A stretch of 64,000 nt of DNA, from NCBI GenBank assembly GCA_950295325.1, contig OX485805.1, forward strand, positions 12,622,501 to 12,686,500, given 5' to 3'. Every line of letters starts with the position of its first letter. Position 1 is the first letter of the stretch. Below are positions 1 to 64,000 of the stretch, one piece after another. The position numbers and the translations under genes are program-made. The notes below the pieces were generated by a model. That model was not told the origin of the DNA. It saw nothing but the letters and a program-made list of their open reading frames with translations, and ran no database searches. Origin of the DNA: Polytrichum commune. Lineage: Eukaryota; Streptophyta; Polytrichopsida; Polytrichales; Polytrichaceae.

Positions 1-12
1 AGGGTTGGTCAA

Positions 13-555
13 GAGGCTCTAGGGTCTCACTAGGATAATGCAATAGATTAGTTTTGCCACCCATCATTTGGATTTGATGGAGGAGAAAAACTAGTTTTTT
101 ATTAGTCAGGCTCCCACTACACCACGTATACATTTGAATTGGTGTGACCCACACCAATGTCTAGGTTTACATCCTCAACCCCGTGAACAATCTTGCAATC
201 ACTAGTAGCACAAACCACTTGCTACTACAAGACAATTCATGAAAGCCACTCTAATTAGCATAGCACATTAAATGTAATGCCACACTAGATCAAATGAATT
301 ATCGCATCTTGCTTGGACTTGGCTTCACAATTGCGACCCTTGTCTAGATTAGAATGTGCGATCCAACTATCACGAGGCTCTAGTGCCTCACCGAGCAAGT
401 TAGTTTGTCTTGCTTCTCTAACAGTTCACACTCAATGGAGAAGAACGACTTTCAAAATCGAGGACCCACTACACTAGACATTGGAGTTAGTGTGACCTAC
501 ACTAGGTGTTGAGCATCAACATGTAAACAATCTCACAATCGCTAAGTGGCACCCC
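13..555. repeat. Diverged tandem duplication, about 361 bp apart
   Basis: The phrase GAGGCTCTAG at 13 recurs at about 374. It is followed in both copies by matching words: a TAGTTTTG/TTAGTTTGT stretch, CCCACTACAC, GTGTGACC and CACAATCGCT. The copies are well diverged with small indels, so the duplication is old. A shorter pair, TAATGCC(A/C)CACTA at about 277 and 701, has a spacing of 424. No protein is recognisable. Confidence 0.5.
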
Positions 556-831
556 AGAAGGCCTGAAGGGCTGCGAAGACTAGGGCCTTTTATTTTCTCC
601 TGCACCAAAAGTCTAAACAATGGCTAAGGCACCCAGAGAAAGTAGCATGGGACACTTGTTGCTTAGTGAACAACTCTCTCTTAACTGGGGACACCAATTG
701 TAATGCCCCACTAAATCTATCATATACAGTAATCTCTTACTTAAGTACGCATTTTGAACCGGAGCCGTTGGTGTGCACTTAGTTGGTAGGTGCATACTTT
801 ACTCATATCATTTTCTAGACCCTCTGATTCG

Positions 832-933
832 ATGAATCGCAATGGGAAACGAATCAAACCTGAGGTAACCCTCTTGACTGAAGCCCAACGATGTGACATC
901 ATAAGAAATAAGCGGTTTTTAAAATATCGATGA
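832..933 (+). pseudogene. N-terminal remnant of pogo-like transposase
   Basis: A 33-codon frame starts at an ATG inside the left part of the pogo-like element and ends at TGA 931-933. It contains KRIKPEV followed by LTEAQRCDII. That layout resembles the first helix of the psq/CENP-B-type helix-turn-helix at the start of pogo transposases, which binds the terminal repeats. The frame stops where the C-terminal remnant begins in another frame at about 929, consistent with loss of the whole DDE catalytic core. The homology is inferred from pattern and context. Confidence 0.5.
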
Positions 934-1291
934 CGCAAACAACAAAGAATTTTGTGTTGCTATGCTGGAAGACGTTGATGAAGTTCTGGAAACAATGCAA
1001 ATTGGAAGAAGGACCACCTATCGATGACAAAATCCAGCTATCGAGACATTTGGTGAATTTGAAAGTGCTACCGACTTCAAAGGCTTTGAAGCCCTATACA
1101 ACACTGTCCTCCACACCGACGACCAATTGCTTTGCTCTGATGTTCAAACGGAAGCTAGATAGATGTATGATGATCTGCGATGATCGTTTGAGATGTTTCA
1201 ACGAAACGTTAACAAACTAACATCAAATGTCAAGCGTAAAAAGTCCATGCGTTCGCAGCAAATGACTCTGCATGACATGTTCAAACAATAA
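929..1291 (+). pseudogene. C-terminal remnant of pogo-like transposase with PIP-box-like tail
   Basis: One frame runs from 929 to the TAA at 1289-1291, broken by three in-frame stops (about 1025, 1160 and 1178). The start is acidic (DDANNKEF, then MLEDVDEVLETM). The end is basic (VKRKKS) followed by QQMTLHDMFKQ and the stop. QMTLHDMF fits a degenerate PCNA-interacting peptide (Q-x-x-L/I/M-x-x-aromatic-aromatic, first aromatic replaced by M). Drosophila pogo transposase is known to bind PCNA through such a tail. The minus-strand tail in the related element at 14.3 kb ends QMTIHDMFD, so this peptide was conserved before decay. It cannot be functional as it stands. Confidence 0.65.
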
Positions 1292-1386
1292 ATTATGAAC
1301 CTTGATTTTTGTCAAAAAAAATTGCGCACCTAATCGGGATGCGTACTTAGATGGGTGCGTACTTAATTAAGCAGGAGATTACTGTA

Positions 1387-2919
1387 CCGTACGTTAAGGG
1401 CAGCTTCGGCACAAAATAATTCTAAAAATAGACGCCGAAAATTTTAGAAAATTATTGACATTTTTTGCCGAATATAAAATTAATTAATTTTCAAAATTGC
1501 CGAAAAGCAAGAAATTTTTACTTCTCACTAGAATTTTACTTACACTGGAAGCATATATGAACTCTAAAGGAGAGAAGGTGCTCCTTTTGTAATCAAGCTC
1601 ACTTACATTAGTCCACAAAGAATATGGGTTAAGAAGTAGCAAGACTCTAAGTGAGGCTTTTCAAATGTGTTGTACACAATTTTTTGGAGTCCAATTGAGC
1701 ATAGAAGATGAAGTTTTATAGAATTTTGTCCAACTAACAAAAGTTGAGAAATCAAGTAATCTTCCACCCCCAACAAGTTTTGTGTCAAAATAAGTCTTTA
1801 TGCAAAAGATATGGACAAAACATTGCAGCTGTGTAAAGATCAAAAAATTAAAATGCGTTCATAACAGTTTTTCGGAGCTCATTTGTGCATAGAAGATCAA
1901 CTTTCTTGGAAATTTATTGCTCTAAGAAAAGTTTAGAAATCAAGTAATCTTCCACCTCCAACAAGTTTTGTGTCAAAATAAGTCTTTATGCGAAAGATAT
2001 GGAGAAAACATTGCAGCCGTGTAAAGATCAAAAAATTAAAATGCGTTCATAACAGTTTTTCGGAGCTCATTTGTGCATAGAAGATGAAGTTTTATAGAAT
2101 TTTGTCCAACTAACAAAAGTTGAGAAATCAAGTAATCTTCCACCCCCAACAAGTTTTGTGTCAAAATAAGTCTTTATGCAAAAGATATGGAGAAAACATT
2201 GCAGCCGTGTAAAGATCAAAAAATTAAAATGCGTTCATAACAGTTTTTCGGAGCTCATTTGTGCATAGAAGATCAACATTTTTGGAATTTTGTTGCTCTA
2301 AGAAAAGTTTAGAAATCAAGTAATCTTCCACCTCCAACAAGTTTTGTGTCAAAATAAGTCTTTATGCAAAAGATATGGACAAAACATTGCAGCTGTGTAA
2401 AGATCAAAAAATTAAAATGCGTTCATAACAGTTTTTCGGAGCTCATTTGTGCATAGAAGATCAACTTTTTGGAATTTTGTTGCTCTAAGAAAAGTTTAGA
2501 AATCAAGTAATCTTTCACCTCCAACAAATTTTATGTCATTTGAAGACTCTATGCAAAAGTTATGTGTGTTATAAAAATGAAGTCTAACTAGGTGCTTCAC
2601 CTCAAACTTTACATATCCCATATGCATTGTTGAACACAACTCCACTCTACTTGTATAAAGCACAGAGCATTCTCAACTCTTCACAAAATTGTGAAAGATT
2701 TATATCTTTTGTAAAACTCTTCACACAAATTGTGAAATCGTGAATGAACATCCTTGTTTACTGTTAGATAATAACTTCTTGGATGTATGCCGAAATTGCA
2801 TTATTAAACTATTTAGAATGCCGAAATTTTTAGTAATTTTTTTTTTGCCGCCGGACACTGTTTTTTTACTTTTAATAATTATTCGGCAAGAGAGCGCCGA
2901 AGCTGCCCTTAACGTACGG
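1387..2919. mobile_element. Inverted-repeat element carrying a satellite array
   Basis: Perfect 25-bp inverted repeats lie at 1386-1410 and 2896-2920 (CCGTACGTTAAGGGCAGC and so on). They are flanked by TA on both sides (1385-1386 and 2920-2921). Inside each end are further scattered GCCGAAA/TTCGGC words, probably subterminal repeats. The middle is almost entirely a 188-bp tandem repeat. The TA flanks suggest a Tc1/mariner-type target, but the terminal sequence does not match a superfamily I can name. The left TA is also the right target duplication of the neighbouring pogo-like element, so one inserted exactly beside the other. No transposase frame is present. Confidence 0.65.
1640..2560 (+). 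repeat. 188-bp tandem satellite, about 5 copies
   Basis: The word ATCAAGTAAT occurs at 1751, 1939, 2127, 2315 and 2502, giving periods of 188, 188, 188 and 187 bp. Other anchors (AAAATGCGTTCATAACAG, CGGAGCTCATTTGTGC) keep the same spacing. Monomers alternate between two variants. Copies 1 and 3 contain GTCCAACTAACAAAAGTTGAG; copies 2, 4 and 5 contain GCTCTAAGAAAAGTTTAG. The order A-B-A-B-B indicates amplification as dimers plus one extra monomer. Edges are more diverged than the centre. Confidence 0.85.
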
Positions 2920-2929
2920 TATTGTGATG

Positions 2930-3960
2930 TGCTCGGGTTGGACAGTGGATTGACGGTGGAGAGCTTGTCCTAAATCCTGCTGGTTTTTGTGCATCTTATC
3001 TGTTCATGAATTGTCAAGTTGCTGATCAAGTTCTCAGTTGCACAGATTACAATTGTTTCACAGTAAGAAATTGAGGTCTGGAGGCACACAAAGTGTTTTG
3101 TTAAGAGAGCTTTCAGCAACAAATCTTGGGGTGACATGCACGTGCCCATATTTATCCATCCACATTAATTTGGTACCGACGCTAACTATTTTAATCAATG
3201 TAGCTAAGTCAACGCAAATATTTAGATCCATACATTAATATCAATTTAACATCGGGTAATGACAACACTTTGCCTTATGAAGTAGCTAGTATGATGGTCT
3301 CCTTCCAAAGAAACGAGGGTGCGATTAGAAAACTTTGATAACTTATAGTTGTTTGTCAAAAAGTTCATATCACACAACCTGAGTGTTCCCTCGCAAATGA
3401 GGAACCTCACAAGTACGGGAGAATTATGTTCATGTGATATTTGGTCCCACAGAACGCAACCAAGGAGTTGTGTAATGGTATGCAATCTACACTCATCATT
3501 GAATGAATAGAGTTATCCATAAAGGCGAGGGGTCAAACTCCATAAGGGTTGGCTACATATCTAAAGTAGGATGAAGCAGCAACAAACCTTCCAAGGGCAA
3601 GTTTTTCACTGCACCCTCATGTTAGGTGCTAGCAAACAAAATTCATCAAGTTGGCAGCAAGCATAAGGATTAGAATGATGTATCACACATGTAAAACCTT
3701 GTTTTAGATTCTAAAATGATCTCAAAATTTTATGCACTAAAGACAATGGTCCATGAAATTTCACCCACATTTCACAATTAGCCTTAGACATGAGATATTT
3801 TCTTGATACTCCAATGACCTCTTACTAGGAAAGTTCTTCAAAAGAGGCTCCAAACTTTATGCTTTGTGCCTCATGGAAGGACTTCATAGAAAACTCTAAT
3901 GATTTCGAAGGAAAAAAGTTACAATTATAGGACCTCTACCATAACACCTCCGAGCATGTA
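2930..3960. other. No gene recognised
   Basis: Unassigned sequence apart from a repeat at 3246-3485. Short open frames here have no recognisable motifs. Confidence 0.4.
3246..3485 (+). repeat. Dispersed repeat family Q, copy 1
   Basis: This unit shares TGATGGTCTC-TTCCAAAG, a GTTTGTCAAAAAGTT block, and a TTATGTTCATGTGATA-TGGTCCCAC-GAACGCAACCAAGG end with the reverse strand of 28845-29070. It also shares parts with 53640-53830. No terminal repeats were found. Confidence 0.5.
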
Positions 3961-4430
3961 ACAACCGAGTGGGTGCATGACCTTAATACATGTGCTCAAA
4001 CTCCTGCCATGAAGGTAGTTGGCTCTAGCATTCTCATGAAGACTAAGGTGATTGAGAACTCCATGGACATGGACGTTAGTCTTGATCGCCTTGGGCAGTG
4101 TCTCTCCTCAATGCAACACCAACGTGTAATGGTAGCCTCACATGTTTGTGGCGAGCTTGAGAAGCACTTCATTGTTTTTGACATCATGGATGCTTTGGGA
4201 ATTGTCTTTCTCTAGTATTGGACATCCTTATCATGCGAGAAAACTTTCCCTTGACATCTAATGAATTTGAGAGAATGGTATGGTGTGGGTGGAAGAGGAG
4301 CCAATGAGCTCATAATGCCCCCTATGGTTGATGCACATGTTTTGGACATTGTAGTTAGGAATTTGGATAAGACACAAACCATGGAAACACTCAGGGAAGA
4401 TTTAAAAGATGATCCTTGCATCATCTAGGT
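3961..4430 (+). pseudogene. Decayed coding remnant, unidentified, possibly transposon-derived
   Basis: A frame running through 3973-4215 has ordinary protein-like composition (CAQTPAMKVVGSSIL, later MDMDVSLDRLGQCLSSMQH and SHVCGELEKHFIV). After a frameshift near 4260 a second frame reads through GANELIMPPMVDAHVLDI to a stop at about 4427. The upstream sequence is in the same frame but holds a stop near 3930. I do not recognise the family with confidence. A transposon-encoded protein is plausible because everything nearby is mobile DNA. The matching frames on either side of one frameshift argue that it was once coding. Confidence 0.4.
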
Positions 4431-6930
4431 GTCTCAAATAAGTTTTATTAGGACAAACATAGGGTTATGTCCATTTATTTTAGGTGTTAAAGTCACAATT
4501 CATTCAATTTAACACAGATTTCAAAATTACTTAGTCACAGTACACACATTTTGTGATATGACCTCACATTATTTTTCTAGACAATAATCTAGTAATTATT
4601 GGGAAATGAGAGAAGAAAGCAGAGAAACCAACGTAGGAGGGTAGAACACAATGCACAAGGACTGCATTTAATGGAGAGAGTGATTAGCTCCTCCCCTTAT
4701 GCCTTTATTTATATGTGTAGGTTATAACCAACGTTGACAACCCATATGGGACAATGTCACCAATGCAACCTAACACTATCTTCCAATAGCCATGAGTTCA
4801 TTGTAATTGAACCAAGTGCAGTGCTCAAGCATAGGCACAACTATCGATAATAGCCTTGCATAAAGTATCTCAATCAAGTTTATTTACCAAAGCCAAGGGC
4901 ATTTTGATGTAGTCGATAGTCTCATGTTAATTAAATATTTTGAGTGTAACTTGGAATGACAATACAATCATCCTTATAGGATTCTCAATCTTCTTTGATT
5001 AATTTTTTTACTTTATTTTATTGTCAGACAACGGTCTTGAGATATTATTCATTTATTTTATTTCCTCTCACTAATCAAATCTTTAGACTATGGCCTAGTG
5101 GACTAAATTAACCTCGCAATTGTAAATCAAAATCACTTGGTCAGTTTCAAGACTTACTTTGGTACGATCCTCTCCACCTCTTGAACTTCTCAATAACCTT
5201 CAATACTCCATAGTCTCTCATGAGTACCTCTTGGCATTCCAAAGACTATTGACCTTTCATTACGATTCCATTTGCAACAAATACTTATAATCTACAATTA
5301 TACTACAATGACACATAATGGAAATCGGTTCTTTTAGAATGTATCAACACACTAAGATGATAGTCTTTCTCAATATCTCATCCCTAAGCATTGAATGCCT
5401 CTCCTTTATAATATTAACAAAGGATTTGGATTAATCTTATCAATCGCATAATCTTGTGAGATCATTCAAAGTTAGATACGCGAGGCAATCTCACATCTTG
5501 TAATCAATTCTCTATACTTCTCTCAAACAATTAGTTTTCAGTCATTCTCCCTAACTCATTATAGTCTTCAAGGGGTTCTCTTAGAATACACGATTTCGTT
5601 TATTTGACAATCAATTTGCTAGCAAAAATTTCCCTTACTTGATTTAGTAGGTAGTCGTCTATCGCAAAAAACTTTGGTAATTCTCAACAATTTATTAATT
5701 TCAGGCAATCACATTTTTATCCTCGAAATTATTTTATCTTAATAGAAATTATGGATTGGAATTTCTCTCCAACAAAGTAATTCTTTCACATTTGAATATT
5801 TATCCCAATAACTTAATCACAAATTTTTCCAAGGTAACACACCATATTTGGTTATGTGAAACACTCACATTACATGGGAGGCAATAGCCTCACCCTAACA
5901 ACGTAACAAATTATTCTTACTCAAATCAATGCAACCTGATGGTTTTGCAACCAAACCGGGTGGGATCATGGAGGTGGCCATGTGGCTTTTACGCACCGTT
6001 ACTAGTTGGACTTTGATGTAGCTTAGGTCTAGTACTCAAATATGTTGTTTCAGTTCTAGACAACAAAGATGGGGTCCTCGTCATATGGAAGGCCGTCATA
6101 CACGGGGCTTAGGGATCTGTTTCAAGAAAGCTAGTGGTTTTGACTTTTGAATATTCATCAAAAATTCAATTTAGGCTAATTTTTTTTCTTTCTTTATACA
6201 TATTCTAAGCCCAAAGGCTAACATGAAAATCCATATATTTTGCATATCAACAACATAGCCATATGTATCTACAATAGCTTAAATTGTTGGTTTAAGCACC
6301 TTCTCCTTACCCGTTGTTGTAAAACTTCGGGACACTTGCATCTGTGGGTTTTTGCCAAAACTCTCAAAGAGACCGATACGTATAGAAATAGCTCTCTCAT
6401 TGTATGGGTCTTGCGAATCCTTGCACACCGTTTCCTCAACGCTCTCAAAAGCGAACAATTAAGGTAGAAACACCCCCTAACCCGTGAAAATAAGGTCATT
6501 CACATTGAAGTTCTGGTCTGACAATCATGAGATAATTTCCCAAGATAGACAAGAAGGATTCATGAAGAATGCAAGTTGTTTCCTATTTTTCTGGCCTATA
6601 CAAAAAAATGCTCCAATTTTTCAAAGTGGAAAGTTGTCGAACCCCCACTCGTTCACTAGATTCTCCCTACACCGAACACGGTAATCCGCATTTCCATACG
6701 GAACATCACCTAAATCGGTTACCTCATGAGTACATTAACACTTGACTCCCATTGGCTACACTAAGTATACACGCATTGAAGTTGCCGTTGAGCCATGATC
6801 AGTTCTAGAAATGGCACTTCACCATTATGACGGCGGTCTAGTGCACAGCTAGAGGATGGTTAACGGCTTATGGTATTTCCACCTTACAGTGTGCAAGTCC
6901 ACCCCAAATGACGTAACGACAACTTTTCTT
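4431..6930. other. No gene recognised, A+T-rich
   Basis: About 2.5 kb without a supported feature. A TTTATTTATATGTG box near 4705 resembles a TATA element, as in an LTR promoter, but I found no matching second LTR, primer-binding site or TG...CA borders. Confidence 0.4.
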
Positions 6931-7035
6931 CGAAGTACAATGAAAATGGAGGTTTAGAAAAGCTTACTTTTGAGATGATCGAAGGAAACCACACAATACG
7001 CTCCATGAAGGTAATCAAGGGTTAACAAGAGAAGG
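6930..7035 (+). repeat. Dispersed repeat shared with 51060-51165
   Basis: Both places carry GTACAATGAAAATGGAGG or its variant, then AAAGCTTA, GATGAT, GAAACCAC, ATACGCTC and a GAAGGT-A-GG(A)TT ending. Divergence is moderate and there are no terminal repeats. Confidence 0.4.
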
Positions 7036-7364
7036 TTTGCAGTAATAAAACCCACACAAAAACCAAAGACCAAAGAGAAAGAACGAGTGGAGCCTTTACA
7101 CCAAGTGGCTCCCGCTTCATAGGCCTCCATTCCATTCGACGCAATATGATAATCTCACTTCACAAAAGAATCCCAGTTACTGATCTGACGGTGCCAAACT
7201 TTGCATGAAACTCTTCTCAGACGGCCTTTATCACCGTCGATCTGTAGTTGCACGGAGGTGCGATCCGACGGTCCAGATCTTCCCATACCTTCACCACTTG
7301 TTAGTGGGCAGGGCTAGGCCTGGTTTGGCTTGACGGTTGGTATCCTGTTACCAACTCCCACTCA
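7036..7364. other. No gene recognised
   Basis: The stretch has plant-repeat-like phrases (GATCCGACGGTCCAGATC, CACCGTCGATCTG) often seen around retrotransposon LTRs, but no border or partner copy. Confidence 0.35.
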
Positions 7365-7800
7365 GTGGGGGGGTTAATATCCAAGTGTTTTCATGTCCAA
7401 CCAACCGGTTACATGTTGTATTAGGTAATCGTTTTATTGGAACCGGTTATCGGTGCAGAACCGGTTCCAATAAAACGATTACCGGACGTAACCGGTTGGC
7501 CGCTTTGTTGAGCCGCGCAGGTGACCTAAACAATGGGTCACCTGTCATCATAACCGATTTAGATGATCATAACCGGTTGGGATGTCGAGGTTATCGTCTG
7601 CAAACCTGTGTGCTCAGAGCCAATCGTGTAGTGCCACCTCGGCGAAACAAAGCGGCCAACCGGTTACGTGATCTTTCGGTTTTCCTTTGTACATTTGAGG
7701 TATATTTGTATGGATTTTTCTAAAAACTGATGGGTTTTTTTTTGAAGTCGTGAACTTCGAACTGGTCGTTTCTTAACCTCAACCGGTTAATCGGTAACTA
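7365..7800 (+). repeat. Family A repeat, copy 1, split by foldback element B
   Basis: The left part (TCCAACCAACCGGTTACATGTTG) and right part (GATCTTTCGGTTTTCC, TTTGAGGTATAT, CTCAACCGGTTAATCGGTAACTA) are the two halves of a repeat of roughly 230-290 bp. The same repeat occurs at 7907, 11700, 13290, 46165, 60027 and 61671. Element B at 7417-7668 sits between the halves. No coding capacity and no clear terminal inverted repeat were seen. Confidence 0.65.
7417..7668 (+). mobile_element. Foldback element B, short-stem copy
   Basis: A perfect 25-bp stem (7424-7448 with 7459-7483, loop ATCGGTGCAG) is followed by a 182-bp module bounded by perfect 23-bp inverted repeats at 7487-7509 and 7646-7668 (CGTAACCGGTTGGCCGC and so on). 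A second copy lies at 60102-60419. The two modules differ at about five positions in 185 by my count, all transitions. Both copies are inserted in family A repeats at different sites, so B is a recent mobile unit. Superfamily is unclear: Mutator-like foldback is possible, and a Helitron is less likely because the stem is far too long. Confidence 0.7.
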
Positions 7801-7906
7801 AGTTAGCGGTCCCTTCTCGCCGTTCATGGCTTCCATTCTCACAAGGACCTTGATCCAACGGTGTGGATTCCTTATTGGACAAAAGGTGTTCCGAGTACGG
7901 TGGAGT

Positions 7907-8115
7907 TCAGTGTCCGGGGAGATTTTTGGGCATAATTGGTGGAGATCCTAGTGTCTCCACCTCCAACCGATTGCATGTTGCGATCTTTTGGTTCTTCCTT
8001 TATTCAATTGAGCTTGTGTCCCATAGATTCCTCTAAAATGGTCCGTAATTCTCCCCCAAAGCCTTCACTAATCTCAATATGTTCATCTGAAAGTGGTGGT
8101 CGGTTCTCCTCCGTT
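7907..8115 (+). repeat. Family A repeat, copy 2
   Basis: It begins TCCGGGGAGATTTTTGGGCA, then has GATCCTAGTG, TCCAACCGATTGCATG, GATCTTTTGG and ATAGATTCCTCTAAAATG. It ends in the CGGTTCTCC word that closes the other copies. Confidence 0.6.
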
Positions 8116-8396
8116 CAATGGTGGAAGTCTTTGCCAACCAATTCCTGAAATCCAACACTGAGAATCTTCGCACTGAACAGCTTTCCAAGTTCCCCACACA
8201 GGCATGTTCTTGGACACACAAGTTTCTAGGTCCACGGTATGAAAAAAAGAAAAAAGGGGGTGGGGGGCATCACTTTCCGTCAAATCGTGATAGTCTTCAC
8301 ACGAGAAAATACTTTTCCTAGGCTAATTAAGAAACCAATCTTTAAACGTGGGTTCAATCTTGGGTTCAAAAAACAAGGTTTTTTAAGGCCCTGGTT

Positions 8397-8733
8397 GAAT
8401 CACATATGTGTTCGGCTGGGTCCCGCCCTTCCCACACCTACTTCAGTGCCCGGTTTTCCTCCCTGCACTTGCGTGGGAACTCTTCCCCATTGGGAACCAA
8501 TGTGACGATACCCGGTCACATAAGCCATTAAGCTCCTTTGGCATGTGAAATAACTCCATCAATTAACTTGAGAATAATGAAAGTGATGTCAACCTGAATA
8601 TTTGTATTTTTGACCGGGTATTGTTACATTGGTTCCCAACGAGGAAGAGTTCCCACACAGGTGTTGGTAGGAAGACCGGGCAATGAAGGAGGCATGGGAG
8701 GGGTAGGCCCCAACCGAACATAGATATGATTTA
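8397..8733. mobile_element. Large foldback (inverted-repeat) element
   Basis: Arms of about 122 bp (8397-8518 and 8611-8733) are inverted copies of each other with scattered mismatches. Shared words include GTTCGG(C/T)TGGG, TGCCCGGT, GTGGGAACTCTTCC and TACCCGGTCA. The loop is about 92 bp. The borders outside the arms do not match, so ends and target duplication are undefined. Single-stranded DNA or RNA from here would form a long hairpin. Confidence 0.65.
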
Positions 8734-8986
8734 GCATGGGGAACACAAATATGAAGGAGTGTTTTTTTTTGTTTTTTTTGTTTTTGTAATGTAAGCCCGC
8801 CCTAAGTAAGCTCAACCATCATAAATGAAGGAAGTATGGCCAAGCTCTAGCAAAAACAACCTCCCTAGACACTACAAAGCTGTAGCCCTATTCCACCTAA
8901 ACCAAATTCAAATGAGGATGTATAAATCTACATGTGCATGTGTACATGAAACTTGAACACCTATGTATAATTTGACATCCCGCATG

Positions 8987-9964
8987 GCTTGGGGATTTGT
9001 GGAGTATGTAAACTCATCCATTGTGGACAAAGAGGCTATGATGAACATTAGTCTCGTGTAGGTTCAAGGCTAATTTAGCCCAACTGGACTTGCCAAACTA
9101 ATTCGAACTCTCTAATGCTCAAATTTAAGTTGTCCAAAACTACACTAAATAATCCTATGAGTGTGGATGGAAAAATTATTGTGGAAATAGTTAACATGGA
9201 CCACACTAATTTTCCAGTCAAGGTGTAATTAAAGTGGGTCCAAGACCACAAGGCTTCCCCCAATTCTTCATGCAGGACTAGCAACCAACACATCAAATAT
9301 TACACTAAGTATGGTATTTAGTGTCATATGGTATTTTATGTCATTATGGTAACTTTTTGGATGACACTACTTATGAATAAGTGAACAAATATTGTTATGG
9401 GTGATGGATGAGTTCATAAATCGGCCAAAACCCTACCTACTCTTGTAAGCAACTTGTGGTGAAATGTTGTCATGGATGATTGAAATTGGTAAGTGATAGT
9501 AATTGCAACACTGTAAATGTATAATCCCCAAGATTTTACAAGGAATGACAAATAATGTTGGGTTAACATTTAGTGTTGTTGGTGCTATACCGCAGTTTAC
9601 AATTAGTATTGAGCAAGATGATTAGAATTGGTGACACTAAATACCATATTTGGTGTAGTTTCAAGGCAAAAGTAGCACATAATCGTCCACATTAATTTTC
9701 TAACAAAAACGATCTAATGTGGCCCACACTAAATTTTGGTTTAAAATATAGCATGGGTTGTAAACTAATGTGGCCAACATTGTTCTTCTTTTTTGGGGTA
9801 CAATCAACATTAGTTTTCATTATGAGAATTAGTGTGGGCTCTAGAAAATTATTGTGACCCACAACAATAGGACTATTTACTGTAGTCTCAAACAATAAAA
9901 ATGATTCGATGCGTTTTCATTATCCTAATGGATGAATTTACATACACACCACAAACCCCATAGC
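8987..9964. mobile_element. Mutator-like element with nested MITE
   Basis: The left end GCTTGGGGATTTGTGGAG...TGTAAACTCATCCATT is inverted at the right end (AATGGATGAATTTACATAC, CACCACAAACCCCATAGC). The same terminal type occurs at 11528-12226 and 16153-16400, where 9-10-bp target duplications are visible. Here flanks agree only weakly, so the ends are less certain. MITE K1 is nested at 9301-9657. Several copies of a near-palindromic word (AATGTGG-CCACACTAA) lie between 9190 and 9860. No transposase frame was seen. Confidence 0.5.
9301..9657. mobile_element. MITE family K, copy 1
   Basis: The termini are TACACTAAGTATGGTATTTA on the left and the inverse TAAATACCATATTTGGTGTA on the right. Internal words (TTATGAATAAGT, ATGTTGTCATGGATGAT, GTAATTGCAAC, TTTACAATTAGTATTGA) recur in the same order at 12276, 41934 and, reversed, 27420-27892. 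Superfamily was not determined because no target duplication was convincing. Confidence 0.65.
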
Positions 9965-10091
9965 TTTCCTATGTAGGCATTGGTTTCATTATCGTTCGAT
10001 GGTTCTTACCAAAAATTGTGTTATGCCCAAGCTTTGATTTGAGGATGGTTGGAAGCTTCCCCCGGTGAATGGCCTTCAGACTCTTGCCTCA

Positions 10092-10398
10092 TGGCCACTT
10101 CACACACGAGACTGAAGGCATGTGACCATTTGCTTCTAAGATCTCTCATTGGTCAAAAAGGCCGAGACCATCCAAGGTGAAGGCCTACGGGCCCAACGAA
10201 ATTATCATGGATGAAAGGTCTACATGGATTTTAACATGGCAAACTATGTATGTTTCATGATCTACTAGAATTTGTGTCAAGCCCACCTCCAAGAGATAGA
10301 CATGACACAAGTTCCGGAAAAGCGTGTTAGTGGTGCGGCCTTTGGATGAGCCTCACAATGAAGTGGTCACAACATTTAGCTCGTGTGTGAAGCGGCCC
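10092..10398 (-). mobile_element. PIF/Harbinger MITE family H, short copy
   Basis: The ends TGGCCACTTCACACACGAG and CTCGTGTGTGAAGCGGCCC are inverted, with 3-bp flanks TCA on both sides (10089-10091 and 10399-10401). At 307 bp it is shorter than the roughly 500-bp siblings at 22497, 42299, 50095 and 34979. It keeps the CTCTCATTGGT and TCTACATGGATT words of the family. A 3-bp target centred on a T-N-A pattern fits PIF/Harbinger elements. Confidence 0.75.
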
Positions 10399-10399
10399 T

Positions 10400-11517
10400 C
10401 AGTTCTCTCGGCAAAGTTCAAGTTGAATATGGTTGTGATCCATGGTGGCGATTCTGCGTAAGGTGGATGCATCTTAAATGGTTAGTTTTTTTTTTCCTAC
10501 CCAGCCCACTTCTCCTAGTATATGAAACATGTGATTAGTACGAGACAATTAGCAAATCCGAATCGTGGCCATAGTTGAACTCCTTGCAATCCCTTGCAGT
10601 TTGATCCCACATAAGGTTAGGGAGTCTACCCAAACGATTGTTTTCAACCTTCGTCTTCCTAAATCACATGAACATCTTATTCATTAACCAAGTAAAGATT
10701 TGCATGCTCATTAAATGGTTATCAAATGCCCCCAATCATGTTGCCTATTCGATCTAGAACGATTAACATATTTTGAGTGCATAGTCTCATATCTTTTCAA
10801 ACACATATCTTCCTAGTATTTGTTCTTGGAGCCACACCTAACCCACATACCACTCAATATATAGTCATCCGATTCACATAAGTATCCGAATTAGGCACCT
10901 CTTCCCGATGAGGTGGGCCTCGGTTCAATTGGATGGTCGGAATCATGGTTCAAGGACCCCTCAAAGTGGGTCCCCACGACATTTGATGCGATGGCCGTGA
11001 TTTGTACAAGTGTATTATGCAATGTGGGAAACTATAATCTATATACGCGGTGTCTTGTCTTTTTGGTTTTGTCATTGGTGCCAAGAGCTCCCAAACCCTA
11101 GGGCAACGGCCGTGTTTCTCGGGGCCCGGGACATGAATGGTGGGCTCTATCATAACTCCTTCTCCTTCCTATTATAGTTTATATCCAAATTTATATCCGG
11201 AGTGAACCGTGGCAAGAAAAAACCACCCCACAATCGGGATGCTCTCATCATATCCAAACCGCCGGTGCGTCCGTTGGATTAGATTCGACGGTTGCGATTC
11301 GTACGGCATCTCAATCCCACGACCGTAGTCAAAACCTAGATATCTAGTGGCGACTGCTTTAAGTCCGGGCGAGTCAAAACAAAATATTTGCTTTGTCTTT
11401 TTTTGCGTTTGTAAAGGAAAGATCGCATAAACCCTTGTACCCCATTTTTATTTGTAGTGTATGAGTTGTCCGTGCGTTGGTGAAAAGCACATACACGGTC
11501 ATAATGGTCATGTGAAG
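10400..11517. other. No gene recognised
   Basis: Mixed sequence with no supported frame. A stretch at 11220-11370 (CCGCCGGTGCGTCCG, ATTCGACGGTTGCGATTCG, CTAGTGGCGACTGC) recalls the end of a plant retrotransposon LTR, but no partner LTR is present. Confidence 0.35.
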
Positions 11518-11699
11518 TGCCTTGGTTGGCTTGGGAGTCGTGGAGTTTATATAAACTCATTCATCATGCACGAAGGGGTTCGAATAAAAAAAGAGTGTCC
11601 TATGAGATTGAGGGCTATTTCATTTCAATTTGACTCCACTAAATTATTTTGTGGTGGTCGACTCTACTTTTGGAGTCAAATCTCTTTAAATAGTGTCTG

Positions 11700-11910
11700 G
11701 GAAGTTTTTGGGCATAGTCGGTCAAGATCCTAGTGATTTTAAATCCAACCAGTCGCATGTTGACATCTTCCGGTTTTGCTTTATTCAATTGAGGTATATT
11801 TTATAGATTCTTTTAAAATGATCGGTGATTCTCTTGAAGTCTCGAATGTCAATCGGTCATTTCTCAAACTCGACCGGTTCATCTGTAACTAACTGTCAGT
11901 TCTCCCTAGA
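11700..11910 (+). repeat. Family A repeat, copy 3
   Basis: It starts GGGAAGTTTTTGGGCATAG, then GGTCAAGATCCTAGTG, CAGTCGCATGTTG, TTGAGGTATATTTTATAG, CTCGACCGGTTCATCTGTAAC and the closing GTTCTCCCTAG. It is nested in a Mutator-like element. Confidence 0.65.
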
Positions 11911-11934
11911 CAATGCTCTTAAAGTACACCATTT

Positions 11935-12145
11935 ATGGTATTTAGTGTCACTTCCTATTCAGAGTTACACATTGCTATAACATTATATTGTTAATGCAAA
12001 TTTCTACCAAGTAAAGATGTGCATGTTATATACTGTCCGAACAACCAATTTGACCTTTGTTGGTAAAGAATGAGATCCGTACTAAACAATTATAGCATAA
12101 CGTAACTCCAAATAGTAAGCGATGATAAATACCATTAACGGTGTA
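11935..12145. mobile_element. MITE family L, copy 1
   Basis: The ends TACACCATTTATGGTATTTA and TAAATACCATTAACGGTGTA are inverted. Just inside, AGAGTTACAC-TTGCTATAAC pairs with TTATAGCATAACGTAACTCC. Relatives occur at 43176, 25573, 26703, 44014 and 44219, all sharing the GAGTTACG...TATAAC subterminal block. Confidence 0.6.
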
Positions 12146-12275
12146 GTCATTTACACGTTATGATAAAATTTACTATGTTTTCACCTTTGCAATGGATGAG
12201 TTCACGCAGACAACGCGAATCCCAACTACCTCGGTTTGCTACTGATTGTTGTAATTCCTTTTGGAGTGACTAGTG

Positions 12276-13058
12276 TACACTAAATATTGTACGTAGTGTC
12301 AAATGGTATTTTATGTCACTAAGGTAACTTTTCCAATGACACTTCTTATGAAGAGGTTTTACAAGTATTGTCATCCCATCTTAGCTTTACTTCATCCAAA
12401 TGTCAGTAATTGAAACAAAGTTTGGTATGTTCTGCATTCTAACACTTTCTGTGATGAAATATTGTCATGGATGATCAAACTTTGAATGAAAAATCACATA
12501 GTGAGTGATAGTAATTGCAACGTTGTAAATCTTTAATGCCCAATTTTCTCTACAAGGAATGACAAATACTATTAAGTATGAATTTAGTGTCAGTGACACT
12601 ACATGAGCGGTTTACAATTAGTATTGAGCAATACACAAATAGAATTGGTGACATGAAGGGTGAGTTTCCATGTAGGCCACTCGCCCACCAGATTCTAGTG
12701 TGAATAAGGATAAACCCATCCAAATGTAGAGGGAATCTAGTGGGGTAGGGTTCGTTTGTGCCAATTAGCTACTTCCATCTTCTCAAATTTGGGCCCACCT
12801 ACTAATCTCCTCCTCCTTCTAAAACCGGTCTCCAAAAGCTTTTGATATCCGGCACTTGTAGGTTGAAAATTCTTGAGTGAATGCATGAAAGTCTAGCGGC
12901 ATGTGTCCACATCCCTCCACATTCTAGCGGACTACCAGAATGTGGTTGGATGACGACTTGCGCTTAAATACATGCAAACACCTCCAATCCACTATACTCT
13001 AGAATCTAGTGGACAAGTGACCTACATGGAAACTCGTTTTATATACAATGATTCATGT
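12276..13058. mobile_element. MITE family K, copy 2, interrupted
   Basis: The left end TACACTAAATATTGTACGTAG and the K internal words are intact up to GAATTGGTGACA (12654). The right end resumes after a 374-bp inverted-repeat insertion (12662-13035) as TACAATGATTCATGTAG. The interruption shows the insert is the younger element. Confidence 0.5.
12662..13035. mobile_element. Inverted-repeat element nested in K copy 2
   Basis: The left end GAGTTTCCATGTAGGCCACT...AGATTCTAG matches the inverted right end CTAGAATCTAGTGGAC...CCTACATGGAAACTC over roughly 37 bp with few mismatches. Internal words CACATTCTAGCGGAC and ATTCTAGTGG repeat the subterminal sequence. The target duplication is not clear and superfamily is unknown. 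Confidence 0.65.
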
Positions 13059-13289
13059 AGTTAAGTTAAAGTATGCAAGCCCAAGCTTTGTAATGTTTTT
13101 CTTTTTTGTGTGTGTCAAAGTGAGATCTCAGTTTTATACAAGGCTGATGGAACAGGGTTACAGTGTCCCTCATATTATCTCTCTGCATATAAATTTGGGA
13201 AATAAGTTAAGAGATACAACCACTTGACTTAGAGAGGAAACCCACAACGGGGGTTATTTAATATGGCCCCATCACCAACAAGGAACGGG

Positions 13290-13445
13290 GATAACCAACC
13301 GCTAGTTACAGATGAACTGGTTGAAGTTCAGGACTTTAGGAATGTTACCAATCGTTTTAGAGCAATCCATGGAATATAATTTAAATTAATATAAAAAAAA
13401 CCGAATAATCACAACATGTAATTGGTTGGATTTGGAAACACTAGG
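13290..13445 (-). repeat. Family A repeat, copy 4, truncated
   Basis: Reverse orientation: CCGCTAGTTACAGATGAAC, AGGACTTTAGGAATG, CCAATCGTTTTAGAG, AATTGGTTGGATTTGGAAAC, ACTAGGAT. It lacks the terminal TTATGCCCAAAAA part. Confidence 0.55.
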
Positions 13446-13659
13446 ATATTCATTAAATATGAAATGTGTACCCTCTCATTACCAATAAAACCGAAGTAAG
13501 AGGAGCCATGCAGAAGCACTCCATTAAGAAACTTACCAATCTAGAACCCCCAAAACCAACCATTAAAACCCTCATGAAGAAAATACACCAGAATGTCATC
13601 AAATATCTCACATATCTTGTCCTAAACAAAAGAAAACTCAAAAATAAACAAGGACATGT

Positions 13660-13675
13660 CCCCCCCCCCCCCCCC
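13660..13675 (+). repeat. C16 homopolymer
   Basis: Sixteen consecutive C, a mononucleotide run likely to vary in length. Confidence 0.9.
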
Positions 13676-14244
13676 TCCCAAGAGGCATAACACCATGTGT
13701 TGCATCGCGGACAACCATGATCAACATTAAGCCAACATGCTCACATTCATGCCGGTACCTAGCTACAGGAGTCATTTTTTCTTTTTCTTTTCTTTCACCA
13801 AATATGACCAAAAATCTCCTTGGACATTGATCCCCAATTAATGGACGGTGTTGCTCCTTTGTGCAAAAGTCTCTTGCACACATCGGTTGGCATCAAACCC
13901 AAGTAAAACCTCGATGTCTAGTATAAATACCTTTTTTATTTTACTCCTTGACATAAGATAATGTATATAGTAAGGTGTCAAATATATGCAATATAAAATT
14001 TAATCTATGAACTTGGTGAAGCTTGTATAAATTGTGTATATGGTTGTATGTTGAGACCCCACACTGATAAGGGTTAATGGACCTTGCATTCAAACTCAAT
14101 ATTGGACTTGAGCTTGAAGAGAAGGAGTGTTGTTTTTAGGTGACGACCGCCACGATTTTGTGGGAAAGCTATTTCACATCAACGTCACATCAATATTTCT
14201 CATATATTGGACCCATACTTTTTACATGCAACACAACTCAAATA

Positions 14245-14496
14245 CAGTAACCTCCCGCTTAAGTACGCATCCCGGTTAAGTACGCATTTTTTGGCAAAAA
14301 AATTAGGGTTCAAGATTTCTTAGTCGAACATGTCGTGAATCGTCATTTGGTGTAAGTTTTGAAGTTTTTTTTGCATTTGGCTTTGAGGTCGACCGCTCGC
14401 GATTTGGGAAACCCTAAATCCTAAAGTACGCACCTACCACCTAAGTACGCACAAATTGCGCATGTTCAAGTTGCGTACTTAAGCGGGAGGTCACTA
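14245..14496 (-). mobile_element. Pogo-like MITE, 252 bp
   Basis: The left end CAGTAACCTCCCGCTTAAGT and the inverted right end ACTTAAGCGGGAGGTCACTA match apart from two positions. TA lies on both sides (14243-14244 and 14497-14498). The end family is the same as in 727-1384. On the minus strand it keeps the final codons and 3' untranslated region of a pogo-type transposase, so it is an internal-deletion product rather than a random hairpin. Confidence 0.8.
14320..14376 (-). pseudogene. Transposase C-terminal tail with PIP-box-like motif
   Basis: The minus-strand frame reads MQKKLQNLHQMTIHDMFD then TAA. The motif QMTIHDMF (14326-14349) matches the tail QMTLHDMF of the element at 0.7-1.4 kb. 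It resembles a PCNA-interacting peptide with M in the first aromatic position. The sequence after the stop (GAACC-TAATTTTTT, GCCAAAAAA) is also shared. This is a fragment; the rest of the transposase is absent. Confidence 0.6.
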
Positions 14497-14984
14497 TACA
14501 AAGCTTCTTATGTTCAAAATTGAGGAAGGCAACCTTTACTTGGTTACTTTTCTTACTAGGAAACCTATATTTGAGTGGTGTGTGGTTGCATAACATTATT
14601 GAGCCATGCGGGTCGGTTCCATGACCCTAGAATATGTCAAATTATATTATACGGGCACTCGAAAAAACTAGGAAAATTTATTTACTATTCATACATTAAG
14701 GCTAAACTTGAAAATTTTGGGTGAAGCCATAATCATGACACTATGCGCATGAATTGCCGTTCATCCCAATATTTGACACTCAACTTATTATTAATAGATT
14801 CTATATTAGTGAAAATGCTAACACTATTCACAATATTCTTATTATTCATACTGGCATTATTCATTATTTGTACCAGCGTCAATTTCTTCTTATTTTCTAA
14901 GTTTCTTCCCATGAAGGTAAGATAGTTGAGGCCCTTGTCAGATGCTAAATATAGAGTGGAACACAACAATGCAGCTAAATGATG

Positions 14985-15240
14985 TTATGTGGTGTGACGC
15001 CAAAAATGGATAGTAACAATACATGTGTCTAAAAGAGCTTGAACTATGTGCTCAGAATATGATAACCAATTCAAGCTCAACATGTACTCAACATAATTTA
15101 GAGTTCTCAATGACAACTTCATGAGCACAAGAATCTCCACTTTGATCATGAATAAGATATACGTATTAGCTCCAAAAAACATGAGTAAAACGGGTATGGC
15201 CTTGGTTTGGATTTGCTAAAACTCTCATACTAATTGTGTA
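14985..15240 (+). repeat. Dispersed repeat family R, copy 1
   Basis: Shared with 58785-58930 and 63250-63500: an ATGAGCA-AAGAATCTCCACTTTGATCATGAATAAGAT block, AGCTCCAAAAA-ATGAG, a TTTGGATTTG word and CTAATTG-ATGT. No terminal repeats were found. It could be a retrotransposon fragment. Confidence 0.5.
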
Positions 15241-15249
15241 TTTTAGACC

Positions 15250-16143
15250 CAACAAAAGCACCTTTATAGGAAATTTGCATATATGTGTAAGAACCAAGTA
15301 TTTGTTTAGGGGCTATTTATCTTAGTCTTTGAAATTTTTGGGACCCTATAATTATTGAAACTACTACTTATCATCATTTTCCTCCACCCTAGATGTAATT
15401 AAAAGTTCCACAAATTGTGAAAGAAATTACACCCTATTTTATTTAGAAGAAATAGGAATTCAAAATTTTCCTCTTGGTATTGGAGTGGCTTTGTTGATGT
15501 TTGTCATGCAAGATAACATAGCAAAATGACAAAACTTGTGAACAATTTGAAGATGCTTGGTTATGCGGTTGAGGGAGCTATAGAAGATGACCATGAAGAG
15601 CGAAACCTACCTCACCATGCTTCTAGCCCTTTAAAAAAAACCTATTTTTCTTGTTACATCCACATTGGACCAACGTTCACATTCATAGTGAACCAAATCT
15701 CATTCACATTGATTGAAATCTTAGTTTCCAACAAATCCCCGTGATTTTTTTAACATAACTTATCACACCTTCAAAATATACTCATCCTCCAAAAAATTGA
15801 TTCATTCCAATTTTTTTGAAAATAACTAGCATAATTTTGTAATACCCTATGTTATATATAGGTTAATTATAAATATTTAATCAATCCTAATGTATATATA
15901 TATTTAAATCATGTCTTATGAATATATTACACCCTACCTTTTCTCGCACATTGTTTGTACGTAGTTCACTAGCGAACTACCCTGAATTTCAAATCTTGGG
16001 AAAGATAGGCTAGTTGGAAAAAAGTAACCATTTAATACCCATCCACCTTAATGTCCAACCACTAACCCTAGCTTAAGATTTCCTAATGTTTGTACATGAT
16101 GTATGGATGGATGGTATTGTATTACCAAGATAAGTAGTTGCTA
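15250..16143. other. No gene recognised, A+T-rich
   Basis: The stretch contains short TATATA tracts near 15890. A short open frame at 15526-15744 has no recognisable motif. Confidence 0.35.
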
Positions 16144-16152
16144 CACAAATTT

Positions 16153-16400
16153 GGCTGGGGATTCGTGGCACTCACTTAAAATCATCCATCCAAGATATCG
16201 TGGATGAAGTGGCTCCAATAAAAAAAAAGCCCCTCTATGGGGTTGAGGGCCGATTCATTCGAATGTGACGTCACTAGACTAATTCGGGGCCTTTGACTTT
16301 ATTTCCGGAATCAAATTGCCCAAAAATAGCCATTTAGATGATTCCTGTGTTTTTTTCATCCGCACAGATGATTTTAAGTGAGTGCCACGAATCCCCGGCC
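16153..16400. mobile_element. Mutator-like MITE, 248 bp
   Basis: The ends GGCTGGGGATTCGTGGCACT and AGTGCCACGAATCCCCGGCC are inverted for about 34 bp. The flanking 9-mers CACAAATTT (16144-16152) and CACAAATCT (16401-16409) match at 8 of 9 positions, the target-duplication size of Mutator elements. Its ends resemble those at 8987 and 11528. Non-coding. Confidence 0.8.
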
Positions 16401-16409
16401 CACAAATCT

Positions 16410-18220
16410 TTCCAAGTACCTATGAATTAGTTTGGCACTCAAATACCAAACCTCATAGGAGGATATGATAGTAACCGATGATTATTTTGGATAAAATTAG
16501 ATTCAATCATACAAAATAAATTGAATTGGATGTGAAATTTTGAGATAACCAAATTCATTCACATTCAAGAGGGTCCAAGTTCATTGGACTTAGGTGCCAT
16601 GTGGGAAGCATGTTTGGTTTGAAATGTTGCAAACACTATCTTCTACAACATGCAAGGATCACATGCAAGCAAGCTCACCTCCACACTCAACCCTCAACAA
16701 CTTTATACAAGCATAATGCAAATACCGGTATCATACCACCGACAACTAGTAAATTATGATAAAGATTAAAATTAGACCATGGTGAACATGAGTTCAAACT
16801 TGTATTAGACTTAATTGTATCAATGGAACCCCAAGAAAAGTATAGTATTATTTTTAAAGTAACAAGAATAAGAATAAGAATAATTAATTGCATGCATATG
16901 AGTAGTTTGTTATGTAGATATATTATACAATATTAAAGATAAACATGAAGAGGTCTCGCACATGTGGTGGATTGAGTTCAATTTAGCCATCTCTCTGTCC
17001 TCGTTGCAATAACCAGGCACCGTTTCTTGAGCTTTGAAGTATCTCATGTTGGACATCCATGCCTACGGATCAGAATGGAATGACCCGATTTAGATTCTGG
17101 TAGAGTTGGCCACTCTTGTACATGTGAAGTGAAGTCCCAGGAAGAGTGGCACCCAAACGATTCTTATGAAAATGAGCCCATGGATGAGCCTTTTGGAATA
17201 TTTTGCTATCCAAAGGACTCACACAATTGTTTAAACCCACCTTCCCAAACTTCACATACTCCAATTTCCTATTATTCATGTCTTTCACTAAAACAATGTG
17301 ATGCACAAACTCAAATGCTATTTCCCATCATCTTTCATGAAATATCAAAACATACCCAAGAAGGTATGCAAACCCTCATCCCTCAACTTCTTGCATAACA
17401 CAACATGACATGTGATTATTCTTTTTTTGTTAGGCTTCAAATTCACCCAAGGAAACAACCTAGGGAACTAGGTGTCAAAGAAGTCTGAGCTAGGGTTTAT
17501 AAGGATTAAGGTCGCATTGGATTAAGGTTTCTAATAACAATATAGGTTATATACTCCTTCACTTCTTCTTTATTAACCTAATCTCCAACTCATGGTTCAA
17601 TGTGCTTTCTAAGTCGTATGTGATTCAATTCTATGTGTGTGTGGACACCTATCACTCCAATTACATTCTAAACAAGTCATGAAGCTAAAAAAACTTGGCA
17701 AATAGTCAATGGCTTATAGTCAAGGCAATATCCATGGTAATGTCTCCTGAGTAACTCCATCGTATTTAATTGCCATGAATTATACTTGCAATAATCTCAC
17801 ATTTGACTCATTTTAATTAACTTACAATCATCATGCCAAACTTCACAACTGTAATCACCACCTTCATCTTCGGTGGACCTGACAACTTATCTCAAGATTC
17901 AACCACATAGGTTAACTTAACATCAACACATCATCAAGATAGGCTACAACCTTTGTTTATATGCTTTTAATCTATCTTGTGCACACACATGATTTGTATT
18001 AATTATCCAATTAATTTGGTAAGGTAAAGTTTGTCTCATTCCTAGGTAATGTCCTTAGCAGCTTATAGCATGCACAAAGTATCACGGACTTTGTCATCAC
18101 TGCATGTAGCCTTGATTTGTATCTGACAAGGTGCAATAGATCTAACTCGACTATATTCTCTCAATACATGGGAATGCCCTTTCTCTATGTTGAATATCAA
18201 ATTTTGACATGGCTATGACC
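16410..18220. other. No gene recognised
   Basis: An 89-codon open frame at 17129-17398 has mixed composition, but I cannot assign it. The remainder shows no repeats with partners in this window. Confidence 0.35.
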
Positions 18221-19630
18221 CGTCAATTCTAATAATAGCTCCACCCATCGCAACCCTCTCTTCGCTACTTTCTTTCTTTGGGGCTACTTGCCCAACTCTC
18301 ATGCCAAGGCTTGGCTATGGCCTAACAAATTTTTTTAGTTGTGATTGTGCACATCGCATGCCTCTCAGTTTTCACCACAAGGTAGTGCATTTCACTCTCA
18401 TGGTTCACTCTCAACCAAGTATTGGCTATGGCCTTCCTCTTTCACTCAAGTTAATTTCCTCGCTTGAACTTTGTCAACTCGTAAACTTGGGCTACTTAGC
18501 CTATTCACTTCCATTCATACATGCTATTGCATTTCTTAAGTTTTCAAGCATCTTTTTTCTCCTTCTCTGATTCATTTGGCTATCAACCTCCTACTCTCAT
18601 GCAAGTATTCTTTATCTCTCGACCTCATAATACTCATGCCCTTGTTCAAATTTCATAGGATTATTGCCTTCATTTCAACAATTAGACTTCACCTCCTCTC
18701 ATAGGTTGGGTGGATTAGCTTACGTGCTCATGGCCTAATGACTCTCTCATATCATGCATTCAAACTCTCTTTCTCTCTTTGCTTGAGCAACTTATGGCTT
18801 TCTATAGGCTGACACTCTCTCAATCCTCTGAAGATTATTGCTCTTCGCTTTGGCAAGTTGCCCTTACTTCTCCTCACAAGTTGAGTAATTAGCTTAATAT
18901 TTATTGCCTCTTACATTCCTACATGCATTCGATCTCAATAGCTCTTTCAATCACTCCATTCATCCACATTAGGCCTCAACATATATTGCTTCTTCAATCT
19001 TATCTTCAATCTTTCTCTCATTAAGTCTATCGCCAATAATTTGTTCACTTAGGCTCGACTATGATTCTCAAAATCTTTGTTCAACTCATTGTTAACTTTA
19101 TCTCTGTCCTTACTCATAATTTAATGGTTCTCATGTCATAATCTTTTTGACCTTTCTCTCACTCATATACTTGTCAAACTAGCTTTCTTTCTCTCGGCAA
19201 TCAATCTTCTCACAAGGCTATCGCCAAAGTTCATTTACTCACATTGACTCCAACTCTGACTACTTACAAATGTTTCACTTGCTCATGCTAGCAGTTTACT
19301 TGCTCGAGTCCATACTCTGCTTATGGCCTTCTCTCAACTGCACTTCACATACTGATTGACTTCAAATTTTGAGCCTCAATCAAAGTTAAATTATTCAAAG
19401 AATCACTTGGTGTAGTCGATTGCCTTTCTAGCCTATGACTACTTGCCAATCTCAATCATTGAGCATCGGTGATACTAAGTCTATTGCCTTCTACAAGACT
19501 ATGCTGGATTTTATTGATAGCAAATAGCCTCCTCCTTTCATAGCCGTCCTTCTCCTTATCCCACCAAAAGGGAAGAGAAGTTACATGCAATAACCATCCT
19601 AAGTGGTTATTGCCTTTCCAATCTCACTAA
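18221..19630 (+). repeat. Pyrimidine-rich tract with recurring GGCTATGGCC-like words
   Basis: The + strand is markedly C+T rich. Variants of GGCTAT-GCC/TTATGGCC/TATTGCC recur at 18225, 18311, 18424, 18726, 19211, 19319, 19435 and 19480, mixed with TCACTCTC words. Spacing is irregular. It looks like an eroded tandem repeat or a decayed biased sequence, not a gene. Confidence 0.35.
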
Positions 19631-20158
19631 GGATGAGATCCTCATTGTCATTTTCCAGATGAAAAGTAATTAAATTGAAAATTTGCCATCTTCAGCCAGG
19701 CTATGGCTAGAAAACTTAGTCTACATGACATGTTGGAGGACACTCATCCCAACTGAAACAAACCTTGATTTTCTTGTTCAATACTGGAAAAATACTAAAA
19801 TTTCCCTTCACCGTCATTTGGAAATGTTTGTGTGTCAATGCACCATTGCACTCAACATAATACAAACTTGCCATGCATTCCTCCTCAATGAACTTCCTTT
19901 AATTCACAAGAAAACCAATGTCAATATCCACTCCACCTACTGCAATTGTAACAAATGCTTGAAAGTACTTAAGAGAGGATTTTCTCTTGGGTGTGGGAAC
20001 ACAAATTCAACATTGCACTCATGCATGAAGCAAAAGGATAGAGGGAAAAAAAAAAGCTTTGTCACGCTTCACAACATTGCATGATGTTGAGAATGACCAA
20101 GGCGAATCATACTCCAATACTGCCACACAACCTAGACATGTTTCCATCTTGGGGTGAT

Positions 20159-20546
20159 CACACCCCCTTATGTTTCATAACTAAGTGCGATAAAAGTTTG
20201 CTACCCTATATTATATGCTATTTATAATTTTAAAAATTATGATATTTTTTCTACATATACACAATCATTGATGATATCTATTTTATATTTTTTGAAAATT
20301 TTCATCACCTTCATTTTTTGAAGTAATTTTTTTAGTTCAATTCTGCGTCATTTTAGTTAGAAACAGTATGTTTATTAAAAAAACAAAATCATCAAATTTG
20401 GTTACCATTTTTTACGATGTAATAGATACCATGTATATCTACTTGTGGAAAAAACTAAGAAAATTTTGACCCATTTTGGTGATGCTTTATGTAAAAAGTA
20501 GTTTATATATATATCGCACGTGGTGTTCAACTTGACAATGGAGTGC
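20159..20546. mobile_element. MITE family P, copy 1
   Basis: The right end GTGGTGTTCAACTTGACAATGGAGTG is the inverse of the left end of 43406-43787. Internal words match that element inverted: GTTTGCTACCCT, AAAATTATGATAT, GATGATATCT, GAAACAGTATG, CCCATTTTGG. The left end is eroded (CACACCCCCTTATG). Confidence 0.6.
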
Positions 20547-20653
20547 ACTCCCCGGGTTTCCATCCACCTACACATGTCCCCTACATTGACGCCACATGCA
20601 ACCTTAACTCCTTTTTAAAATTGGTCAACCTTTGGTTAGTGGTAACTGGGATG

Positions 20654-21030
20654 CCCTAACATTACCCAACCCAATACTCTTAACTCCGGCGCGGAGTTCG
20701 ATGCGGCTCCGATGCGGCTCCGGGGAGGTTCGGATGCCAGCTCTGGTGGGTCCATTTTTCTGGCCCTCCCCGTTTTGGCCCCTTGATGATTTTTTTGGGT
20801 TTTTTTTTTGCTAAATTTGGGTTCTACGGCCCCAAATTACTCTAGGAGGCCCCTTATGAGATCAAGTAAGGCCCCACCCAATCAAAAAAATAGGGGGCAA
20901 TTTTTGCCCCAACCCACCCGAACCCACCGAAGCTGGCATCCGAACCTCCCCGGAGCCGCGTCGGAGCCGCGTCGGAGCCGCATCGAACTCCGCGCCGGAG
21001 TTAAGAGTATTGGGCTGGGTAATGTTATCC
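20654..21030. mobile_element. Mutator-like element with 9-bp target duplication
   Basis: Long G+C-rich inverted repeats of about 110 bp (ATTACCCAACCCAATACTC, GGCGCGGAGTTCGATGCGG and their inverse) enclose a short A+T-rich centre. The 9-mer ACTGGGATG lies on both sides (20645-20653 and 21031-21039), a perfect Mutator-size duplication. Each arm carries an 11-bp tandem repeat: two units at 20700-20722 (CGATGCGGCTC) and three at 20951-20983 (CGGAGCCGCGT). The extreme 3 bp of the ends do not match. Non-coding. Confidence 0.85.
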
Positions 21031-21182
21031 ACTGGGATGTGCAACCATGCAATCGGTTAGCTCACGTACGAGTTGCCCTAGATGGCTCCCTATTTCATCT
21101 TCACATGGGTTGGAATGTAGTTCCCATGTGGGATACAATTGAGACATGGCAAATTTTGAAGGGAAAATAATTATTTGGTGTT

Positions 21183-22080
21183 GGAATTGAGAGCCCTCTA
21201 AGGTAATTGATTACACTAACTCACCTTTGTTAGTTGATTCTCTTAGCTATGCGTGACCATGAGTTTAGTGAGCTGGAAATTTGGTTAGCTAATCCTCACT
21301 AACTTGCAAGTTAGCTAATCCTCTTAACTAGGCGGTGTGGCTAGACCCTTAGAAGAGTTGTAGAGGTCACTTTGAATGAGTGAGGTGTGAACGGGCCCTA
21401 AGGTTAATTGATTGTCGACAGGGTGCGAATGCAGTGGTGGAATTGAGAGCCCTCTAAGGTAGTTGGTTACACTAACTCACCTTGTTAGATGATTCTCTCA
21501 GCTACGTGTGACCATGAGTTTAGTTAGCTAGAAATTTAGTCAGCTAATCCTCACTAACTTACAAGTTAGCTAATCCTCTTAACTAGGCGGCAGAGCCCAA
21601 CATTTTCCTTTCTAATTGCACCCATACCCAGACCATGCCCATCAGCAACGACCTATGCCCACCCATGCCCACCCATAGCATGACATGTGTGCACCCATGC
21701 CCACCCATGCCCACACATAGCATGACATGTGCCCACCCATGCTATTCAAATTGCGCCCATGTATTCAAAAATTATGTAATTGTGTAATTATGTAATTGTT
21801 CCCCACCCATGCCCACCCATGTCCACCCATGAACAATAATAGCGCAGCCATGCCCACCCATGCCCGCCCATGAACAATAATATTGCACCCATGCCCACCC
21901 AAAACCCATGGGCATGGGTGGGTATGGGCATGGGCATGGGCATGGGTATGGGCGCCCAATGTAGGGCTCTGCTAGGCGGTGCGGCTAGACCCTTAGAAGA
22001 GTTGTAGAGGTCACTTTGGATGAGTGAGGTGTGAACAGGCCCTAAGGTGGTTTGATTGTCGGCAGGGTGCGAGTGACAAT
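21183..22080 (+). repeat. 256-bp tandem duplication, second copy interrupted
   Basis: GGAATTGAGAGCCCTCTAAGG at 21183 recurs at 21439. Both copies then run through ACTAACTCACC, GTGACCATGAGTTTAGT, AGCTAATCCTC, CTAGGCGG and GTTGTAGAGGTCACTTTG to CGGCAGGGTGCGA. The second copy is split by the hAT element at 21601-21971. Copies differ at scattered bases. Confidence 0.8.
21601..21971. mobile_element. hAT-type MITE carrying a minisatellite
   Basis: The ends CAGAGCCCAACATT and AATGTAGGGCTCTG are inverted (13 of 14). The 8-mer CTAGGCGG is duplicated on both sides (21593-21600 and 21972-21979). A CAG start and 8-bp duplication are hAT hallmarks. The undisrupted sequence is seen in the first copy of the surrounding tandem duplication, which carries one CTAGGCGG only. 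The body is mostly a CCCACCCATG-type decamer repeat that switches strand near the right end (CATGGGTGGG). Confidence 0.88.
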
Positions 22081-22496
22081 GGTGGTCCGTCTCCGGATCA
22101 TCAAAGGAGCCACATGGACAACAGAATTCACATACACTCTTTCATCCATTTTGACACATATTCATCATGCTGTGCGGATAGTATGTTTGTATAATAGGAA
22201 TCTCACGAAGCAATAATATCGAGGCCGTCCTTTGCTCCTCTTATGAGATGGCCCATTTGACAAACGGGCCCACTTATGTAGTGACCGTACGTTTCCATCC
22301 TTGTGTGTTTTCATCCATTTCGTAAACATGGTGAACCATCCATATATCGATTTCAAAACATTAGAATTTGTGCCATCTTCAACCTCGATTTAATGTAATG
22401 GGATCCAATACAATATCGGACATAAATGAGTTTCCACTTAGGTGATGGAATAGGGGAACATTGAGTTGTATGTAACAATTTCATGTAGTTGTATAA

Positions 22497-22996
22497 GGGC
22501 CACTTCACACACGAGATTGGGTGCCCGTGACCAGTACACTTTAGCACTCTCATTGGTAGAAAAAGGTGGAGTTGGTCTAAATTCGCTTCGCACTACACTT
22601 GAGGGACCAACGGAGTCTGTGAATGCAAGATGGATGTAAAGTCTACATAGATTCCTACATGGCATCCAATGGATCATGTTTTATGGTCACTTGGATTATT
22701 TTTGAAAACCACTTCTTGAAGGTAGGCCGAATACAAAACTGGGAGACCATGGCACTCCAAATGCTCACAACCGTTGGTTTATACTATTTTATCATGTGTG
22801 AGAACCCACATGAATAAAAATTCATTGAAATAGCATTTGGTTGAGGGCCTCGTCACATATGACATCACACTACACTTGAGGATCCATGACCACACTACAT
22901 GATTTTGAGGATGTGTTTGGGACAGCCTTTGGACACTTTCTTTTGGGCTCTCATAATTTCATGGTCACGGCTCTTGGCTCGTGTGTGAAGTGGCCC
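22497..22996 (-). mobile_element. PIF/Harbinger MITE family H, copy 1
   Basis: The ends GGGCCACTTCACACACGAG and CTCGTGTGTGAAGTGGCCC are inverted and flanked by TAA on both sides (22494-22496 and 22997-22999). The length is 500 bp. Internal landmarks: CACTCTCATTGGT, TCCTACATGGCATC, GGTCACTTGGA, CATATGACATCACACTACAC, GGACACTTTCTTTTGGGC. It lies in the opposite orientation to copies at 42299, 50095 and 60525. Non-coding; it would be moved by a Harbinger transposase in trans. Confidence 0.88.
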
Positions 22997-22999
22997 TAA

Positions 23000-23495
23000 G
23001 AAGTACACGGTTCTATGGATTTGGCACAAATTGAAAACTATGATGCGTTTGTTCCATGCACGAACAGGAAACCACACTTGATATTTTTTTGTTCTAGCAT
23101 AAATAGCCATGTCAGAAAACATCATGTGACTTCAGCCACAACCTAGAATGGGAGTTGATGCTACGTACATCTCCGTGCATCTAGTAATGCTTGCCTTTTA
23201 GCACGAGAATACGGAGAGAGGGAATTATCATATATGAGCGTACCTTTCATTCATCCAACATTAAAGTCTTGGAGTAGTATGCAATCCATATGTTGTTTTT
23301 TCTAGTTGATTTCACATCAGAATTAGATTTAAAGAGCCCGAATTAGTCAACTTGAAATCATGTGAGATGAAGTGACAATGAATAAATAAATTACAATGTC
23401 GGGCAATCTGATGTGAATTTGAGGCCGTTGGCCCTACCTTGCTCAAGAATCCTCTTGGTGCATGGTGGGGTTTACTGCCTATCTTGCGGTAAGTG
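23000..23495. other. No gene recognised
   Basis: Unassigned sequence between a Harbinger MITE and a SINE. Confidence 0.35.
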
Positions 23496-23499
23496 GGCT

Positions 23500-23640
23500 C
23501 TTGGCTTCCTACTTACCTAGCTAGTTTTTTCCATCGAGTAGAGAGAAGATTTCGCAGCGGAAATCGAACCGCCAACCACTTCATTTGGAAATAGGTACCT
23601 CTCCAGTATCATCTGGTAGTTTAGGGTCACCTCGGATTGG
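23500..23640 (-). mobile_element. tRNA-derived SINE, partial
   Basis: On the minus strand a tRNA-like promoter is visible: ACCAGATGATACTGGAGAGG (box A region), then GGCGGTTCGATTTCCGC (box B, 23561-23573 reversed) and a CTCTCTACT word. The SINE at 62489-62691 shares all three. No target duplication was found here, and the tail side differs between copies. Confidence 0.55.
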
Positions 23641-23799
23641 AATTGACAATAAATCTATAACATGGTCAAGTTTTTATGTGGGATGGATTTGAGGTGTGCT
23701 CACATACGATAAGTTTCTCTCTCTAGAGATTACCCTTCCCTCTCCTTGGAAGTGTTATGAGGACCGATTCATTTCATATGGCCTTAGTTGCTAGACTAA

Positions 23800-24178
23800 G
23801 CGTTGGTTCACATGGAGTCCCAAGTCCCAACATGAATGCATAGTTCCAACTTTTGAGCCTCAAGGAATCATTAAAGCATGGTTAATTGTCAATAAAGTAA
23901 GATTTTGATTATTTTATGGGAAAAAATTGTGGGACTCGTGTGGAGAGTTGGACTGAGCTTTTTGCTCGACCCAACTCCCAACACAAGTCCTGAAGCCTCA
24001 CCTTCAAAAAGTGTTGCCATATAAGCATCCATGTCGTACTTGAAACTTAGGACCTAGGACCCTATGTGAAGTGGTAAGTCCCAGCTTCCATTCTCTCAAC
24101 GGCCAAGAATGCATGGATTGATCTCAAGTGACTTGAGACTTAGGACTTGGGGACTTGGGACCCCGTGTGAACCGACCC
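23800..24178. mobile_element. PIF/Harbinger element, second family
   Basis: The left end GCGTTGGTTCACATGGAGTC and inverted right end (GACTTGGGACCCCGTGTGAACCGACCC read in parts) correspond. TAA lies on both sides (23797-23799 and 24179-24181). The words CCCAAGTCCCAA and GGACTTGGGGACTTGGGA are subterminal. It shares only the TTCACA core with family H, so it is a separate family. Length 379 bp, non-coding. Confidence 0.7.
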
Positions 24179-24580
24179 TAATTTCAAATCTTTGATGTCT
24201 TTTTTAAAATTAGAAGTGTCTTAAACTATATATTTTTCATATTCTATAATAGTTCATTGCAAACTTCGCCTCCCCAATAGATTAAGCTCACCTAAACACC
24301 ATGAAGCTCTAACCCAGTTGTTATCCCATCCACATTACTTCCTTGGATGAGAAAGCCCCCATAACATTCATCCATGTGGATTCAAGTTTCGAGGGTAGCG
24401 GTGACTACATAATGAGTTAGCCTTAAACCCATCCCCCAAGAGCATCCGATTGTTGGTAATTGTGAGCCGGCTCATAACATTCACCGGAGGTTGCACTCGT
24501 GGTGGAGAAGTTAACTATAATTAGCGTGTGGTTGGCCATTTGATTGATTATATATTCATTCACTATTATAGGCTAAAACT

Positions 24581-24975
24581 ATGGCGGGCTCCGGTGGGTC
24601 GAGGCCCATGATTCCTTGGAGATTTTACCAAACCCAAGACAATGAGCTCCTAGCTAGTGACCTTCATACATACCTTACACAAAGTGTGAGATTCCGCAAC
24701 ATCAAAAGATGCGTTAAAAGTACCTACATGTTGAAGGCTCATTACACACTAGCTAGAGAGGTGCCAAGGGGAAGAATTAAGCTAGTGAACATTGCCTTGG
24801 AAAAGGAGGCGAAAAGGTCCCCCACTTAGTTTGTTTCTCCCAAGCCAACAACAACCCAAAAGTCTTGCGAGTTGCTCGGATTCAAAGGTCCTCGCCACAT
24901 GTGGCACCGCCGTTTCACTCTAGCATCGAAGTACAAGGTTATCATAGTAGGATCTCCAATGCGTGTTTCCACTTT
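24581..24975 (+). pseudogene. Unidentified coding remnant
   Basis: An 82-codon frame starts at ATGGCGGGC in good plant context (AACTATGGCG). It has strongly protein-like content: LHTYLTQSVRFRNIKRCVK, STYMLKAHYTLAREVPRGRI, KLVNIALEKEAKRSPT. After a TAG at about 24827 the same frame continues with ordinary composition (FVSPKPTTTQKSCELLGF, GPRHMWHRRFTLASKYKVII) to a TGA near 24973. Two stops in an otherwise sensible frame suggest a decayed gene or transposon protein. I do not recognise the family. No intron or partner gene is evident. Confidence 0.4.
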
Positions 24976-25379
24976 GGAAAATTGAATTGTCACACTAACA
25001 ATATCGTTTATAGGATTTAGTGCCGGGGGGAGGGGGGGGGGATAAATTAGTGTATATACAAGGCACCCTTGTCGGAAAAGCATAGTCACCAAATTATCAC
25101 AACAATATGGTAGTATTTTATTGCAATTCGCGTCGTTTATCCAATTAAGGATGATATGCGAAGTTCCCATCATTTCCCGGTCAATGTTGGGAGTATTTTA
25201 CACTCCAATACTTTTAAAATGCTCATAGAGAACATGATCGAATGGGGAGAATCTGTTCTTTCTCTCTCCTTGGGGATAGCGTTAACTTAGTGAGTTCAGT
25301 TGCACATTGCTTGTAGAACAAGCATGTAGGAAGCGGAATAGCGTGAATATGAGATTCATGGAAAAATAGGAGAAGGGTG
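24976..25379. other. No gene recognised
   Basis: Contains a G-rich run (GGGGGGAGGGGGGGGGGAT near 25025). Otherwise unassigned. Confidence 0.35.
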
Positions 25380-25533
25380 CATAACATTATTTAGATCCAT
25401 AACAGTGTTCTGCATGACTGACAATATTTCAAGGAATATTCCCCACATCTATATTGAATGTGAAAAGACATGGAATATTCTCTATAATTCCGTCAACCCG
25501 CAGAACACTGTTATGGATCTAAATAATGTTATG
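25380..25533. mobile_element. Hairpin MITE, copy 1
   Basis: Perfect 34-bp inverted repeats lie at 25380-25413 and 25500-25533 (CATAACATTATTTAGATCC and so on). The centre contains ACTGACAATATTTCAAGGAATATTC. A diverged copy is at 57881-58027. No convincing target duplication, so the superfamily is open. Confidence 0.75.
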
Positions 25534-25572
25534 TCTACTAGGTTAGGAAAAGAATTGTACTCAATCATCCTA

Positions 25573-25760
25573 TTAGTGTGAGTTGCCATTCGGAGTTACG
25601 TGTTGTTATAACGTTCTCCAAGGTCATCAATTTTTTACCAACTAAGGTATATCATATTCTTCGGTGTGCATACTAATTACTTATGTTATTTAGGTATTAA
25701 TGATACTCTCAGTAGAATGTTATACCATTGCCTAATTCCAAATGGTAACCCACACTAAGT
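25573..25760. mobile_element. MITE family L, copy 3
   Basis: TTAGTGTGAGTTGCCATTCG-GAGTTACGTG-TTATAACG at the left is inverted as GTTATACCATTGCCTAATTCC-AAATGGTAACCCACACTAAG at the right. The middle (CAACTAAGGTATATCATATTCT, GTGTGCATACTAA) matches 44014-44205. Confidence 0.6.
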
Positions 25761-26186
25761 AGACAAGACTGTGACGATCCAATACATGAATCTTGACTAA
25801 GACTTTGGCATTAAGAATCCTCTTGGATCCGTAAATGATATGTGATTTTAGCAACAACTCATTGATCATTTTTTATCTCCCATGTTGTTGGGATAAATTT
25901 TCAGAGCTAACAATGCCGGAGGTCTATAATAACCAAGCAAGTCCCCCAAATTATGTTGCTTGTTGAAATTAGATTGGTTAGCAAACTTTTGGCACGTAGT
26001 CCACTCTCTTGTAAACATATGTTTATTTCCATGTTCATTCTTAGAAAAACACCTACCACACACTACTCAAATATAGGTGTTCAAATAAGATAATTTATTG
26101 AATTAGGCACATTTACCTTATACTTTTTACCCCAACTCTACATGCATTTTGAAAGTTGGGTTGTATTTACTCACATACACATAAGG

Positions 26187-26463
26187 TAGAGGGTGCTCTC
26201 TCTCTCTCTCTCTCTCTCGGAAACAACCAAAGTGCATGTTGCTAGCAATTGAAAGGGGATTCCAACGCACCAAAGTATGACATCTTTGAAGTTCAATGTG
26301 CAAAAGTGTGCAAAAGTCATAAAGGTTTAATTTGATAGATTATCCAAAACCATTGGGGGGGTTGGTGTTCAATTGATGAACATTCTCATAATCAATATGT
26401 ACTTATTGTGCAAGATTTCAAGTGTTGGTTTTGGGTGGGGTGTTGGTTTAGCACCCTCTACCC
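26187..26463. mobile_element. Short inverted-repeat element with a CT microsatellite
   Basis: GGTAGAGGGTGCT at the left pairs with AGCACCCTCTACCC at the right. A (CT)n run of about 13 units sits just inside the left end (26192-26218). GGTAGAGGGTGCTTAAACCAACAC also occurs at 58694, so the terminal sequence is dispersed. Ends and target duplication are uncertain. Confidence 0.4.
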
Positions 26464-26702
26464 TATGTGCATGGGCATGTGTATGTGTACATATGTTGAA
26501 GCAAATGAAAGAAACCTTCTTTTGATTGCCAAAATGAGACCCAACCCCAACATGTGGCAAATATACCAACAACAAAGGTAAAACTAGGTTTCAAGGAGAA
26601 CCACTCAACCAACAATTTAGAGTTGACATGTAGTCCATCCACTCTAACCTAGCAGTACCCGCACTACCAACACTACCCAATTAGGAGGATTAACTAACTT
26701 TT

Positions 26703-26935
26703 GAGTTACACTAATTATCCCAATTAGTGCATGCTATTATTTGGAGTAGCGCAATGTTCTAGCTATTTAATGAGAATGAAATATTTTATCAAGTAGAATC
26801 ACTTATGTTCTATAATGTTTGAACAACTTATTGAAATTTTGTAAGTCAAAATTGAACTCCCAAGTAAGACATTATTGCATTGAGTAACTTTGAATAGTAA
26901 CACACACTATTTGGGATAATCATAGTGGAGATCTC
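26703..26935. mobile_element. MITE family L, copy 5
   Basis: TTACACTAATTATCCCAATT-AGTGCATGC at the left and ACACACTATTTGGGATAATC at the right are inverted. The body matches 44219-44436 (TAATGAGAATGAAATATTTTATC, GTTTGAACAACTTATTGAA). Confidence 0.55.
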
Positions 26936-27419
26936 CCCAAAGCTCAAAGCTCGTGGGTGTGGAATGGATGGTGGCAAGAGGCAATGGGTAAGATAAATAA
27001 CTCTATTGCATGTCATATATCAGAGTGTTCAATGTTAGAAGACTTCATAGTACATATGATTGTGGGGCCATATGTACTTAGGGTTGTTGTACACAAGTGA
27101 CCAAGGGTTGGTGGGGGAAAATTTGGATTTAGGATTTCTCGTGGTCACGGTCGATGGTCCAAAGACGACAACCAAGAGATGTTTGTAACCCACTTTTGGA
27201 AGGCTTTGGTCACATGACATAGTTTAAAGCGCACTTAAATTGGACATAGTGAAGTTATGATGAGAAAAAATAACTTAATTTTTTTTGTGGTTAAGATTGT
27301 AAATTTTCGTCTAAAATGATCACCTTTTCTTCTCTTTTTTGTTGAGAGAACCTATTTGGGTTTGTCACTCTTTTCCCAACCCATGAGAAATTCCAGAAAG
27401 CGGCAATCGTAACCACTAA

Positions 27420-27892
27420 ACTAACAATTGTATTTAATGTCACCAATTCTATCTGTCTTTGTCAATACTAATTGTAGATTGCATGTGTGGTGTCATTGAC
27501 ACTAAATGTAAAGCTAACGTTATTTGTCATTCCTTCTCAAAGCATTTGGGCAATATAGAACTACGATGTTGCAATTACTATCATTAGTAAGTGATTTTTC
27601 ATCCAAAATTTAATCATCTATGCCACTATTTCATTACATAAATGTTAAGGTACGAAATATATCAATAATTGACATGCACTTCATGCATTTATGCCACAAA
27701 AGAATGGGCAAGCAAGAGCAGGCATACACCCCCACATCAACAACCCCATGGGAGCATGTAGGATTTTGGGTAGTGGATGAACTTAAAGATAATTAGAATG
27801 ACAACACTTGTAAACTGGTTCAAAAGAAGTGTCACAAAAGTTACCATGATGACATAAAATACCACATGACACTAAACACAATATTTATTGCA
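27420..27892 (-). mobile_element. MITE family K, copy 3
   Basis: Reverse orientation of family K: AATTGTATTTAATGTCACC at the left and GACACTAAACACAATATTTA at the right, with TCAATACTAATTGTAGATTG, GTTGCAATTACTATCA and CATGACACTAAA between. An extra stretch around 27660-27790 may be a small insertion. Confidence 0.55.
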
Positions 27893-30800
27893 ACCACTAG
27901 TGTGAACATGCCCTTACAAGCCCTCCATCATATTTTGGAAGGTGGAGTGTAATTTACATTCCCAATACACCACTTGCAAACCCAAGTGAATATAAAGTAA
28001 ACCTAACTCAAAACTTGACCCCAAGCTCAAAGCGACTCGGAAGCATGTGTTGTGGCACATAAGAATATCTCCGCACAAACACTTCTTCGAACCAATGGTA
28101 CATCACAAAGCCCCCAAACCCAAGAGAAACATAGTGCCAATAAGATGGATGTACCCATTTGCAACATGACGAAGCCTCAATATTGTGAAACAACATGACG
28201 TTGGATCCTAGATTTTGGGGTTTGCAAGCGGGTTCAACTACCTTAGTGGTGTGGGTGTTTGGGCTTGGGAGGGGGGCCACACTAGTGATGCGATGTAGTG
28301 TAAGTTTGTGAGCGAGAATGAGGTAGCGAGGTACTTATATGCATGGATGCAAGGGAAAGGACGGGTGTCCCCATTGGGGCCTCCTTTAATTTACCTCTTT
28401 ATGGTAACGGGTTCTATTGACGGGCGAGCCTTGTGTAGGATTAAGTTAGGGCTTGTGTACGAACGAAGAAGAGGCCGCTCTTACACGGAAAGCATGCCGC
28501 GTTCCAACATAGATATCATGGTGGCTCCCATGCAACTGTAGTCGTGACCGGATCCCAAGGCAATCGGAGACACCACTATGTCATTGACCCATAAAATAAA
28601 GGCTCTCAATGGATGTGCTTTACAAGAATTAACACTTTATTTGGTATTGTTGATACATATTCTATGCTTAAGATAGTTCTTGGATATTTTTGGGCACATA
28701 GCCACAACCATGTACAAAAACGGGGAAAAGCAACATTTTGAGACAACATTTCATCATGATGTACTTAAAACAATTTTCCACTACTACTTTACAAATCACT
28801 TTATATTTACTTAATAAATGCATGAAATTTATATATCAATACGGGTGAGAGAAACATGGAAACACAACAACACACAGTTCCTTGGTTGCGTTCCGTGGGA
28901 CCATGTATCACATGAACAGAATCCTCCTCCAATTCCGAGACTCCCCGTTTATGCAACCCAAGACGTATACTATAAACTTTTTGACAAGCAATTCTAAACA
29001 ATCATGACTTTTTTTAATCACAACCTCTTTCTTTGAAAAGAGAACGTCATGTAGATATGCTTAGTAATGTTACGATGGTCCCAAAAAGCATGGTAATGAT
29101 GTTTGAGCTATATGATAATTCTTTGTACAAATTTGAGGTGACACATGCGGACACTACTAATATCCAAGATCCTATTCCAATGGTGTGCATTTTAGAACGA
29201 AAGTTGCCCTCATGGACCTCTAAGGTGAGGCTTATATTTTGCAAAAAGGGCATGGTTGTGTGTAGAAAAGTCTTCATTCTTGAGTCAAGGGTCTTAATGT
29301 ATCTAAAAAGCCCAACCCTTAAGTACTGTGTTGGAGGCTTAGGGTTAAGAGGCCCACCGCAAGAACCACAACCTCCCATACACGCCTTTTAAAACCCACC
29401 AAAATATTCACCCGAGATTCATTGGGGACCTAAAGATTCTACCTACGTAATGGTATGATGTCATCCCAAACAAGTGGAAGTTTCTTACCTCTATCCACGT
29501 GATTTGGAACTCTTCGTCCCTTGGAAAATTCTTCCTAGTGAACATGTTATTCTAAACCGATACGTGTGATTAATTTGCCTATATTATCCATGCAAATTAT
29601 CTTGGGTTACAATCATGACACAAAAGATTATTGCTTTGTTATTTGATTCGTTTAAAAATCATGGTAAGATTAAATAATTATAACTTGACAATGTTATTAT
29701 TGCAGTAAATAGTATGCAAAATAGTGTGAAATATTGATAAATTGATGTGGGGCAACTTGATTGCACATATTGGTGCAGGCGTTATGGTCAAGGGTTCATC
29801 AAATCAACAGTCCCATTGGGTTGGATCTAAATTCATGATTTGATTTCTCAATTATAACATGATACTACGCTTAATACCCAAAGGTTGCAACACGGTTATT
29901 TTAAAATTCTTTGATAAAATCTCTAGTCAAGCAAATACTACTAAAATCTATGTAGAATTTGAATGTTATTTTCTCTCTATTTACATGTTTGCTTACTCCA
30001 AGTGGGGGGGACTTGGTGTAGCATAATGTGACCAAAGGGTATTGACGGGGGACTTTTTTTTCCTTCTTTTTGTATTTCCTTATTCTTTATGAAGAGATTT
30101 TCAAGGACCATTCAATTATACAATTTCCAAATTTTAGATTTCGATGTAGCGTTGGTTTTTCAAAAACAATGTTTTTGGGTCTAATCAATACCATGTATTG
30201 CATACATGTTTTTTTTTTCCTACTATATTTATTGAGAAGACACACACAAAAAGAAAAAGCATAAGTGGTGTATTGCCAACAAATATGTTAGACCTCTCAA
30301 TATCACAAAAGAGGTAGAAACATTGAAACAACAAATATACTTGGAGAGGCCATGCCAATCAAACAAACAACACTACAATGAAGCACAAGAATGACACCAA
30401 CCTCATGCAAATACTCCACAACTCGAGGAAATGCATAATTTTGCACCACAAATCTCCTATAAGAACCCGCAAGAAAGTGACAACAAAGCTTGACTTGCCG
30501 TAACCTTCAACTCTAAACCCAACATCCAAGAAAAAAACGATTCCATGTAAAACTTGAGCTCCCATCCTTAACATTGGACACGGCAATACCTCAGGGGAAT
30601 CAACCAATACCCTCCAAAATCCGCTATACATTACATACCCTGCATTATCCTATGGGGTGGTTCTAAAAAGTTTGAATCTTTTCCATCTATATTATTTGTA
30701 ACACTATTTCACTACCCATCATATCCAATATCATTCATAATATGATTTTTTGCCTATTTTTTGCAAGGATTGCTGGAAACCTCTTGCCTCTATACGTAGT

Positions 30801-31670
30801 TGGTTTTCTTTATATATATACACATATACAAAACTGAAGGGACCATTCCTTGCTCTCACATGGTTTATCCCCTCATCACCCAAGTCTTCTTGTTTGTTTG
30901 AATTGATGTGATATGATTTGATATTTGAGCTAAATATTTCTATGACATTTGTTGTCTACAAGCATGAAAACTTCTATTGGATTGATGATAACAACCTCAT
31001 GGTAATCAAGGAAGACCTCTATTTGAAATAAATTTGTAGGCATTGTTGTCAAAAATAGGTGCATATTTTTACATTCTATAGTAAATGAAATGTTGTGAAT
31101 TGTTAATGTGTCCAAGTCTTATAGTGCATAACCCTAGAGGCCTTACATGTAAGATCAAAATCATGATCTTTGGCCACCAAAAAAGGAAATAAACCAAGAG
31201 GCATATTAAAGTTATCCTTAAATTGACCATCTCCCCAACCTCGAGCGTGACCATGTACCCATAGTTAGGCCACATTAATGATGAGTTATGGGGTCTTAAC
31301 CCCCCGTTATGAGGGGCTTATAACTGGCATTCCAAGCTTGCATTGCTAGAGTCACATACTATAGTGTGAGGCCTAAACCTCCACCCTTATGCGTCATAGT
31401 CCGGGTGAGGGTTTAGGATACACATGAACCCAATTTACTTTGTAGACTCTTGCAACTTGCACTTGATACAAACCTCTAGTGGCCACCAATCACCCTTGCC
31501 TATATTAATCCCCTTTCAAGTGTTCATAAACACCACGCCTCACACACACACCATCAACCTCAATTCCTTTATCACAAATGGGATGGCTAATCTAATTGCA
31601 AATGCTCTATACTACCCTAACTTTTATATTTTAATTTCACATTCCCTAGCCAAGAGCCACATTGCCTTCA
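27893..31670. other. No gene recognised
   Basis: Nearly 3.8 kb of unassigned A+T-rich DNA. Open frames at 28308-28541 (77 codons) and 29033-29392 (119 codons) show no motif I can name. The second overlaps a dispersed repeat and has an open frame on the opposite strand, so I do not call it a gene. Confidence 0.4.
28845..29070 (-). repeat. Dispersed repeat family Q, copy 2
   Basis: The reverse complement shares TTCTGTTCATGTGATACATG-GTCCCAC-GAACGCAACCAAGG and the TTGTCAAAAAGTTTAT block with 3246-3485. Confidence 0.5.
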
Positions 31671-31674
31671 CTCA

Positions 31675-31917
31675 GGATTCGCCCTCTGCGGCCACAGAGT
31701 TCGACTCTGGATTCCTCCTTCGTAGCCACAGAGCTCCAGCTCTGGATTCACCCTTCAGCCATCGAGCTTGACTCTGGAATCCCCTTCGCAGCCACAAAGT
31801 TCGACTCTGGATTCCACCCTTCAGCCACCGAGCTTCGGCTCTGGAATCCCCTTCGCAGACACAAAGTTCGACTTTGGATTCACCCTACAGCCACCGAGCT
31901 TCGGCTCTGGAATCCCC
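31675..31917 (+). repeat. 33/34-bp minisatellite in 67-bp higher-order units
   Basis: The unit CTTCGCAGCCAC-(A/G)AGTTCGACTCTGGATTC alternates with CTTCAGCCACCGAGCTTCGG-CTCTGGAAT. The CCCCTTCGCAG junction recurs at 31781 and 31848, and its CCTCCTTCGTAG variant at 31714, so the pair repeats every 67 bp, about 3.5 times. Since 67 is not a multiple of three, each period shifts the reading frame. Open frames through it are therefore incidental. Confidence 0.8.
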
Positions 31918-31929
31918 GAAGAGAGCTGC

Positions 31930-32555
31930 CCCTCTCCCCCGGTAGAGAGCTCTCCTCCTTTGCTTTCACGGTCCATGTGACCTCCCCCGCCTATCCCTTA
32001 AACCCCGACTCCCCTAAAACCAACACGAGAGGGTTCTAATTTGGACACTAAAACCCTGGATATTCCTCCCCCGCCTTAGCACAACCTATTCCTAATTTAA
32101 TCATTATCAATTCTAACAATTTCATAACATTGAATGCACATACTCAACATACGGCTTAAAACCCAATTCCACTCCACACCTCACTCTTTTTATATTTTGG
32201 ATAGATACAATAAAATCAAAATCAAATCCTAATAAATTCCTAAGGGTTTAACAAGACATGTGGGCACCCTTTTGGGCTCACATATAGACACCGCCAATGG
32301 GTCTATGCCATGTGGTCTAACAATACATCCGTGTCTACCTCATGTTCCCCATGTTCATCTAACTAGCTCATGGTCCCTAAGAGTCTAAGACCTTTCCCAT
32401 TGCAAACCACCAAAGCACTTCGTACGGACCATCGCACTTAAGGACTAGGGCACTTGAGACGAAATTTGGTGCTTTTCTTCTCCTAAAATTTTAGGGTTTT
32501 TTATTATTATGCGAGATCTCATAATCATTGAAACGAAATTTGGTGCTTTGCCTTT
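31930..32555. other. No gene recognised
   Basis: Unassigned sequence between the minisatellite and the transposase relic. Confidence 0.35.
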
Positions 32556-33375
32556 AACACCATGGATTATGTACCATATGTGGACTTTGATGACAGTTTT
32601 GGCACATACATATATGATGAACTATTGGAAAAGTTAAAGGCACGTATCTTAATTGTGTACACTATGGTGATAGTTGCATGCATCACTCACAACATGTTCA
32701 ATCTGAATAAGTTGGATAAATGTGGCCAACAACTGTGAACCACAATAGGGAATTACGGACGCACTCAACCAAATGTGCGAGGTACATGTATTGTTCAAGG
32801 TTTTGACTAATCTCGAGGTTCACGAATTCAATGAGCTCGCTTCCATTGTATATCCCACAATTCACAACAATGCACGTAGCACATGTGTTGAGAAGATTAT
32901 GAGTGGCATGCCCAAGAAGTAGACACATGAGCAAGCTTAGTTCAACTTTATCATGTACTTGAAGCACAATAATGTAATTAGATATGAGTCTTTTCTATGG
33001 AACGTTGCTCATTTGTTCTCATGTGATGATGTGATATCATTGCTTCATGCATCATTGATGCAATTGCCATTGAAATAGTTTGGCCCAATGAGTTCGTGTG
33101 AAGGTGATTGTTTGGACTAAACCCTTGTTTCCCAAGATGCATTGGAATTCTTGATGACGCTCTTGTCAAGATTCGGAAGCCTTGGAATAATCCCAACCAT
33201 GCTAAGTGGATTAATGGTCGTAAGAAGTTGTATTTTATGAACAACACATTTATGATGTCACATGGCAAACTCTTCAAACATTTGGATTTGGTTTTTTAGG
33301 TTCTTTTCATGATGTTACGATCCTCCACCACTCCCAGTTCTTATACATGATGTATTATTCTTTGTGAAATAAAGT
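32556..33375 (+). pseudogene. PIF/Harbinger transposase relic (DDE_Tnp_4 type)
   Basis: At 33110-33300 a frame reads CFPRCIGILDDALVKIRKPW then HAKWINGRKKLYFMNNTFMM. This corresponds to the FxNCIGALDGTHV...RKKxYxxN block of plant Harbinger transposases; D in ILDD is at the position of the first catalytic Asp. After a frameshift near 33295 the next frame gives GSFHDVTILHHSQF, the GSxHDxxxL block carrying the second catalytic Asp. The third catalytic residue is not found. Upstream, 32560-33100 holds a decayed frame (MDYVPYVDFDDSFG, KARILIVYTMV) with stops. This is an inactive copy. Confidence 0.7.
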
Positions 33376-33479
33376 TATACAATTCATGAAATTGATTTTA
33401 TGGTGGTTGTGAATATGGTTACCAAATCATGAAATTGTTCACAACATGTAATGAAAGTTGAGTTGGGAAGTATGGTAGC

Positions 33480-33640
33480 GTGGAGGGGGGGGGGGGGGGG
33501 TGTGTGGAGTTACATCTCTTTGGGGGAAGGGGAGTTTTCTTTCATCTAGTTGCATGGCTTATTACAGGTGGGAGTGTTATCAAGGAGGGGAAACGGGGGA
33601 CAAGGGGGGGCTTTATGGCTTTGTGACAAGGGGGGTAGAA
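33480..33640 (+). repeat. G-run cluster including G16
   Basis: A 16-base G run (33485-33500) is followed within 150 bp by TTTGGGGGAAGGGGAG, GAGGGGAAACGGGGGACAAG, GGGGGGG and ACAAGGGGGGTAG. Four or more G tracts with short loops can form G-quadruplexes on this strand. Confidence 0.7.
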
Positions 33641-34967
33641 GGAGATGTGTGTGTGTTGTGTGCATAGGAGTGGCATGGGTATGAGTTTCTCTCTATAGAT
33701 GTAGCTAGGAAAGGGGTTGTTGGCTTGGTCTTGAAGGGTATTTCTGATGAAGTGGGCAAGTATGTGGATGTCAAAATGAGTTGGTCCATGGGGTTGGATT
33801 GGATGTTCTGATTCTAGTAAAATACCATGAGGATGGTGATAAAGGTGGGGGATTGAGTGGCCATGGTTTGGGCATGTTTAATGGCTTGTTAGGTTGCGTC
33901 ATGGACGGGAATGGCGAGGCCGTTACCATGCCGTTTGTGCGAGGTATTAGTGCTCTTGGCACCAAAAATACAATCCAAAGGGTGGGGACTTCATAATAGG
34001 ATATTGTGGTGGGACACGTGAATGGGAGTGAGAAATAAGATTGCGTAATGTCGAATTTATCTATGAGGATGTCGAGTAATTGTGGTGGTATGGTGGCATG
34101 TGAGATGGTGTAATCTAGTTTGGTATGGGAGGAGGGCATTTGGAAAGTATGCGCCATTCAACAATCTAGTAGCCATATGATTTTAGTAGATAAATATTGT
34201 TAGCGAGGGTGGATTGTTGGGTTCATGTTGGGTGAGTGGCTTTGTTGTTAGAGCCATGTGAAGGGGAGCCAATGTGTGTTCCTTGTGGGTGGTGAGTCAA
34301 GTTTTGTGTGTGAATTGAGGGTGATGTCTATGTCAAGCTTGACTCCATCTATTTGTATTTGGAGATGGGGGATGTACATGTCTAGGAGAATGAAGTTAGG
34401 GTCTTTTGTGGGATAGGTTGACTGTGGTTATTTTGGACAAGAGTCATGGTGTGAGTGTGGTGTTGTCCGTAGTATTGCTAGACCAAGGCTTTGTTGACCT
34501 CATGATTGCATTGATTTGTTTTGCCAAATAGGCTCTCGTTCAATTCAACAGTGTTTTATTGGAATCCCTCCCTTGATTTTGTTTGAAACGATCAAGTGAG
34601 TGGCATTGTATTCATCAATGGAAATGTGGTGGGTTATGCTCATGATCATTTCAATTTGAGGTTGGTCGTCATTGTGTACATTGTGTCTAGGGCATCCTTT
34701 ATGGGTGTGATGACGGTTCAGTAGTGTGTTTGAAGTTTGGTGACATAGTAGGTGTTTGCCTGATCTCTTGATGAGTTGCAAGATGTTGTTGAATTTGATA
34801 TGGTTGAGGGTTTTAAATCGGTGATGTTTACATTTGTGGTCAGTTGGGTCAGGTATTTTTAGGTGGGGGCTATTGTTCCATAGTGTGATAAGTGGGTTCA
34901 CCGATTGCAATGTTTGGTGGGGTGGGTCTTGGTGTGAGAGTGGAGTGGTGGGTATTGAGAGCCACAA
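33640..34967 (-). pseudogene. Decayed C/A-rich coding stretch, probably non-LTR retroelement
   Basis: The + strand is G+T rich for over a kilobase; read in reverse it gives frames rich in H, P, T, N and Q. The best pieces are PPQLLDILIDKFDITQSYFS followed by CPTTIS (within 33771-34157) and, after a frameshift, QAIKHAQTMATQSPTFITIL. A 140-codon frame at 34545-34967 continues upstream. Composition and frame switching suggest one long decayed protein. It resembles in style the fragment at 46.7 kb. I suspect a LINE-like polyprotein; this is a recollection of family style, not a match I can show. Confidence 0.35.
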
Positions 34968-34978
34968 TTATTACATAA

Positions 34979-35472
34979 GGCCACTTTAGACTAGAGCTTC
35001 AAGGGCCCTTGACATGTGATACACAAATTATGTAAATTTTTGAAAAGTTGGAGACAATCTAAGTTCACTTTATAATAGGTCTTGAATGCATGAGGGACCA
35101 AAGAAATTCAAATGATTGAGAAACCTATATGACGTCTAACATGGCATCAAATGGATGATGTTTCGTGACCAACTGGATACATGAAAAAAAGATGGGTCTA
35201 ATGCAAAACCAGGGGTCATGGCAAACAATTAAATTCCCATTGGCTCATCAAAATATGATATCACCATGGTGGGGTCGTAGACTACCTATTATTTTGAATC
35301 ATCGATAAACCATATCGCAGTCCCTCAACATGGTCCACTTTCAACTTTACATTAAGCTTGAGGGCCCATCAACTACAAATTGAATTTCTAATTCTTGGTA
35401 CGGCCTTTTAGGTAGATTCCAAGGACCCTTCCATTTTCATGATTGCGGGTCTTGGTTCGTGTGTAAGTGACC
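34979..35472 (-). mobile_element. PIF/Harbinger MITE family H, old copy
   Basis: The eroded ends GGCCACTTTAGACTAGAG and GGTTCGTGTGTAAGTGACC are inverted. Internal words AACATGGCATCAAATGGATGATG and CACTTTCAACTTTACATTAAGCTTGAGGG match the family. Flanks are TAA and TCA, not identical, consistent with age. Confidence 0.65.
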
Positions 35473-35479
35473 TCAATCA

Positions 35480-38400
35480 CACCATCACGGGCAATGGCAA
35501 GCTCTTTTGAAACGCCTCCATAGTTGTTAGCTAGCAAACCACTTTGCAACTAGGGAAGGTTAGTGGAATGTCCACTACATGAACCTTGGTCCTTCATATG
35601 GTCCCAAAAGCGTTTGGGCCCACTTTACTTTTGGTGCTTTACCGTGGCGATTCAAGCCCGATTGGCATGCATGTACCTTGTGTTTGCCCAACTCCAACAT
35701 AAGTTAGTGGGCCTCAAACCATGCACCAAAAACCTTTTTAAGTGCGGGAACCAATTCCGGGGTCATTTAGAATATCTTTCTTGAATGGAACTAAGATCTA
35801 CGACAAGAAGATGCTTGAAGGTTCCAGATATTGTGGCCACGTGAGCCCACTGAGGTGTATTCACTGGGTATTGAATGGGGTGTCCATTTAATGTGCTCAA
35901 TTGATGGTATTGTAGGAAGTATTATTAGATAAGGTTGGGACCACTTCATACACAGGTGTATGTGTGACTGCTGTTCTCCCTCTTTAGTATGACACGTTTG
36001 GGAAACACACAAAAAGTTCACTATTGAGGTGTCGTCTTCTCATTAATATCACAAATGGCGTAAAGTTGTCGTATTGTCGAGGGAATACAACAATATAAGT
36101 AATAGGAGCTTCAAAATATATGACTATGAGTTTAAGCAATATAGATGGTATGAAATAATAACTCAAGAACTCTTGAAATAGGAGTCCAAAGATCTTTGGT
36201 GTTGCTTACCCAAGTTAGAGATTGTCATCTCATCTAAATTTTCTATTAACTTAACCATGTTCATTTTACACTGGTGACCCTAATTATCATAAAGTTCTCA
36301 AGTAGTTCGCAAGTAGTTCCCAAGTGAAAATGGATGTATTTTAGATGTACTTAACATAGATGAAAGGAATTTTAACATTAAATACCTCTTTAATATGACA
36401 AAATGGAGATTCTAAATGTCGCATTATTAAGTGTTGTAGTCGTATAATAGAGGGAGTTTTGTACTGAAATATGATACTATTCTCAACATAAGCAATTCTT
36501 TCAAGTGAAATTCTATTTACAATCTGACATTTAGGGTAGCACGTTGGGATACTTGAGATGATACTCTTGAGTTCTAGTATGCAAGGGGAGGATATTATTG
36601 AGCATACTAATGCAAAGTGTCATGTGTTTACGTTTTAGTATGCAAGAGGAAGATATTTTGAGCATACTAATGTCAACCATTAATTGGGTAAGCTTTAGTC
36701 AACTTGTAGACCATTGTGTAACATGGGCATACGTCTCATAACACTTGAACTTACTCATGCCAAGTTATTAGCAAGTACACTTCAAATCCAAGTGTCATGA
36801 GGTGACACTAATGGCAAAGTTGTCTAATCATTAATGTAACCTAGCATACTCCTCATAATAGGGTAAACGACACTATTATGCATGTGACCCTAAATACCAT
36901 AAACGGTGCAGATCATGTTAGGGGGACTAGTAAAAGCCCACTCTCTATGAAAATATATATGTGGTTGATTTATCCTAATTCAATTACATTAGGTTAAATA
37001 TGGGGTTGATTTTGTCTTTCTAACATTATTTATATTTCAAACGAAGAAAATAAGTTGAGCTATAAAAACTTATAATGTTTTCACCTACAACTTGCATCCA
37101 TGTCTTAAATCCTTAAACAAAGTCAAGGATTTATGCCATCTAAAACATAAACATGGGTTTCATTTTCATCATTTAACATGATTGAAATTCGATGGTCAAC
37201 TTTGCAATCGCAAAGTCACCCAAGTTTTCTTCATGCTTAAAAATTGGTGTTGGGCTATTTAAAACTAGCTTTCTAACTTGTCTTACTAGGATGGGTGAGT
37301 CAAGCCACATTGCATATGTCAACACAAAGATCCAAGACAACAGGTCCCATGCGCATTTTAGATTCTAAAATTCTCTCAAGATTTGAGAGGAGGAAACAAG
37401 AGGTCTAGAAGTTTCACCCAACTTTCAAAATAGGCTCTAATCAATAATGAGCTAATGAGCTCTTAGTAGAAGGTTTTCTTGAAAAAAGATCAAACCCATG
37501 GTTTTGTCCCTATTTGAGGAACTTTATGGATAACTCCAATTAGCAGCTATCAATGATGCTTGAGGTTTTCATCTCTATGAAAATCTCTTGGGTTTTCATC
37601 TACCCTCTTAAACAAGGAACCCAAGATTTTTGATACATATTTCTTTGAGGATAGTTAGAACCTAGAACACTAAGAAGTTGTTCTCAAGGTCAGTTTGAAC
37701 TTTGTCACAATGCATTGAAGTTCTATGAGACTAATAGCTAACAATTATATGATCTTTTGCAGGTTTTGGCTTAGAATCGTTCATCAAAGAGACCTAATAT
37801 CCCACCGATTTCATGTTGTAATTGATAATCCAAGGTTACTATGCATATCTTTTCATATCTTTTCAAGGACACCATTCCATGTGTCACTTGAATTGTCTAG
37901 GTCCCCATGCACAAGTAAAGGAAAGCGAGGTGTGAGATTTTAGTGTAAGGTATAAGGAGAACCTAGTAAAGAAACTTACATGCATGGATGTAGCCAAGGC
38001 CCAAGGCTATCGATCAGCCTTTCACTTTGCAAGTTTTAAGTACAAAATGCTTGGAGAGGCTCTTCTACCAACTCGATTTGAAGGGATGTCCAAGTGACAC
38101 ACAAGCAAATGGGCTTCGTGAGGACGTAGACAAGAGTCCCCTTTTAACCCTAAACCCTAAACCCCACACCCTTGATATGTACTTTTTAGCTAGTTAGTGG
38201 TGCTTTGGAAGTCATTTTTGGTCTATCAAACATGATAGTTAGGAGATACTTTTACATCCTTTTTAGACCCAAATCTCCAAAAAAGCAACTTCACCTTTCC
38301 CTTTGATCTAAGCTTACATGCTCTTTACACCGTGTCCCCCCCTCATTGGTCTCACTTAACCACCGCTTTTAGTACCTCGATGGTACCATACAAATCACTA

Positions 38401-39115
38401 TAGTCTACATAGCAGTGCTTTGTAGTATAGTGGCCAAAACCTTTAGCCACATTGGAGACGTCGTCAAATTTAACCATAGGTTTTGTCGGCCCTCCGTCTT
38501 CGCACTTTGAACACTCAACAATGTGTTGGGAATATTAATAGCAATACTCACTACTACTTTTCAACCTTCTTCATCCAATTCATTATGGCCTCTATGCCAC
38601 TAGGAGAGTATTGCAACTTCGAACGTTCACTACAAACATAGAAATCATGCATGAATCACATGCAACATTAGGGAATTGTTCCATGTCACTTGAAAATCTA
38701 TAAATATATCATAAATACAAATTTTACATATCTCTTTCACTGACGCATGACATAAGATAATTGATTGGGACTCATATCCTTGTAGTGATTGTGGCTCTAA
38801 TTGGAGGGCCAACCCTCCCAGCGCGTGCATAAATAACCTGTCACACAAGAATGGTGTTGGATTTCCTTGATGTGTGTGAGCCTCAAACCTCCCCCCCTTC
38901 ATGCGTCATAGTCCAGGGGGAAATTATCACCTCACATGAATCTGTCTCACTACTCCCTACCCTAGATTTAACATGCAGTGTACCAATGAACCCAATGGCC
39001 CAGGCAATTTCCAACTCTTTTTATTTCACTTGAGGGTGAAGGGTCCTAAGCATTGAAAAATGCTTCCCTCACCACCAATGTTTACATCCAATCATTAATT
39101 TAATTCCAAGCAATC
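35480..39115. other. No gene recognised
   Basis: About 3.6 kb without a supported gene. A local duplication, AGTATGCAAG(G/A)GGA(G/A)GATATT...GAGCATACTAATG, occurs at about 36577 and 36637. AACCCTAAACCCTAAACCCC at about 38146-38165 contains two CCCTAAA units, the plant telomere repeat, too short to be a real interstitial telomere. Confidence 0.4.
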
Positions 39116-40167
39116 TATGTTACCCAACATCCTACTCTAATGTTGGTCCGGTACCCTTGCTCTAAAAAACACCGAGGTTGCTCCTAATCGGATACCGCCC
39201 TTGTGGTTGGCTTGGTCCCCTGTTTCGGGGTTCGGAAGCCCCCTGCTTGGCCTTAGAGCCTTGGCTAGTGTTGGATCCACCTTAGCTCTAGTTCGAGGAA
39301 GGCATTTGCCTCCTCTACCGTCCGGCAACTCTCTTCGATCCCATCCCCCTTGTCGCTCCCACAGGGAGCTACGCACCACCAACCCTCAGCCTTCCTACAG
39401 CCTTTCACTAGTCCCGGGCACATGGGCGGAGGGCCGCCTCCGCCCCAGCCTGGCGGAAGCCAGGTGGCCCTCCGCGGTTGGCCGGCGGGGGGGCCAGGGA
39501 GCCAGGCGGGTTGCCTGCGCATTGGCCCTCAGCCCTCCGCCCTCCGCCTCTCCTATCTGTCAACATTTTTTTTTATCATATATAAATTTTTCCTTCTTGA
39601 TTTGGTGTGGCTGATGGGGGCGGACCCGTCCCTTCCGGGCTGGGGCGGACGGTCCGCTCCGCCCCCACAGCCGGCGGAGGTCATCCAACGCCGGATGATT
39701 ATCATCCTCCTCCGCCTGGCCAAGCGGTGGAGGAAGCTCATGTGCGCAGCACTACTGCCGCAACCACCTGCCTGCCTCCATCTCCAGCTTCCACACCCAT
39801 CCATTCACGCCCCCACAATGCACTTGGTTTTATTCCGATTGATGCAACTTACCGCCACTGAACAACCACACCGGAGTCGCTAGACAACCCTCGCAACCAT
39901 GCCTCATCTGCCTCTTGTCTCTCCTGAATTCAGCAGCTGGTGAATGCAGACAGGCTTCGGAATTCGTAGCCTGATTAGAACCCTAAACGCCGCAATGCAG
40001 TCGCCCGACTAGATGGGGCCTCCTTCAACCCCCAATTCTCCAGCCGATGCCTTGTGTCATGCATAACCTGCCCAGCTAGATGAGTGCAGGGAGATCCCAA
40101 TTCGGTGCCGAGTATGGCCAAAGCTCAATCCTCCGAACTGCATCTCGCCTGGGTTGGCGTCGCAAGC
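39116..40167. other. G+C-rich unassigned segment
   Basis: The composition shifts to G+C rich (GGGCGGAGGGCCGCCTCC, GGCTGGGGCGGACGG) and both strands carry long open frames (137 and 177 codons on +, 81-85 on -). With high G+C, long frames arise by chance. None shows a domain, so I call no gene. A captured gene fragment or G+C-rich repeat is possible. Confidence 0.4.
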
Positions 40168-40170
40168 TAA

Positions 40171-40667
40171 GGGGCAGTTTACACTATGGACCATGAAGTC
40201 GTCCCACGGCCATCTAAGCGATGTGATTGGATGTTGAAGTCGTCCCGGGACGACTTGGGTTTACACCAAGGAAAACATGGCAGAGTGACCACGGAGGTTG
40301 AGGTCCACAAATTTGTTTTTTTAAGCCTACTCTATCCACTGCCATGGTCCAACGGGTTTTCCGTTGGGACAAGCAAAAGAGGTGGTCTAGGAAAAATAGC
40401 AAGGGCCCATGTCAGAAAAATGCCGTTTTAATGATTTTTTTGGATTTTTTTTAATGATTTTTTTTCCAACTTAGTTAATGACTCCACTTTTTGGTGCATG
40501 GTCATTCTTCATGGTCCACATTCGGTTTACACCTAGTGAAGGGCCCACAAACCATGAAAACTAATATTTTAGTAACTCGGACCATGGAAGTCGTCCCATG
40601 AAGTCGTCCCACGCAAAATAGGCCTCTTACGTGGGACGACTTCATGGTCCATAGTGTAAACCGCCCC
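40171..40667. mobile_element. PIF/Harbinger element, third family
   Basis: The ends GGGGCAGTTTACACTATGG and CCATAGTGTAAACCGCCCC are inverted and continue inward (ACCATGAAGTCGTCCCACG) for about 38 bp. TAA is duplicated on both sides (40168-40170 and 40668-40670). The terminal motifs AAGTCGTCCC and GGACCATG recur several times inside as subterminal repeats. Length 497 bp, non-coding. Confidence 0.85.
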
Positions 40668-40825
40668 TAAAGGTGTGGTCTCGGTGCTGAGCCTCCCTCA
40701 AAATTCCCATGCCTAGTGTGACTAGCGCCTCCCAGCTTCCCTCGGCTGCTCCAGCTGCAATGCAGCCCCCTCGGTGTGTTGTCTCCCCGAGCCCCAAAGT
40801 CCCCCGCAGCTGTTGTAGTGATACC

Positions 40826-41050
40826 AGGGCCACACCGAAATACTCAGCAGCTCCAGTCACCAAAAAGCCTAGCCCTACGTATTCTCCGGAAATACAGGGT
40901 TGGGATTTCAAATGGCTGGAGCTACTGGAGTGGCTAGAAGCAGGCGGGTAGTCTGCAACCAGTAGCTCCAGCCATCTAAAATCCCAGCCCTGTATTTTCG
41001 GAGAATACGTAGGGTTGGGCTTTTTGGCTGGGTTTTTTTGGTGTGGCCCT
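40826..41050. mobile_element. Foldback element, 225 bp
   Basis: Arms of about 100 bp are inverted: AGGGCCACACC, CCTAGCCCTACGTATTCTCC and TGGCTGGAGCTACTGG at the left have counterparts at the right. The loop is about 25 bp. The AGGGCCACACC end hints at an hAT type, but the flanking 8-mers do not match. Confidence 0.7.
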
Positions 41051-41224
41051 AGTATGAGCCCCCTGTTCTAGAGAGAGAAACTCCGGTCTACAAGGGGCCG
41101 GCGTGAATAAAGTGTCCGTTCGTAATGCCAATGAACCCGATGGCCACTGGACAAGGGGACACTGGGACAATACTACTCTCCCCTTTCGAGGATGGACACT
41201 ATAGTGACACACTATACTAGTTCC

Positions 41225-41445
41225 TAGCTAGCCACTAGTGCCTTGAAGATACCGGACATGGTATCCCCCCAAAGGGCTTTGAGGTACCCATACAACAAGG
41301 TCCAAGGACCCCCACCATAGTTGGGTGGACTAAGGTGGTGAGCACCACGCCGGCATGGGGAATAGCCTCAACCCACAACCTCCTCATTGGGGGCCATGAG
41401 CCTAACCACCAAGCCAAGGCCCGTGGTGCCTCCCCCTGTTCTACC
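41225..41445 (-). mobile_element. SINE-like unit
   Basis: On the minus strand CTTGGCTTGGTGGTTAGGCTC resembles a tRNA box A. About 30 bp later GGTTGTGGGTTGAGGC resembles box B. The rest carries on toward TACCATGTCCGGTATCTTC. No A-rich tail or target duplication was seen. It could instead be a repeat with chance tRNA likeness. Confidence 0.4.
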
Positions 41446-41933
41446 TTAGCGGCCCCAGAGAGAACCAATAGGGCTCCGCCCTGCTTTTTCAGTCCAGCAA
41501 CCGCAAAACGTAGAGAGCGAGAGTGAGAGGCCGCCCCCCTTGCCCAACCACCTCAACCGTTTCCCTTCCCGTGCTCCGGATTTCCCTAGGGTACACAGTA
41601 TCCTCACCTAGAATGAACAACAACAAGTCCAAATGTAGAGCAAAGGGAGCTTGGCCTCCCAAAGCTTCATCCCTACAATATTAACCAACTACAACTAACT
41701 ACTAACTCAAGGCTTCCAAACTTCTAACATTTTAACAGCCACACTCTAGCCGTTAAATTCAATCCGCATACAAACTAAAGAACACAACTCTTTTTATGTT
41801 TTTGAATGATTGATGCCACACTAAATCTAAGTTTCCATGTTTTTTAAGATTTAAGAAGACATGTGAGCACAATTTTGGGCTCACAACGTGTAACTCTAAA
41901 CTTTTGATTTTCCACATGGAGTGAAATGACCAC

Positions 41934-42816
41934 TGCACCAAATATTATATTCAATTCATATGATGTTACTATGATAAAAAAAATTAATGACACCTCTTAT
42001 GAATAAGTTTACAACTCCTATCATCCCAACTTACTTTTAGTTCATCCAAATGCCAATTGTCGGAACAAAGTTTGGTATATTATGCATCCTACCATTTTGT
42101 ATTGAAATGTTGTCGATGAAATTTGTATGACAAAGCTCTTAGTAAAGTGACGGTAACCAAAACATTTTAAATCTACAGTGCCCGCAAAAATTTATATAAG
42201 GAACAACAAATAATGTTAGGTCACGTTTAGTGTTGGCGACACTACACGGGCAGTTTACAATCAGTATTGATCAAGACAAATAGATATGTTGACACTAAGG
42301 GCCACTTCAAACATGAGCCAAAAGTCGTGACCATGAAATTGTGAGAGCCCAAAGAAAGTGTCCAAGGGCCGTCCCAACACACCTCCAAAATCATGTAGTG
42401 TGGTCACGCACCCTCAAGTGTAGTGTGAAGTCATATGTGACATGGTCCTCAACCAATGCTATTTTAATGGATTTCTATTCACACAAGTCCTCACGTATAA
42501 TAAAATAAAATAAATGAACGGCTATGAACATTCATAGTGGCATGATCTCCCGGATTTGTGTTATGCCTACCTCCCAAAGATGGTTTTTGAGAACAGTCCA
42601 AGTGACCATGAAGCATGATCCATTCAATGCCATGTAGAAATCCATGTAGACTTTCCATCCATCTTGCATTCGCACACTCCGTTGGTCCCTCAAGCGTAGT
42701 GTGAAGCCAACTTGGACCGGCTCCGCCTTTTTCCACCAATGAGAGTGCTTGAAGTGTAATGGAGATGGACACTTGGTCTAGTGTGTGAAGTGGCACTAAA
42801 TACAATGTTTAGTGTA
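41934..42816. mobile_element. MITE family K, copy 4, interrupted by family H
   Basis: The left end TGCACCAAATATTATATTC and K internal words run to GTTGACACTAA (42298). The right terminus resumes at 42797 as TAAATACAATGTTTAGTGTA after the H element. The junction is exact, so K was present before H inserted. Confidence 0.65.
42299..42796 (+). mobile_element. PIF/Harbinger MITE family H, copy 2
   Basis: The ends GGGCCACTTCAAACATGAG and CTAGTGTGTGAAGTGGCAC are inverted, with TAA on both sides (42296-42298 and 42797-42799). It is 498 bp with the standard family landmarks and sits in the right terminus of K copy 4. Confidence 0.85.
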
Positions 42817-42915
42817 CAATGTATAGCTCCCACACGCTAGTTATCGAAATCCCAAACTAGGCCTTACAAGCATCATTGCGGGGCTCGGAGAAAATAGTCA
42901 TAATGAGAAGCCCCG

Positions 42916-42930
42916 CCCCCCCCCCCCCCC
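42916..42930 (+). repeat. C15 homopolymer
   Basis: Fifteen consecutive C within a G+C-rich stretch (42890-43100) that otherwise holds no recognised gene. Confidence 0.85.
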
Positions 42931-43175
42931 ATAGGCTTAAAAAGAACGCGTGTGAGGCCACATAACAACAAAAATTGGAGACATATGGGGATCCATTTAG
43001 GGGAGCCAAAGCCGGGCCCGAAGGAAGGGGGTCCTTTAGGTGCTTTCCAAGGGCCCCGCCGGCGGTCAATTTGGCCTTGGCCAATGCTTATAGGGCCTCT
43101 TGAACGGGAGAAGGGCGAAACCATATAGGCTCCCAATGGAACTTATAATAGGTCTCCATGTGGACGTTGTGTAGG

Positions 43176-43395
43176 ACACAAAATATGATTTTTAGTGTCA
43201 CTTCCTATTTGGAATTACGCAGTGTTATAATTGTTAACTATATTTTTCAAATTTTTTTACCAACAAAGGCCGAACTGGTTGTTTGGACATTACAGAACAT
43301 TAACATCTTTACTCGGTGAAAAACTACATTCATAGTAGAAAGATAAGTAATTTGTAATTCCGGGTTGTAAGTGACACTAAATGTCATATTTAGTC
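43176..43395. mobile_element. MITE family L, copy 2
   Basis: ACACAAAATATGATTTTTAG at the left, GACACTAAATGTCATATTTA at the right. GGAATTACGCAGTGTTATAA and GTAATTCCGGGTTGTAAG are the subterminal family blocks. Confidence 0.55.
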
Positions 43396-43405
43396 ACGGG
43401 TAGAT

Positions 43406-43787
43406 CACTCCATTGTCAAGTTGAACACCACGTGTGACCAAAAAAAATCTTCTTTTGGTAGGTTGCACCACCAAAATGGGTCAAAATTTTATCAATTTTT
43501 TTTCATGAGTAGATATACACAGTACCTATGACATAGGTGAAAGTGGTAACTAAATTTAATGATTTTTTTTCATAAAACATACAGTTTCTAACTAGAATGA
43601 CACAGAATTGAACTAAAACATTTATTAAAAAAATAAAGATGACTAAAAATTTCAAAAAATATATAAAAGATACTATCAATGGTTATGTATGTGTAGAAAA
43701 GATATCATAATTTTTAAAATTATATATGACATGTAATATAAGGGTAGCAAACTTTGTCCGCACGTGGTGTCAACTTGACAATGAATT
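43406..43787. mobile_element. MITE family P, copy 2
   Basis: The ends CACTCCATTGTCAAGTTG(A)ACACCACGTG and the inverted CACGTGGTGTCAACTTGACAATG are well matched. The A+T-rich body matches the inverse of 20159-20546. No convincing target duplication. Confidence 0.65.
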
Positions 43788-44013
43788 GACCTCCCTGTGT
43801 ATTTAATGTAACAGTTGTGTGGGGGTAAGCTCAAAAGATATTTTCAAGTGCCAATCACGGTTCGGAATGGTCAAGCATTGGTGGCAACCATGTAAGTTGG
43901 AGGTGAACACGCTAAGAATCTCGAGTGTCATAGTTGATATATTTATTTATTTAAGTGTTTCACCTTGAGATTAAATTTAGAGAGCCAATGCTACATTAGT
44001 TTGTCGACTTAGT

Positions 44014-44205
44014 GTGGGTTACCATTTGGACTTACGTGTTGCTATAAATTTTTACTGACGCTATCATTTTTCTACCAACTAAGTTATATCATATTCTACA
44101 GTGTGCATACTAACTACTTATGTTATTTGGATTTAAAAAATGATATTCTCAGTAAAATGTTATAACAATGCATAACTCCAAATGGTACCCCACTCTAATT
44201 AGACA
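44014..44205. mobile_element. MITE family L, copy 4
   Basis: CTTAGTGTGGGTTACCATTT-GGACTTACGTG is inverted as AACTCCAAATGGTACCCCACTCTAA. The body matches 25573-25760. Confidence 0.6.
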
Positions 44206-44218
44206 AAATAGTTTAGTG

Positions 44219-44436
44219 TACACTAATTATCCCAATTAGTGCATGCTATTATTTGAAGTTACGCGATATAATAACGTCTTACTTGAGAGTTCAATGTTTA
44301 CTAACAATAATTCAATAGGTTGTTCAAAAATCATAGAACATAAATGATTTATTGAGTAGAATATTGCATTATCGTTAAAATAGTTTTAGCACTATGAAAC
44401 TCCAAAAAGTGACATGCACTTGGGATAGTTGGTGTA
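44219..44436. mobile_element. MITE family L, copy 6
   Basis: TACACTAATTATCCCAATTA at the left, CACTTGGGATAGTTGGTGTA at the right. It lies only 13 bp from copy 4. The flanking 3-mers are both GTG, which may be a target duplication. Confidence 0.6.
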
Positions 44437-44537
44437 GTGAGATTCAGATAAACAAATTAATCAACCATGGAGGACATGGGTTTACATTTGAGGGCGGTTT
44501 TGGGGGAAAGTGGAGTTGGTTGAGTGAGCATCAAGAC

Positions 44538-44953
44538 ATAGCCAGGGGTAGGTTTTCTTATATGTTCTAATTGGAATCATGCATACATAACGTTATTCAG
44601 ACCTTTCTTTGTGCAATGTGGGCACGGGAATTACGTGGGCACTATGCCCTCATTATTTTGGGATCGCTTTTGGCTTTTGGAGATCTCTATGTATTCCAAT
44701 TGGGGTGGTTATCATAAATAAATTTGTCCACTTAAAGTTGGTCTGCAACCCATCCCTACCTCCAACAACCATTGGGTATGGGTTCAAAGTCTACATTACT
44801 CATGTAGCTCGAGCCAAAAATCAATCCCAAAATAATGGGGGCATAATGCCCAAGTAATCACCATGGCCACATAGCACAAAGAGAGTTATGAGTAATGTTA
44901 TGTATGCATGACTCCAATTAAAACATATAAGAATACACATAGATCCCCTAAAG
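44538..44953. mobile_element. Foldback element with arms of about 140 bp
   Basis: AGGGGTAGG...CTTATATGTTCTAATTGGAA-TCATGCATACATAAC and TGCCCTCATTATTTTGGGAT in the left arm have close inverted counterparts in the right arm (ATCCCAAAATAATGGGGGCA, GTTATGTATGCATGACTCC, ATAAGAATACACATAGATCCCCT). Target duplication was not identified. Confidence 0.65.
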
Positions 44954-44959
44954 ATGTGA

Positions 44960-46160
44960 AGTCCCATACTTGTAAGAGTCATTTTGTAATTTGGAATGTT
45001 GGAACTAGATAGTGACCAAGTGAGAGAGGAGTCTTAGCCCTTGAAGAGTTCAATGTGATGGAACATGGATGTTAAGGAGACACAAACTTAAAAAAGGTAC
45101 TGACTATACTCAAGTTTTTGTCTACAAGTTATCGTAAACATGTTGGCCTATGTTGTGAGTATGGGTTGAGAGAGATTTTTTTCTGTTCAAATTTAATTGT
45201 AAATTCAATACTCCAAAAGAAACTATGATTCTTCTTGTTTGGCTAAACATCTTGATACCAGTTTCCAAGCATGCGAAAAACCAATATCACACATGTACCA
45301 CACTTATCCGAAACTATTGAAGTTACTGGAAATGGGTATGTCTATGTGTTCATGGCATTGTGCAACCATACCAATATCAACTATACTTACCGGAGCCCAC
45401 GATAGTTTGCCATTTCATACGAGCTTCTTATTTAAACAAGCATGTAACCTTGCTTGGGTGAGTTTTGTTATGACAAAAATTATAAGGATTCCATATCCTC
45501 AAATTGGGGGAAGTGTCGCTTCATAATCTCATTTCTTGGAGCTGGACCCTAGTGTAACATCCCGGGGACCAAAATTTTGCTCTCAACCAATAGGATGGCT
45601 TGATTTCGGAGGGTCTTTGGCCTTGGACCCTAGTGTGAACGCAACCTTAACTTTAGATTCATTGTGGTGTTGAAGAGCGACTCTACCCCACTTTAAAGAG
45701 CCCACAACACAATGGGTGGAATCATGGAAGAAGATTCTCCCTCTCACCAATAGTAGCGGGGGTCATAGGCTTGTGTTGATTTGTTGGATGTCGAACAATT
45801 CCCTCGAGCTTAGCTGGCTCTACTAAGGGTTGTCAAAAAGGGCTACGGAACTTGGGGAGGAAGTAAGTTAGCTAGGTGCAAGTATCCCATCTTAGTATTC
45901 GGGTAACGTTTGAAGCCTATGTCTAGACTCGGACTAGCAATTGAGATATGGATGTCATGAGATTCACAAATATCTAGATAGGCTTTCGGAATCTCCACAA
46001 CTTTGTTCAATGCGCAAATGTGTGTTTTTGTCAAGGCTAGCTAGGATCATGCCTTATTCCTTCGAGAATCTTGAAGTGGTGGAATCGTTTATCTTATTAA
46101 GAACAAGTGATTGTGGATCCCTACAATGGTAAATGTTTATCATGGCTACTTGAATGGAAT
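44960..46160. other. No gene recognised
   Basis: Two direct GGACCCTAGTGT-AAC words at about 45548 and 45624 (the second followed by GCAACCTTAA) suggest the end of an inverted-repeat element, but its other end was not found. Confidence 0.35.
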
Positions 46161-46164
46161 AGGG

Positions 46165-46430
46165 AGATGCAACGTTACCGCTAGATACAGATGAACTGGT
46201 TGAGTTTGAGAACTAAGCGATTGAGTATTAGAAATAAGTGGTTGAGTTTTGGAAATAAGCGGATGAATTTCAAGACTTCAGGAGAAGTACTGGTCGTTTT
46301 AGAGGAAATCTATGAAACATATGTCAAATAAGTAAAGAAAAACCGAAAGATCATGATATGTAAATGGTTGGACTTGGAAAGATTAGGATCTTGACTAGTT
46401 ATGCCCAAAAATATCCCCGGGGGACGCTGG
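46165..46430 (-). repeat. Family A repeat, copy 5
   Basis: This is the most complete reverse copy: CCGCTAGATACAGATGAAC, AAGACTTCAGGAGAAGTAC, GGTCGTTTTAGAGG, AAGAAAAACCGAAAGATCATG, TTGGACTTGGAAAG, TAGGATCTTGACTAG, TTATGCCCAAAAATATCCCC. Confidence 0.7.
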
Positions 46431-46669
46431 GCAACTTGAAACCAACTCTATTCTTTTTTTATAGTTTACTTTGTTGAAAAAGGCCAATTTGTAAAAGAAA
46501 TAAAGACATGAAAAAAGAAAATGAACATCAACAACTATGAGATTGGAAACTGCACCAACATCCCACTTCACACCCTACCAAAATGTCAAACTTTAACTAA
46601 TCAAAATCAAAACTCAAAACCATTACCCAGTTAGTCATACACACAACTTTGTATAATTAGCCTGAAAAT

Positions 46670-47130
46670 CACACTAGTCACCAAAATACTAGCCAAAAAT
46701 TACCTACCAAATCCCCCAAGAAAACATACAAACACAACTCGTTAAGTTCCAAGAAGCCATCAATCTATAATCATCACTACTAACCACAACTCTACAAAAC
46801 CCATTAATGACCTCCACCGAATGGGAATATGCCCAAAACATATTCCAAGACATGATAAACATACTCAATACCTGCATTGATGAAACATGTATAAACAAAC
46901 AAGCCCCCCTCCCCATGCTGGACCACGCCCGCCAAGAAGGAGGTTTCCTTCCCTGCAAACAACAAAAAGTTTGGAAACAACGTCTAAAAACATACCATCT
47001 CAAAAGGAAAGACATACTCATAACCAACACCCAACTCTACCCATTTCTTAGCCCATACAAGCAAGAACTACAATATATTATTTCAAGGAAGACTCTAACT
47101 TTAATGTATGACATTTATGGGCCAAAGAAA
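46670..47130 (+). pseudogene. Retroelement protein fragment, probably LINE-type
   Basis: A 129-codon open frame at 46807-47196 is preceded in frame by further protein-like sequence (NIQTQLVKFQEAINL, stop, SSLLTTLQNP). Notable pieces are TEWEYAQNIFQDMINILNT, PMLDHARQEGGFLPCKQQ and KVWKQRLKTYHLKRKDILIT. C/A-rich codon use is like the reverse strand of 33.6-35.0 kb. It has the look of the region upstream of reverse transcriptase in a non-LTR element, but no RT motif is present. Confidence 0.4.
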
Positions 47131-47199
47131 AAGAAAAGTAATCATTGGTGTTCTTGCACCAACGTGAATGTGAGCCTTTTGTCCTATATTGATTAAAAT

Positions 47200-49240
47200 A
47201 TTTGCGATGTACCATGTGGTTTATTGTTTTCCTTCGGAAGGTAGACTCTATTTTATGGCTTAAATCATGTGGGCTTTAAATGGACACTTTCACCACTGCA
47301 AACACTTCTTCTAGGATGTGAAATATGCAATTAGTGCGATGTGAATGCCACTTCCAAGTTGTGTATGTAGGTATTTGCCCTATTATTTTTCGACCTTATA
47401 TGAATATCTTATTCATTAACAAAGTGAAAATCTTAAGTTCATTGAATGGAAATATGGGTCCCCATCCCCAATTATTAAATATAAAATCAACAATGTAGAT
47501 TATTGAGCTGAGAATGGTTAAGAAATTTGAATACATAGTCCAATCTATTTGGAACATAATGTATTTTCGGTGTCCATTCTTACATCTACACCTAGCCACA
47601 CACGGCTTTAATATAGTTGACCACATACTACCCTACTCAAGTTTCTTTGTAATAAATTATGCAATGACCAACACGTATTTTGTTAATAATAAAAATGAAA
47701 TGGAGATGACCACTAGAGAGTTATGCAGTAGCATAGGGTAGGTGGGCAAAGGAGTGTCATGAGCACCACATGGCAATTACTTTTGTTAAATGTAGATGCC
47801 CTACTACCCACATGCAAAAATTGGTGAAAGCAAGTGTTGAACTTTTGCGATTGGGCAGAATCCTTGCTCTCCCCACCCGCCCGGATGGTATAACTTTGGC
47901 GACATGCAACAAATGTGTGAGTGCATGTGACACCTGATGGATGTTGGATGTGCTCCACATGACCCTCATTTTTTTTAACACAATGTTTTCTCAACAAATA
48001 ATTATGGTTTGGTGCAATTACGCTATTATTTTACCAAATTAATTTGGGTTGAGCGTGATAGATGCTTGCTAATGTCTATCAACCAAACTTTGAGCTTCAT
48101 TAATCTTATGGGTGTCTTTTTGGGAATAGACAACACCAAAACCTATTGAAGTTCCTTGGATTCAATGAAAAAATCAAAATGAGATATAACTCCCCCAAAT
48201 GTGAAAAGTAAACAATGCAATGGGAGAAAGAGAACGAGGACGCATGTAGACATGAGTGGTGGTGTAATAGGTCTACCTCAAAGAGATGGATTTGACCCCT
48301 AAGAAAACGAGAGACCAAAATGGCTAGAAGTTCACAACCACTTAGAGTGTCCCCACGAGCAACCATTAAACAAAACTGCCAAACTTGTCAAGTGGGTCTA
48401 TGGAGGACCCCAAGTGGTGGCGGGGCCAAGCTTCCAAAGTGTCTGAAAGCAGATAGGCCAAAGCCCACAACATCCTCCTTAAGTATTTGGCTCCATAAAT
48501 AAATTGGGAGCATGACATCACGGCAATAAAGTAATTGTCGTCACATCGTGTTGTTGGTGTTGAGGAAGTATGCATGGTACAAGAGCCAAGATATGGCGGT
48601 TTTCCCAAGAATATGTGGTGAACCCCAAGTCCGTGGCTCCCATCAAAAGGGGGCCATCCAAGGACGGGATTGAAACTTTTTAGGGCGGGCAACAAGGGTT
48701 GGTGGATGGATGTCATTGCATGTATAGTGGACTCTGGGAGTGTTCAAGCGGGAACATAGTTTCTCCTTGAGCACTCTTGGAGCATGCTCTACCTCTTTTG
48801 ATAACCTTTAGGGATAAGATTTGTACACAAAATGGAAAGTGTATCGATGGTTACTAGGTGCGCATGCTAGACTATTGCGATGCATAAGATGTAGGTTTGA
48901 TTTCCTACTCCAACATTTTCATGCCTCCACATTTTGTTAAGCAAAGTGTGGCTCTCACACTTAGTCCAAGTAAAGTTGAATTTCAAGTTCATAGGGAACG
49001 CTTGAACATCCGTTTGTTGGGAACATTAATCATTCAATACATGGATGAAATATGCGAATTGGACAATTATTAGGATACTACAGGTTGCCCCAACTCAAAA
49101 AAGGGCCCATCAATCTTGATCGTAGATGTACATCCGATGGTTGGGATCATTGGTTGTCCATGCATGGCCCCCTTTCGGTAGGATCTAGGGACTTGGGTAG
49201 AGGACTTGCCCAACTCATAAGTGATGTCAACTACCAATAT
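47200..49240. other. No gene recognised
   Basis: A 116-codon minus-strand frame (48366-48716) has no motif and competes with open frames on the other strand. Otherwise unassigned. Confidence 0.35.
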
Positions 49241-49243
49241 GAG

Positions 49244-49850
49244 TCATTTAGTAATTCGGTTTGCCTTTGGTTTTGCAAGATCGCGTTAATAGGCTGAAGG
49301 TCGAGGCATCCATAGTCAACTAGTTCCATTTAACCACTCACTGGGGTCATGTAATGCCAACATGGTGGAGATTTATAATTTTTAGGAAAACTCAGTCATT
49401 TAGTAATTCGGTTTGCCTTTGGTTTTGCAAGATGTTGTTAATGGGCTAAAGGTCGAGGTGTCCATAGTCGACTAGTTACATTTAACCGCTCACTAGGGTC
49501 ATGTAATGCCAACATGGTGGAGATCTATAGTTTTCAAGAAAACTGAGTTAAGATTTTATGTGATGGCAGCTTGTGATTGATTACCCTCATAAAAATTTTC
49601 ACAACTCTTGTAGCCAAGCATTGACATTAGATGAGCGGTTATTGATTAATCTATAAATCGACTATGTGTTACCCTAGCTTTACAACTTCAAAAATTGTAG
49701 TAATTTCCATATTCATGGATGGGAAAAAAGTACATTCCCCTAGATATTTTTTCTCTTCACAAGAAAAATAATTTCCATTGTTGCTCCTCCTAAACAAATG
49801 GAACTCTCTTATTTTATTGGTTATAAATGTCTCAACCTTAATTAGGATGG
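49244..49850 (+). repeat. 152-bp tandem duplication and left copy of a dispersed direct repeat
   Basis: TCATTTAGTAATTCGGTTTG at 49244 recurs at 49396, both followed by AGGTCGAGG, CCATAGTC and GTCATGTAATGCCAACATGG. From about 49450 to 49850 the order CATAGTC - ATGTAATGCCAACATG - TTGTGATTG-TTACCCTCATAA - CATATTCATG - TATTGGTTATA-TGCCTCAACC is repeated at 51640-52060. Confidence 0.65.
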
Positions 49851-50094
49851 GCCCATGGAGACATTCTCATGGGAATCTGCTTCTTCATGAATACCTTTAA
49901 TTTTAATTTTATAGTCCACTTTGTGTTTACGTGAATCCGAAAAGGACCACTTAAACTATATTTGGAGCTTATATTCTATTGGCATTGAATTTGGAAACAA
50001 ATTTGGAACCCAATATAGGAAACTGATAATTATGGATACTGGTTAGGTGTGCAAGCAAAAGGGGGCTTATAAGGTTTGTGAAGACCTTACATGA

Positions 50095-50596
50095 GGGTCA
50101 CTTCACACATGAGCCAAGAGCCGTGACCATAAAATTGTGAGAGCCCAAAAGAAAGTGTCCAAAGGCCGTCCCAATGCACTTCCAAAATCATGTAGTCTAG
50201 TCATGGACCCTCAAGTGTTGTGTGAAGTCATATGTGCTGGGCCCTTAACCAAATGCTATTTCAATGAATTTTTATTTATACGGGCCCTCACGCATGAAAT
50301 AAGAATAAAATAAACCAGTGATTATGAGTGTTCGGAGTGCCATGTTTCTTGGTTTTATGTAAGGTCTACCTCCAAGAGGTGGTTCTTGAAAAAATCCAAG
50401 TGACCATGAAACATGATCAATTTGACACCATGTAGGAATCCATGTAGACCTTACATTCATCTTGCATTCACATACTCTATTGGTCCCTCATGTGTAGTGT
50501 GAAACAACGAACTTGGACCAACTCCACCTTTTCCATCAACGAGAGTGCTTGAAATGTAATGGTCACGGGCGCTCAATCTCGTGTGTGAAATGGCCC
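50095..50596 (+). mobile_element. PIF/Harbinger MITE family H, copy 3
   Basis: The ends GGGTCACTTCACACATGAG and CTCGTGTGTGAAATGGCCC are inverted, with TGA duplicated on both sides (50092-50094 and 50597-50599). 502 bp with standard landmarks. The TGA target, rather than TAA, shows the family is not strict about the middle base. Confidence 0.85.
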
Positions 50597-51059
50597 TGAG
50601 AAAAGCATGGGAATTGGACATATCGATCAAATCCTTAACCCTCAACTTCCCGAGAGGCCACATTTGGGTTTATGAATGATTTTTGAAGACAAATTCATCC
50701 AAAACAAAGGTCACAATAGATATCGTTATGTTCCTCATGAAATTTTTGTGTCAATGGTGATAATCCCATTCCATTATCAAAAGATGATTGTTCGCAAGAG
50801 ATCTTTAATATTAAGAAATGAACTGACTTTCCCTTTTTTGATGAAACACTATATATATAGTAACTTAATATTAGTTTGATTGAAATTGCTAGTTTTGCAT
50901 TGACTCTTTTTCTTACCTCAAAGTGTATATCTATTCTTAAAACAATCTTGAAAGTTTGGACTATAATATATTGCAGGTATATATCACAATTTCTCAAATG
51001 TTAATGATTTTAAATCAATCATTAAAATGTTAATACCATGTTTTTGGGATCTCAAAATC

Positions 51060-51165
51060 GTTAGCTTCCTTTTAGGTACAATAAAATTGAGGTTTTGGAA
51101 AGCTTAGATTTTAGATGATTTAATGAAACCACGATACGCTCAGGAAGGTGAGGATTAAAAAGGCT
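51060..51165 (+). repeat. Partner of the dispersed repeat at 6930-7035
   Basis: The shared word order is described at 6930-7035. It is followed to 51600 by unassigned sequence. Confidence 0.4.
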
Positions 51166-51639
51166 TCAAGTTGGGTTCATGCTTGGGCAATGTCCATGCC
51201 ATTTGTCATGGATGGAAGTTCTACTTGGAATCTTAAATGAAGGACAACGAAACCAACTTCTTGGAGTATATTCCTTACTAATTTTTTGAAATAGGCCTAA
51301 AAAATTATAGAAGAACATAAGTTACTACCTTAAACCTCATGAGCATCATGTATTTTGTGCATTTGATTCATTGCACATTTTTAAGGTTTAAATTTCACAT
51401 AGAAATGACCCTCCCACTGTGTTGTTGTTTGGAGACTTATATTGTGACTATGCAATCCTTATTTCACAACTTCACAAATAGCAGTAACATGGATACTCTC
51501 ATACCTATATTTGTGATTTGTAGCTTTATTCAGTAGATCATCTTATGTTGAGGAGCAAATAAAAATAAGGTCATATGTGACATTAGAGTTATCCTTAAAG
51601 TCTCTCAAATCTCATGGTTTAGTAGCTAAGGAGTTTTTG

Positions 51640-52060
51640 CCCATAATGGTTGAGGACGAGGCATCCATAGTCAACCACGTACATTTAATAACTCACCAGG
51701 GTACATGTAATGCCAACATGGATGAGATCTATATTTGCTAGGCAAATGGAGTTTAGGTTTACGTGGTGGCAGTTTGTGATTGGTTACCCTCATAAGAGTT
51801 TCAATAACTGTTGTGGCCAAGAATTATGATTCAGACGAGCAACTATGGGTTAACCTATACTATTAGATTAGATGTGCTATCCACTAAACTTTGCCGCTTT
51901 GAACATTTGTAACAATTCCCATATTCATGAAAAGCAAAATAAGATTGTTAGAATTCTCTCTTTGCAAGAAAACAAGTCTCTATTGTTCCTCCTCCTAAAC
52001 GAATGCAAAATCTCTTATTGTATTGGTTATAGGTGCCTCAACCTTGAGACGTGTTCAAGT
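51640..52060 (+). repeat. Right copy of dispersed direct repeat
   Basis: It repeats the 49450-49850 segment in the same orientation with moderate divergence. The two copies bracket about 1.8 kb. LTR-like termini (TG...CA), primer-binding site and polypurine tract were not found, so I do not call an LTR element. Confidence 0.5.
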
Positions 52061-52265
52061 GGTGTCTGAACCCCAATTTTAGTGAAATTTTGGGGAGGCG
52101 TTTGAATTTGGTCAAAATACGACTATGTAGAAATGAATCTCATGGCAAACTTTTGAAGGCACCTAAAATGATGCTCTCGAAAGTTTGATATGGAGTTCGC
52201 TTTAATATAGACTTCTTTTGGCCAAATTCAAATGCTTCCCCTTCACTATAATCGTGGGTTTAGAC

Positions 52266-53189
52266 CAGTGTTGAACGGGTATCTGTCCCGCACACGGGTC
52301 TGTAAAAGGATATGTGCACTGGTTTGTGATACCAACTTGAACTACCAAGCAGTGCGCAAATACCAGGTTCATACCCGGGCCCTGGACTCACTGCCAACCC
52401 TAAACCTGGTCACTAACCCGTACCTTGCTCAACGATGAGCTTGGAAACCCTTAAACATGCACGTCTTTGTTCATTATGCCTGCTTCCGGCGATGTACGGG
52501 TTTGTTGTGTGCACAGCGTACTACAAGTAGTGGAGCTTTGTTGCTGGGGTTAAGCTAGCAACGTTGATTAATGTGGGAGAGAGGGTGTTGCACCTTCAAG
52601 AAGAGGTAATTCCGTTTTGTCTTTGCTTGAAGCACCAACTTCATATAACAACTAGGGTTTGTGTTTGCTAAACAAGTTTAGTGAAGAGGAGTTGATTGCA
52701 GCGGGTGAGCTAGAGTGAGATTTAGCTTGAGGGCATTGTTTGATTGTTTTTTATCAATTCAACTTTGTTTGATTAAACTAATGTTGGTCGAAGTAGTCCA
52801 TGTTGATCCGATTCAATACTTAGTCAAGCATGACAATTTGATAAATTCAGATCATGATTCAATTTGATCAGTTTGCTCAAGTTCATGCTTCATCTGTTTT
52901 GGATTTTTTATTTTTTATTTTATTAAATTATTAATTAAATAAATTCTCTCTTAAAAACCTTAAAATGACATACCATACCCTTGCACTGGGCACCTTGGTA
53001 TATGAAAAAAAATCACACCATAACACGTACCCTAAAATTCAAGAAATTTTACGAGACCACATAAACATACCTTACCTTGAAAATACAAAACCTTTGTAAT
53101 ATCAATACCTTGATATTCTACATTTCCAAGAAATTTTCAAAAACCAGGCCTCCCATGTATGCACTTTACAACATACCCGTTCAACACTG
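52266..53189. mobile_element. hAT-type element, 924 bp
   Basis: Perfect 17-bp inverted repeats (CAGTGTTGAACGGGTAT and its inverse) are flanked by a perfect 8-bp duplication GTTTAGAC (52258-52265 and 53190-53197). The CAG start and 8-bp duplication place it in the hAT superfamily. The body contains further CGGGT/ACCCG words near the left end but no transposase frame, so it is non-autonomous. The intact duplication suggests moderate age. Confidence 0.9.
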
Positions 53190-53639
53190 GTTTAGACACC
53201 CACTTCATTCGCTCCTAAAACATTATTGAATGTCAAAAGTGGACCAAAACCCTATTCCAAACCATGGGTTTTTTGGAGACTTTAAGGATAACTCTATTGA
53301 GGATCAAAATCAACAGTCCTTCAAAAAGGTACGATGAATCTAAACTATCTCAAATCATGCTTGTTCAAAAAGTGTAACGAATCATAACTATCTTGCCTCA
53401 CTTTGATATTCTTGGAAGATATTCGGAGTTGCACCTATCGGATCTTCAAGCCAGCTATCTCTTTCTTAGCAAAAAGCAACCATCGGATTTGGGGATGAGA
53501 AGTGTCAACCCAAATAACTTATTCTAGTCTTGTTTTGGATTAGATGGCCCTCGCAAGCATTTTGTACATTATAGTACCACATTGCATGATTAAGTTATAA
53601 GTGTGGACCATGTTGTTTGGAAACCCCACCTTATTTGAA

Positions 53640-53830
53640 AAGGGCTAGTGGTGTGCGTGGCATTGGCATAACATTACTAAGCGTTTACATGATGGTCTCT
53701 TTTCAAAGCAAGAGGTTGCGATCAAAAAAACCCTAATAACATATAAGTGTTTATTGAAATGTTCACATTATACAGTTGGGCGGTTCCCCATGAATGGGGA
53801 AATTTGGATTGAAGGAGGTTTATGTTCATG
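53640..53830 (+). repeat. Dispersed repeat family Q, copy 3
   Basis: ATGATGGTCTC-TTTTCAAAG-AAGAGGTTGCGATCAAAAAA, then TTATGTTCATGAGATACATG-GTTCCA. It is partial compared with the other copies. Confidence 0.4.
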
Positions 53831-54400
53831 AGATACATGGTTCCATGCTTAACTCCTTTATTAATATGATTAAATTGTTGTTCCAAGTCGTGAATGTCTT
53901 TGTTAACATTAACAACCAAGTGATTGAGTCTTTTGAACTTCATAAAGGAGTCCTCCACGGGGTGTCCTTAAGCTCCTTAATTGTTTATTATTGTTGTACA
54001 GGCACTCAATGCAACAATTAAACATGCAACTAGGATTGGTTGTTTCAAAGGCATTGCCTTTCCTCAGTGCGATTTCCAACAAACAATAAGCCAATATGTC
54101 AATGGTACATCGTTCACTATGAGAGCGGATGAATGTGAGCCCGAATTCATGCTCACAATTCACATTAAACTTTATAAAACACTAAAACATGAGAATTAGG
54201 ATGTCTTGAGTCAGTTGAGGATTAGATGGGGTTGTTGTTTTCCTTGTTAAACTGTTGTTTTGTTAAGCTATTGGATTGAGTTATTAAATGCGAAAAAGTA
54301 GAAATTAGTTAATAAAGTTGGTTAGAGTTAAGGGATGCCATGCTCAAACGGCTTTAGGGTAGGATGTGGTGTGTGTTAGAAGAGTATTGGTCATTTAGTA
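53831..54400. other. No gene recognised
   Basis: Open frames of 72-84 codons on both strands here have no recognisable motif. Confidence 0.35.
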
Positions 54401-55635
54401 TTAGGACTTTGTTCGTTTTGGGATGGGGGTCCAGGTGTCCACCGGGCCCTAGAGTTTTCCGGCTCCTCGGAAGACTGTGCTAGTGGTTGAGCAAGGAGGT
54501 TCGGAGGCAGCAGAAGGGATTGTGGTGGCTGGAGCGCAGAGCTTTGCCGCATAAGGTTGCAGGGGGATAAGTTGGTGATTACACAAGGTTGTTGCCGACG
54601 AAGCTGCAATTCAGGGAAAGAGAGAGCGGGCTGGGTGTGAAGTCATGCAAGGGTTTGTTGCTGATTGGAATCCACAAGGTTGGAGGGGAAAGCCTCCCTC
54701 GAGGGGAGGAGTTGTGGAAGAAAGAAAGGATGGCGGTAGAGCCCAACAACTTCCTCGAGATGCGGCCAGAAGGGAGGAATCTATTGAATTGGTAGCTACA
54801 GGTGTAGATTCTTGAGGAGAGGCAGCTTGCTAATCAGTTGTAGGAGGCGCCGAGGAGCTGGTCTCAACGCACCGCAACCAGCACACCGAACTGACAAATC
54901 ATAAAATCTTACTGTCACTTACCTGATGGGTTGCAATGCGGGGAAGGGGCTAAGGGAGAGACAAAATCTGCCCAAGGCAGTGAGATGAATTGTTGAGGTG
55001 CCGGGCTATGGAGCTGGGCCTTGGGGTTCAGTGACTACACCTGGAGCTCAAAGGCGAATGCGTGGGAGGCAGAACTAGCGGAGTGCGGCAGGGGTCTCGA
55101 GCTATCAACCGCGGGTGGATTTGGTTGAGTCCAGAGGGGGTTCGGCCAACAAGAACGACTGCATTGGTGAAGGGATTGAGTCTAGGGGGGCTCGGCCGAA
55201 GGAAGAAGTGGGCAGTGTCATCGCCCACGGACTTGGGAAGCTGCTCAGTGGGCTCAAGAGCGGAGGGAGCCAAGGATGGACCAGTGTTAGGCACACTGTA
55301 GTATCGAGTCGAGTGCTAAAGTTCAGTGGGTGGGCATGTCTAAGTGAGGCTTATTCAAGTGGTGAACCTCAGTGAGAGGCATCACGTGATCAAGGCACTT
55401 GGGTTAGAATTTCTTAGATCACGACTTATATTTGAATTGTTTTCACTTGGGTGCAAGTCAGGCCTAAGTATTTGTGAATGCTTGGCATTTCTATGTATTG
55501 AATAAAAGGATTAGTGTTTTCTAGTTATATCATTGGATTAATGGGAAAGGATTATAAGATTATGGGAAGGTTCAAGTAAAGGAGCATGTGAGCCTTGGGC
55601 CTCCACCCGGACTACTACGCATAAGGGCGGGGGTT
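54401..55635. other. G+C-rich unassigned island
   Basis: About 1 kb of raised G+C with overlapping open frames on both strands (for example 55062-55301 on +, 55028-55294 on -). No domain is visible. Words like GGGTTCGGCCAACAAGAACG and AAGTTCAGTGGGTGGGC do not recur in the window. It could be part of a retrotransposon or a captured gene fragment. Confidence 0.35.
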
Positions 55636-55639
55636 TAGG

Positions 55640-57420
55640 GTTGACAATGAATCTAGCGCTGATGCTCTTGTTGGGATTCTGCACAAATCTGGGTGGGTTT
55701 ACGGTTTGGAGATGAATTGGCATAAAAAAATTGCGTATTGGTGCGGCCAAGGAACGCCACCAAATTGGGTGGAGAAATATCAGTGGAAGTGGGCTGCAAA
55801 TGGAGATTTGTCAAAATTACTTGGTACACCATTTGGTTTGTATCTAGAATTGCAAAATGTTGATCAAGTTTTATTGAACAAAGTCAAGGGCAAACTCAAG
55901 TATTGGAACTCTACACACTTGTATTTTGTTGGTCGGACCCTCATAATTAGGTGTTGATGTCCTCTCTTTGGTATATCATCACGGTATGGGTTGGTTCCAA
56001 GAAAAGATTGGGGAAGATTAAGGCCTAGTTGCGCAACTATTTGTGATTTGGATCTAAGAACATGGCCATACATGTGTGAACTGGGACGATCGTACGATGT
56101 TCAAAAAGGTTGGTGGATTTAGTCTTCCGTCCTTGGAGGATGCTATGAAAACATATGTGAACAAATGGATCGTTCAAGCACTTCTACCCGCCCATTCAAA
56201 TTTGCAAACCTTATTGAGGTACTACATCACACAATTGCAATCTTCTTACCATGGTTTTTGGGGTTCATCCTCTCTCTGGTTGTTTCTCCTAATTTCATCA
56301 CCAAAGGTGGTTCAAAAGTTTGACATCACATTGCCCGGTTATGGAAAATGATGGTGCGAACGGTAGGATACATTTCGCCGTCTATTATGGAAGATGTTTT
56401 GCAACTTAACCTTTGGTGGAAGACGGGATACCAAGGTCTATGCTTGGGTATTACTGTGGATAGGGCTCTTATTCTTTATAGAAAAGGCTTGAGATACTTC
56501 CGGGATGTCCGGGATCTTGGAAGAAATGATTTTTTGGAATGGGAGGAAGCGAAAGCTAAATTCTCCCTTGCCGAGGTTTACTATGATTTTTGGGTTAAGT
56601 TGGTGGAGTTTTGTGGATCCTCTTGTGGTAGGATGTTTAACCAACACGGGGATCAAGCCACATCACATAAATGAGTTGGCATGTATAGAAACCCAAAGGG
56701 CATTATGCCCGAATGTGTGGCTAGTGTTCGTTACTTCAAGGAATTTAACTTAGGTCTAGTGTAGTTTAGTGTAGAATTTATGGGCATTGTCCCTAAGTCC
56801 ACCATTGGCTCGCACTACTTTACTCTCACGGAGATGAAACCGTATGCAAGGAATGCAACACTACGCTTGGCTTTCTCAAGATGAATGTTGCAAGTCAGGG
56901 TGGGCACATTGACACGAGGGAATGCCCATACCCAATTCACATTGTTCTTTGGGAAATTGGATCAACTCTTATTTGACATGGCATGTTGGTGGTGACTTGA
57001 GATTACTCCCTTCCTCATGTACTTGGCCAAGCTTGGGAGGAAATAGATTACTACTCAATAGTCCCTCAAAAAATCAATCCCTAATAAATGGCGAAATGAA
57101 ATTCCTCCCTCCACTTCTTTGAGATGGAATATAAACATAAGGCGCAAACATAAGGCACAAACATAAGGCACAAAAGAGGCGGCTTTCACGTGGTTAGTCA
57201 TTCATAAGGTGGTGACAGTAAACTAATGGTGTGGGAGAATCTCAATGGGTGATTGACAAAAATTGTCCTCGTTGTGGCTTGTAATTTGTGGAATTGGTGA
57301 AGCACGTGTTCTTTAGCTACCCTTTGGCTCAACAAATCACATTATGTTGCTAACATTATGGGGTAACTCTTTGCCAAAAGAGGTTACGTTGATGCTCAAA
57401 AAGCTTTTCCAATGATGTAA
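55640..57420 (+). pseudogene. Truncated plant LINE, reverse transcriptase C-terminal half and zf-RVT
   Basis: The first frame (to about 55957) reads SGWVYGLEMNWHKKIAYWCG, WVEKYQWKWAANGDLSKLLG, TPFGLYLELQNVDQVLLNKV and KGKLKYWNSTHLYFVGRTLI, typical of the thumb-side region of plant LINE reverse transcriptases. After a frameshift, 56076-56351 gives MNWDDRTMFKKVGGFSLPSLEDAM and further family sequence; 56348-56674 continues in the third frame (LNLWWKTGYQGLCLG, KGLRYFRDV, WEEAKAKFSLAEVYYDFWV). At 57180-57350 KEAAFTWLVIHK and CPRCGL-FVELVKHVFFSYPL mark the zf-RVT zinc knuckle. Palm motifs such as F/YADD are missing, so it is truncated at the 5' side, as is usual for LINEs, and frameshifted. Confidence 0.85.
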
Positions 57421-57880
57421 TGCCTCTTTGAAGAGCCTCTTTGCAAGACTCTGAAACGGTTGAGTCACGTCTAGTTCTTTTTAAGAAGTGACCTTCTATG
57501 AATTATCTAGCACATGTTGCTATACATTCTTTGATTTACCAACAAAGATTTAGTATGTTGTTCAAACATCATAAAACATGAACAACTCAACCTCATAAAA
57601 CCTTGCGTTTTAGGTAAAAAAGATATGTCACCTTCCATGACTCTGAGTACGCAATAAGTGACATGAAACACCATCAACGGTCTTATTCTAATGGTAGTGA
57701 CACTAAACAATGTCATGTGCAAGTGGCGGTGCACGTAGCTTGTTGCTTCTAGATCTTGGGTGCGATTTTCCAAATGTTCATCCTCGAGGAAGTTCCAATG
57801 TTCTAAAATTTTTTTTCCATGCAATCATTGTAAACAAATTGATAACATAATCATAACATTTACTTCACACTTCCTCTTGT

Positions 57881-58027
57881 CATAACATTTTTCAAATCCA
57901 TAACAATGTTTTGTGTGACTGACAGTATTTCACAAAATATTCTTCACATTCCGACTAAATGTCGGAAATATTCCATGGAATATTTCCAGTCCCACATAAC
58001 ATTGTTATGGATATGAATAATGTTATG
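57881..58027. mobile_element. Hairpin MITE, copy 2
   Basis: CATAACATTTTTCAAATCC-ATAACAATGTT at the left is inverted as AACATTGTTATGG-ATATGAATAATGTTATG at the right. The centre (ACTGACAGTATTTCAC, ATTCCATGGAATAT) matches 25380-25533. Confidence 0.65.
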
Positions 58028-58396
58028 GTAATATCATTCAAGAACATTTATGCATTGACATCTTCCATGGTTTATGTTGGATAACCAAATCCTATAAAGA
58101 CATGCAAATATTAGCGTGGATGGTTATATTGATTAAGGACTATGAAAAGTGTTTTAGCTAAAAATATAACACTATGCATGAAAACCATGATAAATTACTA
58201 ATTCTATTCTCTACAAAGGGTCAAACTTAGGACATAAAATAATAAATAGCATATGTGGTCATACTGTGGGCACTTCCAAAACCACAACCATTTATATCCA
58301 TTAGCCCTTACTGAAAAATGTCTCATCTAGTTAAGAATTGTGAATTTAGAAGGCGTTTTACTATTACAAAAGTGAGAAGTAATGACAAGTGAAAAA

Positions 58397-58398
<2 letters not shown>

Positions 58399-58427
<29 letters not shown>
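58399..58427. repeat. (AT)14 microsatellite
   Basis: Uninterrupted AT dinucleotides, about 14 units. Confidence 0.9.
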
Positions 58428-58431
<4 letters not shown>

Positions 58432-58784
58432 CTACAAGCGAAAGCTTAAGACATCAAGGGTTATTTTCTATTAATTAAAAATTATGTCCGTGTACATATA
58501 GAAGATTTAGTCTCGTTGTGTGATGATGACAATACTTTCATGGTAATAAGTTATGCCTCGTCAATAACGATATTGATACTTTCATGGTAACATGCTATGC
58601 CAACAAAGGTGGTGTGTGGACATTTATAGCTGCTATTTGACCATAAGAGTGCATCCATATGGTGTTCACTTGGTGGAGTGAAAGACACTATAAGGTAGAG
58701 GGTGCTTAAACCAACACTTTAAGCTATTTTACATACATATGGCTACATGGTTGATACACATGGACCTACACGACCACTTAGTGA

Positions 58785-58930
58785 GCAAGAGAGTCTCCAC
58801 TTTGACAATGAATAAAGTAATTCATACAAGCTCCAAAAATTATGAGCCTATGGGCGTGATTTGGATTTGTGAATCATCTCACACTAATCGCATGTTTCAT
58901 GTTTGACGAGAAGTGGGTGTAGAGAGAAAA
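58785..58930 (+). repeat. Dispersed repeat family R, copy 2
   Basis: GAGTCTCCACTTTGACAATG-AATAAAGTAATTC, AGCTCCAAAAATTATGAG, TTTGGATTTGTGAA, CTAATCGCATGTT. These are the same words as at 14985 and 63250. Confidence 0.45.
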
Positions 58931-59690
58931 ATATCCAAATAACACACATCTATCTTACATAAATTCATGGTGGTGGTGGCATACCATTAAACATGCTTCA
59001 AACTTGGACAATTACCAAAATTGAGGTAGCCTTATAATTCAAATATGTAGATTTTGAGTAACATGGTGGTGACCCACAATTGGGTAGCAAACCGGTTGAG
59101 CAACAACAAGCGAATTCATTTTGAAAGTAATATATAACATTCCAGATTCGACTACAATTTTGACACACGAAAAACTTTACAAATACAATCTTTTTACATC
59201 CATGGCCAACTGCTGGTGATTACCAATCTTCAATCTGTAACACTCTAGCTGAGTATACTCCAAATGTGGAGAAAACCCATAATAAAAGAGGCATAATGCT
59301 CGAGGGACCCCGACCCCACATAACATTGATGCAAAATTGAGTAATCTTATCTTATCTTTTCTTTTCTTTTTCTTTTTCTTCCTTCCTTTCCCACATACTT
59401 ACCTACATTCTCTATATGGCCAATTGGAAGGATTTGTCATAAAGGCGTTCACCCAATTCGGTGTTGCTCACGTGCGGTGGGCTAGGGCGAGGGCTTAATA
59501 AGTAAAGAATGGCAAAGTTGAGGGGGGAGGTTGGGCATTCTCATCTTTGTGTTCCCCCCTTGCAACACAAAGCCTGCACCTTCACTGCCTCTTTGCCTCT
59601 TTGCCCACCACTGATTGCGGAGTTTCTCAAACGACTCTTTCATTGGAGTCTCTTGGAGTCGGAATCATGCACCAAGGAATGGGGACGAAC
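58931..59690. other. No gene recognised
   Basis: Contains a pyrimidine tract (TTATCTTTTCTTTTC and so on, 59340-59390). The rest is unassigned. Confidence 0.35.
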
Positions 59691-59694
59691 CGTG

Positions 59695-60022
59695 CTACAC
59701 AAAATATGATATTTAGTGTTTGATACACTAAATACGAGCGCATACATTAAATATCAATAACCTTATGAAAGTAAGTAACATTAAATGTAAACTCAAACAC
59801 TAAACATCAACTATGGTAATATGTGGAAGTTACATGTTTGAATTTAGTGTTAGTAAGGATATGAAAAAAGAAAGATATAATAAGGGAGATGGTAGTAGGG
59901 AAGGTAGCAACACATTTGTGTCTAACACTAATTATCAAAGAATCGAAAATTAGTGTTGAGCATGGTAGGATGGTAACAACAATACATATAATCAAACACA
60001 CTAAATATCATATTTTGTGTAG
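59695..60022. mobile_element. MITE with ACACTAA subterminal repeats
   Basis: Perfect 25-bp inverted ends (CTACACAAAATATGATATTT and on). The 328-bp body is studded with CACTAA/TTAGTG words on both strands (for example near 59727, 59790, 59799, 59840, 59925, 59952 and 59998). Such arrays are typical transposase-binding sites. No matching target duplication. Its right edge abuts family A at 60023. Confidence 0.7.
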
Positions 60023-60524
60023 TTGTTATAGATGAACTGGTTTAGGTTTGAGAATTAGCCGGTTGCAGTTCAAGACTTTAGGGGAAAACACCCATCGTGT
60101 ATGTATTAGGTAATCGTTTTATTGGAACCGGTTATCGGTGTAGAACCGGTTTTGTCAAGGTGGCGAGCCTGCGGGCGAGCTAGCTTGACAAAACCAGTTC
60201 TGCACCGATAACCGGTTCCAATAAAACGGTTACCGGACGTAACCGGTTGGCCGCTTTGTTGAGCCGCGCAGGTGACCTAAACAGTGGGTCACCTGTCACC
60301 ATAACCGATTTAGATGATCATAACCGGCTGGGATGTCGAGATTATCGTCTGCAAACCTGTGTGCTCAGAGCCAATCGTGTAGTGCCACCTCGGTGAAACA
60401 AAGCGGCCAACCGGTTACGAAGAATCTATGGAATGTATACCTCACATGAGTAAAGAAAAACCGAAAGAGCGAGCACACGATGTAACAAGTTGGACTTGGC
60501 AACGCTAGGACCGATTATGCCTAA
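60023..60524 (-). repeat. Family A repeat, copy 6, split by foldback B
   Basis: The left half ATAGATGAACTGGTTTAGG...CACCCATCGT and the right half AGAATCTATGGAATGTATACC...GGCAACGCTAGGACC-GATTATGCC flank element B. The family H element at 60525 then inserts at its right end. Confidence 0.7.
60102..60419 (+). mobile_element. Foldback element B, long-stem copy
   Basis: A stem of 51 bp per arm (60109-60159 with 60184-60234, 48 of 51 pairing) with a 24-base loop precedes the same 23-bp-bounded module as at 7417-7668. Relative to this copy, the copy at 7.4 kb lost the inner half of the stem and the loop. The core module differs only by a few transitions. Confidence 0.75.
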
Positions 60525-61405
60525 GGGCCACTTCACACACGAGCCGAGAGCCGTGACCAGGAAATTGTGAGAGCCCAAAAGAAAGTGTCCAAAGGCCGTC
60601 CCAACACACCTCCACGAGCATGTAGTGTGGTCACAGATCCTCAAGTGTAGTGTGAAGTCATATGTATTGGGCCCTCAACCAAATGCTACTTCAATGAAAT
60701 CCTATTCACGCAAATCGTCACACATGATAGAATAGAATAAATCAACAATTGTGAGCGTTCGGAGTGCCACGGTCTCCCGGTTTTGTGTTCAGCCTACCCT
60801 CCAATAGGTGGTTTTCGAAAACAGTCCAAGTGACCATGATCCGTTCGATGCCATGTAGGAATCCATGTACCAAATGCTACTTCAATGAAACCCTACTCAC
60901 GCAAATCCTCACACATGATAGATTAGAATAAATCAACAATTATAAGCGTTCGGAGTGCCACGGTCTCCCGGTTTTGTGTTCAGCCTACCCTCCAAGAGGT
61001 GGTTTTCAAAAACAGTCCAAGTGACCATGATCCGTTCGATGCCATGTAGGAATCCATGTACCAAATGCTACTTCAATGAAACCCTATTCACGCAAATCAT
61101 CTCACATGATAGAATAGAATAAATCAACAATTATAAGCGTTCGGAGTGCCACGGTCTCCCGGTTTTGTGTTCAGCCTACCCTCCAAGAAGTGGTTTTCGA
61201 AAACAGTCCAAGTGACCATGATCCGTTCGATGCCATGTAGGAATCCATGTAGACCTCACATCCATCTTGCATTCACATACTCCATTGGTCCCTCAGGGCG
61301 GAGTGTGAAGCAGTGAACTTGGACCGGCTCCGCCTTCTCCACCAATGAGAGTGCTTGAAGTGTAATAATGGTCACGGACTCTCAGTCTCGTGTGTGAAGT
61401 GGCCC
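60525..61405 (+). mobile_element. PIF/Harbinger MITE family H, expanded copy
   Basis: The ends GGGCCACTTCACACACGAG and CTCGTGTGTGAAGTGGCCC are exactly inverted and flanked by TAA on both sides (60522-60524 and 61406-61408). The length is 881 bp instead of about 500 because a 191-bp central segment is present three times. Confidence 0.9.
60678..61250 (+). repeat. Triplicated 191-bp segment inside family H
   Basis: ACCAAATGCTACTTCAATGA begins at 60678, 60869 and 61060. Each unit runs through GTTCGGAGTGCCACGGTCTC and GATCCGTTCGATGCCATGTA to AATCCATGT. Units differ by only a few bases. Other family H copies have one unit, so the array formed within this element. Confidence 0.92.
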
Positions 61406-61475
61406 TAAAATCCTTCCTCGACACTGTCCTCGATCATGCACTTGATGAGAAACTACGGTTCTACACGAATGGGGG

Positions 61476-61504
<29 letters not shown>
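61476..61504 (+). repeat. A29 homopolymer followed by purine tract
   Basis: Twenty-nine A, then GAAGATGAAGAAGAAGAAAAG. It could be the tail of a retroposed sequence lying upstream, but no body with a target duplication was found. Confidence 0.75.
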
Positions 61505-61506
<2 letters not shown>

Positions 61507-61696
61507 AGATGAAGAAGAAGAAAAGAAAAAACATTCGCCACTAATAAGTGATTCCCTATGTGTACGGGCACGTAGATAGCTTGCACTTTACTAGAGCTCC
61601 CCTCGTGGCGAGCCTGCAAGCACATCCTTGTGCTGACTGTGCATCTTCCTTTTTGCAAGTGCTTTGACACAGTGTCCAGAGAGATTCTTGGGCATA

Positions 61697-62359
61697 CAGT
61701 CTACCCTCTATAAATGTTAACCCTCAGGAGTGGATCAAAGTTAACATTTATAGACGTGTTAACAATTAACGATTATAAAATTATTTTTTTGAGCAATATA
61801 CAAATCTTAACATTTATAAATATAAGCAATTGTGAAAAGTCCTTGTGAGAGAATACCATTCATAAAATTGCACACCCAATCAAAACTTTATTCAATATCA
61901 AGTTTACAAATCATGGGTGAAGTATGAATCAATGGTTCTTTGGTGAGATTCATCTACATGCACAACTTGCAAATATTTCTCAATCTGCACCAACAAACCC
62001 ACATACTTGGACACATCACATGAACGTGATTCCATGTACCTTCTAATCGTACCAAAACTAGATTGCAAGTCACTATAAGATGGAATGGGTTCCACCTCAC
62101 ACTCCTCTCCCTGTGCATCGCCCTAACGCATGGTGAGAGAGAGAGGAATGTAACTGGATGTGTCGTTTTTATCATCCATATTATGGTTGTATTTCATTCG
62201 TTAACATTTATAGAGTCAAATTTACAAAGAAGGGAGTACCATTTTGTTAACAGTTAACACGTTTAACATTTATAGTGTGCAATATGTGGGGAGTAGAAGA
62301 AAGTTAACATTTAGAGAGGGTTAACACTTATAGGTGTAACATTTATAGAGGGTGGACTG
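61697..62359 (-). mobile_element. Pogo-like element, 663 bp
   Basis: The ends CAGTCTACCCTCTATAAATG and CATTTATAGAGGGTGGACTG are inverted, with TA on both sides (61695-61696 and 62360-62361). The terminal sequence closely follows the pogo/Emigrant style of plants. TTAACATTTATA-type words recur about eight times near both ends. The minus strand retains the C-terminal part of a transposase. The interrupted family A unit confirms the insertion site. Confidence 0.88.
61904..62140 (-). pseudogene. Pogo-type transposase C-terminal fragment with canonical PIP box
   Basis: The minus-strand frame begins within 62096-62140 with an acidic stretch (DAQGEECEVEPIP). It continues SYSDLQSSFGTIRRYMESR, SCDVSKYVGLLVQIEKYLQ and VVHVDESHQRTIDSYFTHDL to TAA. 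QRTIDSYF (61919-61942) is a full match to the PCNA-interacting peptide pattern Q-x-x-I-x-x-Y-F. In pogo/Tigger transposases an acidic region, a short helical segment and a PIP-type tail close the protein, as here. The DNA-binding and DDE domains are absent. About 63-78 codons remain open, possibly by chance or recent decay. Confidence 0.75.
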
Positions 62360-62488
62360 TAATTGCTCAAGATCTCAGAGCTTCCAAGTCCAATCGGTTC
62401 CCATGTTGTGGTCATTTGGTTTTTCTTCATGCTTTTGACATATATTCTACAGATTTCTTTAAAACTGATGCGTAAATTTCTTGCAGTC

Positions 62489-62691
62489 TTTTTTTGTTCT
62501 TTTTTTCTTTTGGGAGACGGAGGATTGACATGCTAGTGCCAAAGCACAAGAGGCGGTTGACCATATGGCAAGTTTTCCGTCAAGTAGAGAGGAGGTTTCA
62601 CAGTCGGGAATCGAACTGCCAATCTCATCCTTGAGATTTGGGTATCTCTCCACCATCATCTGGTAGTTTATGGTGGTTTGGGACCATTCCT
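62489..62691 (-). mobile_element. tRNA-derived SINE
   Basis: On the minus strand: ACCAGATGATGGTGGAGAG (box A region), GGCAGTTCGATTCCCGACTG (box B) and CCTCCTCTCTACTTG, ending in an A-rich tail (seen as T runs at 62489-62512 on +). Imperfect 11-bp duplications TTCTTGCAGTC (62478-62488) and TTCCTACAGTC (62692-62702) flank it. It is inserted in a family A copy and related to 23500-23640. Confidence 0.75.
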
Positions 62692-62779
62692 TTCCTACAG
62701 TCTTCAACTTCAACCGGTTATTCTCAAATTCAATCAGTTAATTTGTAACTTAGCGGTCGGTTCTCCCTAATTGTTCATT

Positions 62780-64000
62780 GCTTTGACATATATTAGGCCT
62801 TAATGGATCGAGGGAGTTTATGTACATGATACATGACTATTTGTATGAACTCCTAACAATTACTATAATAACCTCGCATTAGTTAATGTGATCTACTTTA
62901 AGCACACTTCATCAAGCAGAGGAAGTGGATGAAAGTCATGTGTGACAATAGTGATTAGATATACGTGATATGTATATGACTCTAAGTGAATCATATGAAT
63001 TTATAAATCATCCTACATGTATAAGTATGCAGTTTGATTGGAATAATGCATATGATAGACGTGTTAACTTCAACTCGGGTCATTTTTGACACCTTTAGCT
63101 AAAAACATGAAGAAATGATCTTGAACCATTTGACATGGCATATTCAGGCATGGAATGGGTCTCTCGGACCTTTAAGGGTTTGGGTAAACGTGCCTTAGTC
63201 CAACATAGCAATAATGGTATGTGGTTAAGTGTGGATCATTAAAAAGACGTGTGTTTAAATTACATTTGGACTATGCGCTCAAAATATGTTAACTATTCTA
63301 GGCTCAATAATCGATGAAAATGGAAGCATGGGAAGGGGGGGGGGCGTTATGGCCCCTTGATGAGCATGAGAATCTTCACTTTGATCATGAATAGGATGTT
63401 CATATGAGCTCCAAAATTTATGAGGCAAATGGATACATGTTTGCCTTGGATGTGTTATCCATCTTGCACAAATTGCATGTAGTGTATCATATTGGAAGTG
63501 GGTGCAAAGGGCAAAGTAAAGGGTTCTCAACATTTTCACTTTTATATGACTCGAGTGGCACAAATCCTCGGGCCCCTCAAAAGCGTTGGTGTACTTTCTA
63601 GGCCATATGCAATAGAATGAACAAGTCGACGACAAACATCAACTCTTTTGGGAGTGAAGTGATATCTTAATGTAACCTACGCCATAGAGGAAGTGAAAGT
63701 ACAATCATGAGTGATTTTGGAGATAAGATACACGTGGTATGTATTTTTATGTAGCTTGTTTATACATACTCAAATATCCTTGCACTTTCTTTAACAAATG
63801 TGCATGTTTCGGTTGGGAAAATGAAATTGACATGTGAGTTTATTGAAGATGGGGTCACTTTTTTGAAGACTTCCATGGGACACCTTGATGCCGGGATGAG
63901 GCTTTTGAACCTTTCGGGTATGTGTGCCTTGTGTGGCCACTATAGTTATTGGTGCCACATGTATATATAAGAAGCAATCAAGTCATTGAGGGCATAGGTG
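62780..64000. other. No gene recognised
   Basis: A+T-rich sequence with one family R copy (63250-63500). Nothing else is recognisable up to the window edge. Confidence 0.4.
63250..63500 (+). repeat. Dispersed repeat family R, copy 3
   Basis: ACTATGCGCTCAAAATATG, ATGAGCATGAGAATCTTCAC, TTTGATCATGAATAGGATG, AGCTCCAAAATTTATGAG. These are the same words as at 14985, with a G-run (GGGGGGGGG near 63338) inserted. Confidence 0.5.

Follow-up and report, generated by a model that had tools for sequence, protein, structure and literature searches.

A short open reading frame on the minus strand of the DNA analyzed here (a stretch of 64,000 nucleotides from Polytrichum commune, contig OX485805.1, called the window in the following) is the C-terminus of a pogo/Lemi-type transposase. 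In the reading that we favor, and that we hold to be highly probable, this tail joins a helical hairpin to a PCNA-binding-type motif (PIP box) which selection has kept in the transposase, and the copy in the window is a non-autonomous by-product. In fact, this copy represents one among numerous internal deletions that arose independently.

The initial annotation had described a TA-flanked element with CAGT ends that holds the tail frame on its minus strand, and this description is confirmed at positions 61697-62359 of the window. The element ends in CAGT...ACTG, with 30-nt terminal arms that are 90% complementary when the TA is counted in, and its features are as follows.

61697..62359, minus strand: non-autonomous pogo/Lemi-type element of 663 bp, an internal-deletion derivative (inverted-repeat pair, TA flanks, genome-wide copies)
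61695..61696: TA target-site duplication, left, as read in the sequence
62360..62361: TA target-site duplication, right, as read in the sequence
62332..62359, minus strand: terminal inverted repeat on the transposase 5' side, by the inverted-repeat pair
61697..61724, minus strand: terminal inverted repeat on the transposase 3' side, by the inverted-repeat pair
62200..62213, minus strand: subterminal repeat CTATAAATGTTAAC on the 5' side, element positions 147-160, bordering most 5' deletion breakpoints on the outside
61740..61753, minus strand: subterminal repeat CTATAAATGTTAAC on the 3' side, element positions 607-620
62109..62112, minus strand: internal-deletion junction of the window copy, a 4-bp overlap between its 5' and 3' parts
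61904..62122, minus strand: transposase C-terminal tail, an open frame of 72 codons plus stop, with in-frame continuation into the DDE domain in two other copies (L003, L007)
62123..62125, minus strand: in-frame TAG immediately preceding the open frame
61946..62077, minus strand: predicted two-helix hairpin, tail residues 16-59 (AF2 model; similar arrangement in family E1)
61919..61942, minus strand: PIP box QRTIDSYF, tail residues 61-68

The frame had been given as 61904-62140; it is indeed open up to 62122, whereas 62140 lies beyond the in-frame TAG, which interrupts the longer range, so that the open frame begins at 62122. Its last residues, written at three different lengths of the same end, are QRTIDSYFTHDL, HQRTIDSYFTHDL (followed by the stop) and ESHQRTIDSYFTHDL. 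The sole in-frame ATG encodes Met30, and a start at this codon would give 43 residues lacking the first helix. As the annotation had proposed, the frame ends in a motif of the PCNA-binding type, since QRTIDSYF fits exactly the consensus Q-x-x-[ILM]-x-x-[FYW]-[FYW], which was taken with slight widening from a passage of PMC5371812. The subterminal repeat CTATAAATGTTAAC on the 5' side is likely a site to which the transposase binds.

The assignment to a transposase comes from a search with the tail frame in the same genome (408 Mb, 64 contigs), in which 150 of 542 candidates were scored and, the window itself excepted, were 84-97% identical. In L003 the tail runs upstream without a stop into a frame of 326 aa with DDE_1 (PF03184) over the cut-off, and in L007 it is joined in frame to a total of 241 aa homologous to the L003 frame; the frame thus falls within the transposase, at its C-terminal end, as the initial annotation supposed. 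A longer copy of this family (family A), L010, contains in order a partial DNA-binding domain (HTH), an apparent intron, the catalytic part and the tail, in broken frames and with no 5' end found. No intact family A parent appeared among the scored matches. More complete transposases are present in related families. In family E1 (L023) the reading frame is unbroken from Met to stop and encodes HTH_Tnp_Tc5, DDE_1 and QCDIRSFF; in family C (L012) it stays open for 538 aa, with the same two domains and the motif QTSIDAFF. Both match PF03184 and PF03221 over the cut-off. The L012 element is TA-flanked, measures 2761 bp and has perfect 20-bp ends (20/20), one base off the right end of family A. An intact parent with family A-like ends was nevertheless not seen, because the L012 transposase has stops at its very N-terminus and none of the family A copies scored is intact. 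The family B element L011 has TA-flanked ends that match at 17/20 bases, one end being CAAT; by the same rule, terminal ends were not found for L010, L013, L017, L021, L023, L024, and L026. The catalytic D-D spacing is 33 in families A-D, 36 in E and 42 in E1, and for E', F, G, H, and H' it was not returned by the script's rule.

A canonical PIP box ends the transposase in eight of the 11 related families with a readable C-terminus: QRTIDSYF in A and B, QTSIDAFF in C, QTTIDSFF in D, QKDIQSYF in E, QTDIRKFF in E', QCDIRSFF in E1, and QRSLNSYF in F. The remaining three have degenerate versions (KSDIKSFM in L041, QMTIHDML in L042, QMTLHDMF in L043). In an alignment of nine tails from the eight families, the Q and the last F of the motif are the only invariant columns out of 138. 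When the last 100 residues of each of the eight motif-bearing families were shuffled, 0.1-0.3% of the shuffled sequences had a PIP match within their last 40 residues, and in any of the 11 families the rate was at most 0.4%. These low rates, together with the homologous placement in 8/11 families, argue that the match is more than chance.

The families were drawn from two sets of loci. The first comprised 20 catalytic-domain matches with 32-95% identity to the L003 piece, 13 of them carrying the motif in a frame of at least 130 aa and three (L009, L015, L016) in a shorter or broken one; the other four (L013, L018, L019, L027) showed no such C-terminus, their frames being broken where read. The second set, 20 loci mostly from an HTH search, gave further E1 copies and the three families with degenerate ends. 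In 14 HTH-search loci of this set no PIP box was found in the longest frames, whose C-termini may be incomplete, and six of these 14 have a "DGH" catalytic core. This "DGH" pogo-type group, which has long open frames in the same genome, likewise lacks such a tail in the frames that were read. When 11 catalytic cores were placed in a tree, seven motif-bearing families split from four "DGH" rows with a branch support of 100/100; the tree holds the genome's own families only, less E', G, H, H', and L036, whose core was missed by the script's rule. On the strength of this separation, the PIP box appears as a property of one pogo branch that has decayed in parts of that branch. What the initial annotation would have counted against its claim is thus seen by half: no such tail shows in the "DGH" frames read, whereas all 11 closer families with a readable C-terminus end in a canonical or degenerate version. 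From the "DGH" group and the three degenerate families it follows that pogo-type transposition can do without the motif. As the families were picked by likeness to family A or by Pfam models, they do not amount to a census of all transposases.

From the evolutionary perspective, the codons of the motif are more informative than substitution ratios, since synonymous sites are saturated in most comparisons between families and the pattern had to be used instead. In the eight PIP codons, families A and B differ by five synonymous changes and no non-synonymous one, and in the stretch between DDE and PIP by about 59 synonymous and 105 non-synonymous ones. Across the eight families, Q is encoded by CAA or CAG and the last F by TTC or TTT, with synonymous variation only; position 4 holds I or L and position 7 Y or F, and positions 2, 3, 5, and 6 are free. 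The close pairs C-C2 and E1-E1b have no changes in the PIP codons and for this reason carry no information on selection; between E1 and E1b the substitution ratio in the stretch preceding the motif is near 1. With Q and the last F limited to synonymous change amid varying neighbors, the codon pattern indicates purifying selection on the tail within the transposase lineage, and it has the look of a short linear docking motif under selection. The proposal that plant pogo-like transposases kept this tail is sustained by this pattern, along with the presence of the motif in most of the related families.

The short copies, on the other hand, differ in how much of the tail they retain. When 50 tail-bearing loci were compared with the window element, their 5' breakpoints fell at many values, and 54 distinct deletion junctions were counted among 65 usable loci, with exact junction matches required, junctions within 3 bp merged and L003 omitted. 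The count started from 75 loci, seven of which could not be placed (L010, L067, L072, L074, L094, L096, L106), and three of the 68 placed loci were dropped for gaps of more than 60 bases (L005, L009, L089); L091, L103, and L104, which have lost the motif, form one merged junction. A looser count (61 pairs, 69 loci, mean overlap 2.55) was replaced, as it held the built-in overlap of L003 and kept sister copies separate. Twenty-five of the distinct junctions are direct joins with a mean microhomology of 2.12 against 0.71 expected, and 5/25 show at least four bases against 2% expected; the other 29/54 contain 1 to 42 bases without a match, perhaps filler or old mismatches, and were excluded from the microhomology count. 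All 65 5' breakpoints lie at element positions 151-248 (the reference ends at 251), immediately internal to the subterminal repeat CTATAAATGTTAAC (147-160), a minimum of 150 being built in for the loci selected by their 5' end and not for those selected by their tail.

A search with the tail protein alone would hide any loss of the motif, because only copies that keep the tail can match. In a tail-independent sample, obtained with the 5' end of the element, 40 of 803 candidates were scored and all 40 were 100% identical over 150 bp. In 14 of these, among them the window copy, a tail match reached residue 72, and the remaining 26 were fetched, their 3' parts starting at element positions 248-555. 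The PIP codons (element positions 418-441) are cut or gone in nine of the 40 copies (L090, L091, L095, L101, L103, L104, L105, L108, L112). Breakpoints throughout the tail and the loss of the motif in these nine copies imply that retention of the tail is passive, as that of a passenger which stays wherever a deletion chances to end short of it; in view of the breakpoint positions, the idea that short elements keep the tail selectively is rejected. Among 48 short copies (L074 and L086 were omitted for indels in the tail) the distinct tail changes are 44 non-synonymous, 19 synonymous and two nonsense, with a per-site ratio of 0.61. Purifying selection within the short copies is not claimed, the ratio of 0.57-0.61 coming from 17-19 synonymous changes in copies chosen by protein similarity. 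As for the window element, its first 150 bp (5' end) are identical in 39 other copies and its 3' end (window 61697-61895) is at best 98% identical to other scored copies, a pattern that would suit separate histories of the two ends.

It could be argued that the fragment in the short elements is itself functional, being translated, titrating PCNA or the parent transposase and selected for doing so. The frame is kept at 84% identity or more, in most cases without stops, in the 150 scored copies (of 542 candidates), and 46/48 ungapped sampled tails have a canonical motif. Against this stand the breakpoints that cross the tail, the absence of the motif from almost a quarter of the copies selected by their 5' end (9/40), the in-frame stop that precedes the frame and the position of its first ATG at Met30. 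Moreover, the per-site ratio reads as near neutral given transition bias and sampling by protein similarity, and the intactness of the short-copy tails is explained by their youth, since the 5' ends are so similar. A functional fragment is therefore very improbable, and the suggestion of the initial annotation that the fragment is kept for itself or could still be expressed finds no support in these data. The window copy kept the tail because it lies about 200 bp from the 3' end, adjoining the ends needed for mobility, and the fragment probably does nothing itself. Still less credit can be given to the view that frame and PIP match both arose by chance and have nothing to do with a transposase. 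Such an origin might be invoked for merely 72 codons in a short element, but it is practically out of the question: it is refuted by the in-frame continuation of L003 into DDE_1, to which add the homologous frame of L007 and the eight families in which the motif occupies the corresponding place.

A more serious objection is that conservation of the QxxIxxYF end serves another partner, or the folding of the transposase, and not PCNA. PIP-like peptides can serve further partners, as is generally known, and three families tolerate the loss of the Q or of the aromatic pair. Conservation, however, falls on exactly the four PIP anchor positions and leaves the x positions free. With regard to folding, the AF2 model of the family A tail is a two-helix hairpin (mean pLDDT 77) and that of the E1 tail has a similar arrangement (mean pLDDT 78), but the PIP box follows the hairpin in the lower-confidence end of both. 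Furthermore, a passage of PMC5371812 gives the fly pogo transposase as a PCNA interactor in a two-hybrid screen. Altogether, a partner other than PCNA, or a folding role, seems unlikely.

Under the favored reading of a hairpin plus a selected PIP box, the PIP box would dock the transposase on PCNA, which is probable and most likely the reason for the selection on it. Docking would then place cutting and repair on newly replicated DNA with the sister copy at hand, and the chances that transposition is coupled to replication in this way appear about even. The gap left after excision would be refilled from the sister, and an early stop would produce internally deleted copies such as that of the window; we infer such a gap-repair origin for the deletions. 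A cloud of independent internal deletions is what sister-copy repair would leave; deletions with microhomology also occur without any PCNA link. If the tail does dock on PCNA, the eight families and the three degenerate ones would constitute a natural variant set, with which it could be tested whether cut-and-paste transposons pick freshly replicated DNA via the clamp.

Internally deleted non-autonomous transposons are well known from the Ds and KP types, and Negoua and colleagues reportedly dealt with Lemi deletions in 2013. The copies described here resemble all of these in having kept the ends, lost the middle and formed many independent junctions with microhomology; nothing essential sets them apart, the present copies being young and numerous. 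The transposases share with the Lemi family (Lemi1), as far as the latter is described in the relevant passages of PMC7386202, the TA duplication, the CAGT-type ends and the combination of HTH_Tnp_Tc5 with DDE_1, and the spacings of 33, 36, and 42 lie inside the DD29-42D reported there for Lemi. In the same passages land-plant pogo elements are reported only as one small clade from 23 eudicots (Gao et al., 2020; PMC7386202), whereas eleven divergent families plus the "DGH" group occur here in one genome; a passage of PMC7325037 reports land-plant pogo elements from dicots and Selaginella. The Qxxhxxaa motif is shared with the transposase of Drosophila pogo (as described in part of PMC5371812), with the difference that it has been followed here over 11 families of a single genome, with evidence of selection at the level of codons. 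According to the same source, Tigger and the plant element Lemi1 have also conserved the PIP box of pogo, whose relevance is called unclear there, so that the main point of the initial annotation was already in print, if only in passing (PMC5371812). What is new is the family-wide codon evidence together with the degenerate families, and the host lineage of these pogo families is probably new as well. The genome has few NAC domains, 14 places matching the second part of the NAC model at E of 1e-10 or less with all 28 candidates scored, as would suit a bryophyte or some other non-seed plant. Many pogo-type families with long open frames were observed in this one plant genome, and a 397-aa pogo-type form had many copies of the same or nearly the same score among the matches listed. 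Such pogo richness is unusual in comparison with the published rarity in land plants.

The hairpin recalls the dimerisation domain of CENP-B (PF09026, 1ufi), also a C-terminal two-helix hairpin of a pogo-derived protein. This domain was the only Pfam match of the window tail, at 13.3 bits against a gathering cut-off of 25.4 (E 0.12), and PF09026 matched two of ten tails at E of 10 or less, the best at 0.05. In a Foldseek search of the PDB with the family A model, 1ufi took ranks 1, 3, and 4 (best E 0.33, probability 0.77), and the direct comparison gave Z 5.1 and rmsd 1.9 over 48 aligned residues, a Z within the 4-6 also reached by unrelated helical pairs. Pairwise BLASTP of the family A tail with the CENP-B domain had an E of 4e-5, and hhalign a probability of 4.5% with E 0.009. 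In a shuffle test the values were 0.0005 for A (1 in 2000), 0.02 for D and 0.11 for C, the other eight families not being significant, so that the shuffles favor the resemblance for A and, weakly, for D. Up to E 10, 1ufi was missing from a PDB profile search with ten tails, and it was also absent among the structural matches of the E1 model with E of 10 or less. With the tail below the Pfam cut-off, a Foldseek E above 0.1 and a failed replication with E1, the resemblance of the modeled hairpin is to be taken as a lead. CENP-B is stated in a passage of PMC7386202 to have gained its dimerisation domain. That the pogo tail hairpin was instead the ancestor of this domain, CENP-B having inherited the transposase C-terminus and lost only the PCNA-binding end, is doubtful; if it were true, this loss would have cut the link of CENP-B to replication at domestication.

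Some further features were observed in the same material. The E1 transposases (L022-L025, L028, L044, L046) end in SSERSLPDLNDTL after the PIP box, and before the hairpin families A, C, and D have FDLNNP in common and B has FDLNNS; both recall, in our view, plant EAR repression motifs. In L020 (1-3435, minus strand) a Ty3-type reverse-transcriptase frame surrounds the family E element, as if the latter had been inserted into a retrotransposon. Finally, the window contains a second non-autonomous element at 60525-61405, with perfect inverted ends GGGCCACTTCACACACGAG and CTCGTGTGTGAAGTGGCCC, TAA on both sides (60522-60524 and 61406-61408) and three tandem 191-bp repeats of 96% identity (60678-61251), which we take to resemble PIF/Harbinger (Tourist-like) elements.
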